Shown piece after piece: positions 1-64,000 of a DNA stretch of 64,000 bases. The DNA comes from Streptomyces sp. XY006 (lineage in GTDB: Bacteria > Actinomycetota > Actinomycetes > Streptomycetales > Streptomycetaceae). The stretch covers positions 1-64,000 of the forward strand of contig NZ_NOKT01000023.1 in assembly GCF_002237655.1 (NCBI RefSeq), in the 5' to 3' direction. Each line of letters begins with the position of its first letter. Within the stretch, counting starts at the first letter, position 1. The translations under genes were made by a program, and so were the position numbers. The notes beneath the pieces are model-generated. The model ran no database searches. It was given only the letters and a program-made list of their open reading frames with translations, and had not been told where the DNA came from.

Positions 1-1293
1 GCGAGCCGCACGCCCCGCGCCCGCCGCGCGGCGACCCGGGGCCTGGCCTCGACAGCGCTGGCCGCCCTGGCCACCAAGGCCCTCGGCCCGCGCCCGGTCC
101 GCCGGCCCCGGCCGGCCCTGGCCCCGTACCCGCTGCTGCGCAGGCTGCGGCCGGTCACCACCTCGTTCCCCTCCGGCCGCGCGGCGCGGGCCGCCGCCTT
201 CGCGGCCGGTGTCGCCCTGGAGTCCCCGGCCTGGGGCGCGGTCACCGCCCCGGTGGCCGGCTCGGTCGCCCTCGCGCGCGTCCGTGACCGTGCCCACTTC
301 CCGAGCGAGGTCGTCGCGGGCGCTGCCCTGGGCGTGGGCGCCGCGTTCGCCCTGCGCGCCCTGGTGCCGACGCGGGGGCAGACCATCCCGCCGGCCCACC
401 CCCGTGCCGAGGTCCCGGCGCTGCTGGAGGGTGACGGGCTCGTGCTCGTGGCGAACACCGCCTCGGGAACCGCCGAGCGGGCCCGGGCGCTCCGGGACGC
501 CCTGCCGCGGGCCGAGGTCGTCGAGTGCGCACCGCACGAGGTGCCAGCCGAGCTGGAGAAGGCCGCCGCCCGCGCCCGGGTCCTCGGGGTGTGCGGCGGC
601 GACGGCACGGTGAACACCGCGGCCCGTGTCGCGCTCCGCTGCGGTGTCCCCCTCGCCGTCCTGCCCGGCGGCACCCTCAACCACTTCGCCCACGACCTGG
701 GCGTGGAGGACGTGCGCGATCTCGCCCGTGCGCTGCGTCAGGGGGACGCCGTGCGCGTGGACGTGGGGCGGTTCTCCTGCGGGGACCGCCACGGCGTCTT
801 CCTCAACACGTGCAGTGTCGGCGTGTATCCGGAGCTCGTGCGGGAGCGGGAGCGCTTCTCGCACCGGATCGGCGGCTGGCCGGCCGGGGTGCTGGCGGCC
901 CTGCGCGTGCTGCGGGCCGACCGGCATCCGCTGGCGGCCGAGTTCCGGGGGCGCACGCGTCCCCTGTGGCTGCTGTTCGCCGGCAACGGCACGTATCACC
1001 GCATGGGGCTGGCGCCCGGGCGCCGGGTGGACCTGGCCGACGGGCAGCTCGACGTGCGGGTCGTGCACGGGGGCCGCCGGCCGGCGGTGCGGCTGCTGGC
1101 GGCGGCGCTCGCCGGACCCCTGACCCGGTCCCCCGCCCACGCGGCCGTGCAGGTGGGGCGGCTGCGTCTGGACCACGTGGCGCCCGGCACGCTCCTCGCC
1201 TACGACGGCGAGGTGACCGAGGTGGAGGGCCGGGTGACGCTGGAGAAGCTGCCCGAGGCGCTGACGGTCTACCGCCCCATCACCGGGTACTGA
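1..1293 (+). CDS. PAP2 phosphatase-diacylglycerol kinase fusion (5' end outside window)
   Basis: The frame is open from base 1, so the start lies upstream; 430 residues are visible. The N-terminal part carries PAP2 phosphatase signatures: SFPSGR (visible residues about 56-61) and a RDRAHFPSE block (about 95-103) matching the SRxxxxxHxxxD-type motif. It is followed by an LCB5/DAGK catalytic domain with GGDGTVN (about residue 199) and GGTLNHFAHDLG. Family knowledge: PAP2 domains dephosphorylate lipid phosphates while DAGK-type domains phosphorylate diacylglycerol or related lipids, so one chain carries both activities; the PAP2 half is presumably membrane-embedded. Substrate is inferred only. 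A second DAGK-like gene lies at the other end of the window. Confidence 0.85.
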   Translation, partial: ASRTPRARRAATRGLASTALAALATKALGPRPVRRPRPALAPYPLLRRLRPVTTSFPSGRAARAAAFAAGVALESPAWGAVTAPVAGSVALARVRDRAHFPSEVVAGAALGVGAAFALRALVPTRGQTIPPAHPRAEVPALLEGDGLVLVANTASGTAERARALRDALPRAEVVECAPHEVPAELEKAAARARVLGVCGGDGTVNTAARVALRCGVPLAVLPGGTLNHFAHDLGVEDVRDLARALRQGDAVRVDVGRFSCGDRHGVFLNTCSVGVYPELVRERERFSHRIGGWPAGVLAALRVLRADRHPLAAEFRGRTRPLWLLFAGNGTYHRMGLAPGRRVDLADGQLDVRVVHGGRRPAVRLLAAALAGPLTRSPAHAAVQVGRLRLDHVAPGTLLAYDGEVTEVEGRVTLEKLPEALTVYRPITGY

Positions 1294-1392
1294 CGACCTG
1301 TCAGACCGCATAGCGAGATGCCGGTCTCATCATTCGGCCGAACTGCGTACGGTGGCCCCATGCCGACCGGAACGGAAGGGGTGGGGTCCGCC

Positions 1393-2211
1393 ATGCCGGA
1401 ACCTCGGGAGACCGCCGTCTACACGCACAGGCACCATGAATCGGTGCTGCGCTCGCACACCTGGCGGACCGCCGCAAACTCGGCCGCGTACCTGCTGCCT
1501 TCGCTCGAGCCGCACATGAGGATCCTGGACGTCGGCTGCGGACCGGGCACCATCACCGCCGACCTGGCGGAGCGCGTGCCCGACGGGCACGTCACCGGGG
1601 TCGACCGGGCGCCGGGGATCCTGGAGCAGGCCCGCGCGACGGCGGCGGGCCGGGGTCTGGCCAACGTGGACTTCGCGGTCGCCGACGTGCACGCCCTGGA
1701 CTACCCGGACGACACCTTCTGCGTGGTCCACGCCCACCAGGTGCTCCAGCACGTCGGCGACCCGGTGCGCGCGCTGCGGGAGATGAAGAGGGTCACCAGG
1801 CCAGGCGGGTTCGTCGCCGTGCGGGACGCCGACTACGAGGCGATGACCTGGTACCCGGCCTCTGAGGGTCTCGACGCCTGGCTGGACCTGTACCGCCGGG
1901 TCGCCCGCGGCAACGGCGGTGAGCCGGACGCGGGGCGACGGCTGCGGGCCTGGGCGCTGCGGGCCGGGTTCACGGACATCACGGCCGGCTCCGGCACCTG
2001 GACCTTCGCCACCCCCGAGGAGCGGGCCTGGTGGAGCGGTCTGTGGGCCGACCGCACGCTGGCGTCGGCGTACGCGGAGCGGGCCGTGGAGGGCGGGCAC
2101 GCGAGCGAGGACGAGCTGCGGGACGTCGCCGCGGCCTGGCGGGAGTGGGGTACGCGGGAGGACGGCTGGTTCAGCGTCCTGCACGGCGAGATCCTCTGCC
2201 GCAAGCACTGA
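1393..2211 (+). CDS. class I SAM-dependent methyltransferase (UbiE-like)
   Basis: A 272-residue protein with the SAM-binding motif I ILDVGCGPG at residues 44-52, followed by an acidic loop (GVDRAP) and VVHAHQVLQHV, typical of UbiE/Coq5-like methyltransferases. The acceptor substrate cannot be told. I chose the ATG at 1393 because a purine-rich GGAAGGGGTGGGG stretch sits just upstream; ATGs at 1360 and 1318 in the same frame are alternatives. It converges with the gas vesicle operon, whose last gene ends at 2347. Confidence 0.85.
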   Translation: MPEPRETAVYTHRHHESVLRSHTWRTAANSAAYLLPSLEPHMRILDVGCGPGTITADLAERVPDGHVTGVDRAPGILEQARATAAGRGLANVDFAVADVHALDYPDDTFCVVHAHQVLQHVGDPVRALREMKRVTRPGGFVAVRDADYEAMTWYPASEGLDAWLDLYRRVARGNGGEPDAGRRLRAWALRAGFTDITAGSGTWTFATPEERAWWSGLWADRTLASAYAERAVEGGHASEDELRDVAAAWREWGTREDGWFSVLHGEILCRKH

Positions 2212-2346
2212 GCCGGTCCCGGAGCCGAGCCCGGGTGGGTGCCGGAGCCGGGCCGGATCACTGCCGGACGCGAACCGGGCCACTGCCGACCGCGAACCGG
2301 GTCACTCCCGGACCCGGGCCCGGGTCGGTGCCCGAGCCGGGCCGGG
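2212..2346. repeat. short imperfect repeats between convergent genes
   Basis: The gap between the methyltransferase and gvpK consists of imperfect GC-rich repeats of the type CGAACCGGGyCACTsCCG and GTGCCsGAGCCGGGCC. Such sequence can fold in both directions and may act as a bidirectional terminator, but there is no T-run. No gene is seen here. Confidence 0.4.
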
Positions 2347-2667
2347 TCAGTCCCGGGGCAGCAGCGGGCCGAGCGGGCCGAGGTCCAGATTGAGGTCCTC
2401 GGGCCGCAGCCCGTAGCGGTCGCGCAGCTCCGCCATCCGCTCCTCCAGCAGCATGAGCGTGAGCCCGATCCGCTCCTCCTGGTCCTCGCTCAGGTCCCCC
2501 ACGTCGAACCGGCGCAGCGCCTGGCGCTCCATGAGCTGGCGCAGCAACTCCACCACCGTCAGCACGAGTTTGATGAGGTCGCGCTCGACGGTGTCCGGCT
2601 CCAGCTCGACCCTGCGGCGGGGGCGGTCGGGCTCACCGGGGCCCGGCCGGGGCTCGGGGGAGGTCAC
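2347..2667 (-). CDS. gvpK: gas vesicle protein GvpK
   Basis: A 106-residue protein matching the GvpK family: a Pro/Arg-rich start followed by a helical core (ERDLIKLVLTVVELLRQLME and DQEERIGLTLMLLEERMAEL) and the tail RPEDLNLDLGPLGPLL. GvpK is one of the conserved accessory proteins needed for gas vesicle assembly; its exact biochemical role is not settled. It is the last gene of the operon. The GTG start overlaps the stop of gvpS by 4 bp, which suggests translational coupling. Confidence 0.92.
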   Translation of the reverse strand: MTSPEPRPGPGEPDRPRRRVELEPDTVERDLIKLVLTVVELLRQLMERQALRRFDVGDLSEDQEERIGLTLMLLEERMAELRDRYGLRPEDLNLDLGPLGPLLPRD

Positions 2668-2852
2668 AGCAACTCCTCGAACGGTGAGGGCACCTGGGCG
2701 TTCACCGAGCTGATCAGCGCGTTGAGGTCGATGCGGACGAGGTCGACGTCGGCGATCCGCAGCGTGATGTCCCCCGTGATGACGACGCCGCCGGCGAGCA
2801 GCCGGTCGAGCAGGTCCACGAGGGCCACCTCACGGCGTTCCACTACGGTCAC
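2664..2852 (-). CDS. gvpS: GvpA/J-like minor structural protein GvpS
   Basis: This 62-residue protein is a near-minimal GvpA fold: VALVDLLDRLLAGGVVITGDI, then ADVDLVRIDLNALISSV. GvpS (GvpM-like) proteins are homologues of the shell protein GvpA and are thought to act in nucleation or capping of the vesicle. The GTG start has a GGGGAG ribosome site 5-6 nt upstream and begins 16 nt after the gvpL stop; its stop overlaps the gvpK start (GTGA). Confidence 0.9.
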   Translation of the reverse strand: MTVVERREVALVDLLDRLLAGGVVITGDITLRIADVDLVRIDLNALISSVNAQVPSPFEELL

Positions 2853-2868
2853 GGCTTCTCCCCGTCGC

Positions 2869-3624
2869 TCATGTGTCCTCCCCGGCGAACGAATAGGCGG
2901 CCCAGGGGCCGGTGAGTTCGACGCGCAGTCCGGGCGCTTCGTCCTTCGTGCGGTCGACCATCTCCACGAACTCCTCGGAGTGCGTGCGCGGTACGAGATA
3001 GGCGGCGTTGAGCACGTTCCGCCCGGACGCCTTGGACAGCGCCGGATTCTGCGGCGGGTGCAGCCGGGAGTCCTCCGCGAACGCGGAGAGCCTCTCGTGC
3101 AGCCGGGTGGAGAACGCCTCGGCCTTCTGCCACATCTCCTCGTGCGACCGCGTCTGCATGCGCCGCTGCCGCAGGTAGTCCCGGCCCGAGGCGGGCTTCT
3201 CCGCCGGGCGGGCGCTCTCCTGGGGGCCGGACTCGGCGTAGACCTTGACGCCCCACTCGACCCGGCCCTCCAGCCGGTCGAGGGTGCGGTGGAAGTCCTC
3301 CTCGCGGGCCTCCATCATCGACCGGACGCCGCTGTCGTCCAGGAAGACGGTGCCGAGCCGCAGCGGCAGCGGGGTCGTGACGGTGGTGAGCGCGTCGATC
3401 ACGCCCTGGTGGGCGCGGGCGGTGGCGGTGAGCCAGTCCAGGTCCTCCAGATGGGCCCGGAGCGCCTCCTCGGCGAAGTCCCGCTCCGGTACGTGACTCA
3501 CCACGGCCACCAGGCCGCGGTGAGTCAGCGCTCGGGGCGGATCGCCCGCCACCCCCGTCAACTGGGCCTGGAGCGGGGTACTGAAGGGGCGGCAGACGGC
3601 GTAGACGTACCGCAGTCCGGTCAC
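2869..3624 (-). CDS. gvpL: gas vesicle protein GvpL (GvpF/L family)
   Basis: A 251-residue member of the GvpL/GvpF family: starts with YVYAVCRPF, has a central PLPLRLGTVF motif and a C-terminal NAAYLVPR...FVEMVDR...VELTGPWAAYSF, the same order as in GvpF at 5980-6753 but with a longer linker. These proteins are accessory assembly factors, possibly binding GvpA before polymerisation. The GTG start overlaps the gvpJ stop by 4 bp. Confidence 0.92.
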   Translation of the reverse strand: MTGLRYVYAVCRPFSTPLQAQLTGVAGDPPRALTHRGLVAVVSHVPERDFAEEALRAHLEDLDWLTATARAHQGVIDALTTVTTPLPLRLGTVFLDDSGVRSMMEAREEDFHRTLDRLEGRVEWGVKVYAESGPQESARPAEKPASGRDYLRQRRMQTRSHEEMWQKAEAFSTRLHERLSAFAEDSRLHPPQNPALSKASGRNVLNAAYLVPRTHSEEFVEMVDRTKDEAPGLRVELTGPWAAYSFAGEDT

Positions 3625-3959
3625 GGTGCCTCCTTCTTCTCCGCACGGCCGGGCTCCAGTTCCTCCAGCCGGGCCAGCCTCTCGCGCAACTCGGCGTTCT
3701 CACGGGTCAGTTCGTCCCGACGGGCCCGCGAGCTGAGCGCCGGGTCGGTCTCCCACCAGTCGATGCCCATCTCCTTCGCCTTGTCGACGGAGGCCACGAT
3801 CAGCCGCAGTTTGATCGTGAGGAGTTCGATGTCGAGCAGGTTGATGCGGATGTCGCCCGCGATCACGATGCCCTTGTCGAGCACCCGCTCCAGGATGTCG
3901 GCGAGGTTGGCGCCGCTTGCCTGGCCGTAGGGTTCGGGCATCCTGCTGGGCGTCGTCAT
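3621..3959 (-). CDS. gvpJ: GvpA-like structural protein GvpJ
   Basis: The 112-residue product has a GvpA-type core (LADILERVLDKGIVIAGDIR, then LLDIELLTIKLRLIVASVDK) followed by a charged helix DELTRENAELRERLARLEEL at residues 82-101 that may form a coiled coil. GvpJ proteins are minor shell or cone-tip components. The ATG start overlaps the gvpZ stop (ATGA). The frame is open far upstream through gvpZ, but the RBS and overlap make 3959 the natural start. Confidence 0.9.
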   Translation of the reverse strand: MTTPSRMPEPYGQASGANLADILERVLDKGIVIAGDIRINLLDIELLTIKLRLIVASVDKAKEMGIDWWETDPALSSRARRDELTRENAELRERLARLEELEPGRAEKKEAP

Positions 3960-5107
3960 CGCCGGCTCCCCGCCTCGACGTCCTGGTCCTCGTACTCGTC
4001 CTCCTCGTCCTCGTCGTACTCCGCCTCGGGCTCGTCCTCGGGCTCTTCCTCGTCCTCGTCGTACTCCGCCTCGGGCTCGTCCTCGGGCTCTTCCTCGTCC
4101 TCGTACTCGCCCTCGGGCGCCTCGTCTTCCTCCTCCTCGTCCTCGTACTCGCCCTCCGGCTCCTCGGTGTCCTCCTCGGTGTCCTCGTCGCGGGCCTCCG
4201 AGCCCTCCTGCGACTCCTCCGACTCGGACTCCTCCTCGGCCAGGGCGTCCTCGTGACTGGTGACGACCTCGCCGTCGCGGATCTCGCCGCGCCAGCCGTC
4301 CTCCGCCTCGCCCTTGATGGTGATGAAGCGGGCGAAGTTCTTCAGGTCGAGCCGCGCACGGCGGCCCTGGGCGCGCCAGATGTTGCCGGTCTTCTCGAAG
4401 AAGCCGGACGGGTAGTACTCGATGACCAGCAGGACGCGGGTGAGGTTGTCCGCGAGCCGGTGGAAGGAGACGACGCCCTTGGTGGTGCCCTTGGCGCCCT
4501 CCGACGTCCACGAGATGCGGCCGTCGGGCACCTGCTCGGTCGTCTTCGCCTTCCAGCTGCGGTTGGACCACCAGATCTTCGCCTGCCAGTCGGTGTGGGT
4601 GTCGTCGTCGCGGCTCGCGCTCTTGACGCCCTTGGCGAAGGTGCTGAAGTCCTGGTACTGCGTCCACTGGTCGTAGGCGGTGCGCAGCGGCACGCCGACG
4701 TCGATGTGCTCGATGATGACCGTCGGCTTGTTGCCGGACCGGCCCTTGCCCTTCTTCTTGCCGCCGCCCAGGTTCTTGAAGGCGCCGGTGACCTTGTCCT
4801 TCAGGGCCGAGCCGCCGGTCTCCACCGCGGCCCGCAACGGGTTCTTGCCCTCGGCGAGCTTGCGGCCGCCCGACAGGGCGAGCTTGCCGAGGCCGGGGCT
4901 GTTGCCCTCGGCGATGTCGTTCAGCTTGCCGGTGGTCTCGCCGAGCTTGCGGCCCACGCCGGTCAGCATGCGGGTGGCCTGCGCGGCGAAGTACTCCTGC
5001 ACCTCCGCCTTCAGCCGGTCGGCGGCCTCGCTGTGGGCCACGTCGGCCAGCGGGTTCTTCGACGCTCCGTTCGCGGCGGACTTCGCCGATCCGAGGGTGT
5101 CGGTCAT
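3956..5107 (-). CDS. gvpZ: GvpZ: SRPBCC-domain protein with long acidic tail
   Basis: A 383-residue protein found in Streptomyces-type gas vesicle clusters. Residues about 1-120 are helical and Lys/Gly-rich, residues about 128-275 look like an SRPBCC (polyketide cyclase/START-like) domain (VPLRTAYDQWTQYQDFSTFAKGV, WKAKTTEQVPDGRISW, VLLVIEYYPSGFFEKTG), and the last 110 residues are almost all Glu/Asp with Pro and Tyr. Part of the tail is encoded by two 45-bp direct repeats. Start and stop both overlap neighbours by 4 bp. No enzymatic function is known to me; the acidic tail is opposite in charge to the Lys-rich tail of the adjacent GvpY. Confidence 0.85.
   Translation of the reverse strand: MTDTLGSAKSAANGASKNPLADVAHSEAADRLKAEVQEYFAAQATRMLTGVGRKLGETTGKLNDIAEGNSPGLGKLALSGGRKLAEGKNPLRAAVETGGSALKDKVTGAFKNLGGGKKKGKGRSGNKPTVIIEHIDVGVPLRTAYDQWTQYQDFSTFAKGVKSASRDDDTHTDWQAKIWWSNRSWKAKTTEQVPDGRISWTSEGAKGTTKGVVSFHRLADNLTRVLLVIEYYPSGFFEKTGNIWRAQGRRARLDLKNFARFITIKGEAEDGWRGEIRDGEVVTSHEDALAEEESESEESQEGSEARDEDTEEDTEEPEGEYEDEEEEDEAPEGEYEDEEEPEDEPEAEYDEDEEEPEDEPEAEYDEDEEDEYEDQDVEAGSRR
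4013..4102. repeat. two 45-bp direct repeats inside gvpZ
   Basis: Positions 4013-4057 and 4058-4102 are the same 45-bp unit on the plus strand (both begin GTCGTACTCCGCCTCGGG). On the coding strand each unit gives 15 residues of the acidic GvpZ tail (EPEDEPEAEYDEDEE). Repeat number is likely to vary between strains by slippage. Confidence 0.85.
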
Positions 5108-5715
5108 TCCTCACCGCCTCCCTTCGGCTGCCGGGAGCGGCTGCCGCCGCCCCGGTTCCCCGCGGCCGTCTTTCTCGCGGCCGAGGTCTTCTTCGCCGCC
5201 GTCTTGCGGGCCGCCGCCGTCTTCTTCGCGGGGGCCTTCTTCGCGGCCTTCTTCGCCGGAGCCTTCTTGGCGGGAGCCTTCTCGGCCTCCGGCTCCTCGT
5301 CCTCCTCGCGGCCGGAGTCCTCGGGCTCCTCGCCCTCGGGCTCCTCGTCCTCGTCGTCGTAGGCGTCGTCCGCGTCCTCGTCGCGGCGGCCGGACCCCCC
5401 GCCGTTCAGTTGCTCGCGCATCTGGGCGGTGCGGCCGTGCAGCCGGTCGGCGAGCGCGTCGAGCTGGCGCTCGACCAGGGCGCCGGAGGCGGCCTTGCCG
5501 ACCCCCTGCAGCTCGCCCCGCAGCTGGTCGCCGATCTCCTTGAACTGCGGGTTGTTCTTCAGCTGCTGCTGGACCAGGTCCGCGACCATGCGCGGACTCA
5601 GGTTCAGCTTCTTGCCGGCCACCAGTCCGCCGACGGCGACTGCCATCTTGAGTTTCTTGGTCCGCCCCAGGAGGTATCCGGCCCCTATGGCGAGACCCAG
5701 TCCCATTCGGTTCAT
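5104..5715 (-). CDS. gvpY: GvpY: gas vesicle accessory protein with histone-like tail
   Basis: The 203-residue protein begins with a small Gly-rich hydrophobic segment (GLGLAIGAGYLLG), continues with an amphipathic helical region (LSPRMVADLVQQQLKNNPQF), then an acidic stretch (residues about 110-140), and ends in a Lys/Ala/Pro-rich tail of the PAKKAPAKKAAKKAPAKK type as in histone H1 or HupB. GvpY is an accessory gene specific to actinobacterial clusters; its role is unknown. The tail could bind nucleic acid or the acidic tail of GvpZ. It overlaps gvpG and gvpZ by 4 bp each. Confidence 0.82.
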   Translation of the reverse strand: MNRMGLGLAIGAGYLLGRTKKLKMAVAVGGLVAGKKLNLSPRMVADLVQQQLKNNPQFKEIGDQLRGELQGVGKAASGALVERQLDALADRLHGRTAQMREQLNGGGSGRRDEDADDAYDDEDEEPEGEEPEDSGREEDEEPEAEKAPAKKAPAKKAAKKAPAKKTAAARKTAAKKTSAARKTAAGNRGGGSRSRQPKGGGEE

Positions 5716-5975
5716 CGTGTCGTCCCGTTGCCTGTTCCCGCGCTCCCGCGCGAAGCGGTCTCCAACCGGTCGAGGAGTTCGTCCTCCTGCCGGTCGAACT
5801 CCTCCTCCGTGATCTCCCCGGCCTCCAGCTGCTCCTCCAGGCGGGCCAGTTCGGCCCGGATCGTGGCGGGGTCGTAGTAGATGCGCTCGGCCTCCTGGAC
5901 GACCTGCTTGATGGCCCAGGCGCTGCCGCGCACCGGTGCGAACGGCAGCAGCAGCACCTCAGAGATCAGGCCCAC
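5712..5975 (-). CDS. gvpG: gas vesicle protein GvpG
   Basis: GvpG family, 87 residues with the GTG start at 5975: MGLISEVLLLPFAPVRGSAW, then a helical Glu-rich part (ELARLEEQLEAGEITEEEFD). GvpG proteins usually start MGL(L/I)..., and the GTG has a good GGGGTGA ribosome site and lies 4 nt after the gvpF stop; the upstream ATG at 6005 would overlap gvpF by 26 bp and add a non-conserved MARTPERGDD. GvpG is an assembly accessory protein. Confidence 0.88.
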   Translation of the reverse strand: MGLISEVLLLPFAPVRGSAWAIKQVVQEAERIYYDPATIRAELARLEEQLEAGEITEEEFDRQEDELLDRLETASRGSAGTGNGTTR

Positions 5976-5979
5976 GTCG

Positions 5980-6753
5980 TCACCCCGCTCCGGTGTCCGT
6001 GCCACCCGCGGCGGTGCCGGCCGGCTCGGCCGGGCCGGGCTCGACGAAGCTGTACGGCGGCAGCGGGCCGTTGACCCGCACCTCCAGGTGCGGCATGTCC
6101 TTGCGCACCTGCTCGACCGCGGCCAGGAAGGACTCGGCCGACTCCCGGTCCACCAGGTACGACACGTTGGCCAGCCAGCCGGTGGACTCGGGGCCCACGC
6201 TGACGTCGTCGGCGGCCCCCTCCAGGGCGCGCTGCAGGGCGGCGCCGTCGTCGGCCTCCTTGGCCTTGACCGCGGCGGCGACCATCTCGCCGAGCCGGAT
6301 CTTGTCGTCGTAACTCCCGCCGCCCGCCTGGCGGTTGGCCTCAGCCAGGCTCCGGATGTCGGGGCTCTCGGCCATCACCTGGTGCAGGACGGCCTCTTCG
6401 ACATGGTTGGCCTTGATGTTGTACTCGACCCGGTTGTCCAGGGCCTGCAGCCGCTCCTTGTAGTGCTCGGCGCGCTCGGCGAGCACCGCCGTGATGGAGT
6501 TGTCGTCCGGGGCGACGCTGCCGAACCTCATCGGCAGCACGCAGCCGGCCGCACCGGCCTCGCTGAGCACGTTCTGGTGGGCGAGCAGGTCCTTGCGCTT
6601 GGGCCGCAGGTTTTCGGGCGCCTCACTGACGACGGCGGCCAGGTCGCCCTCGCGCAGGATGCGCACCGGGCGGGGCGGGTCGCCGACGCCACCCATGCCC
6701 TCCGGAAGCGCGGGGTGGGAACTCGCCGCGATGCCGTAGACGTAGGTGCTCAC
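5980..6753 (-). CDS. gvpF: gas vesicle protein GvpF (GvpL/F family)
   Basis: A 257-residue GvpF: starts STYVYGIAASSHP, contains GDLAAVVSEAPEN, HQNVLSEA, VLPMRFGSVAPDD and ends with VSYLVDRESAESFLAAVEQV...VRVNGPLPPYSF. Known crystal structures of the family have an N-terminal ferredoxin-like fold and a helical C-terminal domain; the protein is believed to be recruited to the growing vesicle with GvpA. The GTG start overlaps gvpA by 4 bp. Confidence 0.93.
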   Translation of the reverse strand: MSTYVYGIAASSHPALPEGMGGVGDPPRPVRILREGDLAAVVSEAPENLRPKRKDLLAHQNVLSEAGAAGCVLPMRFGSVAPDDNSITAVLAERAEHYKERLQALDNRVEYNIKANHVEEAVLHQVMAESPDIRSLAEANRQAGGGSYDDKIRLGEMVAAAVKAKEADDGAALQRALEGAADDVSVGPESTGWLANVSYLVDRESAESFLAAVEQVRKDMPHLEVRVNGPLPPYSFVEPGPAEPAGTAAGGTDTGAG

Positions 6754-7172
6754 TCCTGCTCCTCCTTCCGGCGTGCCGACGTCTTGCGGGCACGCGGACG
6801 CGACTCGGTCTCACTCTCGCTCCGACCCTGCTTGAAGGCGTCGGAGATGGTCTCGGCGGCGCCGGACAGCGCCCCCTTGGACTTGCCGCGTGCGCCGGAC
6901 TCGGTCATCTCCCCGACCAGGTCGGGCAGGCCGGGGTCCTTGCGCGGCCCGGCCTCCAGGTCGAGCCGGTTGCACGCCTCGGCGAAGCGCAGATAGGTGT
7001 CGACGCTGGCGACGACGACCCGGACGTCGATCTTGAGGATTTCGATGCCCACCAGGGAGACACGAACGAACGCGTCGATCACGAGCCCCCTGTCCAGAAC
7101 GAGTTCGAGCACGTCGTAGAGACCGCTGCTGCCGCCTCCGCCGCCGGTCTGCTGTGCCGGTACGACAGTCAT
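6750..7172 (-). CDS. gvpA: gas vesicle major shell protein GvpA (extended form)
   Basis: The core LYDVLELVLDRGLVIDAFVR...GIEILKIDVRVVVASVDTYL (residues about 18-62) is the classic GvpA signature that polymerises into the rib shell of the gas vesicle. At 140 residues it is about twice the length of cyanobacterial GvpA: it has a Gly/Ser-rich N-terminus and a 65-residue charged C-terminal extension ending in Arg/Lys/Glu. Preceded by a GAGGAGG-type ribosome site and 49 bp after gvpO. Confidence 0.92.
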   Translation of the reverse strand: MTVVPAQQTGGGGGSSGLYDVLELVLDRGLVIDAFVRVSLVGIEILKIDVRVVVASVDTYLRFAEACNRLDLEAGPRKDPGLPDLVGEMTESGARGKSKGALSGAAETISDAFKQGRSESETESRPRARKTSARRKEEQE

Positions 7173-7221
7173 GCCGGGTGTTCCTCCTCGTGTAGGGATA
7201 CGGGTGGTCCGGCCGGGCGGC

Positions 7222-7602
7222 CTAGCGGCCGCCGGACCTGCGCGCGTCCGAACGACCGCGTTCGTAGCGGCGGACCCGCCGGTAGCCCGTGAGCTGCCCG
7301 TCGCTGTCGAGCTCCACCTGGTAGCTCGCCATCAGGCTCATCGTGTCGGGCACGCGCTCGAGTTCGAGGACCTCGACCTCCAGCGCCCAGCCTTCCTCCG
7401 TCTGCTCGAAGGACGACACGGACTCGGCTTCCATGCCGGTGAGCTCCGCGAGCTGGCCGCGCGCCTGGCGCAGCACCTCCATCGGGCTCGGCCGCTTCCG
7501 GGCCGTCTCGTGGTCGTTCGAAGATCGCGAGTTCCGGGAGTCCTGTGACTCCTGCGACTCCTGTGAACTCTGTGAGTCTTGCGTGTTTTTTGTGTTCGAC
7601 AT
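7222..7602 (-). CDS. gvpO: gas vesicle protein GvpO
   Basis: A 126-residue protein whose second half (RKRPSPMEVLRQARGQLAEL, GWALEVEVLELERVPDTMSL, ASYQVELDSDGQLTGYRRVR, YERG) is the GvpO family. The first 35 residues are a Ser/Gln/Asp-rich low-complexity segment built from short DNA repeats. GvpO is needed for vesicle formation in halophiles and is the first gene of Streptomyces gvp operons. I prefer ATG 7602 (GGAGG ribosome site 5 nt upstream); GTG 7608 is an alternative. The operon promoter must lie in 7603-7695, the short gap behind ligD. Confidence 0.92.
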   Translation of the reverse strand: MSNTKNTQDSQSSQESQESQDSRNSRSSNDHETARKRPSPMEVLRQARGQLAELTGMEAESVSSFEQTEEGWALEVEVLELERVPDTMSLMASYQVELDSDGQLTGYRRVRRYERGRSDARRSGGR

Positions 7603-7695
7603 GGCCACCTCCCCCTCCGTGTGGCCGCAAGCGTGTTCGCCAAACCTCTACGGACGCGTGCATCTGCCACCGTCCGGTTTTCGGGGCGGGCGGGC

Positions 7696-8622
7696 TCAGC
7701 CGCGCAGCGCGTTCAGCCGCCGCCGGGCCGGACCGAGCGCCCGGCCCCGGGCGAGCAGGCCCGACCAGGGATCGGTGCGGGCCTGCTCGACCGCGTCGGC
7801 GACGGTATAGCGGCGGGCGTTCAGCTCGGGATCGTCCAGTTGCTCCCAGGTGATCGGGGTGGCCACGGGTGCCCCCGGCCGGGGCCGGACGGTGAAGGGC
7901 GCGACGGCGGTCTGCGCGTAGGCGTTGCGCTGGATGTCGAGGTAGAGCCGCTCGCCGCGCTCCTTCTTGCGGGCGGCGGTGGTGAGCCGGTCGGGGTGGG
8001 CGTCGGCGAGGGTGTCGGCGACGTCCCGGGCGAAGGCGCGCACCTCGTCGAAGTCGTGCCGGCCGTTCAGCGGCACGATCACGTGCAGCCCGCGCGAGCC
8101 GGTGGTCATCAGCGCCGACGGCAGCTCCAGCTCGTCGAGCAGTTCCCCGAGCAGGCCGGCCGCCTCCCGCACGGCCTCGAAGTCGTCGCCTGCCGGATCG
8201 AGGTCGAAGACCATCCGGTCGGGGTGGTCGGGGCTGTCGGCGCGGGACAGCCAGCGGTGCAGGGTGATGCTCGCCTGGTCGGCCAGGTAGAGCAGGGTGG
8301 CGGTGTCGTCGCACACGGCGTGGCGGACGGTTCCGCCCTCCTTGGCCAGCTCGACGCGCCTGATCCACTCCGGGTAGTGCTCGGGGGTGTTCTTCTGCAT
8401 GAAACGGGGCCCGTCGATGCCGTCCGGGTGCCGTTCCAGCATCAGGGGCCGGCCGCGCAGGTGCGGCAGCATGAAGGGCGCCACGGCCCGGTGGTAGTCG
8501 ATCAGGTCGCCCTTGGTGTACTCCTTGGCGTCGCCGCCGCCGGGGAAGAGCACCTTGTCCGGCCGGTGCACCTCCACCGTGCGGCGGCCCGCCCGCACGG
8601 CGCGCGTGCCGTCGCCGCTCAC
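7696..8622 (-). CDS. LigD-type NHEJ polymerase (primase-polymerase) domain protein
   Basis: This 308-residue protein equals the polymerase domain of LigD (archaeo-eukaryotic primase fold). It has the catalytic DLDP at residues 140-143 and TTGSRGLHVIVPL at about 174-185, and starts with VHRPDKVLFP as LigD-Pol proteins do. Family role: adding ribo- or deoxyribonucleotides at double-strand breaks with Ku and an ATP-dependent ligase; no ligase or phosphoesterase domain is present here. The GTG start overlaps the transketolase stop (GTGA), so the two are probably translated together. Confidence 0.9.
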   Translation of the reverse strand: MSGDGTRAVRAGRRTVEVHRPDKVLFPGGGDAKEYTKGDLIDYHRAVAPFMLPHLRGRPLMLERHPDGIDGPRFMQKNTPEHYPEWIRRVELAKEGGTVRHAVCDDTATLLYLADQASITLHRWLSRADSPDHPDRMVFDLDPAGDDFEAVREAAGLLGELLDELELPSALMTTGSRGLHVIVPLNGRHDFDEVRAFARDVADTLADAHPDRLTTAARKKERGERLYLDIQRNAYAQTAVAPFTVRPRPGAPVATPITWEQLDDPELNARRYTVADAVEQARTDPWSGLLARGRALGPARRRLNALRG

Positions 8623-10466
8623 GGCACGACCGCCTCCTCCACCAGCAGCCGTCCGGCCGCCGCGATGGACTCCGCGTCGATGCCGGCGGCGTGCAGCTGC
8701 TCCTCCGGGGACGCCGAGCCGGGCATGGTCCGCACGGCCAGCCGCACCAGCCGCGGCACGGGCCGGCCGTCGGTGAACGCGTCGAGGACGGCGTCGCCGA
8801 TGCCGCCCTCCGGGTGGTGGTCCTCCACGGTCACCAGGCAGCCGGTCTCCTCGGCGGCCCGGCGCAGGGTGGCGCGGTCGACGGGCTTAACCGAGTACAG
8901 GTCGATCACCCGCGCGCGGATGCCCTGCTCCTCCAGCGCGTCGGCGGCGGCCAGGGCCTCGTGCACGGTGACGCCCGCGGCGACCAGCGTCAGCCGGTCC
9001 TCGCCGGAGGAGCGCAGCACCTTGCTGCCGCCGACCGGGAACTCCTCGTCCGGGCCGTAGATCACCGGGCTCTCGCCGCGGGAGGTGCGCAGGTAGCGGA
9101 TGCCCTCCAGGCCGGCCATGGCGCCGACGAGCCGCGCGGTCTGGTTGGCGTCGCACGGGTACAGCACGGTCGAGCCGTGCACGGCCCGCATCATGGCCAG
9201 GTCCTCCAGACCCATCTGGCTGGGCCCGTCCTGGCCGATCGCGACACCGGCGTGCGAGCCGACGAGGTTGATGCCGGAGCCGCTGACGGAGGCCATCCTG
9301 ATGAAGTCGTACGCCCGGGTCAGGAAGGCCGCGAAGGTGGCGGCGTACGGTACCCAGCCGCGGGAGGCGAGTCCGACCGCCGAGGCGACCAGCTGCTGCT
9401 CGGCGATGTAGCACTCGAAGTAGCGGTCGGGGTGCTCCTTGGCGAAGAACTCGGCGCGGGTGGAGTCACCGACCTCGCCGTCCAGGGCGACGATGTCGCC
9501 GCGGCCGGTGCCGAGCGCGGCGAGCGCCTCGCCGAAGGCGTTGCGGGTGGCGACCTCCTCGCCCTTGTCCCAGCGCGGGAGCTCGATGTCCCCGGTGTGG
9601 ACGGAGTGCAGCATGCGCGTGGCGGGCGGCTCCTGCACGTGGATGCGCAGGTCGCGGGAGCCGCCGAGTTCGGCGATCGCCTCGTCGGCCTCGGGCAGCG
9701 GCTTGCCGTGCAGGCCCTCGCGGTCCTGGACGGCCTCGACGCCCTTGCCCTTGAGGGTGCGGGCGAGGATCGCGGTGGGCTGGCCCTTGGTGGAGGCGGC
9801 CTCGCCGTAGGCGCGGTCGATGGCGTCCACGTCGTGGCCGTCGATCTCGACGGTGTGCCAGTCGAAGGCCTGGAAGCGGCGGGCGTAGGCGTCCAGGTCG
9901 TGGCCGTGCCGGGTCGGGCCGCGCTGGCCGAGCCGGTTGACGTCGACGATCACGGTGAGGTTGTCCAGGTGCTCGTGGCCGGCGTGCTCGGCGGCCTCCC
10001 ACACGGAGCCCTCGGCCAGTTCGCTGTCGCCGCACAGCACCCAGGTGCGGTGGTCGGTGCGGTCCAGGCGCTTGCCCGCCAGGGCGATGCCGACGCCGAC
10101 GGGCAGGCCCTGCCCGAGCGAGCCGGTGGCCGTCTCGACCCAGGGCAGGCGCTGCGGGGTGGGGTGCCCTTCGAGGCGGCTGCCGAGCTTGCGGAAGGTG
10201 AGCAGTTCCTCGTCGTCGATGACGCCGGCCGCCTTGTACGCGGCGTACATCAGCGGGGAGGCGTGGCCCTTGGACAGCACGAAGCGGTCGTTGCCCGGGT
10301 GGGCCGGGCGGTCGAAGTCGTAGCGGAAGTGGTGGGCGAGCAGCACGGCCATCAGGTCGGCGGCGGACATCGAGGACGTCGGGTGCCCGGAGCCCGCCGC
10401 GGCGGCGGCGCGGACGCTGTCCACGCGCAGCTGCTGTCCGAGGTCGGTGAGTTCACCGGTGTTCAT
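8619..10466 (-). CDS. tkt: transketolase
   Basis: Full-length transketolase in one chain (615 residues): N-terminal TPP domain with GSGHPTSSMSAADL, SKGHASPLMYAAY, and the TPP motif GDSELAEGSVWEAAEHAG...VDVNRLGQ; central pyrimidine domain with RYFECYIAEQQLVASAVGLA and GPSQMGLEDLAMMRAV; C-terminal domain from about residue 500. Transfers two-carbon ketol units in the pentose phosphate pathway. The ATG has an AAAGGAG ribosome site and lies 18 nt after the ndh stop; ligD follows with a 4-bp overlap. Confidence 0.95.
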   Translation of the reverse strand: MNTGELTDLGQQLRVDSVRAAAAAGSGHPTSSMSAADLMAVLLAHHFRYDFDRPAHPGNDRFVLSKGHASPLMYAAYKAAGVIDDEELLTFRKLGSRLEGHPTPQRLPWVETATGSLGQGLPVGVGIALAGKRLDRTDHRTWVLCGDSELAEGSVWEAAEHAGHEHLDNLTVIVDVNRLGQRGPTRHGHDLDAYARRFQAFDWHTVEIDGHDVDAIDRAYGEAASTKGQPTAILARTLKGKGVEAVQDREGLHGKPLPEADEAIAELGGSRDLRIHVQEPPATRMLHSVHTGDIELPRWDKGEEVATRNAFGEALAALGTGRGDIVALDGEVGDSTRAEFFAKEHPDRYFECYIAEQQLVASAVGLASRGWVPYAATFAAFLTRAYDFIRMASVSGSGINLVGSHAGVAIGQDGPSQMGLEDLAMMRAVHGSTVLYPCDANQTARLVGAMAGLEGIRYLRTSRGESPVIYGPDEEFPVGGSKVLRSSGEDRLTLVAAGVTVHEALAAADALEEQGIRARVIDLYSVKPVDRATLRRAAEETGCLVTVEDHHPEGGIGDAVLDAFTDGRPVPRLVRLAVRTMPGSASPEEQLHAAGIDAESIAAAGRLLVEEAVVP

Positions 10467-10484
10467 GAGTCTCCTTTCGCAGAG

Positions 10485-12515
10485 TCAGTCGTCCGGGACG
10501 TCGGTTCGCTTGACGGGCCCGGGAGAGGTGCCGGGCCCCGGGGGCGGCTGATCGTCGGGCGGCGCCGGCCCGGACACGTCCCGGCCCCCGCCGACCCCAC
10601 CACCCGACTGCTCCTCGACGGGCTCACCACCCGGCTGATTCTTGGCCGGCTCACCACCCGGCTGATTCTTGGCCGGCTCACCACCCGGCTGACTCTTGGC
10701 CGGCTCACCACCCGGCTGGTTCCGCGCGGGTTCGCCACCCGGCTGGTTCCGCGCCGGCTCACCACCCGGCTGACTCTTGGCCGGCTCACCACCCGGCTGG
10801 TTCCGCGCGGGTTCGCCACCCGGCTGGTTCTTCACCGGCTCACCGCCGGGGTGAGGCTTCGCCGGGTCGCTGCCGGGGCCGGCGGTCGTCGCTCCCCCGT
10901 GCGGGCGGCCCTTCGCCGTGTCCGACTCGGAGGGGCGCAGCACCGCGGAGGCGGAGCCGGGGTGGTCGCCGGGCGCTCCGTCGTCCGGGCGGCCCTTCGC
11001 CGTGTCGGACTCGAAGCGGCGCAGCACCGCCGGCCCGGACCCGGACCCGGGCCGGGGTCCGGCCGCGGCGGGTCCGGGCCGCCCCTTCGCGGGCTCGTCA
11101 CCGGCCCGGGCCCCCTCGGACCCCGCGCCGGTTCCCCCGCCGTGCGTGTCGGCCTCGATCGCCGCCCCCGGCCCCGACCGCGCGCTCGTCTCCTGCCGCT
11201 GCCCGGGCCCGCCCGGCACCCGGGCGACCTCGGGCGACGACGTGTCCAGCGGCACGGACCAGGACCGTACGAGCCCCAACTGCACGGCCTGGCGCGGCAG
11301 TACCGCGTCCAGCAGCCAGTCGGCGGCGACCCGCACCCGGTTGCCGGGCATGGCGGCGAGGTGGTAGCCGCGCGTCACCGCGCCCGCCGGCACGCCGGAG
11401 AGGGTCACGCCGAGCGGATTGGCCGCGGCCTTCGCACCGCCCAGGTCGACCACGAAGCCCAGGTCGCGATGGCGGTACGGCTTGCGCGTCCCGCCCAGCC
11501 CCAGGGACGCGGCGACGTTCCCGGCCGCGATCCTGCCCTGCCGCCAGGCGTGCTGCGCGGTCATCGGCGTGTAGGCGCCGGGTTTCTCCAGATCGGGCAC
11601 GGCGGCCACGTCGCCGCACGAGAACACCTCCGGCCGCCCGGGCACCTGCAGCTGCGGGTCGACGAGCAGCCGTCCCTTCTCCATCGGCAGCCCGAGGGAC
11701 TCCACCAGCGGGTCGGGCCGCACGCCCACGCACCACACCAGGGTCCGCGTGTCGACGAACTCGCCGTCGGTCAGCAGGACCCCGTCGTGCGTGGCCTCCT
11801 TCACGGAGGTGCCCATCCGCACGTCCACGCCCCGCTGCCGCAGCACCCGGTCGGCGGTGGCGGACAGCTTCGGGTCCATCTCGGGCAGCACCCGCAGCGC
11901 CACGTCCAGCAGCATCCAGCGCGGCCGCATGCCCCGCCGCAGCGGGTGCCTGCGGACCTGCGCGTCGGTGAACATCTGCCCGTGCGCGGCGACCTCGGTG
12001 CCGGTGTATCCCGCTCCGACCACGACGAAGGTGCAGCGCGCGGCGCACGTCTTCGGGTCGTCGGCGGCGGCCGCGAGCTCCACCTGCCGGGTCACGTGGT
12101 CGCGCAGGTACAGCGCCTCGGGCAGGCCGCGGAAGCCGTGTGCGTGCTCGGCGACGCCGGGGATCGGCAGCAGCTTGTTGACGCTGCCCGCGGCCAGCAC
12201 CAGCCGGTCGTAGGCGAGCGTGCCCTCCTCGCCCTCGGGACCCGTGTAGTGCACGGTGCGCTCGTCCAGGTCGATCCGGTCGGCCCCGCCCAGCACCAGC
12301 CGTACGCGCGGCAGCGTGTCGGAGAGGGAGACCGTCACCCGGCGCGGCTCCAGAATGCCCGCGGCGACCTGGGGCAGCAGGGGCAGATAGAGGAAGTAGT
12401 CGGTCGGGTTCAGCAGGGTGATGTGGGCCCGGCCCCGGGTGAGCCGGGACAGTGTGCGGGCCGTGCGGTATCCGGCGAAACCGGCACCGACGATCACGAT
12501 GCGGGGTCGACTCAC
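10485..12515 (-). CDS. ndh: NAD(P)/FAD-dependent oxidoreductase (type II NADH dehydrogenase) with repeat tail
   Basis: The first 430-440 of 676 residues are a type II NADH dehydrogenase: FAD-binding IVIVGAGFAGYRTARTL at the N-terminus, a second dinucleotide fold TFVVVGAGYTGTEVA, and the FAD-contact motif VFSCGDVAA. NDH-2 passes electrons from NADH to quinone at the membrane without proton pumping. The remaining 235 or so residues are hydrophilic and Gly/Pro-rich, ending in tandem GGEPA(K/R)(N/S)QP units; this extension is not part of the family. GTG 12515 is chosen because VSRPRIVIV matches family starts and GGAGG lies upstream. Divergent from the gene at 12679. Confidence 0.85.
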   Translation of the reverse strand: MSRPRIVIVGAGFAGYRTARTLSRLTRGRAHITLLNPTDYFLYLPLLPQVAAGILEPRRVTVSLSDTLPRVRLVLGGADRIDLDERTVHYTGPEGEEGTLAYDRLVLAAGSVNKLLPIPGVAEHAHGFRGLPEALYLRDHVTRQVELAAAADDPKTCAARCTFVVVGAGYTGTEVAAHGQMFTDAQVRRHPLRRGMRPRWMLLDVALRVLPEMDPKLSATADRVLRQRGVDVRMGTSVKEATHDGVLLTDGEFVDTRTLVWCVGVRPDPLVESLGLPMEKGRLLVDPQLQVPGRPEVFSCGDVAAVPDLEKPGAYTPMTAQHAWRQGRIAAGNVAASLGLGGTRKPYRHRDLGFVVDLGGAKAAANPLGVTLSGVPAGAVTRGYHLAAMPGNRVRVAADWLLDAVLPRQAVQLGLVRSWSVPLDTSSPEVARVPGGPGQRQETSARSGPGAAIEADTHGGGTGAGSEGARAGDEPAKGRPGPAAAGPRPGSGSGPAVLRRFESDTAKGRPDDGAPGDHPGSASAVLRPSESDTAKGRPHGGATTAGPGSDPAKPHPGGEPVKNQPGGEPARNQPGGEPAKSQPGGEPARNQPGGEPARNQPGGEPAKSQPGGEPAKNQPGGEPAKNQPGGEPVEEQSGGGVGGGRDVSGPAPPDDQPPPGPGTSPGPVKRTDVPDD
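10621..10863. repeat. 27-bp tandem repeat array in the 3' part of ndh
   Basis: Nine head-to-tail 27-bp units start at 10621, 10648, 10675, 10702, 10729, 10756, 10783, 10810 and 10837 (the last diverged). Each begins GGCTCACCACCCGGCTG or GGTTCGCCACCCGGCTG and encodes nine residues, GGEPA(K/R)(N/S)QP, on the minus strand. The array stays in frame, so unit gain or loss would only change tail length. There are no spacers, so it is not a CRISPR array. Confidence 0.92.
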
Positions 12516-12678
12516 GGTTGACTCGCCTCCGGCGCTGTTCGCGTACCTCGGGAGCCTTCCGCGTCCCCCTGGCCAGGGCACCCAAACGTCCGCCCGCCCC
12601 GGCGCGGCCGGTTTCCGGCCGCCCGCCCGGGTACCCGGTGCGGGATACGGACCGCCGACGTCGCGGAGGCACTCCCTC

Positions 12679-13632
12679 ATGCCCGAGTACGGATATTTCC
12701 TCTCCTGCGAGCAGTACGGACCCGCGGAGCTGATCGAGCAGGCGCGGATGGCCGAGCAGGCCGGTTTCCAGGCGCTGTGGATCTCCGACCACTACCACCC
12801 GTGGAACGACGAGCAGGGCCAGAGCCCGTTCGTGTGGTCCGTGATCGGCGCGCTGTCCGAGGCGGTGTCCCTGCCGGTCGAGACGGCGGTGACCTGCCCG
12901 ACCGTGCGCATGCACCCGGCGGTGGTGGCGCAGGCCGCGGCGACCAGCGCGGTGATGACGAACAACCGCTTCCGGCTCGGCGTCGGCTCGGGCGAGGCCC
13001 TCAACGAGCACATCCTGGGCGACCACTGGCCGCCGGCCCACGTCCGGCTGGACATGCTGGAGGAGGCGATCCAGGTGATGCGCCGCCTGTTCACGGGCGA
13101 GGAGGTCAATCACCACGGCCCGCACTACACGGTCGAGAACGCCCGTCTGTACACGGTCCCGGACGTGCCGATCCCGATCGACATCTCCGGCTTCGGCCCG
13201 GCGGCGACCGCGCTCGCGTCCCGCGTCGGCGACGGCTACATCACGGTCATGCCGGACGAGACGATGGTGGAGCAGTACCGCAAGGGCGGGGGCGGCGGAA
13301 AGCTGGTCAGCGGCGGCACCAAGGTCTGCTACGGCACCGACAAGGAGGAGGCCGTGCGCACCGTCCACCGGCTCTGGGCGAACGAGCAGCTGCCGGGCGA
13401 GCTGGGCCAGGTGCTGCCCTCGCCCAAGCACTTCGAGCAGGCGCAGCAGCTGGTCACCGAGGACATGGTGCGCGAGAACCGGGTGTGCGGCGACGACGTG
13501 GACGAGCACGTGGCGGAGCTGAAGCAGTTCGCCGACGCCGGCTTCGACCGGGTCTACGTCAACCAGATCGGCCCGGACCTGCGCGGCTTCTTCGACTTCT
13601 ACCGCACGAAGGTGCTGCCGCAGCTGCCGTGA
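12679..13632 (+). CDS. LLM-class F420-dependent oxidoreductase (FGD-like)
   Basis: A 317-residue TIM-barrel luciferase-like monooxygenase. MPEYGYFLSCEQYGPAELIE and LWISDHYHPW, RFRLGVGSGEALNEHILG and PIPIDISGFGPAAT are characteristic of the TIGR03557-type, FGD-related family that uses coenzyme F420. The natural substrate is unknown; true glucose-6-phosphate dehydrogenase activity is not assured. ATG chosen behind CGGAGGC; the same frame is open further upstream but that region overlaps the divergent ndh promoter area. Confidence 0.88.
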   Translation: MPEYGYFLSCEQYGPAELIEQARMAEQAGFQALWISDHYHPWNDEQGQSPFVWSVIGALSEAVSLPVETAVTCPTVRMHPAVVAQAAATSAVMTNNRFRLGVGSGEALNEHILGDHWPPAHVRLDMLEEAIQVMRRLFTGEEVNHHGPHYTVENARLYTVPDVPIPIDISGFGPAATALASRVGDGYITVMPDETMVEQYRKGGGGGKLVSGGTKVCYGTDKEEAVRTVHRLWANEQLPGELGQVLPSPKHFEQAQQLVTEDMVRENRVCGDDVDEHVAELKQFADAGFDRVYVNQIGPDLRGFFDFYRTKVLPQLP

Positions 13633-13680
13633 GCGGAAATGGTGAGGTGGCGCGGGAGCAGGTCGCCTACAGTCACCGGC

Positions 13681-14064
13681 ATGTCTCTTCGTCTGCGTCT
13701 GCGTGCCGCCCTGCCGGAGGCGATCCGGTCCCGTGACAAGGCCGCGGTGAGTGCCCTGCGGGGCACGCTGGCCGCGCTGGACAACGCCGAGGCGGTCCCG
13801 CTGGACGAGGACTCCCCGCGCGCGGGGGCGCTGGAGGCCTCTCCGGCCGGCGCCGGCGCCACCGAGGCGGCCCGGCGTGAACTCGGCGAGCGTGAGGTGC
13901 TCGACGTGGTGCGTGCCGAGGCCGACGAGCGGCTGGAGGCGGCAGCCCGGCTGACCGCGCCCGCGCACGCCGCCCGCGCGGAACGCCTCCGGGCGGAGGC
14001 ACGGGTGCTGCTGCGGTTCCTGGACACGGACGAGGAACCCCAGCCGACCGCGAAGCACGGTTAG
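13681..14064 (+). CDS. GatB/YqeY domain-containing protein
   Basis: A 127-residue helical protein with the YqeY-type N-terminus SLRLRLRAALPEAIRSRDKA and a C-terminal helix rich in Ala/Arg/Glu. YqeY proteins resemble the tail domain of the GatB amidotransferase subunit; their role is not firmly known. A TACAGT hexamer at 13668-13673 ends 7 nt before the ATG, consistent with a leaderless transcript. Confidence 0.75.
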   Translation: MSLRLRLRAALPEAIRSRDKAAVSALRGTLAALDNAEAVPLDEDSPRAGALEASPAGAGATEAARRELGEREVLDVVRAEADERLEAAARLTAPAHAARAERLRAEARVLLRFLDTDEEPQPTAKHG

Positions 14065-14151
14065 TCAGCGCCGGCCCGGCCCGGTTGCGCGATCAGCGGC
14101 GGTCCGGTCCAGTCCGGTCGCGCGGCCGGCGGCGGACCAGCTCGGTCGCGC
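14065..14151. repeat. imperfect GC-rich repeats between convergent genes
   Basis: The 87-bp gap contains three imperfect copies of a GGTyGCGCG...AGCGGCGGnCC unit of about 28-32 bp. It may form hairpins that end transcription from both sides. No ORF of interest. Confidence 0.4.
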
Positions 14152-15182
14152 TCAGCGGCGGACCTGCCCGGTCAGTCTGCGGGTCGCCAGGACCCCGGCT
14201 CCGGCCGTGAGGGCCGCGCCCAGCCATCCTCGGTTACGGGACAGCCACTGCTGCGGGCCGCCGCCCTTGGCCTCGTCGTCGAAGCGCCCGTGCGCGCCGT
14301 AGTCCCTGCCGCGCGGCCCGTCGGCGGGCTCCCAGAGGTTCGCCGGCCCGTCGGGCGCGCCCCGGTCCTGCTGGGCGTCGACGTTGGTGCGTGCCAGGTA
14401 GCGGTCCAGCAGCCCGGGCGCGACCGCGTTGGCGATGAGCGTGGCGGCCGTGGAGCCGCCCACCCCGTACTCCCGGCGCCGGGCGTGCGACGCCGCGTGC
14501 ACGATGGCCCGGGCCGCGACCTCCGGCTGGTACACGGGCGCGACCGGCCGGGCCCGCCCGGGCATGCGGTTCAGCACCCAGTCGAACTGCGGGGTGTTGA
14601 CGCCCGGCAGTTGCACCATGGTCGTACGCACCCCGCTGCCCGCGTGCAGCAGTTCGCAGCGCAGGGACTCGTTGAACCCCTGGATCGCGTGCTTGGCCCG
14701 CAGTACGCCGCCTCCAGCGGGATGCCCTGGTAGGCGAGCGTGGAGCCGACCTGCACGATCGTGCCGCGGTCGCGCGGCAGCATGTGGCGCAGGGCGGCGC
14801 GGGTGCCGTTCACGAAGCCCAGGTACGTCACCTCGGTGACGCGCCGGAACTCCTCCGGAGTGACCTCCGTGAAGGGCGCGAACACCCCCGTGAAGGCGTT
14901 GTCGACCCACACGTCGACGGGCCCGAGCGTGTCCTCGACCTGTCGGGCGGCGTCCTCCACGGCCCGGGCGTCGGAGACGTCCACGCTCACGACGAGCGCC
15001 TCGCCCCCGGCGCGCCGTACGTCGTCCGCCGCCGCGGCGAGTCCCTCACGCCCGCGGGCGAGCAGGGCGACCTTGTCGCCCCGGGCGGCGAAGGCCCGGG
15101 CCGTGGCCCGTCCGACGCCGCCGGTGGCTCCCGTCACGACGACCACGCGGCGGCCGTTGCGGGACGGTCCCGTCGTGCGCAC
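14152..15182 (-). pseudogene. SDR family oxidoreductase, frameshifted between the catalytic Tyr and Lys
   Basis: The 5' part (15182 down to about 14697) encodes a short-chain dehydrogenase N-terminus: VVVVTGATGGVGRATARAFA (NAD(P) motif TGxxxGxG), VDNAFTGVF, IVQVGSTLAYQG, and the catalytic Tyr in EAAYCG. The reading then continues only in another frame: AKHAIQGFNESLRCELLH ... to 14152, ending with a C-terminal hydrophobic stretch GWLGAALTAGAGVLA. Restoring one G in the CGGGCC at about 14695-14699 (giving YCGAKHAIQGF) rebuilds a full protein of about 343 residues. Either a true single-base deletion or a sequencing error. As written the YxxxK site is split. Confidence 0.85.
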
Positions 15183-15188
15183 CGGGCA

Positions 15189-15665
15189 TCACGCCCGGTG
15201 GTGCGGGACGTCCGGGTCGTCGGCCGGGCGCGGGGGCACGGTGCCCGGGGCGGTCCCGGCGGGGCTGCCCGCGACGGGCGGGGCCGGCGGGATCGGCGGG
15301 ACGGGCATGCCCCCGGCGGTCCGGTCCGCTCCGCCGTGGCCCGGGGCGGCGCCCGCCGCATGGCCGCCCGGCCGGGAGGGCCTGGCCATGCCGCGCAGCA
15401 CGTAGGCCAGGACACCCAGGATCACGGCGGTGATCAGCGCGGCGGCCCAGTCGGGCAGGCCGAGGGCGAGGGCCAGTCCCACGGCGAGCGCGAGGGCCGC
15501 GCCCGCGTACAGGGCGAGGGCGCCCGACGCGGCGTACAGCGCCGCCTTGCGGCGCTGCTTGCGCGTCTGCTCGCGCAGCTCGTCCCGTACGGTCTCGCGC
15601 GCCACCTGCGCCAGCTCGTCGACCAGATGCTTGTCCAGATGCTCCAGGTGATCCAACGGCTTCAT
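15189..15665 (-). CDS. holin-X-like / phage-holin-family membrane protein
   Basis: A 158-residue protein: N-terminal charged helix (HLVDELAQVARETVRDELRE), two hydrophobic helices (LYAASGALALYAGAALALAV and AALITAVILGVLAYVL, residues about 45-95), then a Gly/Pro-rich cytoplasmic or extracellular tail. This arrangement matches the actinobacterial holin-X (holin superfamily III) family. Despite the name, such genes are widespread outside prophages and there are no phage genes here. It precedes the SDR gene by 6 nt. Confidence 0.75.
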   Translation of the reverse strand: MKPLDHLEHLDKHLVDELAQVARETVRDELREQTRKQRRKAALYAASGALALYAGAALALAVGLALALGLPDWAAALITAVILGVLAYVLRGMARPSRPGGHAAGAAPGHGGADRTAGGMPVPPIPPAPPVAGSPAGTAPGTVPPRPADDPDVPHHRA

Positions 15666-15713
15666 GCCCGGTCGGGTACCCTCGCCCCCCGGCCGGTAAC
15701 TAGGCTCGTGCGC

Positions 15714-16061
15714 ATGGAGATTCTGGGTGCCACACTGCGCGTCTGCGTCGACGACCTCGAGACGGCGATCCCCTTCTACGAGCGGCTGGCGGGCGGCACC
15801 GCCCAGCGCTTCGAACGGGGCGGTGTCCAGGTGGCGGCGATCGGCTGCTTCCTGCTGATGAGCGGTCCGCCGGCCGAGCTGGAGCTGCTGCGCAAGGTGG
15901 CGGCGACGATCGCCGTGACGGATGTGGAGGAGACCCACAAGGTGCTCACCGAGCTGGGCGCGCACGTCGTCGCGGGCCCGATCGCCTCCCCGGCGGGCCG
16001 CAATCTGATCGCCCTGCACCCCGACGGCTCGGTCTACGAGTACGTGGACCGCCGGGCGTGA
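15714..16061 (+). CDS. VOC family protein (glyoxalase-like)
   Basis: A 115-residue single VOC-fold protein: MEILGATLRVCVDDLETAIP with FYERLAGG, then IAVTDVEETHKVLTELGAHV and ALHPDGSVYEYVD. These contain paired beta-alpha-beta-beta-beta units often binding a metal; substrate unknown. A TAGGCT hexamer (15701-15706) ends 7 nt before the ATG, which suggests a leaderless transcript. Confidence 0.82.
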   Translation: MEILGATLRVCVDDLETAIPFYERLAGGTAQRFERGGVQVAAIGCFLLMSGPPAELELLRKVAATIAVTDVEETHKVLTELGAHVVAGPIASPAGRNLIALHPDGSVYEYVDRRA

Positions 16062-16077
16062 CGCGGGCGGGGCCGGC

Positions 16078-16638
16078 TCAGCGCCGTCCCGGCCGTTCGG
16101 TCATCTCGGCGGTGATCGCCCAGCGTTCGTGGTCGCGCCAGGCCCCGTCGACGAAGAGCATCTTCGGCGAGAAGCCCTCCAGGCGGAATCCGCAGCCGCG
16201 GGCCAGGGCGATCGACGCGGCGTTGCGGGGCTGGACGTTGATCTCCAGCCGGTGCAGCCGCAGGGGGCCGAACGCGTACCCCACGACGAGGTTCAGTCCT
16301 TCGCGCATCAGTCCGCGTCCGGCGGCGTGCGCGAAGGCGCCGTAGCCGAGGGCCCCGGACCGGAAGCCGCCCTCGACGATGTTGTTGATGTTGATGAACC
16401 CGGCGATGGCGCCGTCGCCTTTCTCGCAGACCAGGAAGCCGGCCCGGGTGGGGTCCTCGCTCAGCCGGCGCGCGTACGCGGAGTACGCCGGGGCGGTGAG
16501 GGGCGGGAAGAGCCAGGGGCGGTGCAGGTCCTCGCTCTCCCGGGCCCGGGCGGTGAACTCGGCGCCGTCGTCGAGGGTGAAGTGCCGGATGCCCACCCGG
16601 GGGCCTTCGGCGAGGTAGGGGGATGCGGTGGGGGACAC
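16078..16638 (-). CDS. GNAT N-acetyltransferase (RimJ/RimL type)
   Basis: 186 residues with the RimJ/L pattern: GVRI-like beta1 (VGIRHFTLDDGAEF), IAGFININNIVEGGFRSGAL, LGYGAFAHAAGRGLMREGL (acetyl-CoA loop) and RLEINVQPRNAASIALARGCGF. Members acetylate protein N-termini or small molecules with acetyl-CoA. Starts at a GTG. Convergent with the VOC gene. Confidence 0.87.
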   Translation of the reverse strand: MSPTASPYLAEGPRVGIRHFTLDDGAEFTARARESEDLHRPWLFPPLTAPAYSAYARRLSEDPTRAGFLVCEKGDGAIAGFININNIVEGGFRSGALGYGAFAHAAGRGLMREGLNLVVGYAFGPLRLHRLEINVQPRNAASIALARGCGFRLEGFSPKMLFVDGAWRDHERWAITAEMTERPGRR

Positions 16639-16669
16639 CCCGCCACAGTAACCTCGCGGGCCCGGTCGC

Positions 16670-18454
16670 TCAGGGGCCGGCCACGGGCAGCCGCAGCATC
16701 CCGGTGTGGCCCGGCCCGCTGACGACGGTCACCGGCTTGATGCCGCGGTTGCCGAAGTAGGCGTCGTCGCTCGCCGCGATCACGAACCGCAGCCGGTGCC
16801 CGGTGTCGTAGCGGTGCACGATGCCGGGCAGCGTGACGGTGAAGCTCCTGGTCACGTCGGGCACCCGGACGGGTGCGACCAGGCGGCGCACCAGGGTGCG
16901 GGTGCCGTCGGGGGCGATGTCGTAGACCTTGGCGAACAGGACGAGCCGGTCGGCCGCGTCGCCGGAGTGCTGGGTGCGCTCGGCCTTCGGGGAGACGACC
17001 CTGAGTGTGGCGCGGGGCGCGCCGACGACGTCCAGGGGCCGCTTCAGCGGGGCGCTGGTCCAGGCGAGGTGGGTGCCCTTGGCGTCGCGCGGCGGCGAGT
17101 CCGGCATCCCGAGCAGCCCGGCCAGGGAGCTCTCCGAATGGCTCGTCGGGATCGCCCAGTTGGTGTAGGTGCGGCGGCCCGGTGTCACCTGGGCGGGGTG
17201 GTCGACGAGCCGGCCGTCGCCGGAGAGGTACAGGGTGCGGCCGAGGGCGGGCAGGCGGTCGGCGCCGGCGTAGGTGCGGTCCGGGTCGGCGATCCAGTCG
17301 CGGTGGTAGGCGAAGGCCGGCCCTGTGTCGGTGTGGCCCTGCTTGCGCAGATGCCGGTCGAACCAGGAGAGGATCCGGCGGCCGACGTAGCTGGTCTCCA
17401 GGTTGCCCTTCGACAGGTCGAGCTCGGCGGCGGCCGCGGGGCCGGAGATGCCGCCGCTGTGCCCCCAGGACTGCCAGATCATCTTCACGGGCGTGCCCTG
17501 TGCCTTGAGCGTCCGGTACGTCGCCGTCGCCTCGTTGAGGTTGAACAGCGTGTCGGCCTGTCCCTGGATGAGCAGGGTGGGCGCCTTGACGCGGTGCAGG
17601 TACGACACGGGCGAGACGCGGCGTGCGAAGGCGAGGAGCTCGGCGGTGCGGTCGGCGGGGTAGCGGCCGGAGTTGAGGGTGTGGACGGTCCGGCAGGCCT
17701 CGGTGACGAAGTGCAGGCAGGCCAGGGAGTTGACGCGGGACGGGTCGAGGCTGGGCCGGAGCAGCGGCTGGCCCTCGCCGATGAGGTAGAAGCCGTTGGT
17801 CCACTGCCATTTGAAGGCGCCGGGGACGCCGGAGGCGCCGACGGCGTTGTTCGGGTCGAGCGCGTACGCCAGGTCGTTCCAGGTGATCATCGGGACGAGC
17901 GCGTCGAGGCGGTGGTCGACGGCGGCCGTCGCCAGTTGCACGGCACCGCCGTAGGAGCCGCCGATCATGCCGACCCGGGGGTCGCCGGGGGCGTCGCGCG
18001 TGACGAAGTCGGCGGTGGTGCCGTCGTCGGCGGCGCGTTTCCCGCCGAGGAAGTCGACGAGTTGCGAGGCCGCGGCGCCGTCGATGTCCGGGTCGTCGAG
18101 GGAGACGAGGCAGCCGCTGCGGCCGAAGCCGAGCCCCGAGTAGACGAGCGAGACGTATCCGCGCTGGGCGAAGGCCTTGCCGATGGTGTCGGTCGAACCG
18201 TCGGACTTGCTGCCGCCGAAGCCGTTCGTGCCCAGCACGGCGGGCGCCGGGTGGTCCCGGTCGACGCCCGCCGGGCGGTACAGGTCGGCGTCGACCGCGC
18301 AGGAGCGCCCGCCAGCCTGGACGGTGAACGTCAGCGGGGTGACGGTGTAGGTGCCGGCCGCCGCCGCGGGCGAGGTGAGGGCGAGCGGGACGGCCAGGGC
18401 GGCGCCCAGGGCGAGTGCGAGGGGTGCGCGGAACCTGGGAAGGCGTCGGGACAC
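16670..18454 (-). CDS. secreted CocE/NonD (X-Pro dipeptidyl-peptidase S15) hydrolase
   Basis: A 594-residue protein with a Sec signal peptide (RRLPRFRAPLALALGAALAV, cleavage near AAAAG at about residue 33). The alpha/beta-hydrolase core has the nucleophile motif GGSYGG, Asp in LIQGQADTLF and His in SWGHSGG; the C-terminal part (YLSGDGRLVDHP ... VTRSFTVTLPGIVHRYDTGH) is the jelly-roll domain of the S15/CocE family. Extracellular peptidase or esterase; substrate unknown. The GTG at 18454 has GGAGG 5 nt upstream; the frame runs on to 18571 without a better start. Confidence 0.88.
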   Translation of the reverse strand: MSRRLPRFRAPLALALGAALAVPLALTSPAAAAGTYTVTPLTFTVQAGGRSCAVDADLYRPAGVDRDHPAPAVLGTNGFGGSKSDGSTDTIGKAFAQRGYVSLVYSGLGFGRSGCLVSLDDPDIDGAAASQLVDFLGGKRAADDGTTADFVTRDAPGDPRVGMIGGSYGGAVQLATAAVDHRLDALVPMITWNDLAYALDPNNAVGASGVPGAFKWQWTNGFYLIGEGQPLLRPSLDPSRVNSLACLHFVTEACRTVHTLNSGRYPADRTAELLAFARRVSPVSYLHRVKAPTLLIQGQADTLFNLNEATATYRTLKAQGTPVKMIWQSWGHSGGISGPAAAAELDLSKGNLETSYVGRRILSWFDRHLRKQGHTDTGPAFAYHRDWIADPDRTYAGADRLPALGRTLYLSGDGRLVDHPAQVTPGRRTYTNWAIPTSHSESSLAGLLGMPDSPPRDAKGTHLAWTSAPLKRPLDVVGAPRATLRVVSPKAERTQHSGDAADRLVLFAKVYDIAPDGTRTLVRRLVAPVRVPDVTRSFTVTLPGIVHRYDTGHRLRFVIAASDDAYFGNRGIKPVTVVSGPGHTGMLRLPVAGP

Positions 18455-18527
18455 ACGGACCTCCACGATGAGGACAACGGCAGGACTGATCCGGATGACC
18501 CGGCGAAGCTGGATACCGACCAGTAGG

Positions 18528-18560
18528 TACCGGCCGGTAGCCATGGTGTGACACGTGTCA
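18528..18560 (-). promoter_or_regulatory. two perfect palindromes in the promoter region of the CocE-type gene
   Basis: TACCGGCCGGTA (18528-18539) and TGACACGTGTCA (18549-18560) are each perfect 12-bp palindromes upstream of the gene starting at 18454. On the minus strand a TTGACG (18571-18566) precedes the second palindrome by 5 bp, as a -35 box would; the -10 box is weak (CACCAT). The TGACAC/GTGTCA half-sites also occur at 38054-38068 before ccrA. Inference: repressor or activator sites. Confidence 0.45.
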
Positions 18561-18617
18561 GGAGGCGTCAATCACCGAAACGAGGGTTTCTTGACAGGTT
18601 TTCAGCAGCTGTCCCGC

Positions 18618-19550
18618 TCAGCCGAGGGCCGGTTCGTCGAGCGTCAATGTGCCCGCTCCGGCGTCGAGTTCGGCCGGGACACCGAAGGGCATGGTCAGCG
18701 CGCCGTCGCCGTGCCCGAACCCGAACTCCTCCGCGACCGGCACGCCGAGGCCGCCCAGCCGGTCGGCGAAGACCGCGCGCAGGTCCTCGTACGGACCGCA
18801 GGCCGCCCAGGAGCCGAGCAGGATCCCGGCGACCCCGTCCAGCCAGCCCGCGCGCAGAAGTTGGGTCAGACACCGGTCCAGTCGGTAGGGGCTCTCGCCG
18901 ACGTCCTCCATGAGCAGCAGTCCGCCCCGGGCTCCGGCGTGGGCGTGCGGGGTGCCGAGGTCGCTCGCGAGGAGGCTCAGACAGCCGCCCAGCGTGACGC
19001 CCCGGGCCCGCCCGGGCACCAGAGCACCCCCGCCCGGGGGCACGGCGGTGAGGGTCCGCACGGCCTCCGGCGCGAACAGGGTGGCCCGCAAGTGCTCCTG
19101 GGCCCGGGCCTGCTTGAGGAAGTCGACACCGGCGACCGCGGGCCCGTACAGGGTGACCAGGCCCAGGCGGGTGGCGAAGGCCTGGTGCAGGACGGTGATG
19201 TCGCTGAAGCCGGCGAACACCTTCGGGCCCGCGGCCCGCATCGCGTCCCAGTCGAGGAGGTCGACCATGCGCTGCGCGCCGTAGCCGCCCCGGGCGCACA
19301 GCACCGCGGAGACCGACGGGTCGCACCAGGCGTCCTGCAGATCGGCGGCCCGCTGCCCGTCCGTGGCGGACAGGTAGGCCAACGTCCCGTGCCGGCCCGG
19401 CACATGGGGCGCCACGACGGGGTCGAGGTCCCAGCCGCGCAGGACGTCGAGCCCGGCCTGCAGCCGCTCCTCGGGCACCGGGCCGCTCGGTGCGACGACG
19501 GCCACGCGGGCGCCGGGTGCGAGCCGGGGCGGCCGGACGAGGGGTTTCAC
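18618..19550 (-). CDS. LD-carboxypeptidase (peptidase S66, LdcA-like)
   Basis: 310 residues with S66 hallmarks: VAVVAPSGPV at the N-terminus, LCARGGYGAQRM, the nucleophile serine in GFSDIT, LLLMEDVGESPYRLDR and the histidine in GFGHGD. The family cleaves the L-Lys/DAP-D-Ala bond of murein tetrapeptides in the cytoplasm during cell-wall recycling, or degrades peptide antibiotics (MccF type). The GTG start overlaps the stop of the S9 peptidase by 4 bp; last gene of the peptidase operon. Confidence 0.9.
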   Translation of the reverse strand: MKPLVRPPRLAPGARVAVVAPSGPVPEERLQAGLDVLRGWDLDPVVAPHVPGRHGTLAYLSATDGQRAADLQDAWCDPSVSAVLCARGGYGAQRMVDLLDWDAMRAAGPKVFAGFSDITVLHQAFATRLGLVTLYGPAVAGVDFLKQARAQEHLRATLFAPEAVRTLTAVPPGGGALVPGRARGVTLGGCLSLLASDLGTPHAHAGARGGLLLMEDVGESPYRLDRCLTQLLRAGWLDGVAGILLGSWAACGPYEDLRAVFADRLGGLGVPVAEEFGFGHGDGALTMPFGVPAELDAGAGTLTLDEPALG

Positions 19551-21511
19551 TTGGTGAGCTCCAGGGTGGGGACGCCGAGCGGGTTCAGCCGGAACACCTG
19601 GGCGTACAGGGACAGTTCGGCCTCCAGGGCGCGCACCATGGTCTCCGCCCTGCGGAAGCCGTGTCCCTCCCCCTCGAAGGCGAGATAGGCGTGCGGCACC
19701 TTCCGGCCTGCCAGCCGGGCCAGGAACCGCTCGCACTGGACCGGCGGGCAGATCACGTCGTCCAGGCCCTGGAGCAGCAGGAACGGCACGCGCAGCCGGT
19801 CGGCGTGGGCGGCGGGCGAGCGCTCGGCGTACCGGGCGGGCACCTCGGCGAGCGGGCCGATCAGGCTCTCCAGGTACAGCGACTCGAAGTCGTGGGTCTC
19901 CCCCGTGCCCCAGCCGGCGAGGTCGAGGATGGGGTACTTGATGGTGCCGCAGGCGTACACGTCGGTCGTGGTGAGCGAGGCGGCCGCGGTCCAGCCGCCC
20001 GCGCTGCCGCCCCGCACGGCGAGCCGGCCGCGGTCGGCGGTGCCCTCGTCGGCGAGGGCCAGCGCGACGGCGGCGCAGTCCTCGACGTCGACCACGCCCC
20101 ACTGCTCGCGCAGCCGCTCGCGGTAGGCGCGGCCGTAGCCGGTGGAGCCGCCGTAGTTGACCTCGGCGACGCCGATGCCGCGCGAGGTGAAGTAGGCGAT
20201 CTCCAGGTCGAGCACGAGGGGGGCGCGGCCGGTGGGCCCGCCGTGCGCCCAGACGACGTACGGCGGCAGTTCGTCGCCGGGCGCGACGCAGGCGGGGTGG
20301 TGCGGCGGGTAGATGTGGGCGTGGATGTCGCGCCCGTCCGGGCCGGTGAAGGTGCGGATCTGCGGCTCGGGGTAGAAGGCGGGGTCCACGGCGTCGTCGT
20401 GCTCGGCGCCGACGACCCGGGCGTGGCCGGTGCGCGTGTCCAGTTCCACGACCTCGTAGGCGCTGCGCGGGCTGGCGCCGACGGCGACGACCCGTTCGCC
20501 GTGGGCCGCGAGCGTGGGCGCGAACTCGGTCCAGGGCCCGGCCGCGTCGACGACCTCGCCCGTCTCGGGGTCGAGGACGCCGAGGGCGGTGGCGCCCCGG
20601 CCGTGCACGACGGCGACCAGGCCGCTCGCCAGGGGCGTGAACCATCTCGACCCCAGCTTCCACAGCGCGTCGGCGAACTCCTCCTCGCGCGGGCACACCG
20701 GCTGCCCGTCGAGGTAGAGGTTCCACCAGCCGGTGCGGTCGCCGGCGTGCAGCAGGCGGTTGTCGTGCGTCCAGTCGGCCTGGGCGATCGCCTCCCCGGG
20801 CCCGCCGGCCACGGTGCGGGCGCCGCGCAGGGTGCCGTCGGGCCCGACGTCGGCGAGGACCAGTTCGGTGCCGTCCCAGGGCATGCGGGGATGGTCCCAG
20901 GCGAGCCAGGCCGCCCGCCGTCCGTCGGGCGAGAGCCGCGGTCCGGTCACGAACCGGTGCCGGTCGTCGGTGAGTTCGCGCACGGCGCCCCGGTCCTGCG
21001 CGGCGGATCCGTCCAGCGGCACGGCGGCCAGGACGCGGCGCACATCGGTGGGCCCGTCGCCGGTGAACTCCTCCAGCACGCACCACACCTCGCCGAGCTC
21101 CGGCCGCAGCAGCGGCTCCGCCCAGCGCAGACCGGCGCCCACCGGGGAGACGGGCGTGAGGGGGCTCGGTTCACCGCCCGGCCGCAAGCGGTACAGCCGC
21201 TGGTCGGCGAAGTCCACGAACACCACCAGCGGGCCGTCGTCGCCCGGGAGGGCCGCCCAGGGGTGTCCGCCGTACTCGATGACGCGGCTGCGCACGTTCC
21301 ACGGCGACGGCAGCAGCGGCTCCTCCCGGCCGTCGGCGTGCCGCCGCACCAGGGTGCGCCGGCCGCCCTCGGCGGGGCGCGGTTCGGTCCACCACACCTC
21401 GTCCCCGACGAAGCCCACGTACTCCGGGTGCCCGTCGTGCGCGGCGGCCAGGGCCGCGTCGATGGGCGAGGGCCAGGCCCCGTACGCCAGCGTCCGCACC
21501 GTCTCCCCCAC
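19547..21511 (-). CDS. S9 family prolyl oligopeptidase-type peptidase
   Basis: 654 residues: an N-terminal beta-propeller region (repeated short beta motifs such as LSPDGRRAAWLAWDHPRMPW) and a C-terminal alpha/beta-hydrolase domain with the catalytic Ser in GGSAGG, Asp in LLLQGLDDVICPP and His in FEGEGHGFR. The layout is that of acylaminoacyl-peptidase/dipeptidyl-peptidase-like S9 enzymes that act on short peptides in the cytosol. Starts with GTG 4 nt after the M20 gene's stop. Confidence 0.9.
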   Translation of the reverse strand: MGETVRTLAYGAWPSPIDAALAAAHDGHPEYVGFVGDEVWWTEPRPAEGGRRTLVRRHADGREEPLLPSPWNVRSRVIEYGGHPWAALPGDDGPLVVFVDFADQRLYRLRPGGEPSPLTPVSPVGAGLRWAEPLLRPELGEVWCVLEEFTGDGPTDVRRVLAAVPLDGSAAQDRGAVRELTDDRHRFVTGPRLSPDGRRAAWLAWDHPRMPWDGTELVLADVGPDGTLRGARTVAGGPGEAIAQADWTHDNRLLHAGDRTGWWNLYLDGQPVCPREEEFADALWKLGSRWFTPLASGLVAVVHGRGATALGVLDPETGEVVDAAGPWTEFAPTLAAHGERVVAVGASPRSAYEVVELDTRTGHARVVGAEHDDAVDPAFYPEPQIRTFTGPDGRDIHAHIYPPHHPACVAPGDELPPYVVWAHGGPTGRAPLVLDLEIAYFTSRGIGVAEVNYGGSTGYGRAYRERLREQWGVVDVEDCAAVALALADEGTADRGRLAVRGGSAGGWTAAASLTTTDVYACGTIKYPILDLAGWGTGETHDFESLYLESLIGPLAEVPARYAERSPAAHADRLRVPFLLLQGLDDVICPPVQCERFLARLAGRKVPHAYLAFEGEGHGFRRAETMVRALEAELSLYAQVFRLNPLGVPTLELTK

Positions 21512-21515
21512 TCGG

Positions 21516-22829
21516 TCAGGCGGTCCGCAGGAACCGGTCGAGGACGCGGACGCCGAAGTGCAGCGCCTCGACCGGTACCCGCTCGTCGACGCCGTGGAAC
21601 ATGGCAGCGTAGTCGTAGCCGTCCGGCAGCCTCAGCGGGGTGAAGCCGTAGCCGGTGACGCCGAGGCGCGAGAACTGCTTGGCGTCCGTGCCGCCGGACA
21701 TGGAGAACGGCACGACGTGGCCCTCCGGCGCGAACTCCTCGACGGCGGCCCGCATCCGCGCGAAGGTCGGCGAGTCCACCGGCGCCTGCAGGGCGACCTC
21801 GCGGTGGTGGTACTCCCACTCCACGTCCGGGCCGGTGAGCCGGTCGAGCGTGGTGCGGAACTCCTCCTCGCCGCCGGGCAGATACCGGCCGTCGACGTAG
21901 GCCACGGCCTCCCCGGGGATGACGTTGACCTTGTAGCCGGCGTCGAGCATGGTCGGGTTGGCGCTGTTGCGCAGGGTGGGCTCGACGAGCCGGCCCGCCG
22001 GGCCGAGCTTGTCCAGCAGGGCGTCCACGTCGGCGAGGTCGGTGTCGATGCCGTACAGCGCGGCGAGTTCGGTGAGCGCGGCGCGCACGGTCGGGGTCAG
22101 GCGCAGCGGCCACTGGTGCGCGCCGATCCGGGCGATCGCGCCGGCGAGGCGGGTGACGGCGTTGTCCCGGTTCACCTTGGAGCCGTGCCCGGCGCGTCCG
22201 CGCGCGGTGAGCTTCAGCCAGGCCGTGCCGCGTTCCCCGGCCGCGATCGGGTAGATCTGCCGTCCGGCGCCGTCGTGGAAGGTGAACGCGCCCGACTCGC
22301 TGACGCCCTCGGTGCAGCCCTCGAAGAGCGCGGCGTGCCGGTCGGCGAGGAATCCGGCACCGTCCTCGGCGCTGGCCTCCTCGTCCGCGGTGAACGCGAT
22401 GACGATGTCCCGCCGGGGCCGGACGCCCTGGCGGGCCCAGCCGCGCACCACGGCCAGGATCATCGCGTCCATGTTCTTCATGTCGACGGCGCCGCGCCCC
22501 CAGACGACCCCGTCGCGGATCTCCCCGGAGAACGGGTGCACGCTCCAGTCGGCGGCCGCCGCGGGCACGACGTCCAGGTGGCCGTGGAGGAGCAGCGCGT
22601 CCGCCGAGGGGTCGGTGCCCTCGATGCGCGCGACGACGTTGGTGCGTCCCTCGGTGCGCTCCAGCAGCGTCGGTTCGATCCCGGCGTCGGCGAGCCGCGC
22701 GGCGGCGTACTCGGCGGCGGGCCGCTCCCGGCAGTCGCCGCCGCCCCGGTTGGTGGTGTCGATCCGGATGAGGTCGGACGTGAACGTCACGACCTCCTCC
22801 AGCGCCCGCGCGTCCGTCTGCTCAGCCAT
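21516..22829 (-). CDS. M20/M25/M40 family metallopeptidase
   Basis: 437 residues with the M20 metal-binding motifs LLLHGHLDVVPA, WGRGAVDMKN, FTADEEAS and the C-terminal GGTDAKQF, plus a dimerisation domain in the middle (GRAGHGSKVNRDNAV). Such di-zinc enzymes hydrolyse dipeptides or N-acylated amino acids. The ATG overlaps the upstream D-aminopeptidase stop by 8 bp. Confidence 0.9.
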   Translation of the reverse strand: MAEQTDARALEEVVTFTSDLIRIDTTNRGGGDCRERPAAEYAAARLADAGIEPTLLERTEGRTNVVARIEGTDPSADALLLHGHLDVVPAAAADWSVHPFSGEIRDGVVWGRGAVDMKNMDAMILAVVRGWARQGVRPRRDIVIAFTADEEASAEDGAGFLADRHAALFEGCTEGVSESGAFTFHDGAGRQIYPIAAGERGTAWLKLTARGRAGHGSKVNRDNAVTRLAGAIARIGAHQWPLRLTPTVRAALTELAALYGIDTDLADVDALLDKLGPAGRLVEPTLRNSANPTMLDAGYKVNVIPGEAVAYVDGRYLPGGEEEFRTTLDRLTGPDVEWEYHHREVALQAPVDSPTFARMRAAVEEFAPEGHVVPFSMSGGTDAKQFSRLGVTGYGFTPLRLPDGYDYAAMFHGVDERVPVEALHFGVRVLDRFLRTA

Positions 22830-23655
22830 ACTGCTCCTCCACCGCGGCCGCGACGATCGTGGTGACCGCCTTGAAGGTGCGGATGCCCTCGTACATGGTC
22901 CCGCTCGTGTAGGCCACCTTCCGCTCCGCGATCCGCTCCACACCCGGCACGACGGTGGCGGCCATCGCCAGGTGCTCCGCGTCGAACTCGACGGCGACGG
23001 TGAACGGCCCGCCGTGGGCCGGTTCGTGACGCACCGCCAGGGCGGCGGCCTCCTTGGCGGCGGCCCGGATGTCGGCGGCGGTGCGCGCGGGCGTGCGGCA
23101 GACGGCCGCGTACCGGGAGACGTGGTCCTTGACGGCGACCTTCAGCGCCTCCGGCGCGTACCCGAGCGCGTCCTCGCAGGCCACGTCGTCCCCGGTGACC
23201 AGCACGACCGGCACCCCGAACTCGGCGGCGACGTGCGCGTTGAGCAGCCCCTCGCTCGCCCGCACGTCGTTCAGCCACACGCCCGTGATCGAGTTGGCGA
23301 GGTAGGTGTGGGCCAGGACGCCCTCCATGCCGGCGCCCGCGTGGTAGCCGACGAAGGCGACGCCGTCGACGTCGCCGTACTGCACGCCCTCCACCATGGA
23401 CAGGGCCTTGTGCCGCCCGGTGAGCATCTGGGCCCGCTCGTCCAGCTGTTCCAGCAGCAGATTGCGCATCGTCGAGTGGGCCTCGTTGATGAGCACCTCG
23501 TCGGCGCCGCCGTCGAGGAAGCCGAGCACGGCGGCGTTGACGTCGGAGGTGAACAGCGACCGGCAGCGCTCCCACTGGGACGCGCCGGGCATCACGTCGT
23601 CCGGCCAGGTGACGCCGGTGGCGCCCTCCATGTCGGCGCTGATCAGGATTCTCAT
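22822..23655 (-). CDS. M55 family D-aminopeptidase (DppA-like)
   Basis: 277 residues starting MRILISADMEGATGVTW; the DxE of SADMEG and the downstream NEAHSTMRN, VGYHAG and LVTGDD motifs are typical of DppA, a zinc decamer that removes N-terminal D-amino acids (D-Ala-D-Ala, D-Ala-Gly-Gly). First gene of a four-gene peptidase operon. I use ATG 23655, which matches family starts; GTG 23694 would add MTNHEDLHPGRLV, which is not family-like. Confidence 0.88.
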   Translation of the reverse strand: MRILISADMEGATGVTWPDDVMPGASQWERCRSLFTSDVNAAVLGFLDGGADEVLINEAHSTMRNLLLEQLDERAQMLTGRHKALSMVEGVQYGDVDGVAFVGYHAGAGMEGVLAHTYLANSITGVWLNDVRASEGLLNAHVAAEFGVPVVLVTGDDVACEDALGYAPEALKVAVKDHVSRYAAVCRTPARTAADIRAAAKEAAALAVRHEPAHGGPFTVAVEFDAEHLAMAATVVPGVERIAERKVAYTSGTMYEGIRTFKAVTTIVAAAVEEQYG

Positions 23656-23806
23656 GACGAGCCGTCCCGGATGGAGATCTTCATGGTTCGTCACGTTACG
23701 CGCTGCGGGCGCAACCGGCTACGACGTGGTCACCGGCGGATCGGCAGGTCGCCGAGCAGGGAGGTGAGCCGGTCCGCGAGGTGGCCGCGGGCCCGGCCGG
23801 CCGCTC

Positions 23807-24532
23807 TCAGCCGGCGCGCCCCGCCACCAGCCAATGGGACGGCAGCTCGACGCGCGTGCCGTCGGGGCGGTACTCCGTCGTCATCAGGGGCAGGTCACCG
23901 CTCGCCAGGACGGTGAGCCCGGCCGAGCGCAGATACGCGGGCACGGCCTCGTCGGCGACCTCGCCGGGTGCGATGCCGTGCCGGAACACGGGGGCGAGTT
24001 TGGGCGGCGGCCCGTCCGGTCCGCTCGCCAGGCCCATGAGCACCGCCTTGGCGGCACCGGCAGGCTCCACGAGGAAGGCCCGGCCGCGGTCGCCGACCAG
24101 GGTGGCGATCCCGTCGGCGAGCGCCTGCCGGTCGTCCGGCTCGCATTGGTGCAGCACGCCCCGCAGATAGATGTTGCAGTCGCCGAGCTCGGCGTGCAGG
24201 GACTGCACCTCGTCCTTGTCGGCCGCGTCGAGCCGCCGGTACGTCGCCCGTCCCGCCGGGTCGGCCCGGCGGGCGTGCTCCAGGGCCGCGGCGGACAGGT
24301 CGGCGCCCACGACCCGCGGGAAGCGGTCGGCGAGGTACCGGGTCTGGGTGCCGTTGCCGCAGCCGAGATCCACCAGCGGCAGCGGGAAATCGGCCAGATG
24401 GGGCTCGAACAGGGCCAGGTGCGGCCCGACGGTCAGGGCCGGCTCCGCGTCCCAGAACACCGCCCCCGGAGCGTCGGACGCCTCACGCCAGAATCCCTCC
24501 CAGGACTCCCGGTACCGACTCGTCACGCTCAT
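23807..24532 (-). CDS. class I SAM-dependent methyltransferase
   Basis: 241 residues with SAM motif I LVDLGCGNGTQTRYLA and motif II GADLSAAALEHARR; IYLRGVLHQCEPDDRQAL resembles post-II regions of thiopurine-like or generic class I enzymes. Target unknown. ATG 24532 is preceded by GGGGAG with 5-nt spacing; GTG 24538 lies too near the ribosome site. Confidence 0.82.
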   Translation of the reverse strand: MSVTSRYRESWEGFWREASDAPGAVFWDAEPALTVGPHLALFEPHLADFPLPLVDLGCGNGTQTRYLADRFPRVVGADLSAAALEHARRADPAGRATYRRLDAADKDEVQSLHAELGDCNIYLRGVLHQCEPDDRQALADGIATLVGDRGRAFLVEPAGAAKAVLMGLASGPDGPPPKLAPVFRHGIAPGEVADEAVPAYLRSAGLTVLASGDLPLMTTEYRPDGTRVELPSHWLVAGRAG

Positions 24533-24629
24533 GCCCACTCCCCGGGGTGCGAACCGATCCCGCCCTCAGTGACGGGCGAGTACGGTGTACCGCGCCCCGG
24601 TCCCGGCCACAAGGACGTGGCGCGTTCCT

Positions 24630-27089
24630 TCACTCGGCGTGCGAGGCGGGCGGTGTCCGGCGGCGCGGCAGGGTGAGCTCGAACCAGACCGTCTTCCCGG
24701 CGCCGGTGCGGCTGGTCCCCCATTCCCGGGCCAGCGTGCTGACGACCCGGAGACCGCGTCCCGCGTCGTCCAGGGGCCCGGCACTGAGCAGGGTCGGCAG
24801 CTCGTGGTCGTCGTCGTCCACCTCGCACAGCAGGGTGTCACCGCGCACCAGACGCAGGGCGACCGGCCGGGCGTGCGCGTGCCGGACGGCGTTGGTGACC
24901 AGTTCGCTGACCAGGAGTTCGGCGGGCGCGGCCAGCTCGGCCAGGCCCCAGTCGTGCAGCTGCTCGCGGACCACCGCGCGGGCCCGGCCCGTCTCGGCCG
25001 CGTCCAGGGCCAGGCGCCATTCGGCCACGTCGCCGGGCTCGATGCCGTTGAGGCGGGCCATCAGCAGGGCGACGTCGTCCTTGCGGCCGCCACGCGTGTT
25101 GAGGGAGCGGATGATCGTGTCGCAGGCGGCGTCCATGGACGCGGCCGGGTGGGCGGCGGACTCGCAGAGGGTCGCCAGCCCCACGCCGATGTCCTCGCCG
25201 CGCACCTCGACCAGCCCGTCGGTGCACATCACCAGCCGGTCACCGGGCTCGATGCGCACCCGGACCTCCTCGAAGGGCACGCCGCCGACACCGATCGGCG
25301 CGCCCGTGGGCAGGTCGAGCAGTTCGCTGCGGCCGTCCTCGGCGCGGACCAGGACGGGCGGGATGTGCCCGGCGTTGGCCAGGCGGAGCTCGCTCGCGAT
25401 GGGGTCGTAGACGGCGTACAGGCAGGTGGCGAGGTAGGTGTCGCCGAGGCGCTGGGCGAGGTCGTCGAGGTTGCGCAGCAACTGCGCGGGCGGCAGGTCC
25501 AGTCCGGCCATCGTCTGCACGGCCGTGCGCAACTGGCCCATCATGGCGGCCGAGTTCAGGCCGTGGCCCATGACGTCACCGACGACGAACGCCGTGCGCC
25601 CGCCGTGCAGTTTCACCGCGTCGAACCAGTCGCCGCCGACCCGGCCGAGCAGCGTGCCCGGCAGGTAGCGGGTGGCGATGTCGCAGCCCGCCATGCGGGG
25701 CGGGATGTGCGGCAGCATGCTGTCCTGGAGCGTCTCGGCGACGTTCTCCTGGAACGTGTACATGCGCGCGTTGTCCAGCACCAGGCCCGCCCGGGCGGCG
25801 AGTTCGGCGCCGGTGACCCGGTCCATGTCGTTGAAGACGGGCCGCTCGGGGTGGCGCAGCAGGATCATGAACCCGAGGACGACGTCGCGCGCCTTCAGCG
25901 GCACCACCAGCATGGAGCGGCCCGTGATGAGCGGCCGGATGTCGCGTTTCTCGAACTGCGCGGCGATGGCGTGGCCCATCTCCTCGCTGATGCGCGGCAC
26001 CAGCACGGGCTCACCGGTGGTCATGCACTGGAAGAACGGCGTGTGCGCCGGGAACGGCATGGCCTCGCCGACCGGCACGACGTCGTCCCAGCGGCCGGGT
26101 TCGTCGGTGTGCTCGACGGCGACCCGGTGCCACAGGGTCGTCGTGTCGGGCACGCCCTCGGCGAACCCCTCGCCCGCGACGACCTGCTCGCGCAGATAGG
26201 TGCCGGCGACGTCCGTGAAGCGGGGCACGACGGCCCTGCTGACCTCGATGATCGTGCGGGACAGGTCGAGGGAGGTGCCGATGCGGCCGCTGACCTCGTT
26301 GAGGAACTCCAGGCGTTCGCGGACGGCGGCGTACTCCAGGTCCTCGGCCTCGTCGCGCAGTTCCTCCGGCACCGGTTCGCCGGCGGCCCGGGCCCGCGCG
26401 GCCCGCTCGCGGCGCGCCTTGCGTTCGGCGCGCCGGGCCACGCCCCAGTCGGGGGTGACGGGCACCCGGTCGTTCTGGCTGAACTCCAGGACGGGATAAC
26501 CCAGTTCGAGGATCTGCCCGACGATGCGGGCGCTCTCGCCGACGCTCATGCTGGGCAGGATCTCGGGCAGCCGGCGGGCGAGGTCCTCGGCGCCGGGGAA
26601 GTCGGTGTGCAGCGCGAAGCCCGGCGCGATCCGCTCGAAGGTCCCGTCGCCGGGGCGCAGGCCCTCCGCGTCGGCGGCGAGCACGAGCAGCCGCTCGGGT
26701 CCGGGGCCGACCAGCGGGTAGGCCCACCACAGGACGTCGGCGCGCTCCCGGCCGGGCGCGGCGAGGCGGGCGCGGCCCGCCGCGGGGTAGGAGAGCCCGC
26801 CGTCCAGGGAGGAGCCGAGGTCGGGCCCGAGACCGTCGTCGGCCCAGGGTGCCGGGTCGTGGCCCTCCGTCAGGGCGCCGGAGACGGGGAGCAGGTCGAG
26901 GGCGGTGCGGCCGATGGCCTCTTCCCTGGGCACGCCGAACAGGCGGCGTGCGCCCCGGCTCCAGTGCGACACGAGTCCCTCGCGGTCGACGACGACCACG
27001 GCCAGCGGGACGCGTCCGGGCTCCGCGGGCTCCGCCGCATTCCCGGCTCCCGGGCCGGGAGGTGTCTCCCGCTTACTGCCACGGTCCAT
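24630..27089 (-). CDS. PAS-GAF-SpoIIE (PP2C) phosphatase with C-terminal HATPase domain
   Basis: 819 residues: PAS-like domain (about 28-75, VPLAVVVVDREGLVSHWSRG), a linker, GAF domain (about 270-420, LNEVSGRIGTSLDLSRTI), SpoIIE/RsbU-type PP2C phosphatase (about 440-655: GRVGGDWFDAVKL, VVGDVMGHGLNSAAMM, MCTDGLVEVR) and an RsbW-like ATPase (about 690-810: LLVSELVTNAVRHAHAR, GRGLRVV). Family knowledge: such proteins dephosphorylate anti-anti-sigma factors and the kinase domain can phosphorylate them, linking a sensed signal to sigma factor partner-switching. No sigma or STAS gene is adjacent. Confidence 0.9.
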   Translation of the reverse strand: MDRGSKRETPPGPGAGNAAEPAEPGRVPLAVVVVDREGLVSHWSRGARRLFGVPREEAIGRTALDLLPVSGALTEGHDPAPWADDGLGPDLGSSLDGGLSYPAAGRARLAAPGRERADVLWWAYPLVGPGPERLLVLAADAEGLRPGDGTFERIAPGFALHTDFPGAEDLARRLPEILPSMSVGESARIVGQILELGYPVLEFSQNDRVPVTPDWGVARRAERKARRERAARARAAGEPVPEELRDEAEDLEYAAVRERLEFLNEVSGRIGTSLDLSRTIIEVSRAVVPRFTDVAGTYLREQVVAGEGFAEGVPDTTTLWHRVAVEHTDEPGRWDDVVPVGEAMPFPAHTPFFQCMTTGEPVLVPRISEEMGHAIAAQFEKRDIRPLITGRSMLVVPLKARDVVLGFMILLRHPERPVFNDMDRVTGAELAARAGLVLDNARMYTFQENVAETLQDSMLPHIPPRMAGCDIATRYLPGTLLGRVGGDWFDAVKLHGGRTAFVVGDVMGHGLNSAAMMGQLRTAVQTMAGLDLPPAQLLRNLDDLAQRLGDTYLATCLYAVYDPIASELRLANAGHIPPVLVRAEDGRSELLDLPTGAPIGVGGVPFEEVRVRIEPGDRLVMCTDGLVEVRGEDIGVGLATLCESAAHPAASMDAACDTIIRSLNTRGGRKDDVALLMARLNGIEPGDVAEWRLALDAAETGRARAVVREQLHDWGLAELAAPAELLVSELVTNAVRHAHARPVALRLVRGDTLLCEVDDDDHELPTLLSAGPLDDAGRGLRVVSTLAREWGTSRTGAGKTVWFELTLPRRRTPPASHAE

Positions 27090-27233
27090 GGCCCAGGCCC
27101 TCTCTCCCCACGGATCCGCAAGATCTGTGCCCGCGTCACCACCGTACGGCGATCGCCACCGGCGATGTGCGGCAACGCGCGAATTGCTCGCGCGGGGTGC
27201 GCACCGGCGTGCGACCCCGCGCGCCGTCGGAGT

Positions 27234-29612
27234 TCAGTCCTCGTGCCCCAGCTGCAGGTCCCGCTCGGTCCGCCCGCCGCCGGCGACCTGGAGCACGGTG
27301 GCGACGGGCGGATACCCGGCGGCGATGACGGTGTACTCGCCGGAGGACAGGTCGACGAAGCGGAAGGTGCCGTCGGGGCCGGTGGTGAGCGTGTCGACGA
27401 CGTTGCCGGCCACGTCGAGCAGGGTCACGCGGGCGTCCTCCACGGGCCGGCCGCCCCCGGCCCGGACGGTGCCGCGCAGTACGGCGCCCCCGGCCAGCTC
27501 GATGTCCCGGCGGGTCTCGCGGGCGGCCTGGACGGTGACGGGGAGCGCGGCCGGGCGGAACGCGGGCGCGCTGGCGGCAAGGGTGTACTCGCCGGCGACC
27601 AGCTCGGTGATGACGTAGCCGCCCTCCCGGCCGCTGCGCGTGGTGGCCACGACCTCGCCGTGCACGTTGGTGAGCGTGACGGTGGCGTCCCGGACGGGTG
27701 TGCCGTCGGCGGTGACGACGCTGCCGACGAGGTTTCCGGCGCCGCCGAGGACGATGTCGAGCTCGACGGGGCGTTCGCCGACGGTCACGGAGACGGCCTG
27801 CGGCTGGTGCCCGCCGGCCGCGGCGATCAGCACGTACGAGCCCGGGCCGGGCGTGGCGAGCGCGTAGCGGCCGTCCTCGCCGCTCGCGCCGCGCCCGGTC
27901 TGCCGGCCGGTGACGTCGATGAGCGTGAGGGCCGCGCGGGGCACGACGGTCCCGTCGTGGTGCTGCACCGAGCCGCAGACCGGGACGCCGGCGGCGTACC
28001 CGGTGCGGGCCTGCGGGATCGGCGCCGTGTCCGGGTCGGTGACGGAGGCGTTGTGGGACACCAGGGGTTTCTCCTTGAGGAAGAGGGCGATGACCAGCCC
28101 GAGGGCCAGCACCGGCACCAGGTAGAGGAAGATCCGCGGCATGGCGTCGGCGTACGCCCGGATGTAGCCGTCGCGCAGGGCCGGGGGCAGGGTGTGCACG
28201 AGCTGCGGGGTGAGGGACTCCGGGTCGGGCAGGCCGCCGCCCGCCCGCGCGGGGAGGCGGTCGGCGAGGGCGTCGGCGAGCCGGTCGGCGAGGAGGGTGC
28301 CGAAGACGGCGGCTCCGACGCTGCCGCCGATCTGCCGGAAGTAGTTGCCGGCGCTGGTGGCGGTTCCGAGGTCGGCGGGACGCACCGAGTTCTGCACGGC
28401 GAGGACGAGCACCGGCATCACCAGGCCGATGCCGGCGCCGAGGACGGCCATCCAGAGGCTGTAGTGCAGCCGGGGCGTGCCGGCCTCCAGGCGGGACAGC
28501 AGCCACATCCCGGCGACGGAGAGGGCGCCGCCGAGGACCGGGTAGGCCTTGTAGCGGCCGGTGTGGCTGATGAGCTGCCCGGCGATGACCGAGGCGCCGA
28601 CGATGCCGCCCATCATGGGCAGCATGAGCAGGCCCGACTCGGTGGCGGAGGCGCCGTCGACCATCTGCAGGTACGTCGGCAGGTAGCTGGCGGCGCCGAA
28701 CAGCGCGGCGCCGATCACCAGGCCGATCAGGTTGGTGACGTTGAAGACGGAGTCGCGGAACAGCCGCAGCGGGATGAGGGGTTCGGCGGCGAAGCGCTCG
28801 GCGACGAGGAAGAGGACGGCGGACGCGATGGCGGCGGCCCCGAGGCCGAGGATCACGCGCGAGTCCCAGGCGTGCTCGGTGCCGCCCCAGCTGGTCAGCA
28901 GGACCAGGCAGGTGGAGGCGGCGGTGAGCAGCAGCGCGCCGAGGAGGTCGAGCCGGGCCCTCACGGCCGGCTTGGGCAGCTTGAGCGCGACGGCGACGAC
29001 GGCGAGCGTGAGCAGGCCGAAGGGCACGTTGACGTAGAAGCACCAGCGCCAGGTGAGGTGGTCCGTGAAGTAGCCGCCGAGCAGCGGCCCGGCTACCGAG
29101 GCGAGGCCGAAGGCGGCGCCGATCAGGCCCAGGTAGCGGCCGCGCTGCCGGGACGGCACGATGTCGGCGATGATCGCCTGGACGCCGATCATGAGGCCGC
29201 CCGCGCCGGCGCCCTGCACCGCCCGGAAGGCGATCAGCTGGTCCATGGTCTGGGCGCGGCCCGCGAGCGCGGAGCCCGCGACGAAGACGACGATGGCGAA
29301 CTGGAAGACGCTCTTGCGCCCGAGCAGATCGCCGAGCTTGCCGTAGATCGGCAGGCCGACCGTGGCGGTGAGCAGATAGGCGGTGATCGCCCAGGACATC
29401 CGGTCCAGGCCGTGGAGTTCACCGACGATCTTCGGCAGGGCCGTGGCGACGATCATCTGCTCCAGGGCGGCCAGGAGCAGGGCCGGCATGAGCGCGAAGA
29501 CGATCAACCGCACCCGGCGGGGACTGAGTCCGGCGGCCGGGGACGGTGGTGGGGCGGGGGTGTCGGGAGGCGCCACCGCCGGTTCGTCCTGCGCCAGAGT
29601 GATCCCGCCCAC
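27234..29612 (-). CDS. MFS (DHA2/EmrB-QacA) transporter with three C-terminal carboxypeptidase-regulatory-like domains
   Basis: Residues about 30-520 form a 14-helix drug:H+ antiporter (MSWAITAYLLTATVGLPIYG, GKLGDLLGRK, RAVQGAGAGGLMIG, GPLLGGYFTD). After the last helix the chain goes on for about 250 residues with three similar beta-sandwich repeats (VPVCGSVQHHDGTVVPRAAL, NLVGSVVTADGTPVRDATVT, VLRGTVRAGGGRPVEDARVT), each of the carboxypeptidase-D regulatory type. The tail is probably on the membrane's outer or inner face as a binding module; its role is unknown. GTG start behind GAGGGGAG. Confidence 0.9.
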   Translation of the reverse strand: MGGITLAQDEPAVAPPDTPAPPPSPAAGLSPRRVRLIVFALMPALLLAALEQMIVATALPKIVGELHGLDRMSWAITAYLLTATVGLPIYGKLGDLLGRKSVFQFAIVVFVAGSALAGRAQTMDQLIAFRAVQGAGAGGLMIGVQAIIADIVPSRQRGRYLGLIGAAFGLASVAGPLLGGYFTDHLTWRWCFYVNVPFGLLTLAVVAVALKLPKPAVRARLDLLGALLLTAASTCLVLLTSWGGTEHAWDSRVILGLGAAAIASAVLFLVAERFAAEPLIPLRLFRDSVFNVTNLIGLVIGAALFGAASYLPTYLQMVDGASATESGLLMLPMMGGIVGASVIAGQLISHTGRYKAYPVLGGALSVAGMWLLSRLEAGTPRLHYSLWMAVLGAGIGLVMPVLVLAVQNSVRPADLGTATSAGNYFRQIGGSVGAAVFGTLLADRLADALADRLPARAGGGLPDPESLTPQLVHTLPPALRDGYIRAYADAMPRIFLYLVPVLALGLVIALFLKEKPLVSHNASVTDPDTAPIPQARTGYAAGVPVCGSVQHHDGTVVPRAALTLIDVTGRQTGRGASGEDGRYALATPGPGSYVLIAAAGGHQPQAVSVTVGERPVELDIVLGGAGNLVGSVVTADGTPVRDATVTLTNVHGEVVATTRSGREGGYVITELVAGEYTLAASAPAFRPAALPVTVQAARETRRDIELAGGAVLRGTVRAGGGRPVEDARVTLLDVAGNVVDTLTTGPDGTFRFVDLSSGEYTVIAAGYPPVATVLQVAGGGRTERDLQLGHED

Positions 29613-29753
29613 TCACCGCTCCCCTCGTCGCGCCGCCACACCATTCCCGCGTAAAAGCGACAACTATGAGCAAGCGCGACGAGTTACGGCACACAGCCGA
29701 GCGGTACGGAGATCACCCGAACCGGTGAGAGGCACAACAACCGTGCCTCACTT

Positions 29754-29767
29754 GGGGCTTGAGCCCC
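29754..29767 (-). terminator. short GC hairpin after the SRPBCC gene
   Basis: GGGGC-TTGA-GCCCC lies 6 bp beyond the stop codon of the minus-strand gene ending at 29774. There is no T-run, so it is only a weak terminator candidate; it could serve the Rho-independent GC-hairpin type used by actinobacteria. Confidence 0.35.
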
Positions 29768-29773
29768 CGATGG

Positions 29774-30217
29774 TTACTTCTCGACCTCGGCGGCGAGCCT
29801 GGCGAGCAGCGCGTCGTAGATCCGGCCGAGACCCTTGGGCGCGAAGGTCTTCTCGAAGAAGCCGCCGATGCCGCCGGCGCCGGTCCAGGTGGTGGTCACC
29901 ACGACCCGGGACTTGCCCTCGCCGGCCGGGGTGACGCGCCAGGTGGTGACCATGGACGAGTTGCGGTCCTTCTCGACGAGCTCCCCGTCGGTGGGCTCGG
30001 TGACCTCCAGGAGGCAGTCGCGCACGCGCTTGCTGGTGGCCTGCAGCTTCCAGTGGACGAGGGTGCCCTCGCCGTCGCCGCCCTCGCGGACCTCGTACTC
30101 GCTGAACTGCTCGGGCATCAGCCGCGCGCGCGTGCCGTTGTAGTCGGCGAGGGCGTCGAACACCGTCTCCGCGTCCGCCGCGACGATCCGCTCCGTAGTG
30201 GCCTCGACCTGCGCCAT
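29774..30217 (-). CDS. SRPBCC family protein
   Basis: 147 residues with the START/Bet v1-like pattern: ATTERIVAADAETVFDALAD at the N-terminus, VTTWRVTPAGEGKSRVVVTT in the middle and a long C-terminal helix. Such folds bind small hydrophobic ligands; function unknown. ATG with GGAGGAG upstream. It is divergent from the radical SAM gene and shares the 30218-30387 promoter region. Confidence 0.82.
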   Translation of the reverse strand: MAQVEATTERIVAADAETVFDALADYNGTRARLMPEQFSEYEVREGGDGEGTLVHWKLQATSKRVRDCLLEVTEPTDGELVEKDRNSSMVTTWRVTPAGEGKSRVVVTTTWTGAGGIGGFFEKTFAPKGLGRIYDALLARLAAEVEK

Positions 30218-30343
30218 CGCTCTCCTCCAGGACCTGGTTGCTCGGGGGTCGGGGCAAGCCAACCACCCCGCCGCCCGGGCTCCCAAATCGGGGGCGTCCA
30301 ACCCGGTCGAACACGTTCGGAAAACACCCTCGCACGATCAAGG

Positions 30344-30361
30344 GAACATGTGTTCTATTCT
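30344..30361 (+). promoter_or_regulatory. LexA-like SOS box and -10 element
   Basis: GAACATGTGTTC at 30344-30355 fits the actinobacterial LexA consensus GAAC-N4-GTTC exactly. It abuts TATTCT (30356-30361), a good -10 hexamer, 26 bp before the ATG at 30388. A second GAAC-AC-GTTC element with a 2-bp gap lies at 30309-30318. Repressor bound here would block the promoter, so DNA-damage induction of the radical SAM gene is inferred. Confidence 0.65.
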
Positions 30362-30387
30362 GTGGCCAGAGCTACCGAGGAGGCGCC

Positions 30388-31428
30388 ATGCGCTGGGAGA
30401 ACCTCACAGCGGACTCCGAACACAGCCGGGCCGACGCGGCGCTGTTCGGCGCGGACGCGGTGACGACCCGTACCTTCGACACGCCGGAGTTCCGTGGGAT
30501 CACGTTCCACGAGATCCGCGCCCGGTCGATCATCAACCGGGTGCCGGCGGTGTCCCGGATGTCGTTCCAGTGGACGGTGAACCCCTATCGGGGCTGCTCA
30601 CACGCGTGCGTGTACTGCTTCGCGCGCAAGACCCACAGCTATCTCGACCTCGACACCGGACTCGGCTTCGACAGCCAGATCGTCGTCAAGGTCAACGCGC
30701 CGGAGCTGCTGCGCCGGCAGCTGGCCTCGCACCGCTGGCAGGGCGAGCACATCGCCATGGGCACGAACGTCGACTGCTATCAGCGCGCCGAGGGCCGCTA
30801 CCGGCTGATGCCCGGCATCATCGCGGCCCTGCGCGACCGTGCGAACCCTTTCTCGATCCTGACCAAGGGCACGCTGATCCTGCGCGATCTCGACCTGATC
30901 CGGCAGGCGGCGGAGGTGACCGACGTCGGCATCTCCGTCTCGGTCGGCTTCACCGACCAGGAGCTGTGGCGCACCGTCGAGCCGGGCACGCCCGCGCCGG
31001 AGCGGCGCCTTGAGGTCGTACGGACCTTCGCCGAGCACGGCATCGGCTGCGGGGTGCTGATGGCGCCGGTCATCCCGTTCCTCGGCGACCGGCCCGACCA
31101 ACTCCGGGCGACGGTACGGGCGATAGCCGCCTCCGGCGCCACGTCCGTCACCCCGCTGGTGCTGCACCTGCGGCCCGGCGCCCGCGAGTGGTTCATGACC
31201 TGGCTGGGGCGGCACCACCCGTACCTGGTGCCGCGCTACGAGCGGCTGTACGCGGACGGCTCCTACGCGCCGAAGTGGTACCAGCGCCGGATCACCCGTC
31301 AGGTGCACGAACTGGCCGAGGAGTACGGCATCGGGCCCACGCGCGCGGGCACGCCGCGGCGGATCCGGCCTTCCGAGCCGGCGGCGGAACCCCCCGTGTC
31401 CGGACCCATCCAACTTTCGCTTCTTTAG
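30388..31428 (+). CDS. Rv2578c family radical SAM protein (SplB-like)
   Basis: 346 residues with the radical SAM cluster C70-x3-C74-x2-C77 in NPYRGCSHACVYCFARKTH, and later SILTKGTLILRDLDL and GISVSVGFTD, as in the Rv2578c family that resembles spore photoproduct lyase. Chemistry beyond the 4Fe-4S/SAM radical start is unknown. Start ATG 30388 has GAGGAGG upstream; the frame is open earlier, but the LexA-like box and -10 element lie there. As I recall, the mycobacterial relative is in the LexA regulon. Confidence 0.88.
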   Translation: MRWENLTADSEHSRADAALFGADAVTTRTFDTPEFRGITFHEIRARSIINRVPAVSRMSFQWTVNPYRGCSHACVYCFARKTHSYLDLDTGLGFDSQIVVKVNAPELLRRQLASHRWQGEHIAMGTNVDCYQRAEGRYRLMPGIIAALRDRANPFSILTKGTLILRDLDLIRQAAEVTDVGISVSVGFTDQELWRTVEPGTPAPERRLEVVRTFAEHGIGCGVLMAPVIPFLGDRPDQLRATVRAIAASGATSVTPLVLHLRPGAREWFMTWLGRHHPYLVPRYERLYADGSYAPKWYQRRITRQVHELAEEYGIGPTRAGTPRRIRPSEPAAEPPVSGPIQLSLL

Positions 31429-31565
31429 GAGCATACGAGCGCATCCGAAGATCCAATCGGGTCATGAGTTTTACGGAATGAGTTCTTCCGGGACCGCTTT
31501 CCGGGACGATGCGGCGAGGACGGTGACCCTCGCGGGCCTCGATCCCGCCGTCCTGGGAGGACTCC

Positions 31566-33182
31566 ATGAGAAAACGCGCAGCCGCGCTGTGCGGCGCCGC
31601 CGTCGTCATGGCCGGGACCTTCACGGCCGTTCCCGCCGAGGCGAGCGCACCCAGCACCGCGAATTCCGTGCACGCCGCGAAGCTCACCTGGAAGAACTGC
31701 GCCACCGACACCTACCCGACGCTGCAGTGCGCGTCCCTGAAGGTGCCGCTGGACCACCGGCGGCCACAGGGACGGCAGATCGCCCTCGCCCTGTCCCGCG
31801 TGCCGCACACCGCCAAGACCTACCAGGGGCCGCTCCTGGTCAACCCGGGCGGCCCCGGCGGCAGCGGTCTGACGCTCGCCGGCTTCGTCGCGTCCGCGCT
31901 GCCGAAGCAGGTCGCGGCCCAGTACGACGTCATCGGCTTCGACCCGCGCGGCGTGGGCGCGAGCAAGCCCGCGCTGGACTGCCGGCCGGGCCACTTCGAC
32001 CCGGTCCGCCCGGACTCCCTGCCGGCCTCGCCCGCGACCGAGAAGGCCAACCTCGACCGCGCCAGGTCCTTCGCCGCCGCCTGCGGCAAGAAGTACGGGG
32101 ACGTCCTGCCGTACATCAACACCACCAGCGCCGTGCGCGACATGGACGCCATCCGGCGGGCCCTGGGCGCCAAAAAGATCAACTACTTCGGCTACTCGTA
32201 CGGCACCTACCTGGGCGCCGTCTACGCCAAGTTCTTCCCGGAGCGGGTCAGGCGGCTGGTCCTGGACTCGGTGGTGGACCCGACCGACGTCTGGTACGAG
32301 GCCAACCTCAACCAGGACCTCGCCTTCAACGACCGCCACCGCGCCTTCCTGGCCTGGGTCGCCCGGCACGACAGCGCCTACCGGCTGGGCACCGACCCGG
32401 AGAAGGTCGAGGCCAAGTGGTACGCCATGCGTGCCGCCCTGGCGAAGAAGCCGGCGGGCGGCACCGTGGGCGCCTCGGAACTGGAGGACACCTTCCTCCC
32501 GGGCGGCTACTACAACGGCTACTGGCCGAGCCTCGCCGAGGCGTTCGCGGCCTGGGTCAACGACAAGAACCCCGAGCCGCTGGTCGAGGCGTACGACGAC
32601 TTCGGCGCGGTGGACGCCTCGGGGGACAACGGCTACAGCGTCTACACCTCCGTGCAGTGCCGGGACGCCGGCTGGCCGCGCGACTGGCGGCAGTGGCGCA
32701 AGGACAACTGGGCGGTGTACGAGAAGGCGCCGTTCATGACCTGGAACAACGCCTGGTACAACGCGCCCTGCGCCTTCTGGCCGACGGACTCGCTGCGTCC
32801 GGTGAACGTCGCCAACGGCAAGCTGCCGCCGGTGCTGCTGTTCCAGGCGACCGGCGACGCGGCCACCCCGTACGAGGGCGCCGTCACGGCCCACCGGCTG
32901 CTGGCCCGCTCCAGCCTGGTCGTCGAGGAGGGCGGCGGCAACCACGGCATCACGCTGAGCGGGAACGCCTGCCTGGACGAGCACTTGGCGGCCTATCTGA
33001 CCGACGGCACCGTGCCGCGCGGGTACGGCGCCGCCGACGCCGTGTGCGAGGCTCTGCCGGACCCGGAGCCGGCGGCGTCGGCCGAGGGGACGTCGAAGAA
33101 GGCGGAGGGGGCGTCGAGTACGGCGGAGTCGGCCTCCGCGAAGGGCTCGACGCTGCACGGGCTGCTCGGCTTCCGCGGCTGA
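31566..33182 (+). CDS. secreted alpha/beta hydrolase, tripeptidyl aminopeptidase (TAP/SlpD) type
   Basis: 538 residues with a signal peptide (MRKRAAALCGAAVVMAGTFT, cleavage near AEASA at about 27). Nucleophile Ser211 in NYFGYSYGTYLG, oxyanion loop NPGGPGGSG, GFDPRGVGAS, Asp in FQATGDAATPYEGA and His in GGGNHGI, and the C-terminal TAP-like domain. Streptomyces SlpD/SlpE/Tap enzymes remove tripeptides from extracellular proteins. The last 30 residues are Ala/Ser/Glu-rich. GGGAGGACTCC precedes the ATG. Confidence 0.92.
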   Translation: MRKRAAALCGAAVVMAGTFTAVPAEASAPSTANSVHAAKLTWKNCATDTYPTLQCASLKVPLDHRRPQGRQIALALSRVPHTAKTYQGPLLVNPGGPGGSGLTLAGFVASALPKQVAAQYDVIGFDPRGVGASKPALDCRPGHFDPVRPDSLPASPATEKANLDRARSFAAACGKKYGDVLPYINTTSAVRDMDAIRRALGAKKINYFGYSYGTYLGAVYAKFFPERVRRLVLDSVVDPTDVWYEANLNQDLAFNDRHRAFLAWVARHDSAYRLGTDPEKVEAKWYAMRAALAKKPAGGTVGASELEDTFLPGGYYNGYWPSLAEAFAAWVNDKNPEPLVEAYDDFGAVDASGDNGYSVYTSVQCRDAGWPRDWRQWRKDNWAVYEKAPFMTWNNAWYNAPCAFWPTDSLRPVNVANGKLPPVLLFQATGDAATPYEGAVTAHRLLARSSLVVEEGGGNHGITLSGNACLDEHLAAYLTDGTVPRGYGAADAVCEALPDPEPAASAEGTSKKAEGASSTAESASAKGSTLHGLLGFRG

Positions 33183-33242
33183 GCCGCCCGCGGCCCGTCC
33201 GCCGGGGGCGGGGACGTCACCCCCATGGTCCACCATGGACCC

Positions 33243-33641
33243 ATGAGTGAGCTGACGAGGATCCCCGCCCCCGACGGAGTCGCCCCCGCGGCGCAGTACA
33301 GCCATGTGGTCATGGGCACGGGCCGTTTCGTGGCGATCGCCGGTCAGCTCCCGCTCGACGAGGAGGGCCGGCCGGTCGGCGAGGGCGACCCGGCGGCGCA
33401 GGCCCGCCAGGTGTTCGAGAACCTCCGGCGGTGCCTGGCCGCCGCCGGGGCCACCTTCGACGACGTCGTCAAACTCACCTGCTTCGTCACGGACATGGCC
33501 CACATGCCCGCGATCCGCGCCGCCCGGGCGGCGCACCTGCCCGACGACCGGCTGCCGGCCGCGTCGGCGGTGCGGGTCGCCGGGCTGGTCCGCCCGGACT
33601 GCCTGATGGAGATCGAGGCCTTCGCGGTGGTGGCCGAGTGA
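33243..33641 (+). CDS. RidA family enamine/imine deaminase
   Basis: 132 residues with the RidA/YjgF pattern: YSHVVMGTGRFVAIAGQLPL, QARQVFENLRRCLAAAGATF, VVKLTCFVTDMAHMPAIRAA and PDCLMEIEAFAVV (conserved Arg before this, VRPDC). RidA clears reactive 2-aminoacrylate-type imines; some paralogues differ. ATG 33225 in the same frame is an alternative start. The stop overlaps the next gene (GTGA). Confidence 0.88.
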   Translation: MSELTRIPAPDGVAPAAQYSHVVMGTGRFVAIAGQLPLDEEGRPVGEGDPAAQARQVFENLRRCLAAAGATFDDVVKLTCFVTDMAHMPAIRAARAAHLPDDRLPAASAVRVAGLVRPDCLMEIEAFAVVAE

Positions 33642-34162
33642 CGGGCCCGCGCATACGGGAGATGACCCGCGCCGACTGCGACCGCGTCGCGGAGATCCGC
33701 GTCCGCGGCTGGCAGCACGCCTACCGCGGGATGATCCCGCAGTCGTACCTCGACGGCCTCAGCGTCGCGGAGGACGCCGAGCGGCGCCGCGCCCGTCTCG
33801 TACAGGGCGGCGCGGTGGTGAACCTGGTCGCCGAGGACGCGGCCGGCGAGGTCGTCGGCTGGGCCTGCCACGGCCCGTACCGGGAGGGCGAAGTCCAAGT
33901 CCGCGCCGGGGACGCCGAGTTGTACGCGCTCTACGTCCACCCGGACCATCTCGGCCGGGGCGCGGGGCAGGCGCTGCTCGCGGAGTCCGTCTCGCGCTGC
34001 GCCGCCGCGGGCCACGGCCGTCTCCTGCTGTGGGTGCTCAAGGAGAACGCCCGGGCCCGCCGCTTCTACGAACGGGCCGGTCTGCGGCCGGACGGCGCGG
34101 AGGAGCCCTTCGAGGTGGACGGCGTGGTGGTGCCGGAGGTCCGCTACGCCAGGCCGCTCTGA
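33638..34162 (+). CDS. GNAT family N-acetyltransferase
   Basis: 174 residues with a full GNAT fold: IREMTRADCDRVAEIRVRGW, YALYVHPDHLGRGAGQALLA (acetyl-CoA binding RGxGxG/A form) and LWVLKENARARRFYERAGLR. Substrate unknown. GTG start overlaps the RidA stop by 4 bp, so the pair is co-translated. Confidence 0.9.
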   Translation: MTGPRIREMTRADCDRVAEIRVRGWQHAYRGMIPQSYLDGLSVAEDAERRRARLVQGGAVVNLVAEDAAGEVVGWACHGPYREGEVQVRAGDAELYALYVHPDHLGRGAGQALLAESVSRCAAAGHGRLLLWVLKENARARRFYERAGLRPDGAEEPFEVDGVVVPEVRYARPL

Positions 34163-34163
34163 C

Positions 34164-34739
34164 TCACCTCTGTTTCGGGATCCGCCCCAGGGCGCGCACC
34201 GCCGCCTCCGCCAGCGCCGGGTGCGCCAAGGCCTCGTTCAGCACGGGTCCGGCCCGGCCGTCGCCCAGGGTGCCGAGCCCGTCCACGCAGGCCAGCGCCA
34301 CCCGGCGGTACGGATCGTGCGGGCGCAGCCGGCGCCGGAGCGTGGTGATCAGCGCGGGCACGGCCTCCGGGGCGCGCAGCTCGACCAGGAGGCGGACCGG
34401 GTGCAGGGCGTAGGCGACGCGCAGTTCGTTGGTGGCGAGGGCGGCGGCCGCGCGGGCGGTGCGCGGGTCGCCGAGGCGGGCGAGGGCGTACGCGGCGGAG
34501 GCGCAGCGCGGCGGATCACGGTGGTTGAGCAGGAGCACCAGGGCCTCGAAGGCCCGCCGGTCCCCCGCGAGACCGAGCCGGAACGCCGCCAGCTCCCGCG
34601 CCCACAGCGGCTGCCCGGGTTCGGTCAGCACCCCCGCCAGGGCGTCGAGGTCGTCGGTCGCCACGAGCCGCTCGAACGCGGGCGACGCCCCCGACTCCTG
34701 CCGTAAGCGCTCCGTGAGTGATCGCAACTCTTCGTCCAT
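34164..34739 (-). CDS. HEAT-repeat protein
   Basis: 191 residues built of repeated helical pairs with the HEAT/PBS-lyase pattern (PLWARELAAFRLGLAGDRRA, SAAYALARLGDPRTARAAAA, RVALACVDGLGTLGDGRAGP). Such scaffolds mediate protein-protein contacts; partner unknown. Convergent with the GNAT gene (1-bp gap) and divergent from the dehydrogenase gene. Confidence 0.8.
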   Translation of the reverse strand: MDEELRSLTERLRQESGASPAFERLVATDDLDALAGVLTEPGQPLWARELAAFRLGLAGDRRAFEALVLLLNHRDPPRCASAAYALARLGDPRTARAAAALATNELRVAYALHPVRLLVELRAPEAVPALITTLRRRLRPHDPYRRVALACVDGLGTLGDGRAGPVLNEALAHPALAEAAVRALGRIPKQR

Positions 34740-35137
34740 GACACCGAGGTTAGGACCCCGGCCCGTCGCTCGGGACGTACATCACAAAGACGGGGACTGG
34801 CGCGCTCGTTACCCGCCAGTTAAGCTCAGACGAGCGAGTCACCCACTCGCTTGCCTGCCGACGGTCTGGTGACGCGGCCGCCGCAGGAGCAGTCGGTTCG
34901 GTGCCTCAGGCACCGCAGTACGACCCGGCCCCGGGACAGGGCCGGTCGGAACGGCCGTTCGCGCCGGGCGTGTGCACGCCCGCGAGCGACGGCACCGGGC
35001 GTGTGCGCATGGCAGCCCGGACCACACCCGCACTTCTCACGCGCCCGGTGCGCCCCGGAATCCGGCCCTCGCCGGCTCTTCCCGGCGCACCCGGGACGCG
35101 TTCCCCGTCGTCACCACCCTCATCCTGGAGTCCCGCG
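34740..35137. promoter_or_regulatory. 398-bp divergent intergenic region with inverted repeats
   Basis: No gene is convincing here. CGCTCGT (34803-34809) and ACGAGCG (34830-34836) form a 7-bp inverted repeat around a TAAGCT (34821-34826) that could be a -10 element. CGGTGCC-TCA-GGCACCG (34899-34915) can form a 7-bp hairpin in the leader of the downstream gene. The leader would be about 300 nt long, unusual for this window, so it may hold control elements. The GGAG at 35127-35130 is the ribosome site of the next gene. Confidence 0.4.
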
Positions 35138-36943
35138 ATGGCCACTCCCCTTTCCGACCCGTCCCTGTCCCCGCTGCGGACCGTCGCCGTCGTCGGCCTC
35201 GGCACGATGGGCACCGGCATCGCCGAGGTCCTCGCCAAGGCCGGCCGCGAGGTCGTCGGCATCGACATCAGCGAGGCCCAGGCCGCGAAGTGCGTCGCCG
35301 CCCTGGAGTCCTCCACCGCCCGTGGCGTCGAGCGCGGGCGGCTGACCGAGCAGGAGCGCGCCGAGATCCTGGCCCGCGTCCGCACCTCCGCCGACCTGCG
35401 GTCCGCGGCCGAGGCCGACCTGGTCATCGAGGTCGCGCCGGAGTCGTACGAGGTCAAGCAGCAGATCTTCCGGGAGCTCGACGGGATCGTGCGTCCCGGG
35501 ACCATCCTGGCGACCGGCACCAACGCGCTGTCCGTCACGCGGCTGGCCGCCGACTCGGCGCATCCCGAACGGGTGCTGGGCCTGCACTTCTTCAACCCGG
35601 CCCCGGCCATGAAGCTGGTCGAGGTCGTCTCCTCGGTGCTCACCGCCCCGGCGGCCGTCAGCGCGGTCACCGACCTCGCGCTGGACCTGGGCAAGGAGCC
35701 CGTCGCGGTCGGCGACCGGCCCGGATTCGTCGCCGACGGCCTGCTGTTCGGCTACCTCAACCAGGCCGCCGCGATGTACGAGGCGAAGTACGCATCCCGC
35801 GAGGACATCGACGCCGCGATGCGGCTCGGCTGCGGTCTGCCCATGGGTCCGCTGGCGCTGCTCGACCTGATCGGCGTCGACACCGCCCGTACGGTCCTGG
35901 ACGCCATGTACGCCGAGTCCCGCGACCGGCTGCACGCCCCCGCTCCCATCCTCAAGCAGCTCAGCGAGGCCGGCCTGACGGGCCGCAAGGCCGGGCGGGG
36001 CTTCTACACGTACGAGGCGCCGGGCAGCGGCACGGTCGTGCCGGACGCGCTCACCCCGCAGGAGGGCGGCGACACGGTCGCCGGCCGTGCGGTCCGCTCG
36101 GTCGGTGTCGCGGGCTCCGGGACCATGGCCTCCGGGATCGCCGAGGTCTTCGCCAAGGCCGGGTACGAGGTCGTGCTGGCCGCCCGCAGCGAGGAGAAGG
36201 CGCAGACCGCCAAGGCCCGGATCGGCAAGTCCCTGGCCCGCTCGGTCGACAAGGGCCGGATGACCGCCGAGGCCGCCGCCGCGACCCTGGACCGCATCAC
36301 GGCCACGGGCACGTACGACGACTTCGCCGACGTCGACCTGGCCCTGGAGGCCGTCGCCGAGGACCTGGAGGTCAAGCGGCAGCTGTTCGCCGCCCTGGAC
36401 AAGGTCTGCAAGCCGGGCGCGATCCTGGCCACCACCACCTCGTCCCTGCCGGTGGTCGCCTGTGCCCGGGCCACCTCGCGTCCGCAGGACGTGATCGGCA
36501 TGCACTTCTTCAACCCGGCGCCGGCCATGAAGCTGGTCGAGGTCGTCCGCACGGTGCTGACCGCCGACGACGTCCACGCCACGGTCCGCGAGGTCTGCGG
36601 CAGGATCAGGAAGCACGCCGTCGACTGCGGGGACCGCGCCGGGTTCATCGTGAACGCGCTGCTGTTCCCGTACCTCAACAACGCGATCAAGATGGTCCAG
36701 GAGCACTACGCCTCGCTCGACGACATCGACGCGGCGATGAAGCTCGGCGGCGGCTACCCGATGGGCCCGTTCGAGCTGCTGGACGTCGTCGGACTCGACG
36801 TCTCGCTCGCCATCGAGAAGGTCCTGCACCGCGAGTTCCGCGACCCGGGCCTCGCCCCGGCGCCGCTGCTGGAGCACCTGGTGGCCGCGGGCTGCCTCGG
36901 CCGCAAGACCGGCCGTGGCTTCCGCGAATATGCCAAGCGCTGA
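35138..36943 (+). CDS. tandem-duplicated 3-hydroxybutyryl-CoA dehydrogenase
   Basis: 601 residues made of two complete 3-hydroxyacyl-CoA dehydrogenase units (about 1-300 and 315-601). Both have the NAD fold (VVGLGTMGTGIAEVLAKAG and VAGSGTMASGIAEVFAKAG) and the catalytic His in LHFFNPAPAMKLVEVV / MHFFNPAPAMKLVEVV. Copy 2 keeps the family's TSSL serines and the Asn of GFIVNALL; copy 1 has TNAL and GFVADG at these places. Interconverts acetoacetyl-CoA and 3-hydroxybutyryl-CoA, feeding crotonyl-CoA to ccrA downstream. GGAG precedes the ATG. Confidence 0.92.
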   Translation: MATPLSDPSLSPLRTVAVVGLGTMGTGIAEVLAKAGREVVGIDISEAQAAKCVAALESSTARGVERGRLTEQERAEILARVRTSADLRSAAEADLVIEVAPESYEVKQQIFRELDGIVRPGTILATGTNALSVTRLAADSAHPERVLGLHFFNPAPAMKLVEVVSSVLTAPAAVSAVTDLALDLGKEPVAVGDRPGFVADGLLFGYLNQAAAMYEAKYASREDIDAAMRLGCGLPMGPLALLDLIGVDTARTVLDAMYAESRDRLHAPAPILKQLSEAGLTGRKAGRGFYTYEAPGSGTVVPDALTPQEGGDTVAGRAVRSVGVAGSGTMASGIAEVFAKAGYEVVLAARSEEKAQTAKARIGKSLARSVDKGRMTAEAAAATLDRITATGTYDDFADVDLALEAVAEDLEVKRQLFAALDKVCKPGAILATTTSSLPVVACARATSRPQDVIGMHFFNPAPAMKLVEVVRTVLTADDVHATVREVCGRIRKHAVDCGDRAGFIVNALLFPYLNNAIKMVQEHYASLDDIDAAMKLGGGYPMGPFELLDVVGLDVSLAIEKVLHREFRDPGLAPAPLLEHLVAAGCLGRKTGRGFREYAKR

Positions 36944-37079
36944 GCGTCCCGGCGACTGGTTCCGGTCCGGCTCCGAGTGGGGCGGCCTGCTCGGCCCGGA
37001 CCGGTTCCCGCCCCCTTCCGGCGGGGGCGGAGAACCGGCTCATGCGCACCGAGCTGCGCACATGCAGTACGTTCAGGGC

Positions 37080-37889
37080 ATGTCCCAGCCCGCCAAGTCC
37101 TCACGTACACCAGCCACGGCCGACGCGCCGGAAAGTGCCGCAGGCTCCCGTGCCGCCGCCCAGCGGCTCAAGATGCGCCGGGAACTGGCGGCCGCCGCGA
37201 TGGAGCTGTTCGCGACCAAGGGGTACGAGGCGACCACCGTCGACGAGATCGCGGCCCAGGCCGGGGTCGCCCGCCGCACCTTCTTCCGCCACTTCCGCTC
37301 CAAGGAAGAGGCGATCTTCCCCGACCACGACGACACCCTGATCCGCGCCGAGGCGGTGCTCAACGCAGCGCCCGCGCACGAGCATCCGCTCGACACGGTG
37401 TGCCGGGGCATCAAGGAAGTCATGCGGATGTACGCGGCCCGGCCGGAGATCTCGGTCGCCCGCTACAAGCTGACGCGCGAGGTGCCCACCCTGCGCGAGG
37501 CGGAGATCGCGTCGGTGGCCCGCTACGAGCGCCTGTTCACCCGCTACCTCCTCGGCCACTTCGACGAGCGCGCGCACGCCGACGACGCCAACGACGACCC
37601 GCTGCTGGCCGAGGTCGCCGCCTCCGCGGTCGTCACCGCGCACAACCACGTCCTGCGGCGGTGGCTCAGGGCCGGCGGGCAGGGGGACGTGGAGGCGCAG
37701 CTCGACCACGCCTTCGCCATCGTGCGCCGGACCTTCGGCAGCGGGATCGGCGCCGGGCGCTCGGCGGAGCCGCAGCCGGCCGCGGCCACGGCCTCGGCGC
37801 AGGGCGAGGTGCTGGTCACGGTCGCCCGCACCGACGCCCCGCTGGACGAGGTCATGCGGACGATCGAGCAGGCCCTCAAGGAGCGCTGA
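37080..37889 (+). CDS. TetR family transcriptional regulator
   Basis: 269 residues. The N-terminal TetR helix-turn-helix is at about residues 35-85 (RELAAAAMELFATKGYEATT, VDEIAAQAGVARRTFFRHFR), followed by a ligand-binding domain of normal size and a Ala-rich C-terminal tail. A TACGTT hexamer ends 6 nt before the ATG, so the mRNA may be leaderless. A strong terminator follows. Lying between two genes of one pathway, it is a likely regulator of ccrA and/or the dehydrogenase, by inference. Confidence 0.88.
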   Translation: MSQPAKSSRTPATADAPESAAGSRAAAQRLKMRRELAAAAMELFATKGYEATTVDEIAAQAGVARRTFFRHFRSKEEAIFPDHDDTLIRAEAVLNAAPAHEHPLDTVCRGIKEVMRMYAARPEISVARYKLTREVPTLREAEIASVARYERLFTRYLLGHFDERAHADDANDDPLLAEVAASAVVTAHNHVLRRWLRAGGQGDVEAQLDHAFAIVRRTFGSGIGAGRSAEPQPAAATASAQGEVLVTVARTDAPLDEVMRTIEQALKER

Positions 37890-37910
37890 GCGGCTCACCG
37901 CACTGTGATG

Positions 37911-37937
37911 ACGGCCACCCTTCGGGGTGGCCGTTTT
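37911..37937 (+). terminator. rho-independent terminator after the TetR gene
   Basis: Perfect 10-bp stem ACGGCCACCC / GGGTGGCCGT with a TTCG tetraloop (37921-37924), followed by TTT. It begins 21 bp after the TetR stop and separates this gene from the ccrA operon promoter. Confidence 0.9.
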
Positions 37938-38000
37938 GGCATGTCAGGGGCCCTTTTGCAGGGCCTTGGCGAGGCCGTTCGATCGATCATCGCTCATGTG

Positions 38001-38075
38001 TTACGTAAAGATTTCATCTGAGAGCAAGTTCTGGCACTCAGTGCCTTGCGGGGTGACACGCGGTGTCATACGTTG
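38001..38075 (+). promoter_or_regulatory. ccrA promoter region with operator-like inverted repeat
   Basis: The gap 37938-38268 holds no gene. An AT-richer patch contains the palindrome TTACGTAA (38001-38008). Further on, TTGCGG (38046-38051) and TACGTT (38070-38075) are spaced by 18 bp like -35/-10 boxes, and TGACAC-GCG-GTGTCA (38054-38068) fills the spacer. A repressor there would block polymerase. The predicted leader to GTG 38269 is about 190 nt and shows no riboswitch that I recognise. Confidence 0.5.
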
Positions 38076-38268
38076 AAGAGGTCCGGGCGACGTCCCAACG
38101 GGCCCCGTGCCCGTCCGCCCCGGACGCCTGCGTCACAGGCAACCTCCCGCGCCACCAGCGCTGCCGAAAGCATCACCGCCGAACCGACGGCACACCCCCG
38201 ATCCCCAGCAGCACCGACGTAACCATCGGCGCCCCTCCCTCAGGGCGCTCACCGCCGGAGGCAACACC

Positions 38269-39612
38269 GTGACCGTGAAGGACATCCTGGCCGCGATCCA
38301 GTCGCCCGACTCCACGTCGGAGGACTTCGCCGCCCTCCCGCTCCCCGAGTCGTACCGCGCGATCACCGTGCACAAGGACGAGACGGAGATGTTCGCCGGG
38401 CTCGCCACGCGCGACAAGGACCCCCGCAAGTCGATCCACCTGGACGAGGTGCCGCTGCCCGAGCTCGGCCCGGGCGAGGCCCTGGTGGCCGTCATGGCCT
38501 CCTCGGTCAACTACAACTCGGTGTGGACGTCGATCTTCGAGCCGCTGTCCACCTTCGGCTTCCTGGAGCGCTACGGCCGTACCAGCGACCTGGCCAAGCG
38601 CCACGACCTGCCCTACCACATCATCGGCTCCGACCTCGCGGGCGTGGTCCTGCGCACCGGCCCGGGCGTCAACGCCTGGCAGCCCGGTGACGAGGTCGTC
38701 GCGCACTGCCTCTCCGTCGAGCTGGAGTCGTCCGACGGCCACAACGACACGATGCTCGACCCGGAGCAGCGCATCTGGGGCTTCGAGACCAACTTCGGCG
38801 GCCTCGCCGAGATCGCCCTGGTGAAGTCCAACCAGCTGATGCCCAAGCCCGACCACCTCAGCTGGGAGGAGGCCGCCGCTCCCGGTCTGGTCAACTCCAC
38901 CGCCTACCGGCAGCTGGTCTCCCGCAACGGCGCCGCCATGAAGCAGGGCGACAACGTGCTCATCTGGGGCGCGAGCGGCGGACTGGGCAGCTACGCCACG
39001 CAGTTCGCGCTGGCCGGCGGCGCCAACCCCATCTGTGTCGTCTCCTCGCCGCAGAAGGCGGAGATCTGCCGGTCCATGGGCGCCGAGGCGATCATCGACC
39101 GCAACGCCGAGGGCTACAAGTTCTGGAAGGACGAGAACACCCAGGACCCCAAGGAGTGGAAGCGCTTCGGCAAGCGCATCCGCGAGCTCACCGGCGGCGA
39201 GGACATCGACATCGTCTTCGAGCACCCCGGCCGCGAGACCTTCGGCGCGTCCGTCTTCGTCACCCGCAAGGGCGGCACCATCACCACCTGCGCCTCCACC
39301 TCGGGCTACATGCACGAGTACGACAACCGCTACCTGTGGATGTCCCTGAAGCGGATCATCGGCTCGCACTTCGCCAACTACCGCGAGGCCTGGGAGGCCA
39401 ACCGGCTCATCGCGAAGGGCAAGATCCACCCGACCCTGTCCAAGGTGTACTCCCTGGAGGACACCGGCCAGGCCGCCTTCGACGTGCACCGCAACCTGCA
39501 CCAGGGCAAGGTCGGCGTGCTGTGCATGGCCCCCGAGGAGGGCCTGGGCGTGCGTGACGAGGCCAAGCGCGCCCAGCACATCGACGCCATCAACCGCTTC
39601 CGGAACATCTGA
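38269..39612 (+). CDS. ccrA: crotonyl-CoA carboxylase/reductase
   Basis: 447 residues closely matching Streptomyces Ccr as I know it (YRAITVHKDETEMFAGL, RDKDPRKSIHLDEVPLPELG, GSDLAGVVLRTGPGVNAWQP, RKGGTITTCASTSGYMHEYD). It is a medium-chain zinc-free reductase that uses NADPH to carboxylate and reduce crotonyl-CoA to (2S)-ethylmalonyl-CoA, also supplying extender units for polyketides. The GTG at 38269 (MTVKDIL) has CGGAGGC 7 nt upstream. First gene of the ethylmalonyl-CoA operon; 10 nt before meaA. Confidence 0.96.
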   Translation: MTVKDILAAIQSPDSTSEDFAALPLPESYRAITVHKDETEMFAGLATRDKDPRKSIHLDEVPLPELGPGEALVAVMASSVNYNSVWTSIFEPLSTFGFLERYGRTSDLAKRHDLPYHIIGSDLAGVVLRTGPGVNAWQPGDEVVAHCLSVELESSDGHNDTMLDPEQRIWGFETNFGGLAEIALVKSNQLMPKPDHLSWEEAAAPGLVNSTAYRQLVSRNGAAMKQGDNVLIWGASGGLGSYATQFALAGGANPICVVSSPQKAEICRSMGAEAIIDRNAEGYKFWKDENTQDPKEWKRFGKRIRELTGGEDIDIVFEHPGRETFGASVFVTRKGGTITTCASTSGYMHEYDNRYLWMSLKRIIGSHFANYREAWEANRLIAKGKIHPTLSKVYSLEDTGQAAFDVHRNLHQGKVGVLCMAPEEGLGVRDEAKRAQHIDAINRFRNI

Positions 39613-39622
39613 GGAGCGCTGG

Positions 39623-41671
39623 ATGACTGAGCGTCAGCCCGCCGAAGGCAGGCGGGAGAAGGACCGGCCGTGGCTCATGCGCACGTACGCCGGTCACTCC
39701 ACGGCCGAGGCGTCCAACGAGCTGTACCGGCGCAACCTCGCCAAGGGCCAGACGGGTCTGTCGGTGGCGTTCGACCTGCCGACGCAGACCGGCTACGACT
39801 CCGACCACATCCTCGCCCGCGGCGAGGTGGGCCGGGTCGGCGTGCCGATCGCGCACGTCGGTGACATGCGCCGGCTGTTCCAGGACATCCCCCTGGAGCA
39901 GATGAACACCTCGATGACCATCAACGCCACGGCCATGTGGCTGCTGGCGCTCTATCAGGTCGTCGCCGAGGAGCAGGGTGCCGACATCACCAAGCTCCAG
40001 GGCACGACCCAGAACGACATCGTCAAGGAGTACCTGTCCCGGGGGACGCACGTCTTCCCCCCGGGGCCTTCCCTCCGCCTGACGACGGACATGATCGCGT
40101 ACACGGTCTCCCACCTGCCGAAGTGGAACCCGATCAACATCTGCAGCTACCACCTGCAGGAGGCGGGCGCCACGCCGGTGCAGGAGATCGCGTACGCGAT
40201 GTCCACCGCGATCGCCGTCCTGGACGCCGTGCGCGACTCCGGCCAGGTGCCGCAGGAGCGCATGGGTGACGTCGTCGGCCGGATCTCCTTCTTCGTGAAC
40301 GCGGGCGTCCGCTTCATCGAGGAGATGTGCAAGATGCGCGCCTTCGGCCGCATCTGGGACCAGGTCACCCGCGAGCGGTACGGCATCGAGAACCCCAAGC
40401 ACCGCCGCTTCCGCTACGGCGTCCAGGTCAACTCCCTGGGCCTGACGGAGGCGCAGCCGGAGAACAACGTCCAGCGGATCGTGCTGGAGATGCTGGCCGT
40501 CACCCTCTCCAAGGACGCTCGCGCGCGTGCCGTGCAGCTGCCCGCCTGGAACGAGGCCCTGGGCCTGCCCCGGCCCTGGGACCAGCAGTGGTCGCTGCGC
40601 ATCCAGCAGGTGCTCGCCTACGAGAGCGACCTGCTGGAGTACGAGGACATCTTCGAGGGCTCGAAGGTCATCGAGGCGAAGGTGGACGGCCTGGTCGAGG
40701 CGTCGCTCGCCGAGATGGACCGCATCGAGGAGATGGGCGGCGCGATGGCGGCCGTCGAGTCCGGCTACCTCAAGTCGCAGCTGGTCGCCTCGCACGCCGA
40801 GCGCCGCGGCCGGATCGAGTCCGGCCAGGAGAAGATCGTCGGCGTCAACATCTTCGAGGGCACCGAGCCGAACCCGCTCACCGCCGACCTGGACACCGCG
40901 ATCCAGACGGTGGACCCAGCGGTCGAGGCCCGGGTCATCGAGGCGCTGCAGCGGTGGCGCGACAGCCGCTACCAGCCGCCCTTCAACCACCCGCGGCCCT
41001 GCAAGGCCCTGGAGCGGCTGAAGGAGGCGGCCCGCGGCACGGAGAACCTCATGGAGGCCACCCTGGAGTGCGCCCGCGCCGGCGCGACGACCGGCGAGTG
41101 GGCCGGGGCCCTGCGCGAGGTGTTCGGCGAGTTCCGGGCGCCCACGGGCGTCTCCTCGGCGCCGGTGGCCGTGCCGGTCGCGGAGGGCAGCACGCTCGCC
41201 CTGGTGCGCCGCAAGGTGGACCTGACGGCCAAGGACCTGGGCGTGGGCAAGCTGCGCTTCCTGGTCGGCAAGCCGGGCCTGGACGGGCACTCCAACGGCG
41301 CCGAGCAGATCGCGGTGCGCGCCCGGGACGCCGGCTTCGAGGTGGTCTACCAGGGCATCCGGCTGACGCCCGAGCAGATCGTGGACGCGGCCCTCGCCGA
41401 GGACGTGCACGCGGTGGGCCTGTCCATCCTGTCCGGCTCCCACGCCCAGCTGGTGCCGGACGTCCTCGAACGGCTGCGTGTGGCCGGTGCCACAGACATC
41501 CCCGTGATCGCCGGTGGCATCATCCCGAATGGTGACGCCGAGCAGCTCAGGGAAGCCGGAGTGGCCGCGGTCTTCACCCCGAAGGACTTCGACATCACCG
41601 GAATCATCGGCCGCATCGTCGACGAGATCCGGAAAGCGAACAAGCTCGACCCCCTGGAGGTCCCCGCATGA
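39623..41671 (+). CDS. meaA: MeaA-type ethylmalonyl-CoA mutase (B12-dependent)
   Basis: 682 residues in one chain: acyl-CoA mutase TIM barrel (AFDLPTQTGYDSDHILARGE, MNTSMTINATAMWLLALYQ, FFVNAGVRFIEEMCKMRAFG) and a C-terminal cobalamin domain from about residue 545 with the DxHxxG motif in GLDGHSNGAEQIA and GLSILSGSH. Rearranges (2R)-ethylmalonyl-CoA to methylsuccinyl-CoA with adenosylcobalamin. Located directly after ccrA with GAGGAGCG before the ATG, and overlapping the next gene by 4 bp. A broader name (methylmalonyl-CoA mutase-like) is possible. Confidence 0.95.
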   Translation: MTERQPAEGRREKDRPWLMRTYAGHSTAEASNELYRRNLAKGQTGLSVAFDLPTQTGYDSDHILARGEVGRVGVPIAHVGDMRRLFQDIPLEQMNTSMTINATAMWLLALYQVVAEEQGADITKLQGTTQNDIVKEYLSRGTHVFPPGPSLRLTTDMIAYTVSHLPKWNPINICSYHLQEAGATPVQEIAYAMSTAIAVLDAVRDSGQVPQERMGDVVGRISFFVNAGVRFIEEMCKMRAFGRIWDQVTRERYGIENPKHRRFRYGVQVNSLGLTEAQPENNVQRIVLEMLAVTLSKDARARAVQLPAWNEALGLPRPWDQQWSLRIQQVLAYESDLLEYEDIFEGSKVIEAKVDGLVEASLAEMDRIEEMGGAMAAVESGYLKSQLVASHAERRGRIESGQEKIVGVNIFEGTEPNPLTADLDTAIQTVDPAVEARVIEALQRWRDSRYQPPFNHPRPCKALERLKEAARGTENLMEATLECARAGATTGEWAGALREVFGEFRAPTGVSSAPVAVPVAEGSTLALVRRKVDLTAKDLGVGKLRFLVGKPGLDGHSNGAEQIAVRARDAGFEVVYQGIRLTPEQIVDAALAEDVHAVGLSILSGSHAQLVPDVLERLRVAGATDIPVIAGGIIPNGDAEQLREAGVAAVFTPKDFDITGIIGRIVDEIRKANKLDPLEVPA

Positions 41672-42630
41672 CCACGGTCAACCGCCTTCGCCCCCGGCGT
41701 TCCTGCCTGGCGGTGCCGGGCTCGAACCCGCGCTTCCTGGAGAAGGCCCAGGGCCTCCCGGCGGACCAGGTCTTCCTCGACCTGGAGGACGCCTGCGCCC
41801 CGCTGGCCAAGCCCGAGGCGCGGCACACCATCGTCAAGTTCCTCAACGAGGGCGACTGGACGGGCAAGACGCGCGTGGTCCGGGTCAACGACTGGACGAC
41901 CGAGTGGACCTACCGCGACGTCGTCACGGTCGTCGAGGGCGCCGGCCAGAACCTCGACTGCATCATGCTGCCGAAGGTCCAGGACGCGCAGCAGATCGTC
42001 GCCCTCGACCTGCTGCTGACGCAGATCGAGAAGACGATGGGCTTCGAGGTCGGCAAAATCGGCATCGAGGCGCAGATCGAGAACGCGCAGGGCCTGAACA
42101 ACGTCAACGAGATCGCGCAGGCCTCCCCGCGCGTGGAGACCATCATCTTCGGCCCGGCCGACTTCATGGCCTCCATCAACATGAAGTCGCTGGTCGTGGG
42201 CGAGCAGCCGCCCGGCTACCCGGCGGACGCCTACCACTACATCCTGATGAAGATCCTGATGGCCGCCCGCGCCAACAACCTCCAGGCGATCGACGGCCCC
42301 TACCTGCAGATCCGCAACATCGACGGCTACCGCGAGGTCGCGCAGCGCGCCGCCGCGCTCGGCTTCGACGGCAAGTGGGTGCTGCACCCGGGCCAGGTCG
42401 AGGCGTCCAACGAGATCTTCTCGCCGTCCCAGGAGGACTACGACCACGCCGAGCTGATCCTGGACGCGTACGACTACTACACGTCCGAGGCGGGCGGCAA
42501 GAAGGGCTCGGCGATGCTCGGCGACGAGATGATCGACGAGGCCAGCCGCAAGATGGCGCTGGTCATCTCGGGCAAGGGTCGCGCGGCCGGCATGCAGCGC
42601 ACGTCCAAGTTCGAGATCCCGGAGGCCTGA
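41668..42630 (+). CDS. mcl: HpcH/HpaI-CitE-like lyase, probable beta-methylmalyl-CoA/malyl-CoA lyase
   Basis: 320 residues with CitE family features: RRSCLAVPGSNPRFLEKAQG at the start, VFLDLEDACAPLAKPEARHT, AQIENAQGLNNVNEIAQASP (metal-binding Glu) and WVLHPGQVEASNEIFSPSQE. In this operon it fits the cleavage of beta-methylmalyl-CoA to glyoxylate plus propionyl-CoA (and malyl-CoA chemistry). ATGA overlap with meaA. Confidence 0.9.
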   Translation: MTTVNRLRPRRSCLAVPGSNPRFLEKAQGLPADQVFLDLEDACAPLAKPEARHTIVKFLNEGDWTGKTRVVRVNDWTTEWTYRDVVTVVEGAGQNLDCIMLPKVQDAQQIVALDLLLTQIEKTMGFEVGKIGIEAQIENAQGLNNVNEIAQASPRVETIIFGPADFMASINMKSLVVGEQPPGYPADAYHYILMKILMAARANNLQAIDGPYLQIRNIDGYREVAQRAAALGFDGKWVLHPGQVEASNEIFSPSQEDYDHAELILDAYDYYTSEAGGKKGSAMLGDEMIDEASRKMALVISGKGRAAGMQRTSKFEIPEA

Positions 42631-42635
42631 GCGCG

Positions 42636-43148
42636 ATGCAGTTCGGACGCACCTACGAGGAGTTCGAGGTCGGGGCGACGTACAAGCACTGGCCGGGCAA
42701 GACGGTCACGGAGTACGACGACCACCTGTTCTGTCTCCTCACCATGAACCACCACCCGCTCCACATGGACACGAACTATGCGGAGAAGACGACCGACTTC
42801 GGCAAGAACGTCGTCGTGGGCAACTACATCTACTCCCTCCTGCTCGGCATGTCCGTGCCGGACATCTCCGGCAAGGCCATCGCCAACCTGGAGATCGAGT
42901 CGCTCAAGCACGTGGCGCCGACCTTCCACGGCGACACGGTCTACGGCCAGACGACGGTGCTCGACAAGTGGCCGTCGAAGTCGAAGGACGACCGCGGCAT
43001 CGTCTACGTCGAGACCAAGGGCTACAAGCAGGACGGCACGCTGGTCTGTGTGTTCCGCCGCAAGGTGATGGTGCCGACCGAGACGTACATCAAGGAGCGC
43101 GGCGGCGAGCAGCCCGGCCGCCCCGAGCTCAAGGAGCAGGAGAAGTAG
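42636..43148 (+). CDS. mch: MaoC family hydratase, probable mesaconyl-CoA hydratase
   Basis: 170 residues with a hot-dog fold (MaoC type): RTYEEFEVGATYKHWPGKTV, the hydratase segment LLTMNHHPLHMDTNYAEKTT with its Asn/His pair, then GNYIYSLLLGMSV and KHVAPTFHGDTVYGQTTV. By position it should hydrate mesaconyl-CoA to beta-methylmalyl-CoA. GGAGG lies 8-10 nt before the ATG, inside the previous gene's end. Confidence 0.88.
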   Translation: MQFGRTYEEFEVGATYKHWPGKTVTEYDDHLFCLLTMNHHPLHMDTNYAEKTTDFGKNVVVGNYIYSLLLGMSVPDISGKAIANLEIESLKHVAPTFHGDTVYGQTTVLDKWPSKSKDDRGIVYVETKGYKQDGTLVCVFRRKVMVPTETYIKERGGEQPGRPELKEQEK

Positions 43149-43150
43149 CC

Positions 43151-44356
43151 ATGGCGCGACTCGCCCAGACCGCCGGTCTGACGGACGTCCAGCAGGAGAT
43201 CCTGTCCACCGTCCGGGACTTCGTGGACAAGGAGATCATTCCGGTCGCCACGGAGCTGGAGCACCGCGACGAGTACCCGCAGGCGATCGTCGACGGGCTG
43301 AAGGAGTTGGGCCTGTTCGGCCTGATGATCCCCGAGGAGTACGGGGGCCTGGGCGAGTCGCTGCTGACCTACGCCCTCTGCGTCGAGGAGATCGCGCGCG
43401 GCTGGATGTCGGTCTCCGGCATCATCAACACCCACTTCATCGTGGCGTACATGCTCAAGCAGCACGGCACCCAGGAGCAGAAGGACCACTTCCTGCCGAG
43501 GATGGCGGCCGGCGACATCCGGGGCGCCTTCTCGATGTCGGAGCCGGGCCTCGGCTCGGACGTGTCGGCGATCACGTCGAAGGCGGTGAAGGACGGCGAC
43601 GAGTACGTCCTGAACGGCCAGAAGATGTGGCTCACGAACGGCGGAACCTCCTCTCTGGTGGCCGTTCTGGTGCGAAGTGACGAAGGTCACCCCGAGGGCA
43701 CCGCCCCGCACAAGTCGATGACCACCTTCCTCGTCGAGAAGGAGCCCGGCTTCGGCGAGGTGCGGCCCGGCCTCACCATCCCCGGCAAGATCGACAAGAT
43801 GGGGTACAAGGGGGTCGACACCACCGAACTCATCATGGATGGCCTGCGGATTCCTGCGGATCGTGTGCTCGGCGGGGTCACCGGCCGCGGTTTCTACCAG
43901 ATGATGGACGGGGTCGAAGTCGGCCGCGTGAACGTCGCGGCGCGTGGCTGTGGTGTCGCTCAGCGTGCGTTCGAACTGGGTGTCCAGTACGCACAGCAGC
44001 GTCACACCTTCGGCAAGCCGATCGCCCAGCACCAGGCGATCCAGTTCAAGCTGGCCGAGATGGCTACCAAGGTCGAGGCCGCGCATGCGATGATGGTGAA
44101 CGCAGCACGCAAAAAGGACTCCGGGGAACGAAACGACCTTGAAGCCGGTATGGCGAAGTATCTTGCTTCCGAATACTGCAAGGAGGTCGTGGAGGACGCC
44201 TTCCGGATCCACGGCGGCTACGGCTTCTCCAAGGAGTACGAGATCGAGCGCCTCTACCGCGAGGCGCCGATGCTGCTGATCGGTGAAGGCACCGCCGAGA
44301 TCCAGAAAATGATCATCGGCAGGCGCCTGCTCGAGGAGTATCGATTCCAGGGCTGA
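43151..44356 (+). CDS. mcd: acyl-CoA dehydrogenase, probable methylsuccinyl-CoA dehydrogenase
   Basis: 401 residues with the ACAD pattern: FGLMIPEEYGGLGESLLTYA, GAFSMSEPGLGSDVSAITSK, MWLTNGG, VGRVNVAARGCGVAQRAFEL, RIHGGYGFSKEYEIERLYRE and the base Glu in IGEGTAEIQ. By context it oxidises (2S)-methylsuccinyl-CoA to mesaconyl-CoA with FAD. It is shorter than the well-studied Rhodobacter enzyme (about 550), so substrate assignment rests on the operon. Two bases after the mch stop. Confidence 0.87.
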   Translation: MARLAQTAGLTDVQQEILSTVRDFVDKEIIPVATELEHRDEYPQAIVDGLKELGLFGLMIPEEYGGLGESLLTYALCVEEIARGWMSVSGIINTHFIVAYMLKQHGTQEQKDHFLPRMAAGDIRGAFSMSEPGLGSDVSAITSKAVKDGDEYVLNGQKMWLTNGGTSSLVAVLVRSDEGHPEGTAPHKSMTTFLVEKEPGFGEVRPGLTIPGKIDKMGYKGVDTTELIMDGLRIPADRVLGGVTGRGFYQMMDGVEVGRVNVAARGCGVAQRAFELGVQYAQQRHTFGKPIAQHQAIQFKLAEMATKVEAAHAMMVNAARKKDSGERNDLEAGMAKYLASEYCKEVVEDAFRIHGGYGFSKEYEIERLYREAPMLLIGEGTAEIQKMIIGRRLLEEYRFQG

Positions 44357-44366
44357 ATGTCCGGAT

Positions 44367-44403
44367 ACGGGGTGTTTTCTTGGAGAAGAAGATCACACCC
44401 CGT
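44367..44403 (+). terminator. nested hairpin between mcd and psd
   Basis: ACGGGGTGT (44367-44375) pairs perfectly with ACACCCCGT (44395-44403); within the 19-nt loop TTCTT and AAGAA can form an inner 5-bp stem. It lies 11 bp after the mcd stop. No T-run follows, so it could be a terminator, an mRNA-end stabiliser or a protein site. Confidence 0.5.
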
Positions 44404-44526
44404 CAGCACTCTTCGGCCGCCGACTCGGCTGCCTGGCTTACCCAGTTACGGCCCCGAGCCGCTACGATCGCCGGAAAGCCGCCGTCCCCCGTCAGAGTGC
44501 GGCATCATCCGCTACGAAGGTCATCC

Positions 44527-45183
44527 ATGCCCCACAGCCAAACCTCTGCACCTCGCGACAGCCGGGCCGGCGTACGCCTCGCGCGCGGAGCATCGCCGTG
44601 GCTCCTTCCGACCGTCGCCACCGCAGCCCTCAGCCTGGCCCGCGCCCGCCGCTCCGGCGCCGCGAAGGCCGTCGCCGTTCCCGCCACCGCGCTCGCGGCG
44701 GGAATGCTGTGGTTCTTCCGCGACCCCGAGCGCGAGATCACCCAGGGCCGGGTCATCTCGCCCGCCGACGGTGTGGTGCAGAGCATCATGCCGTGGAAGG
44801 ACGGCCGCACCCGCGTCGCGATCTTCATGAGCCCGCTCAACGTCCACGTGAACCGCGCCCCGCTGGCCGGCACGGTGACGTCGGTCGAGCACATCCCCGG
44901 TGGCTTCGTTCCCGCCTTCAACAAGGAGAGCGAGAACAACGAGCGTGTCGTCTGGCACTTCGACACCGAGCTCGGCGACATCGAGATGATCCAGATCGCC
45001 GGCGCGGTCGCCCGCCGCATCGTCCCCTACCTGCCCGAGGGCACCAAGGTCGAGCAGGGCGAGCGGATCGGCCTGATCCGCTTCGGCTCGCGTGTCGACC
45101 TCTATCTGCCCGAGGGCGTGGAGGTCGCGGTCGAGGTCGGGCAGAAGACCGTGGCTGGGGTGACTCGCATTGACCGTGATTGA
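44527..45183 (+). CDS. psd: phosphatidylserine decarboxylase
   Basis: 218 residues of the short (archaeal-type) Psd: a hydrophobic N-terminal segment, MLWFFRDPER, VISPADGVVQSI, RVAIFMSPLNVHVNRAPLAG, and the self-cleavage site Gly-Ser in IRFGSRVDLYLP that yields the pyruvoyl group. Converts phosphatidylserine to phosphatidylethanolamine at the membrane. It overlaps pssA by 14 bp. ATG 44527 chosen over upstream GTG/ATG because family N-termini are short. Confidence 0.94.
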   Translation: MPHSQTSAPRDSRAGVRLARGASPWLLPTVATAALSLARARRSGAAKAVAVPATALAAGMLWFFRDPEREITQGRVISPADGVVQSIMPWKDGRTRVAIFMSPLNVHVNRAPLAGTVTSVEHIPGGFVPAFNKESENNERVVWHFDTELGDIEMIQIAGAVARRIVPYLPEGTKVEQGERIGLIRFGSRVDLYLPEGVEVAVEVGQKTVAGVTRIDRD

Positions 45184-46024
45184 TCCTGACACCAAGGCCG
45201 GCTGGGTCCCGGAGGCCGACGAGGTCGACGAAGAGGAGGAGATGCCCCTCTCTCTGCGTCTGTCGATAGCGGACACCCTGACGCTCGGCAACGCCACGTG
45301 CGGCTTCATGGCGGTGTACTTCACCACCACCGGCATCCTGATCCCGCACCTCACGGGCAGCCAGGAGACCGGCATGGCCCGCCACAGCGCGGCCACGGCG
45401 GTCATCCTGATGCTCTGCGCGGCGGTCTTCGACCTCTTCGACGGGCTGGTGGCGCGCAAGCTGCGCTCCTCGCCCATGGGCGCGGAGCTGGACAACCTCT
45501 CCGACCTGATCAGCTTCGGGCTGGCGCCGGCGTACTTCGTGCTGGTGTACGGCATGGTCGCCGACGACGCGCACCAGCGGGTCGCGGCGGTCGGGGCGAT
45601 CGTCGTCCTGCTGGCGGTGGTGCTCCGGCTTGCGCGGTTCTCGTGCGTCACGGTCAAGGACGGCACCTTCCAGGGCATGCCCTCGCCGTTCGGCGCGCTG
45701 ACGGTGGTGTCCATCGTTCTGCTGGAGCTGCCCTTCGTGGCGACGCTGCTGGCGATTCTGGGGACCGCGTGGCTGATGGTGTCCCGTGTGGAATACCCCA
45801 AACCCCGGGGTCGACTCGCGGTGGCGATGCTTTCCTGGATCGTGCTCAGCATGGGCCTGCTCGCGGCGTGGGCGTTCGACGCGCCGAGCGGACAGCTGCT
45901 GCTGCAGACGGGGTGCGCGCTGCAGCTGGTCATGGGGGCGGTGATCCCGCTGTTCGCTACGGCCCGGCGGGTGAACAACTTCCGTGACAACCGGCGGGAG
46001 GCACGGGCGGCGCAGCTGCCCTGA
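45170..46024 (+). CDS. pssA: CDP-diacylglycerol-serine O-phosphatidyltransferase
   Basis: 284 residues with a CDP-alcohol phosphotransferase core: FDLFDGLVARKLRSSPMGAE followed by LDNLSDLISFGLAP (DGxxAR...G...D...D). About eight hydrophobic helices. Makes phosphatidylserine, the substrate of psd just upstream. The start is TTG 45170, behind GGGGTGA with 6-nt spacing; GTG 45176 is an alternative. The protein begins with an acidic stretch (DEVDEEEE). A strong terminator follows. Confidence 0.94.
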   Translation: MTVIDPDTKAGWVPEADEVDEEEEMPLSLRLSIADTLTLGNATCGFMAVYFTTTGILIPHLTGSQETGMARHSAATAVILMLCAAVFDLFDGLVARKLRSSPMGAELDNLSDLISFGLAPAYFVLVYGMVADDAHQRVAAVGAIVVLLAVVLRLARFSCVTVKDGTFQGMPSPFGALTVVSIVLLELPFVATLLAILGTAWLMVSRVEYPKPRGRLAVAMLSWIVLSMGLLAAWAFDAPSGQLLLQTGCALQLVMGAVIPLFATARRVNNFRDNRREARAAQLP

Positions 46025-46042
46025 CGCTCCGCTCCCCGACGA

Positions 46043-46084
46043 CGGGTGTGGCCCGGACCGCGACGGTCCGGGCCACACCCGTTT
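46043..46084 (+). terminator. strong rho-independent terminator after pssA
   Basis: An 18-bp perfect stem (46043-46060 with 46064-46081), loop CGA, followed by TTT. It starts 19 bp after the pssA stop and closes the lipid and ethylmalonyl-CoA block. Confidence 0.93.
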
Positions 46085-46226
46085 CGCCTTCAACGGCACC
46101 CTGTTGCTGCCTTTGACGGGTCAACTACTCCTGCTGGAGGTCGATTTGCGAGAGAAATCCTGCAAGAGGAGGGTGGAGTCAGGGGGTTTCCGCAGCTCAT
46201 CCCACTAGCCATACCGGGAGGCGGTC

Positions 46227-47447
46227 ATGCCCGCGCCCACCCTCACCGAACACAAGGTCACCCTGCAGTCCAAGATCCCGGCAAACCTCGACGAGACGGT
46301 GCAGCTGCCCGTCCGTGAGTACGACGGCACCAAGCCGAACCAGGCGCGCAAGCCGGTGCTGATGCTGCACGGCAGGAGCGTGCCGGCCCTGGCGGCCTTC
46401 GACCTCGCGCCCGTGCCCGGAGGCCGCGCCACCCGCTACAGCTTGGCCCAGGAACTCGCGGACGACGACTTCGACGTCTTCGTCATGGACCTCCAGGGCT
46501 CCGGCCGGTCGCCCCGTCCGCGGATGGACGACCCCTGCAACGCCAACCCGGTCCAGCAGCCGGTCCTCGTCCCGAACCCGCTTCAAGCCCCGTGCCCTCC
46601 TCCGCCCCCGTACGCCTTCCAGCTGGGGAACTCCGAGAGCGAGTGGTTCGAGCTCGACGCGGTGGTCCGGTACATCAGGGGCCTGCCCGGCCGGAACAAG
46701 CCGATCCGCTTCATCGGCTATTCCCTGGGCGGGGCCATCATGGGCCCCTACGCCCTCCAGCACCCCGAGAACGTCGAGAGCCTGCTCCTGCTCGCCCCGG
46801 TCTTCCCGCCCAGGGGGCGCTGGTCTGACGACCCCGCGAAGCCCTTCGGCCGCCCGGCCGAGGCTCAGCAGCTGCCGATGTCCCAGCCCGCCCTCACCTG
46901 GGGTTTCCCGATGTTCGTCGGTACGAAGACCGGCTTCAAGAACGGGCTGGACGGCAACCCGGCCCTGCGGGAGCCGGACATCGCGGACTACGCCTGGGAG
47001 GCCTGCATGGAGAGCGACCCCGAGGGCAGCAAGTGGGGCCGCGAGATCGAGCCGGGCAGGACCGAGGGCATCCTGCGGTACCGCAACACCTACTGGTGGG
47101 GCTGGAACGACCGCACAGTGCCGCACCAGAACCCCACCGGCACATACGTCCTCGGTGAGCGGATCCCCGTGCTCATCGTCTACGGGGAGCTGGACCGGGC
47201 CGCCAACAGCCCGGCGTCCTTCCCCGACCCGGTGCGCTTCTCCGTGCCGGCCCTCTACGCGGCCGTCAAGGGACCGAGGAAGCTGATGTTCTGCCTCGCC
47301 GGCGCCGGTCACTCCCTGGTGTGGGAGACCACCGCCCAGACCGTGCACCACCTGTCGAAACAGTGGTTCAAGCACGGCAAGGCGGAGGGCCAGGCCGACG
47401 GCAGCTACTTCGTGGACGCCAACGGTGAGCTGACCCCCCTGCCGTGA
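46227..47447 (+). CDS. alpha/beta hydrolase (esterase/lipase-like)
   Basis: 406 residues: HGRSVPALAAFDL, FDVFVMDLQGSGRSPRPRMD, nucleophile motif FIGYSLGG, Asp in IVYGELDRAA and His in GAGHSLVW. No clear signal peptide, so probably cytoplasmic. The central region has a Pro/Cys-rich insert (CNANPVQQPVL...CPPPPPYAF). Substrate unknown. GGGAGG precedes the ATG. TTGAC-GG-GTCAA at 46113-46124 upstream may belong to the promoter. Confidence 0.85.
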   Translation: MPAPTLTEHKVTLQSKIPANLDETVQLPVREYDGTKPNQARKPVLMLHGRSVPALAAFDLAPVPGGRATRYSLAQELADDDFDVFVMDLQGSGRSPRPRMDDPCNANPVQQPVLVPNPLQAPCPPPPPYAFQLGNSESEWFELDAVVRYIRGLPGRNKPIRFIGYSLGGAIMGPYALQHPENVESLLLLAPVFPPRGRWSDDPAKPFGRPAEAQQLPMSQPALTWGFPMFVGTKTGFKNGLDGNPALREPDIADYAWEACMESDPEGSKWGREIEPGRTEGILRYRNTYWWGWNDRTVPHQNPTGTYVLGERIPVLIVYGELDRAANSPASFPDPVRFSVPALYAAVKGPRKLMFCLAGAGHSLVWETTAQTVHHLSKQWFKHGKAEGQADGSYFVDANGELTPLP

Positions 47448-47451
47448 CGGT

Positions 47452-48621
47452 TCAGGTCAGGAAGTCGCGCCCGATCCGTTCCGCGACGCGTTCCAGGATC
47501 GGGCCCGCCTCCGCGATGCACTTCGCCACGTCCGGTTCGGCGTCCGTCAGCGGGTAGGCGCGGCGGAAGCCGGACCGGCCCAGGACCTGTGGGGGCAGGG
47601 CGAGGCGGCCGCAGACCGCCACGACGTCCTTGCCCGCGGCCCGGGCGGCGGCGGCCACGCCCGCCGGGGCCTTGCCGTGCAGGGTCTGCTCGTCGAGCGA
47701 GCCCTCCCCGGTGATCACCAGGTCGGCGCGCTCCAGCGCGGGGGCGAAGCCCAGCACGTCGAGCATGACCTCGATGCCGGGGCGGAAGCGGGCGCCCAGC
47801 AGCAGCGCGCCGTAGCCGATGCCGCCGGCGGCTCCCGCGCCCGGCGAGGCGGCGTACTCGGCGGCCCTGGGACCGACCGCGCCCTCCAGGACCTTCGCGA
47901 AGTGCGCGAGGGCGGCGTCCAGGGTCGCCACGTCGTCCGGTGAGGCGCCCTTCTGCGGTCCGTAGACCGCGGGTGCGCCCTTGGGGCCGGTCAGCGGGTT
48001 GTCGACGTCGCTGGCGAGGACCAGTTCGACCTCGGTCAGGCGGGGGTCGAGACCCGACAGGTCCGCCGAGGCCAGCGCGGCGAGGCCGCCGCCGCCCGGG
48101 GGCACGGGCTCGCCGTCCGCGTCCAGGAACCGGGCGCCCAGCGCCGAGAGCATCCCGGCGCCGCCGTCCGTGGTGGCGCTGCCGCCGACCCCGAAGACGA
48201 TCGTGCGGGCCCCCGCGTCCAGGGCGGCCCGGAGCAGCTCGCCGGAGCCGTACGTCGACGCCGTCAGCGGGGCGAAGACCCCGGCCGGCAGCCGCTGCAG
48301 CCCGCTGGCCTCGGCCATCTCCACGACGGCGGTGCCCTCGCGCAGCGCGAACGCCGCCGTCACCTCGTCGCCGAGGGGACCGGCGACCCGTACCTCGCGG
48401 CGCTCGAACCCGGCCGCGACCGCCGCGGCCACGGTCCCGTCGCCGCCGTCGGCCACGGGCAGCGCCTCGACCTCCAGGCCCGGCACGGCCCGGCGCAGCC
48501 CGGCGGTCACCCGTTCGGCGACCTCCACGGCCGTCAGCGACCCCTTGAACTTGTCCGCGGCGACGAGCACCCGCTGGGTCCGCTGTGTCCTTCGGGTACC
48601 GCTCACTGCAGCGTCCGCCAC
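47452..48621 (-). CDS. glycerate kinase
   Basis: 389 residues of the GlxK/GarK type: VLVAADKFKGSLTAVEVAER, VADGGDGTV, VVEMAEASGLQRL, GVGGSATTDGGAGMLSALG and ITGEGSLDEQTLHGK. Phosphorylates D-glycerate to 2- (or 3-) phosphoglycerate. This would let glyoxylate made by the nearby ethylmalonyl-CoA pathway enter central metabolism through tartronate semialdehyde and glycerate. GTG 48621 lies 5 nt behind GGGGAG. Convergent with the esterase (4-bp gap). Confidence 0.92.
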   Translation of the reverse strand: MADAAVSGTRRTQRTQRVLVAADKFKGSLTAVEVAERVTAGLRRAVPGLEVEALPVADGGDGTVAAAVAAGFERREVRVAGPLGDEVTAAFALREGTAVVEMAEASGLQRLPAGVFAPLTASTYGSGELLRAALDAGARTIVFGVGGSATTDGGAGMLSALGARFLDADGEPVPPGGGGLAALASADLSGLDPRLTEVELVLASDVDNPLTGPKGAPAVYGPQKGASPDDVATLDAALAHFAKVLEGAVGPRAAEYAASPGAGAAGGIGYGALLLGARFRPGIEVMLDVLGFAPALERADLVITGEGSLDEQTLHGKAPAGVAAAARAAGKDVVAVCGRLALPPQVLGRSGFRRAYPLTDAEPDVAKCIAEAGPILERVAERIGRDFLT

Positions 48622-48757
48622 TTGCACTCCCCTTGCTCTCCGGGCCTTCACGCATGTCAAGGCCAGTCGCGCCGCTGCGACCTTAACCGGAGGACACCCC
48701 GGCCGTCAGCATCTGCCCAGCCTTCGGACCACGCCCCGAAAGGGGTAGACCGTAACC

Positions 48758-49831
48758 ATGACCCTCGCACGCACCGAGACAGACCTGGCGAACCGCATCC
48801 TCGGCGGCTGGCAGGGCCGCATCGCGGGCAACATGCTCGGCAAGCCCGTCGAGCAGGGCGAGGTGTGGACCCGCGACCGCATCGACCGCTACCTGAGGCA
48901 GGCCTCCGCCCTCCCCCTCACCGACTACCTGCCCGAGCCGGTCAGCGAGCACGACGGCTTCGAACTGCGCCCGGAGTGGCGCCAGTGCGTCCGCGGCCGC
49001 ATCCACGGCAGCTGCCGCGACGACGACGTCGACTACGCGATCCTCGGCCTGGACCTGCTGGAGACGCACGGCTTCGGCTTCAGCACCGAGCAGGTCGGCG
49101 ACCTGTGGCTGCTGCGGCTGCCGTACCTGCAGACCTTCACGGCCGAGCGGGCCGCCTACCGCAACCTCGCCAACGGGCTCAAGCCGCCGCTGACGGCGAC
49201 GTACGACAACCCGTACCAGGAGTGGATCGGGGCCCTGATCCGCGCCGACATCCACGGCTGGACGTGCCCCGGCGTGCCGCGCCGGGCCGCCGCGCTGGCC
49301 CGGCGGGACGCGGTGCTCTCGCATACCGGCAACGGGGTGTACGGGGCGATGTGGGCGGCGGCGCTGATCGCGGCGGCGTTCACGGCGCCCACCGTGCGGC
49401 ACGCCGTCGACGAGGCCCTGGCCGTGATCCCGGCGAGCAGCCGACTGGCCCGCACGGTACGCCGGGTCGCCTCCCTGCACGACACGCGGATGTCCTGGGA
49501 GGACACGCTGACCACGGTCTCCGAGGAGACGCTGGGTCTGGGCTGGATCCACACCGTCCCGAACGCCGCCGTCCTCACGGCGGGCCTGCTCTACGGCGAC
49601 GGCGACTTCACCCGCACCATCACACTGACCGTGCGCGGCGGCCTGGACACCGACTCCAACGGGGCGACGGCCGGCTCGGTCGCGGGCGTGTTCGGCGGGG
49701 CCGCGGCCATCCCGGACCAGTGGAAACTCCCCCTGGAGGACACGGTCCGCAGCGCGGTCTTCGGCTTCGACGGCGTACGGATCAGCGAACTGGCGGAGCG
49801 GACGGTGCGGCTGGCGAAGGCCGGGGGCTGA
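48758..49831 (+). CDS. ADP-ribosylglycohydrolase family protein
   Basis: 357 residues with metal-binding motifs of the DraG/ARH family: GGWQGRIAGNMLGKPVE, DDDVDYAILGLDLLE, and near the C-terminus GGLDTDSNGATAGSVAGVFG with the Mg-binding DxDSN. These enzymes remove ADP-ribose from proteins or nucleic acid. It is followed by a Nudix and a sirtuin gene, which also act on NAD-derived molecules. Divergent from glycerate kinase. Confidence 0.9.
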   Translation: MTLARTETDLANRILGGWQGRIAGNMLGKPVEQGEVWTRDRIDRYLRQASALPLTDYLPEPVSEHDGFELRPEWRQCVRGRIHGSCRDDDVDYAILGLDLLETHGFGFSTEQVGDLWLLRLPYLQTFTAERAAYRNLANGLKPPLTATYDNPYQEWIGALIRADIHGWTCPGVPRRAAALARRDAVLSHTGNGVYGAMWAAALIAAAFTAPTVRHAVDEALAVIPASSRLARTVRRVASLHDTRMSWEDTLTTVSEETLGLGWIHTVPNAAVLTAGLLYGDGDFTRTITLTVRGGLDTDSNGATAGSVAGVFGGAAAIPDQWKLPLEDTVRSAVFGFDGVRISELAERTVRLAKAGG

Positions 49832-49875
49832 TCCTGCCGGGCCCCCGTGACCCGCCCCGCCGCTATCCTGCCGGG

Positions 49876-50367
49876 ATGAGCACACCGGACTACGTCGCCT
49901 ACATCGCGTCCCTGCCCCGCGTCCTCGTCGGCGCCGCCGCGCTGTTCCGGGACGGCGAGGGGCGGGTGCTGCTGGTGGAGCCCAACTACCGGGAGGGCTG
50001 GGCGCTGCCGGGCGGCACCGTCGAGTCCGACGACGGGGAGACCCCGCGGCAGGGTGCGCGGCGCGAGACGGCCGAGGAGATCGGCCTGGACCGTGAGCTC
50101 GGCCGGCTGCTGGCGGTGGACTGGGTGCCCGGCACGGGCCGCCCGCCGCTGGTGGCGTACCTGTACGACGGCGGGGTGCTCGGTCAGGACGACCTCAAGG
50201 CGATCCGGCTGCAGGAGGAGGAGCTGCTGTCCTGGCGGCTGGTCCAGCGCGAGGAGCTGACCGACCATCTGCCGGGCGCCCTCGGCCGCCGGGTCCTGGC
50301 GGGCCTGGACGTCCTGGCGGAGGGCTCCGGTACGGCGGAGCTGGAGAACGGCCACCGGGTGGGCTGA
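49876..50367 (+). CDS. Nudix hydrolase
   Basis: 163 residues with the Nudix box LPGGTVESDDGETPRQGARR then ETAEEIGL; the box has a two-residue insertion before the first Glu relative to GGxxxxGE. Pyrophosphatase of nucleoside diphosphate derivatives, possibly ADP-ribose given the neighbours. TATCCT ends 5 nt before the ATG, which suggests a leaderless mRNA. Confidence 0.9.
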   Translation: MSTPDYVAYIASLPRVLVGAAALFRDGEGRVLLVEPNYREGWALPGGTVESDDGETPRQGARRETAEEIGLDRELGRLLAVDWVPGTGRPPLVAYLYDGGVLGQDDLKAIRLQEEELLSWRLVQREELTDHLPGALGRRVLAGLDVLAEGSGTAELENGHRVG

Positions 50368-50451
50368 CGCCGCGCACGGTCCGGGGTTCCGGCGGCCCGC
50401 TGTCCGATATCCGTTCGCGGTCGCCCCGCCGCCCGGCCTACCCTCGCCGAC

Positions 50452-51207
50452 ATGGCCAAGTCCCTTGTCGCCCTGCTCACCGGTGCCGGGATCAGCACCG
50501 ACTCCGGCATCCCCGACTACCGCGGGCCGAACGGGCTGTGGCGGCGGGATCCGGACGCCGAGAAGCTCGTCACGTACGAGTACTACATGAGCGACCCGGA
50601 GATCCGGCGCCGGTCCTGGCGGATGCGGCTGGAGACCCACGCGCTGCGCCCGGAGCCGAACGCCGCGCACCGGGCGGTGGCCGAGCTGGAGCGGTCGGAG
50701 GTGCCGGTGCGCGTGATCACGCAGAACGTGGACGGGCTGCACCAGCAGGCCGGGATGCCCGCCCGCAAGGTGCTCGAACTGCACGGCACGGCCCGGAGCT
50801 TCGTCTGCACCGGCTGCCGTGCGCGCGGCCCGATGGAGGAGGCGCTCGCGCGGATCGAGGCCGGGGAGGACGATCCGCCGTGCCGGGAGTGCGGCGGAAT
50901 CCTGAAGTCGGCGACGGTGATGTTCGGTGAGCGCCTCGACCCGGTCGTCCTGGGCGAGGCGGCCGCGGTCAGCAAGGCCTGCGAGGTCTTCGTCGCCGTC
51001 GGCACGAGCCTTCAGGTGCACCCGGCGGCCGGTCTGGCCGGTGTCGCCGCCGACCACGGTGCCCGGCTGGTCGTCGTCAACGCCGAGCCGACGCCGTACG
51101 ACGACCGTGCCGACGAGATCGTGCGCGAGCCGATCGGTACGGCCCTGCCCGAGCTGCTGCGCCGGCTCAGGGCCGGGGATCGGCCCGCAGGTCCGCCAGC
51201 CGGGTGA
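50452..51207 (+). CDS. SIR2 family NAD-dependent protein deacetylase
   Basis: 251 residues with all sirtuin motifs: LTGAGISTDSGIPDYRGPNG, VRVITQNVDGLH, catalytic His111 in LELHGT, zinc cysteines 119, 122, 144 and 147, and MFGERLD, VGTSLQVHPAAG, VVVNAEPTPYD. Removes acyl groups from lysines with NAD, giving O-acetyl-ADP-ribose and nicotinamide. Its last 41 bp overlap the 3' end of the gene on the other strand. Confidence 0.93.
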   Translation: MAKSLVALLTGAGISTDSGIPDYRGPNGLWRRDPDAEKLVTYEYYMSDPEIRRRSWRMRLETHALRPEPNAAHRAVAELERSEVPVRVITQNVDGLHQQAGMPARKVLELHGTARSFVCTGCRARGPMEEALARIEAGEDDPPCRECGGILKSATVMFGERLDPVVLGEAAAVSKACEVFVAVGTSLQVHPAAGLAGVAADHGARLVVVNAEPTPYDDRADEIVREPIGTALPELLRRLRAGDRPAGPPAG

Positions 51208-51721
51208 GCGCGTCCCGGGCCGCCTCGCGCTCGGCGTCGCCGAGACGGACCGCGGCGGCCCGGGTCAGGAAGTCCGCCGCTTTGTCCTCGTCCCCGAGCT
51301 GTGCCGCGACGTCCCCGCGCAGGACGAGCAGTCGCACCAGCTGGACGTCCGCCGGTGTCTCGTCGGTGAGGGCCAGCACCCGGTCGACGACCTTCGCGGC
51401 CGCCGCCGGGTCCGCCTTGGAGTCCGCCAGCAGGGACGCGTGGTGCAGGGCCCGGGCGAACGTCTCTCCGGGGGCGGGGCCGTGGCCGTGGTGTACGCCG
51501 GTGCGCTGACCGATGCGGACGCAGTTGCCGCCCGGGTCGGTCATGAGGAACTGCCGCACGCCGTAGGACATGTCCTTGAGCGGCCCGAGCCGGGGCAGCC
51601 CCCGGGTGGGGACCCTGCCGTACGCGGCCTTGAGCCCGGCCCGGAACGCCTCGTGGAGGCCGTCGACGTCGTCGGTCAGGACGTAGCAGGTGCTGAACGA
51701 GGCGGCCGGCTCGTAGTGCTT
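51167..51721 (-). pseudogene. VOC/glyoxalase gene, C-terminal fragment with TPR-like tail
   Basis: Reading the minus strand from 51721 without a start codon gives KHYEPAASFSTCYVLTDDVD, LKAAYGRVPTRG, YGVRQFLMTDPGGNCVRIGQ: the C-terminal half of a VOC (bleomycin-resistance-like) domain, followed by a TPR-like region (ALHHASLLADSK ... LVRLLVLRGDVAAQLGDEDK) to 51167. An in-frame ATG exists at 51571 but would cut the fold. The missing N-terminal half is found in opposite orientation at 51722-51808. Confidence 0.75.
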
Positions 51722-51808
51722 GCTTCGAGGTGACCTACGCGCAACGCAGCCCCAATCCGTACGCCGTGGTGGAACGCGGCGCCGTCGAGCTCCAGTTCTT
51801 CCCGATGA
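51722..51808 (+). pseudogene. inverted N-terminal fragment of the same VOC gene
   Basis: The plus strand here reads GFEVTY-type VOC sequence: FEVTYAQRSPNPYAVV, then ELQFFPM, which in related proteins directly precedes the KHYEPAASFSTC found on the other strand. The two pieces abut head to head at 51721/51722. The first 20-25 codons (the start) are absent: the fragment ends next to the ogt stop at 51812. This fits an internal inversion of about 87 bp plus loss of the 5' end. Confidence 0.7.
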
Positions 51809-51811
51809 GGG

Positions 51812-52294
51812 TCAGAAGAGGGCCGCTCCGCGCTCGAAGTCCAGCAGGCGCTGCTTGCGTTCCAGGCCGCCGCCGTAGCCGGTGAGGCTGCCGTTCGCGC
51901 CGATGACGCGGTGGCACGGGACGATGATGCCGACGGGGTTGCGGCCGTTGGCGAGGCCGACCGCGCGGGAGGCGGCGGGGCTGCCGAGGGCGTCGGCGAG
52001 CCGGCCGTAGGTGCGCGTCTCGCCGTAGGGGATGCGGCGCAGTTCCTCCCAGACCAGGCGCTGGAAGGGGGTGCCGGTCAGGCGCAGCGGGACGGTGAAC
52101 TCCCGCAGCTCGCCCGCGAAGTAGGCCTTCAGCTGCTCCTCCGCCTCCGCGAAGAGGGTGTCGTCGCGGGGGCCGAAGGACTCCTCCGGCGGGCGGTGGC
52201 GCTGGCCGGTCATGTAGAGGCCGCACAGGACGCCGTCGTCGGCGACGAGGGTGAGGGGGCCGTAGGGGCTGTCGGTCACGGTGTGCTGCTTCAT
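51812..52294 (-). CDS. ogt: methylated-DNA-[protein]-cysteine S-methyltransferase
   Basis: 160 residues: TPFQRLVWEELRRIPYGETR and the active Cys127 in IVPCHRVIG. Transfers alkyl groups from O6-alkylguanine to itself (suicide repair). It starts 9 nt after the Ada-AlkA gene, forming an alkylation-repair operon. Confidence 0.95.
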   Translation of the reverse strand: MKQHTVTDSPYGPLTLVADDGVLCGLYMTGQRHRPPEESFGPRDDTLFAEAEEQLKAYFAGELREFTVPLRLTGTPFQRLVWEELRRIPYGETRTYGRLADALGSPAASRAVGLANGRNPVGIIVPCHRVIGANGSLTGYGGGLERKQRLLDFERGAALF

Positions 52295-52303
52295 CGAACG
52301 TCC

Positions 52304-53785
52304 CTATACCGGAAGGAAGTTGATCGGGTGGCTGTCGGTCGCCCACAGGTACTGGACCGCGTAGGCCCGCCAGGGGCGCCAGGCCGCAGCGCGCGAGGTG
52401 AGCGCGGCGGGCGTGGACGGCAGGCCGAGGTCCCGGGCGGCGCGGCGGATGCCGAGGTCGGTGGGGAGGAAGGCGTCGGGGTCACCCAGGGCGCGCATGG
52501 CGATGACGTCGGCCGTCCAGGGGCCGAAGCCGGGCAGGCCGAGGAGCTGGGCGCGGGTGCGCGGCCAGTCGCTCTCCACGCCGAGGTGGAGGTCGCCGTC
52601 GGCGAGCATGCGGACCAGGGTCGTGAAGGTCGTGCGGCGGGTGCGGGGCATCGCCAGGGTCTCGGGGTCGAGCGCCGCGAGGGCCCCGGGGGCCGGGAAG
52701 AGGTGGGTGAGGCCGCCCTCGGGGTCGTCGACCGGTTCGCCGTGCGCGGCGACCAGGCGGGCCGCGTGGGTGCGGGCGGCGGCGGTGGAGACCTGCTGGC
52801 CGAGCACGGCCCGTACGGCGAACTCGGCCTCGTCCACCGTGCGCGGGACGCGCCGCCCGGGCGCCTTGCCGACCAGCGGTGCCAGGACCGGGTCCGTGCG
52901 CAGCCGGTCGTCGACGGCGACGGGGTCGGCGTCCAGGTCGAGCAGGCGCCGGCAGCGGCTGATGGCGACGGTCAGGTCGCGCAGGTCGCCGAGGGTGAGG
53001 CGGCAGGCGATGTGGTCGGGGCCCGGGGTGAGGGCGACGATGCCGTGGCCGTGGGGCAGGCGCAGGGTGCGCCGGTAGGAGCCGTCCCGCCACTCCTCCA
53101 CCCCGGGTACGGCCGTCGCGGCGAGGTGGCCGAAGAGGTTGTCGGGGTTGAGCGGGGCGCGGAACGGCAGCCGCAGGGAGAGCGCGCCGGGTGTGCTGGG
53201 GCCCTGCCGCTTCGGGGTGCGGGTGCGCAGTTCGCTCGGGGAGAGGGCGAAGACCTCCCGGACGGTGTCGTTGAAGGCGCGGATCGAGGCGAAGCCCGCG
53301 GCGAAGGCGATCTGCGCCATGGGCAGGGTCGTCGTCTCGATGAGCAGCCGGGCGGTCTGGGCTCGCTGGGCGCGGGCCAGGGCGAGGGGGCCGGCGCCAA
53401 GTTCGGCGAGGAGCTGGCGTTCGACCTGCCGGGTGCTGTAGCCGAGCCGGGCGGCGAGTCCGGGCACGCCCTCGCGGTCCACCACGCCGTCGGCGATCAG
53501 CCGCATGGCCCGGGCCACCAGGTCGGCGCGTTGGTTCCACTCCGGGGAGCCGGGGCTGGTGTCGGGCCGGCAGCGCTTGCAGGCCCGGAACCCGGCCTGC
53601 TGGCAGGACGCCGCGCTCGGGTGGAAGACCATGTTCTCCGGCTTGGGAGGCACCACCGGGCAGCTGGGACGGCAGTAGATGCCGGTCGTCAGGACGGCCG
53701 TGAAGAACCATCCGTCGAACCGCGCGTCCTTCGACTGCACGGCGCGCACGCAGTGCTCGGTGTCGGTGTGCATCCCCATCCGCAT
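52304..53785 (-). CDS. Ada-AlkA fusion: AdaA zinc domain, AraC HTH and 3-methyladenine DNA glycosylase
   Basis: 493 residues: Ada N-terminal zinc domain (Cys38, 42, 69 and 72 in YCRPSC and CKRC), AraC-type HTH (about 85-185, GYSTRQVERQLLAE, AFAAGFASIRAFNDTVREVF) and a C-terminal AlkA HhH-GPD glycosylase (LGQQVSTAAARTHAARLV, LPGFGPWTADVIAMRALGDP, catalytic Asp in LPTDLGIRR). It can sense methylation, activate transcription and excise alkylated bases in one chain. ATGs at 53779 and 53773 are alternative starts; GAGG is best spaced for 53779. Confidence 0.92.
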   Translation of the reverse strand: MRMGMHTDTEHCVRAVQSKDARFDGWFFTAVLTTGIYCRPSCPVVPPKPENMVFHPSAASCQQAGFRACKRCRPDTSPGSPEWNQRADLVARAMRLIADGVVDREGVPGLAARLGYSTRQVERQLLAELGAGPLALARAQRAQTARLLIETTTLPMAQIAFAAGFASIRAFNDTVREVFALSPSELRTRTPKRQGPSTPGALSLRLPFRAPLNPDNLFGHLAATAVPGVEEWRDGSYRRTLRLPHGHGIVALTPGPDHIACRLTLGDLRDLTVAISRCRRLLDLDADPVAVDDRLRTDPVLAPLVGKAPGRRVPRTVDEAEFAVRAVLGQQVSTAAARTHAARLVAAHGEPVDDPEGGLTHLFPAPGALAALDPETLAMPRTRRTTFTTLVRMLADGDLHLGVESDWPRTRAQLLGLPGFGPWTADVIAMRALGDPDAFLPTDLGIRRAARDLGLPSTPAALTSRAAAWRPWRAYAVQYLWATDSHPINFLPV

Positions 53786-53870
53786 GCCTCAAGCATCGGG
53801 CACGCGGCCAGGGCGGGTCTGGCGAGAATCCGACATGGACCTCGCGGCGGTGCCCCGCACACCGGGAGAG

Positions 53871-53910
53871 ATGAAGAATCATTCATGTGTTCGTGCCCGC
53901 CCGGTACGAT
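53871..53910 (+). promoter_or_regulatory. ArsR operator and leaderless promoter
   Basis: ATGAA (53871-53875) and TTCAT (53882-53886) form an inverted repeat of the kind bound by ArsR metal sensors. TACGAT (53905-53910) is a -10 box 6 nt before the ATG at 53917, and the operator covers the -35 position. Autoregulation is inferred. Confidence 0.5.
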
Positions 53911-53916
53911 GGCGCC

Positions 53917-54282
53917 ATGGGTCATGGAGCCGTCATCCCCGCGCAGGACGCCGCACAGCGCGTCCGCCTCGACGCGGACAACGTCGCGAAGGTCGCCACC
54001 ACGCTCCAGGCCCTGTCCACGCCCTCGCGGCTGCTGATCCTGGCGCGTCTGCGCGAGGGACCGCTGCCGGCCACGGAGCTGGCGGCGGAGGTGGGCATGG
54101 AGCAGTCTGCCTGCTCGCACCAGCTGCGGCTGCTGCGCAACCTGGGCCTGGTGGTGGGCGAGCGCAGGGGCCGTTCGGTGGTCTACGCGCTGCACGACCA
54201 CCATGTCGCCGAGCTGCTCGACCAGGCCGTCTACCACGTCGAGCACCTGCGTCTCGGGATCAGCGACGCCGCCGACGACTGA
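53917..54282 (+). CDS. ArsR family winged-helix regulator
   Basis: 121 residues with the ArsR fold: ALSTPSRLLILARLREGPLP, recognition helix region MEQSACSHQLRLLRNLGLV, wing ERRGRSVVYALHD, and a C-terminal DHHVAELLDQAVYHVEHL with His residues placed as in alpha5-type metal sites (CzrA/NmtR like). It probably senses a divalent metal such as zinc, nickel or cobalt. No efflux gene is next to it. Confidence 0.88.
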   Translation: MGHGAVIPAQDAAQRVRLDADNVAKVATTLQALSTPSRLLILARLREGPLPATELAAEVGMEQSACSHQLRLLRNLGLVVGERRGRSVVYALHDHHVAELLDQAVYHVEHLRLGISDAADD

Positions 54283-54309
54283 GGCGGCGCCGCTGTCTGC
54301 CCGTCCGCC

Positions 54310-58401
<4,092 letters not shown>

Positions 58402-58596
58402 CTAGGACTCGAACACAACCGAAGCAATGACCGCGTCGGACTTTGTGCGGTCCTGATGGTTCGCCTCGGGAGGGGCCTGACCCCGGCGGTTCGGCGGCGG
58501 GGATCCACGCGCCCTGCGGAACCGGCCCCAGCGGGCTGTTCCCGACCCGGTGGCCGGATCCCGGCGTCGGCACCAGCCGCTCAGGACGCCGCTCCC

Positions 58597-58621
58597 CCGC
58601 TGCGCGCAACGGCGGTTTTTT
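58597..58621 (+). terminator. hairpin followed by six T (possible attenuator or sRNA end)
   Basis: CCGCTG (58597-58602) pairs with CGGCGG (58610-58615, one G-T pair) and is followed by TTTTTT, a rare run in this GC-rich DNA. No plus-strand gene lies upstream within 4 kb, so it may end a small RNA or a leader transcript. Confidence 0.45.
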
Positions 58622-58628
58622 GTCATTT

Positions 58629-58649
58629 CGGCGCGACAGTGTCGCTCCG
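58629..58649 (+). promoter_or_regulatory. 21-bp palindrome before the SpoIIE-type gene
   Basis: GCGACA (58633-58638) and TGTCGC (58640-58645) are perfect arms around one base; outer CGG (58629-58631) and CCG (58647-58649) extend the symmetry. It ends 7 bp before the TACTGT hexamer at 58657, an operator-like position. Confidence 0.55.
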
Positions 58650-58729
58650 GCGACCGTACTGTGACCTCATCGGACGGCCTGAAACGGATCTCGGCGGTAC
58701 CTCTTGCCGCGCCGGAAGGAGCGGCTCGC

Positions 58730-60775
58730 ATGAGTGGCTATGCGACCTCGGAGCCCGACGCCGTCGCGGGCACGCCCGGCGGGCTGCTGGACCTGCTGAA
58801 GGTCGCGGCCGTCGTCCTGGACGCGTCCGGGCACATCGCGCTGTGGAGCCCGGAGATCGAGCAGCTGCTCGGCTGGACCGCCGAGGAGGCCCTGCGCCAG
58901 CGCGCCGACACCCTGCTCGTGGCGCCCGCGGACCGGGCCCGGGGCAGGGAGCTGTTCGCCCAGGTCAGCGCGGGCGGGCGGTGGGCCGGTGTGTTCCCGC
59001 TGCGCCACCGCGACGGCACGGCACGCGCCGTGGAGTTCCGCACGATGCGGCTGCTCGACCCCGAGGGACAGCCCCATCTGCTGGGGCTCGCCGCGGACGC
59101 GACGACGGTACGGAAGGTGGAGCGGGACCTCGCCCTCTCGCACAGCCTCGTCAACCAGACCCCGCTCGGCATCGCCGTCTTCGACAACGACCTGCGCTGG
59201 GTGGGGGTCAACCCCGCGCTGGAGCAGATCAACGGCGTCCCCGAGGAGGCCCTGCTGGGGCGCCGGGTCGGAGAGGTGCTGCCCGGCCTGGACGTGGAGG
59301 CCATCGAGGCCCGGATGCGGCACGTGCTGCGCACCGGGCGCCCGCTCCTGGACCAGCAGACCGTCGGCCGGACGGCCGGGGACGCGGAGGACCGGGCGTA
59401 CTCGGAGTCGTACCACCGCATCGAGGACATCGACGGGCGGGTGCTGGGCCTCGCCATGGCCGTGCTGGACGTCACCGAGCGGCAGCAGGCGGCGGCGGAG
59501 GTCGCGCAGGCGCGCCAGCACCTGTCGGTGATCGCCGACGCGGGCGTGCGCATCGGCACGACCCTGGACCTGCGGCAGACCGCGCGGGAGCTGGCCGACG
59601 TGGTGGTGCCGCAGCTCGCGGACCTGGCCGCCGTGGACGTGCTGGAGTCCGTCGTCGCGCACGGCACCATCGTGCCCGTGACGGGCGGCGCTCCGGCCGA
59701 GTTCCGGGCGCTGGCCGTCGCGGCCGGCTACCCCACCGACGCCATCCACGCCGCCGACCCGGTGGGCGAGGTCGCCACCTACGGCTCCTCGCGCGTCATC
59801 ACCCGGTGCGTGCGCAGTGCCCGCCCGGTCCTGGTCGAGCACGTGGACTCCAGGATGCTGCGGCGCCTGGCCCGGGACGCGCGGGCCGCCCAGGCCCTGC
59901 ACGAGGCCGGTGCGCACTCCTACCTGGCGCTGCCGCTGCTGGCCCGGGGCAAGGTGCTCGGCACGCTGTCGCTGTACCGCACCGTCAACGAGCGCCCCTT
60001 CGACGCACGGGACCAGCTGCTCGCCTCCGAACTGGCCGCGCGCGCCGCGATCTGCATCGACAACGCCCGCCTCTACGGACGGGAACGCGGCACCGCGCTG
60101 ACCCTCCAGCGCAGTCTGCTCCCGGCCCCGCCCGCCGAGCAGGAAGGGCTCGACATCGCGGCCCGTTACCGCCCGGCGCTCAGCGAGGTCGGCGGCGACT
60201 GGTACGACGTGCTGCGGCTGGGGCCGGGCCGTATCGGGCTGGTCGTCGGGGACGTGATGGGCAAGGGCGTCCAGGCCGCGGCGATCATGGGGCAGCTGAG
60301 CACGGCGACCCGGGCGCTCGCCCGGCTCGACCTGCCGCCCGCCGAGCTGCTGCGGCACCTCGACGACATCGCGGGCTCGCTGGGCGACGCCATCGCCACG
60401 TGTGTGTACGCCGTGTGCGACCTGGGGCGCGGTGTCTGCGAGCTGTCCAGCGCCGGTCACCTGCCGCCCGTGCTCGCCGGGGCGGACGGCGGGGCGCGCC
60501 TCGTCGAGGTGCCCGGCGGTGTGCCGCTCGGGGTGGGCGGCGTGGAGTTCGGCACGGTGGAGGTGGAACTCGCCCCGGGGGCGCTGCTCGCGCTGTACAC
60601 CGACGGGCTGGTGGAGACCCGCGGGGAGCCGATCGACACGGGCCTCGACACCCTGACCCGCCTCCTGTCGAAGGCGGCCCCGGACCTCCAGCGCACCGGC
60701 GACCACCTGCTCGGCGCGCTGCGCCCGGAGCCGGACGACGACGTGGCCCTGCTCCTGGTCCGCCGGCACGTCTGA
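58730..60775 (+). CDS. PAS-PAS-GAF-SpoIIE (PP2C) phosphatase
   Basis: 681 residues: PAS 1 (about 20-125, VAAVVLDASGHIALWSPEIE), PAS 2 (about 140-255, TPLGIAVFDNDLRWVGVNPA), GAF (about 275-440) and an RsbU/SpoIIE phosphatase (about 460-680: LSEVGGDWYDVLRLGPGRIG, VVGDVMGKGVQAAAIM, LYTDGLVETR). Unlike the gene at 24630-27089 there is no C-terminal ATPase domain. Likely dephosphorylates an anti-anti-sigma factor in response to a bound signal. ATG behind GGAAGGAG. Confidence 0.9.
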   Translation: MSGYATSEPDAVAGTPGGLLDLLKVAAVVLDASGHIALWSPEIEQLLGWTAEEALRQRADTLLVAPADRARGRELFAQVSAGGRWAGVFPLRHRDGTARAVEFRTMRLLDPEGQPHLLGLAADATTVRKVERDLALSHSLVNQTPLGIAVFDNDLRWVGVNPALEQINGVPEEALLGRRVGEVLPGLDVEAIEARMRHVLRTGRPLLDQQTVGRTAGDAEDRAYSESYHRIEDIDGRVLGLAMAVLDVTERQQAAAEVAQARQHLSVIADAGVRIGTTLDLRQTARELADVVVPQLADLAAVDVLESVVAHGTIVPVTGGAPAEFRALAVAAGYPTDAIHAADPVGEVATYGSSRVITRCVRSARPVLVEHVDSRMLRRLARDARAAQALHEAGAHSYLALPLLARGKVLGTLSLYRTVNERPFDARDQLLASELAARAAICIDNARLYGRERGTALTLQRSLLPAPPAEQEGLDIAARYRPALSEVGGDWYDVLRLGPGRIGLVVGDVMGKGVQAAAIMGQLSTATRALARLDLPPAELLRHLDDIAGSLGDAIATCVYAVCDLGRGVCELSSAGHLPPVLAGADGGARLVEVPGGVPLGVGGVEFGTVEVELAPGALLALYTDGLVETRGEPIDTGLDTLTRLLSKAAPDLQRTGDHLLGALRPEPDDDVALLLVRRHV

Positions 60776-60784
60776 GAAGACCGC

Positions 60785-60814
60785 CACCGGCACCGGCACC
60801 GGCACCGGCACCCC
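60785..60814. repeat. CACCGG hexamer repeat
   Basis: Four perfect CACCGG units (60785-60808) and a degenerate fifth lie between two convergent genes. Simple-sequence DNA with no evident function. Confidence 0.7.
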
Positions 60815-60845
60815 AGCGCGAGCCACCCCGCCGGGGCAGCCGCCG

Positions 60846-62177
60846 TCAGTGCGGGTTTCGGTGTGGGGCGGTGGTGCCGAAGGCGATGCGTGCTACCTGG
60901 GGCCAGTCCGCCACCGGTCTGTGCACCGGGACTCCGGGGCGGCGGCGTGGTACCCGTACGCGCAGGGCGCCGGGTTCGACGCGGACCACCACGGGAACCG
61001 GCAGCACCACGTGTTCGCCGTCGATGCCCACCGGGACGGTGTCCGTGTCCGCCTCGACCACCACCTCGCGCGCCGTGAGACGCAGCAGGCCCGGGGCGCG
61101 GGGGCCGCGCGCCATCCCCGCCGCCTGCGCGGCGTTCTCCACGCGCACGCCCAGGACGCCGAGCCGGCCGGAGTCCAGTCGCTCCCTGCGGCCCGGGTGG
61201 GGCGAGTCGACGGCGCGGCGGTAGGGGTTGTTGCTGACGAGCAGCGCCTGGAGGCCCTCGGCGCGGGCGTCGTCGGCCCGCATCCGCAGCCTCGGCGCGT
61301 CCGGGCCGGTCAGCAGGCCGGGCAGGGTGCGCAGGGCCGTGTGCACCTTGTCGTCGCGGTAGGCGGGGGACGCGACGACGGACGCGTACGTGCCGAACGA
61401 GGCGTTGTTGACGAAGACCCGTCCGGCCGCGAAGCCGAGGTCCACGTCCAGTTCGACACCGTCGGCCAGGGCGTCCAGCGCCGCGGCCGGATCCTCGCGG
61501 TCGAGTCCGAGGTCGAGGGCGAAGTGGTTGCGGGTGCCGGCCGGGATCACCAGGAAGGGCAGGCGGTGCCGGGCCGCGACCTCCGCCACCAGGGCCTGCG
61601 TGCCGTCACCGCCGGCCACGCCCAGCAGGTCCGCGCCGTCGGACACCGCCTGCCGGGCCAGTGCGGACACGTCCTGGTGCCCGGAGCCGAGCAGCACGAC
61701 CCGGGCGCCCGCGGCCCGGGCCCTGTCCTCCAGGTGGAAGCGCCCCACCTTGCCACCGCCGGAGCGGGGGTTCATGAGGATCCAGGGATGGCGGGCCGCC
61801 GCGGCGCCGTGCTCCGCCGCGACCGGGTCGGCACCGGGCGTGAGGGCGATCCTGGCGGCGGCGACGGCGGCGCCCCACAGCGCGAGGGAGGCCAGCGCCG
61901 GGCCCAGCATCCCGGCGGTGGCGTACAGCGCCAGGACGGCGGCCGGCGCCGCCACGGCCAGCAGGAGCCCGGCGGCCCGGGCGGGGCCGGTGCGGGCCAG
62001 CGCCCACCACACGCCGGCGGCGGCGAGCGCCAGCCCGGCCAGGCCGAGCAGGAGCCACAGCACGCTGCGCAGTCCGGCCGCGGCCAGGGCGACGGCCGCG
62101 CTCGCCAGGAGGGCGAGCACGGCCAGCCGGGCCCAACCCGCCGCGCCCGGACGGAAGGGGCCCACGGTGTGCCTCAC
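60846..62177 (-). CDS. membrane diacylglycerol kinase-family protein
   Basis: 443 residues: about four to five N-terminal membrane helices (ARLAVLALLASAAVALAAAG, VLWLLLGLAGLALAAAGVWW, LLLAVAAPAAVLALYATAGM) and a C-terminal LCB5/DAGK catalytic domain with NPRSGGGKV, GVAGGDGTQALVAEVAARHR and IPAGTRNHFALDLGLDREDP. It phosphorylates a lipid or sphingoid-like alcohol by family. The GTG overlaps the stop of the upstream membrane protein by 4 bp. Confidence 0.9.
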   Translation of the reverse strand: MRHTVGPFRPGAAGWARLAVLALLASAAVALAAAGLRSVLWLLLGLAGLALAAAGVWWALARTGPARAAGLLLAVAAPAAVLALYATAGMLGPALASLALWGAAVAAARIALTPGADPVAAEHGAAAARHPWILMNPRSGGGKVGRFHLEDRARAAGARVVLLGSGHQDVSALARQAVSDGADLLGVAGGDGTQALVAEVAARHRLPFLVIPAGTRNHFALDLGLDREDPAAALDALADGVELDVDLGFAAGRVFVNNASFGTYASVVASPAYRDDKVHTALRTLPGLLTGPDAPRLRMRADDARAEGLQALLVSNNPYRRAVDSPHPGRRERLDSGRLGVLGVRVENAAQAAGMARGPRAPGLLRLTAREVVVEADTDTVPVGIDGEHVVLPVPVVVRVEPGALRVRVPRRRPGVPVHRPVADWPQVARIAFGTTAPHRNPH

Positions 62178-62623
62178 GGATTGCCCGGCGGCCGTTCGAA
62201 GGGCTCCCAGGCATCGTCCTTGCGCACGGTGCACAGGGCCCAGATGATGATCGCCGACATCGCGATCATCACGACCGACCAGACCGGGTAGTACGGCAGG
62301 GACAGGAAGTTGGCGATGATCACGAGCCCGGCGATGCCCACGCCGGCGACGCGCGCCCACGTCGACGCCTGGAACAGCCCGGCACTGACGATCACGGCGG
62401 CCACGCCCAGGAACAGGTGGACCCAGCCCCAGCCGCTGAGGTCGAACTCGAAGACGTAGTTGCGGGTGTTGACGAAGACGTCGTCCTCGGCGATCGCCGC
62501 GATGCCGCGCAGGATGTCCATGATCCCGGCGATCATCAGCATCACGGCGCCGAAAGCCGTCAGGCCGACGGCCCATTCGCGTTTGGCTCTCGACGGCGTG
62601 TGCGTGGGGTGTGTGGCGGTCAT
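62174..62623 (-). CDS. four-helix membrane protein (DUF7144-like)
   Basis: 149 residues with four hydrophobic helices (VGLTAFGAVMLMIAGIMDIL, WGWVHLFLGVAAVIVSAGLF, VAGVGIAGLVIIANFLSLPY, VVMIAMSAIIIWALCTV) and the GIMDILRGIAAIAEDD motif common in actinobacterial DUF7144 membrane proteins. Function unknown. Coupled to the lipid kinase by a GTGA overlap. Confidence 0.8.
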   Translation of the reverse strand: MTATHPTHTPSRAKREWAVGLTAFGAVMLMIAGIMDILRGIAAIAEDDVFVNTRNYVFEFDLSGWGWVHLFLGVAAVIVSAGLFQASTWARVAGVGIAGLVIIANFLSLPYYPVWSVVMIAMSAIIIWALCTVRKDDAWEPFERPPGNP

Positions 62624-62657
62624 CCTGCTGCCTCGTTTCTTGCTGCGTCCGGCGCCT

Positions 62658-63119
62658 TCAGCGACCGGAGGGGGAGGTGGCGGAGGCCGGGGAGTCCGAG
62701 GCGGTGGAGCCGCTCAGCACCAGGTCCTTCGCCTTGCGGAACTCCTCGTCCGTGATGTCACCGCGGGCACGGATCTCGGACAGGCGGGAGAGTTCGTCGA
62801 CGCTGCTCGACCCGCCGCGGGCGGTCTGCCGTACGTAGTCGTCGAAGGCCTGCTGCTGCCGGCGCGCCTGGGACGCTTCCCGGCGGCCCATGTCCTTGCC
62901 CCGCGCGACGACGTAGACGAAGACGCCGACGAACGGCAGGACGATGCAGAAGACCAGCCAGCCGGCCTTGCCCCAGCCGCTCATCGTGTCGTCCCGGAAG
63001 ATGTCGAAGACGATCCGGAAGAGCAGGACGAACCACATGATCCACAGGAAGAAGACCAGCATCGTCCAGAAGGCGCTCAGCAGCGGATAGTCGTACGCCA
63101 GGTAGGTCTGCGCGGTCAT
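62658..63119 (-). CDS. SHOCT-domain membrane protein
   Basis: 153 residues: two membrane helices (AFWTMLVFFLWIMWFVLLFR and AGWLVFCIVLPFVGVFVYVV, PLDc_N-like) followed by a cytoplasmic linker and a C-terminal SHOCT motif (SRLSEIRARGDITDEEFRKA, about residues 112-131). SHOCT domains occur in oligomerising membrane or stress proteins. ATG 63119 lies behind GGAGGAG. Confidence 0.85.
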   Translation of the reverse strand: MTAQTYLAYDYPLLSAFWTMLVFFLWIMWFVLLFRIVFDIFRDDTMSGWGKAGWLVFCIVLPFVGVFVYVVARGKDMGRREASQARRQQQAFDDYVRQTARGGSSSVDELSRLSEIRARGDITDEEFRKAKDLVLSGSTASDSPASATSPSGR

Positions 63120-63198
63120 GTCACTCCTCCGTCCCGGGCGCACGCCCGGCAGCAGCTCCGTGCCCCTTCAGGCTGGCCGGTGCCACGGGGGCCCCGCC

Positions 63199-63864
63199 TC
63201 ACCCGGGGCGGGTGAACATGTCAGCGGCGGCGCCCCGGCGCAGCGCGGCCCGCCAGGCCAGCGCCAGCCCCGCTTCGGCCAGGCCGAGGAGAACCAGCCA
63301 CAGACCGAGCAGCCGGGTCAGCGCCCGGGCGGACTCGGCGGGCAGGGCCAGTACGACGACACCCGCGACGACGGCCAGGACGGCGGCGCCGAGCAGGAAG
63401 CCGCGGTGCGGCAGGTCCCGGGCGGCCAGGGCGGTGTAGAGGGTGAGCAGGCCGGACACCAGCCAGACCAGGCCGACGATCAGGGACAGCGCGGTGATGG
63501 TCTGCAGGGGGTTGCGCAGGCACAGCACCCCGGCCAGGACGTACAGCACGGCCAGCAGGAGGCCGGGCAGGCGGTGGCCCGGTTCCGGCCGGGCGAACGT
63601 CTCGACGAACCGGAACGCCCCGGCGGCCAGCAGGTACAGGCCGATCAGGACCGCCACGACGTGCAGGGTCGCCTCCGGCCAGACCAGGAGCAGGATGCCC
63701 GGCACGAGGGTCGCGACCGCCGAGGCGAGGATCCAGGTCCAGGAGCGGCCGACCGCGGCCAGCAGGTCCGCGGGGTCCGCCGCGCGAGCGGGCCCGGGGC
63801 CGTCGGGCCCGGGCCCGCCGCCGTACTCTTCCGCGTCCGGACCGCGGCCTGGCGACGTGGTCAT
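63199..63864 (-). CDS. HdeD/DUF308 family membrane protein
   Basis: 221 residues: a Gly/Pro-rich N-terminus, then six membrane helices in three pairs (WILASAVATLVPGILLLVWP, AVLIGLYLLAAGAFRFVETF, LLLAVLYVLAGVLCLRNPLQ and onward). This is the HdeD pattern, linked in E. coli to acid resistance; its role here is unknown. ATG 63864 lies behind AAGGAGGAG. Confidence 0.85.
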   Translation of the reverse strand: MTTSPGRGPDAEEYGGGPGPDGPGPARAADPADLLAAVGRSWTWILASAVATLVPGILLLVWPEATLHVVAVLIGLYLLAAGAFRFVETFARPEPGHRLPGLLLAVLYVLAGVLCLRNPLQTITALSLIVGLVWLVSGLLTLYTALAARDLPHRGFLLGAAVLAVVAGVVVLALPAESARALTRLLGLWLVLLGLAEAGLALAWRAALRRGAAADMFTRPG

Positions 63865-64000
63865 GGCTCCTCCTTCTGCCGCACGGCCCCTGAGGGCCAG
63901 CGTCACGCGAGCCCGGGCCGCTGGGGTCACCCCCGACGGGTGATCCCTCCCCACCACCGCCGCGGCGAGCCTGGAGGGACAGCGGGCCGGCGCCGGCGTC

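Follow-up and report, generated by a model that had tools for sequence, protein, structure and literature searches.

Intragenic DNA inversions have reportedly been the subject of work by Chanin et al. in 2024. Programmed elements of this type, the invertons, carry inverted repeats of 10–40 nt according to the part of PMC11892184 available to us. Inversions of a second type are produced by short-range template switching. The accessible part of PMC7954356, on great apes, presents a four-point model of switches that yield one inverted fragment, among them the order 1-3-2-4; the orders 1-4-3-2 and 3-2-1-4 make up the majority there, and the paper reverses an earlier view of 1-3-2-4 as the commonest order. 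Inversions of rRNA loops in Actinobacteria and Firmicutes are ascribed to template switching in the available text of PMC8794818, and the corresponding text of PMC8604942 deals with inversion of the spacer between inverted repeats in yeast.

The locus described here, in Streptomyces sp. XY006, shares with the mutations of PMC7954356 and PMC8794818, so far as these excerpts portray them, an inverted fragment of tens of bases, a nearby source, loss of the bases between the switch points and the 1-3-2-4 order. Those examples come from great apes and from rRNA or microRNA stems, whereas the target here is a bacterial protein gene, the mechanism is deduced from sequence, and the scale is 87 nt inverted with 103–137 nt lost. 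As in the yeast system portrayed in the excerpt of PMC8604942, template switching would have inverted coding DNA, but the present case has only a 5-bp repeat, a large deletion and loss of the gene. With invertons, as outlined in the excerpt of PMC11892184, it has in common a short inverted segment within a coding sequence, but its edges lack repeats of 10–40 nt and a flip could not restore a gene whose start is deleted. Set against many relatives, the locus is a clear example of a micro-inversion plus deletion that most likely killed a bacterial gene, an event easily mistaken for a gene start that has diverged or is absent.

The window analyzed is a stretch of 64,000 nt, in which an earlier note, made from the letters alone, had seen a VOC gene split head-to-head by an inversion of about 87 bp. 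The minus-strand frame from 51721 encodes KHYEPAASFSTC... for 184 aa up to a stop at 51167, and the plus strand over 51722–51808 encodes FEVTYAQRSPNPYAVVERGAVELQFFPM. In two related genomes the remnant and the block match opposite strands as adjoining stretches of one gene, with E values of 3.8e-172 and 3.1e-22 in G009 and of 4.9e-171 and 3.2e-23 in G026. The earlier note had thus correctly placed the C-terminal part, the preceding block and their meeting point at 51721/51722. The reverse-strand score of the block was 52–63 against 12 relatives, compared with 12–15 for the best of 100 simple shuffles each; judged by the alignments, the two-piece pattern is not due to chance. Features of the locus are listed in the table.

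Table. Features of the disrupted VOC-TPR locus and its neighbors, in window coordinates.
Feature	Position	Strand	Remarks
ADP-ribosylglycohydrolase-like gene	48758..49831	+	marks the conserved neighborhood
SIR2-family protein, 251 aa	50452..51207	+	3' end overlaps the end of the VOC remnant by 41 bp
VOC-TPR gene remnant: C-terminal half of VOC domain plus TPR-like tail	51167..51721	-	184 codons plus stop
Right junction (VOC direction)	51721..51722		GAAGC directly followed by AAGCACTACG; a single base serves twice and AAGC is tandem
Inverted 87-nt block, VOC gene codons ~25-53	51722..51808	+	opposite strand to the remnant
Left junction	51808..51812		3 nt away from the stop codon of ogt; ambiguous homology of 0-2 nt (TC, vs G009)
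ogt, 6-O-methylguanine-DNA methyltransferase, 160 aa	51812..52294	-	frame intact
Ada/AlkA-type protein, 493 aa	52304..53785	-	passes the cut-offs for the Ada metal-binding, HTH and AlkA N-terminal domains

Piecewise alignment was carried out with the 12 relatives that have ogt beside the VOC-TPR gene. Forward, reverse-complement and forward pieces, the arrangement that defines 1-3-2-4, were placed in all 12, the reverse piece overrunning the block against L107. Seven relatives gave block limits of exactly 51722–51808, in agreement with the extent proposed earlier; the limits were 51724–51808 against L101 and L080, 51722–51809 against L163, 51722–51810 against L090 and 51724–51826 against L107. 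The gap at the right junction was -1 against ten of the 12, -2 against L163 and -20 against L107, and the left junction reads TGACCC(TC)|ATCGGG in the VOC direction. The remark in the earlier note that the ends carry no inverted repeats held for long ones, since none bounds the block in the window (longer imperfect pairs lie elsewhere) and none of 10–40 nt was found at the block edges, but a 5-bp pair, GCTTC...GAAGC, bounds the block in 7 of the 10 relatives whose edges were read; L107 and L163 gave no match to the search expression and fall outside this count. When the window was compared with the fetched stretches of G221 and G009, the block was the sole match on the opposite strand that lay close to its collinear position at E 1e-4 or better. 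Long same-direction matches covered 59 kb and 47 kb, respectively, in this comparison, which would miss shorter inversions and in which the G009 stretch was short of the first ~12 kb of the window.

The inversion is accompanied by a deletion, which refines the earlier reading. Relative to the 12 aligned genomes, 103–137 nt are absent on the ogt side, which removes an intergenic palindrome and the first 24 codons of the VOC-TPR gene. The distance from the ATG to the Gly codon at the block edge is 72 nt in all five relatives measured, matching the earlier estimate that 20–25 codons are gone, and the ogt–VOC intergenic stretch, 34–46 nt long in five of five, has almost entirely disappeared from the window. 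A search of the assembly with the G026 version of the deleted piece matched the ogt end alone and returned no other match better than E 0.0255, hence no sign that the N-terminal piece had moved elsewhere in the genome. No second complete VOC-TPR copy was found in the genome, the one other match, on contig C22, covering 54 aa at 37% identity with 2 stops.

The unbroken arrangement was evident in relatives. A genus search covered 392 genomes drawn evenly from a larger group, and 198 of them had a match at 1e-8, many to the ogt end alone. Among the matches listed, alignments of the C-terminal part stop at or before query position 323, which is the junction, and the strain's own genome alone runs through. 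Five genomes read closely (G284, G026, G221, G148 and G009) share one gene order, namely ADP-ribosylglycohydrolase, SIR2, VOC, ogt and Ada/AlkA, and in each the VOC gene is a single frame, 237 aa long in four genomes and 233 aa long in the fifth. A GTDB r220 protein search with the G284 gene yielded 107 relatives, of which the best 80 were kept; the middle and C-terminal parts of the VOC gene lie on one strand and at most 12 nt apart in every one of these 80 loci. Named relatives include S. djakartensis, S. coeruleorubidus, S. iakyrus, S. paradoxus and S. afghaniensis. ogt is adjacent in nine of the 80 kept loci and the SIR2 gene is also present in eight of these, the ninth (L091) stopping a short way beyond the VOC gene. 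The contigs of L089 and L090 equal in length those of G284 and G026. In homologs the sequence of the plus-strand block carries on the N-terminal half of the VOC protein, and this comparison did not refute the split-gene reading. The earlier note had further suggested a repair event next to ogt, or an artefact; a special tie to ogt did not hold up, given that ogt lies upstream of the gene in relatives too and the same order occurs where the gene is intact. In a tree of ogt, alkA and the ADP-ribosylglycohydrolase gene, the window grouped with G221, S. iakyrus and S. paradoxus (support 0.92). Neither an intermediate state nor a second isolate of the species was found.

We consider it probable that the VOC-TPR gene was destroyed by one compound inversion and deletion through template switching of the 1-3-2-4 kind. 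Synthesis running from ogt toward the VOC gene would have halted a little beyond the stop codon of ogt and switched to the other strand some 190–200 nt ahead. There it would have copied 87 nt backwards before resuming on its first strand next to the point of entry. The 5-bp inverted repeat at the block edges could have aided the jump. The product would be the end of ogt followed by inverted codons ~25–53 and then codon 54 onward, with the palindrome/promoter stretch and codons 1–24 lost. A single switch would explain inversion and deletion together, for the right side shows a 1-nt overlap against 10 of the 12 relatives and one deletion covers the left side; the flanking gene order, conserved in relatives whose VOC gene is unbroken on a single strand, points the same way. 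Plain recombination between the 5-bp repeats is argued against by the extra AAGC at the junction, which would not be expected from it.

The junctions have almost no homology, and on this point end joining fits equally well. Breaks would have freed the 87-nt piece, the ogt-side end would have been trimmed by ~110 nt, and Ku and a ligase would have rejoined the piece backwards. The genome does encode Ku (164.1 bits against a family cut-off of 25), and junction homology of 0–2 nt with one base used twice is what blunt or filled-in ends could leave. For end joining, however, a single cell would have to suffer several breaks inside ~200 nt and then recapture the 87-nt fragment, whereas template switching would proceed without breaks; we regard end joining as a close rival, but the less probable of the two. 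An inverted chimera introduced during library preparation or assembly appears less likely again. The assembly is a 73-contig draft, and one degenerate exact pattern for the junction had 0 matches in GTDB r220, where the window's own and near genomes may be left out. The site is nonetheless 51.7 kb inside a contig of 150,366 bases, and the remainder of the 8.25-Mb assembly lacks the lost piece, although the true version ought to persist somewhere if the junction were chimeric. A programmed, reversible inversion switching the VOC gene on and off, to which the short inverted segment within a gene and the 5-bp edge repeat of seven of the ten relatives read might hint, is ruled out for practical purposes by the lack of 10–40 nt repeats bounding the block in the window, by the loss of the start codon, 24 codons and palindrome, after which flipping alone cannot turn the gene on, and by the single orientation of all 80 homologous loci (best 80 of 107). 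The rearrangement is most likely an inversion plus deletion private to this strain and of a known kind; it may be a variant of the culture instead of a fixed feature of the strain.

Domain matches indicate that the intact gene is a VOC-TPR gene, encoding a bleomycin-binding-like VOC domain followed by a TPR-like tail. The Glyoxalase model PF00903 (gathering cut-off 20.6 bits) was passed by four of five relatives at 25.1, 22.2, 24.5 and 21.1 bits, the last being L131; the fifth, L121, had no match to it at E 0.001. The C-terminal part in the window scored 13.5 bits, below the cut-off, and retained a TPR-like match, while the inverted block had no domain match and the two VOC halves of the window copy are not in one reading frame. 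Amino acid identity of the remnant to the 12 relatives is 75.5–80.4%. The G009 protein matches the PDB entries 1ewj, 1ecs, 1mh6 and 1jie over approximately residues 2–125 (E 1.1e-7 to 4.9e-6); NCBIfam Ble models fell far under cut-off in three relatives (39.8–43.8 of 210 bits for ble_BLMT), so the relatives are Ble-like and their Ble identity is putative. The G009 protein thus resembles bleomycin-binding VOC proteins in its sequence match to all four structures, but the VOC-TPR family adds a TPR-like tail of ~100 residues and the window copy is without the N-terminal half. Among the neighbors, the Ada/AlkA-type protein has an HhH-GPD match of 25.3 bits, slightly below the cut-off of 26.2.

The start, the upstream stretch and half of the VOC fold are missing, and the remnant is therefore most likely a pseudogene from which no functional VOC protein is made. 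Its 184 codons contain no stop or frameshift; the first ATG, GTG or TTG in frame is the ATG at 51571, and the 134 aa left from there could be annotated as a short protein. We estimated dN/dS with our own Nei–Gojobori script, comparing medians of pairs that include the window with those of pairs among relatives (S. tuirus L092, whose ogt and alkA values are odd, perhaps through draft errors, was kept in the counts). The remnant gave 0.506 for window pairs versus 0.337 for relatives, with dN of 0.140 versus 0.081. This ratio was 0.591 versus 0.400 in the TPR-like tail and 0.350 versus 0.250 in the VOC half, where dN was nearly equal (0.065 versus 0.058). The window differs at seven columns that do not vary among the 12 relatives, compared with 0–4 for each relative left out in turn. 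The divergence of the remnant is thus only moderately relaxed. A difference of this sort is slight in the neighbors, for which window and relative values were 0.254 and 0.202 (ogt), 0.145 and 0.115 (alkA), 0.190 and 0.186 (SIR2) and 0.113 and 0.158 (ADP-ribosylglycohydrolase). Change in the 29 codons of the inverted block has been mainly synonymous (dN/dS 0.193 versus 0.245, dS 0.501 versus 0.176), as would be expected if the block had been under selection until recently. The substitution pattern suits a fairly recent event and proves nothing.

The palindrome lost with the gene start recurs in the relatives. Scanning of the 80 loci (L089–L168) for a region reaching from 60 nt upstream to 30 nt downstream of the matched VOC-TPR start found TCAANNTTGA there in 75, at about position 2950–2990 in most, and it stands 13–14 nt before the matched start in 59 of those 75. 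It was absent from a control stretch 310–400 nt upstream and from the 64-kb window. The 523,096 bases of the 80 loci contain 80 palindrome sites, of which the remaining five belong to L131, L165 and L166. A PadR homolog is divergent beside the VOC-TPR gene in ten of the 80 loci (L131, L165, L166, L121, L124, L127, L132, L159, L167 and part of L097, where the match covers 50 aa only), with the palindrome before the VOC-TPR gene, and a DrrA-type gene then follows in three of the 80 (L131, L165 and L166; Pfam was run for L131). In the strain's own genome, contig C26 has two copies of the palindrome at ~81061–81124 (L087:1505–1560), flanked by a PadR gene on one side and a DrrA-type ABC ATPase gene on the other, and G284, G221, G148 and G009 likewise have two between their PadR and DrrA-type genes. 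The exact pattern AGTCAANNTTGACTA, which misses this clade's VOC-gene variant with G as the first base, occurred in five of ten genomes searched and was absent from G026, G034, G021, G016 and G036. A looser search of the strain's own genome (16 letters, 2 mismatches) returned the two C26 sites and a third on C3, at C3:93669–93684 (L086) with 2 mismatches; the open reading frames listed beside this third site included no recognized gene, and no regulator was found there.

Gene neighborhood and palindromes suggest that PadR controls the VOC-TPR gene. We tentatively propose that a PadR repressor, a DrrA-type ABC exporter and the VOC-TPR protein could form one drug-response regulon with the shared palindromic operator core TCAANNTTGA in Streptomyces and some other Actinobacteria. 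The window genome would then be a natural half-regulon, having lost the VOC arm and its operator in a single copying accident and kept the PadR–exporter locus with its two palindromes on C26. Titles and abstract starts of literature on PadR with Streptomyces, bleomycin, DrrA, VOC or TPR yielded no description of such a regulon. If true, it would give a testable function to the VOC-TPR family of many Streptomyces, and this possible PadR/DrrA-type regulon could prove of more interest than the inversion event.

Other lesions of the family were encountered among the kept loci. S. lomondensis (L163, around 3150–3165) has the same gene order and a frameshift in its VOC-TPR gene within about two codons of the position of the window's right junction; the proximity may be coincidental, stem from a sequencing error or mark a fragile spot. 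S. wuyuanensis (L112, around 3190) has an in-frame stop ~63 codons into the gene. Loss of VOC-TPR is thus not unique to the window, only the manner of its loss. In a further locus, the frame from the VOC-TPR start (L160:3001) is 515 codons long, possibly the result of a fusion or of a lost stop codon.
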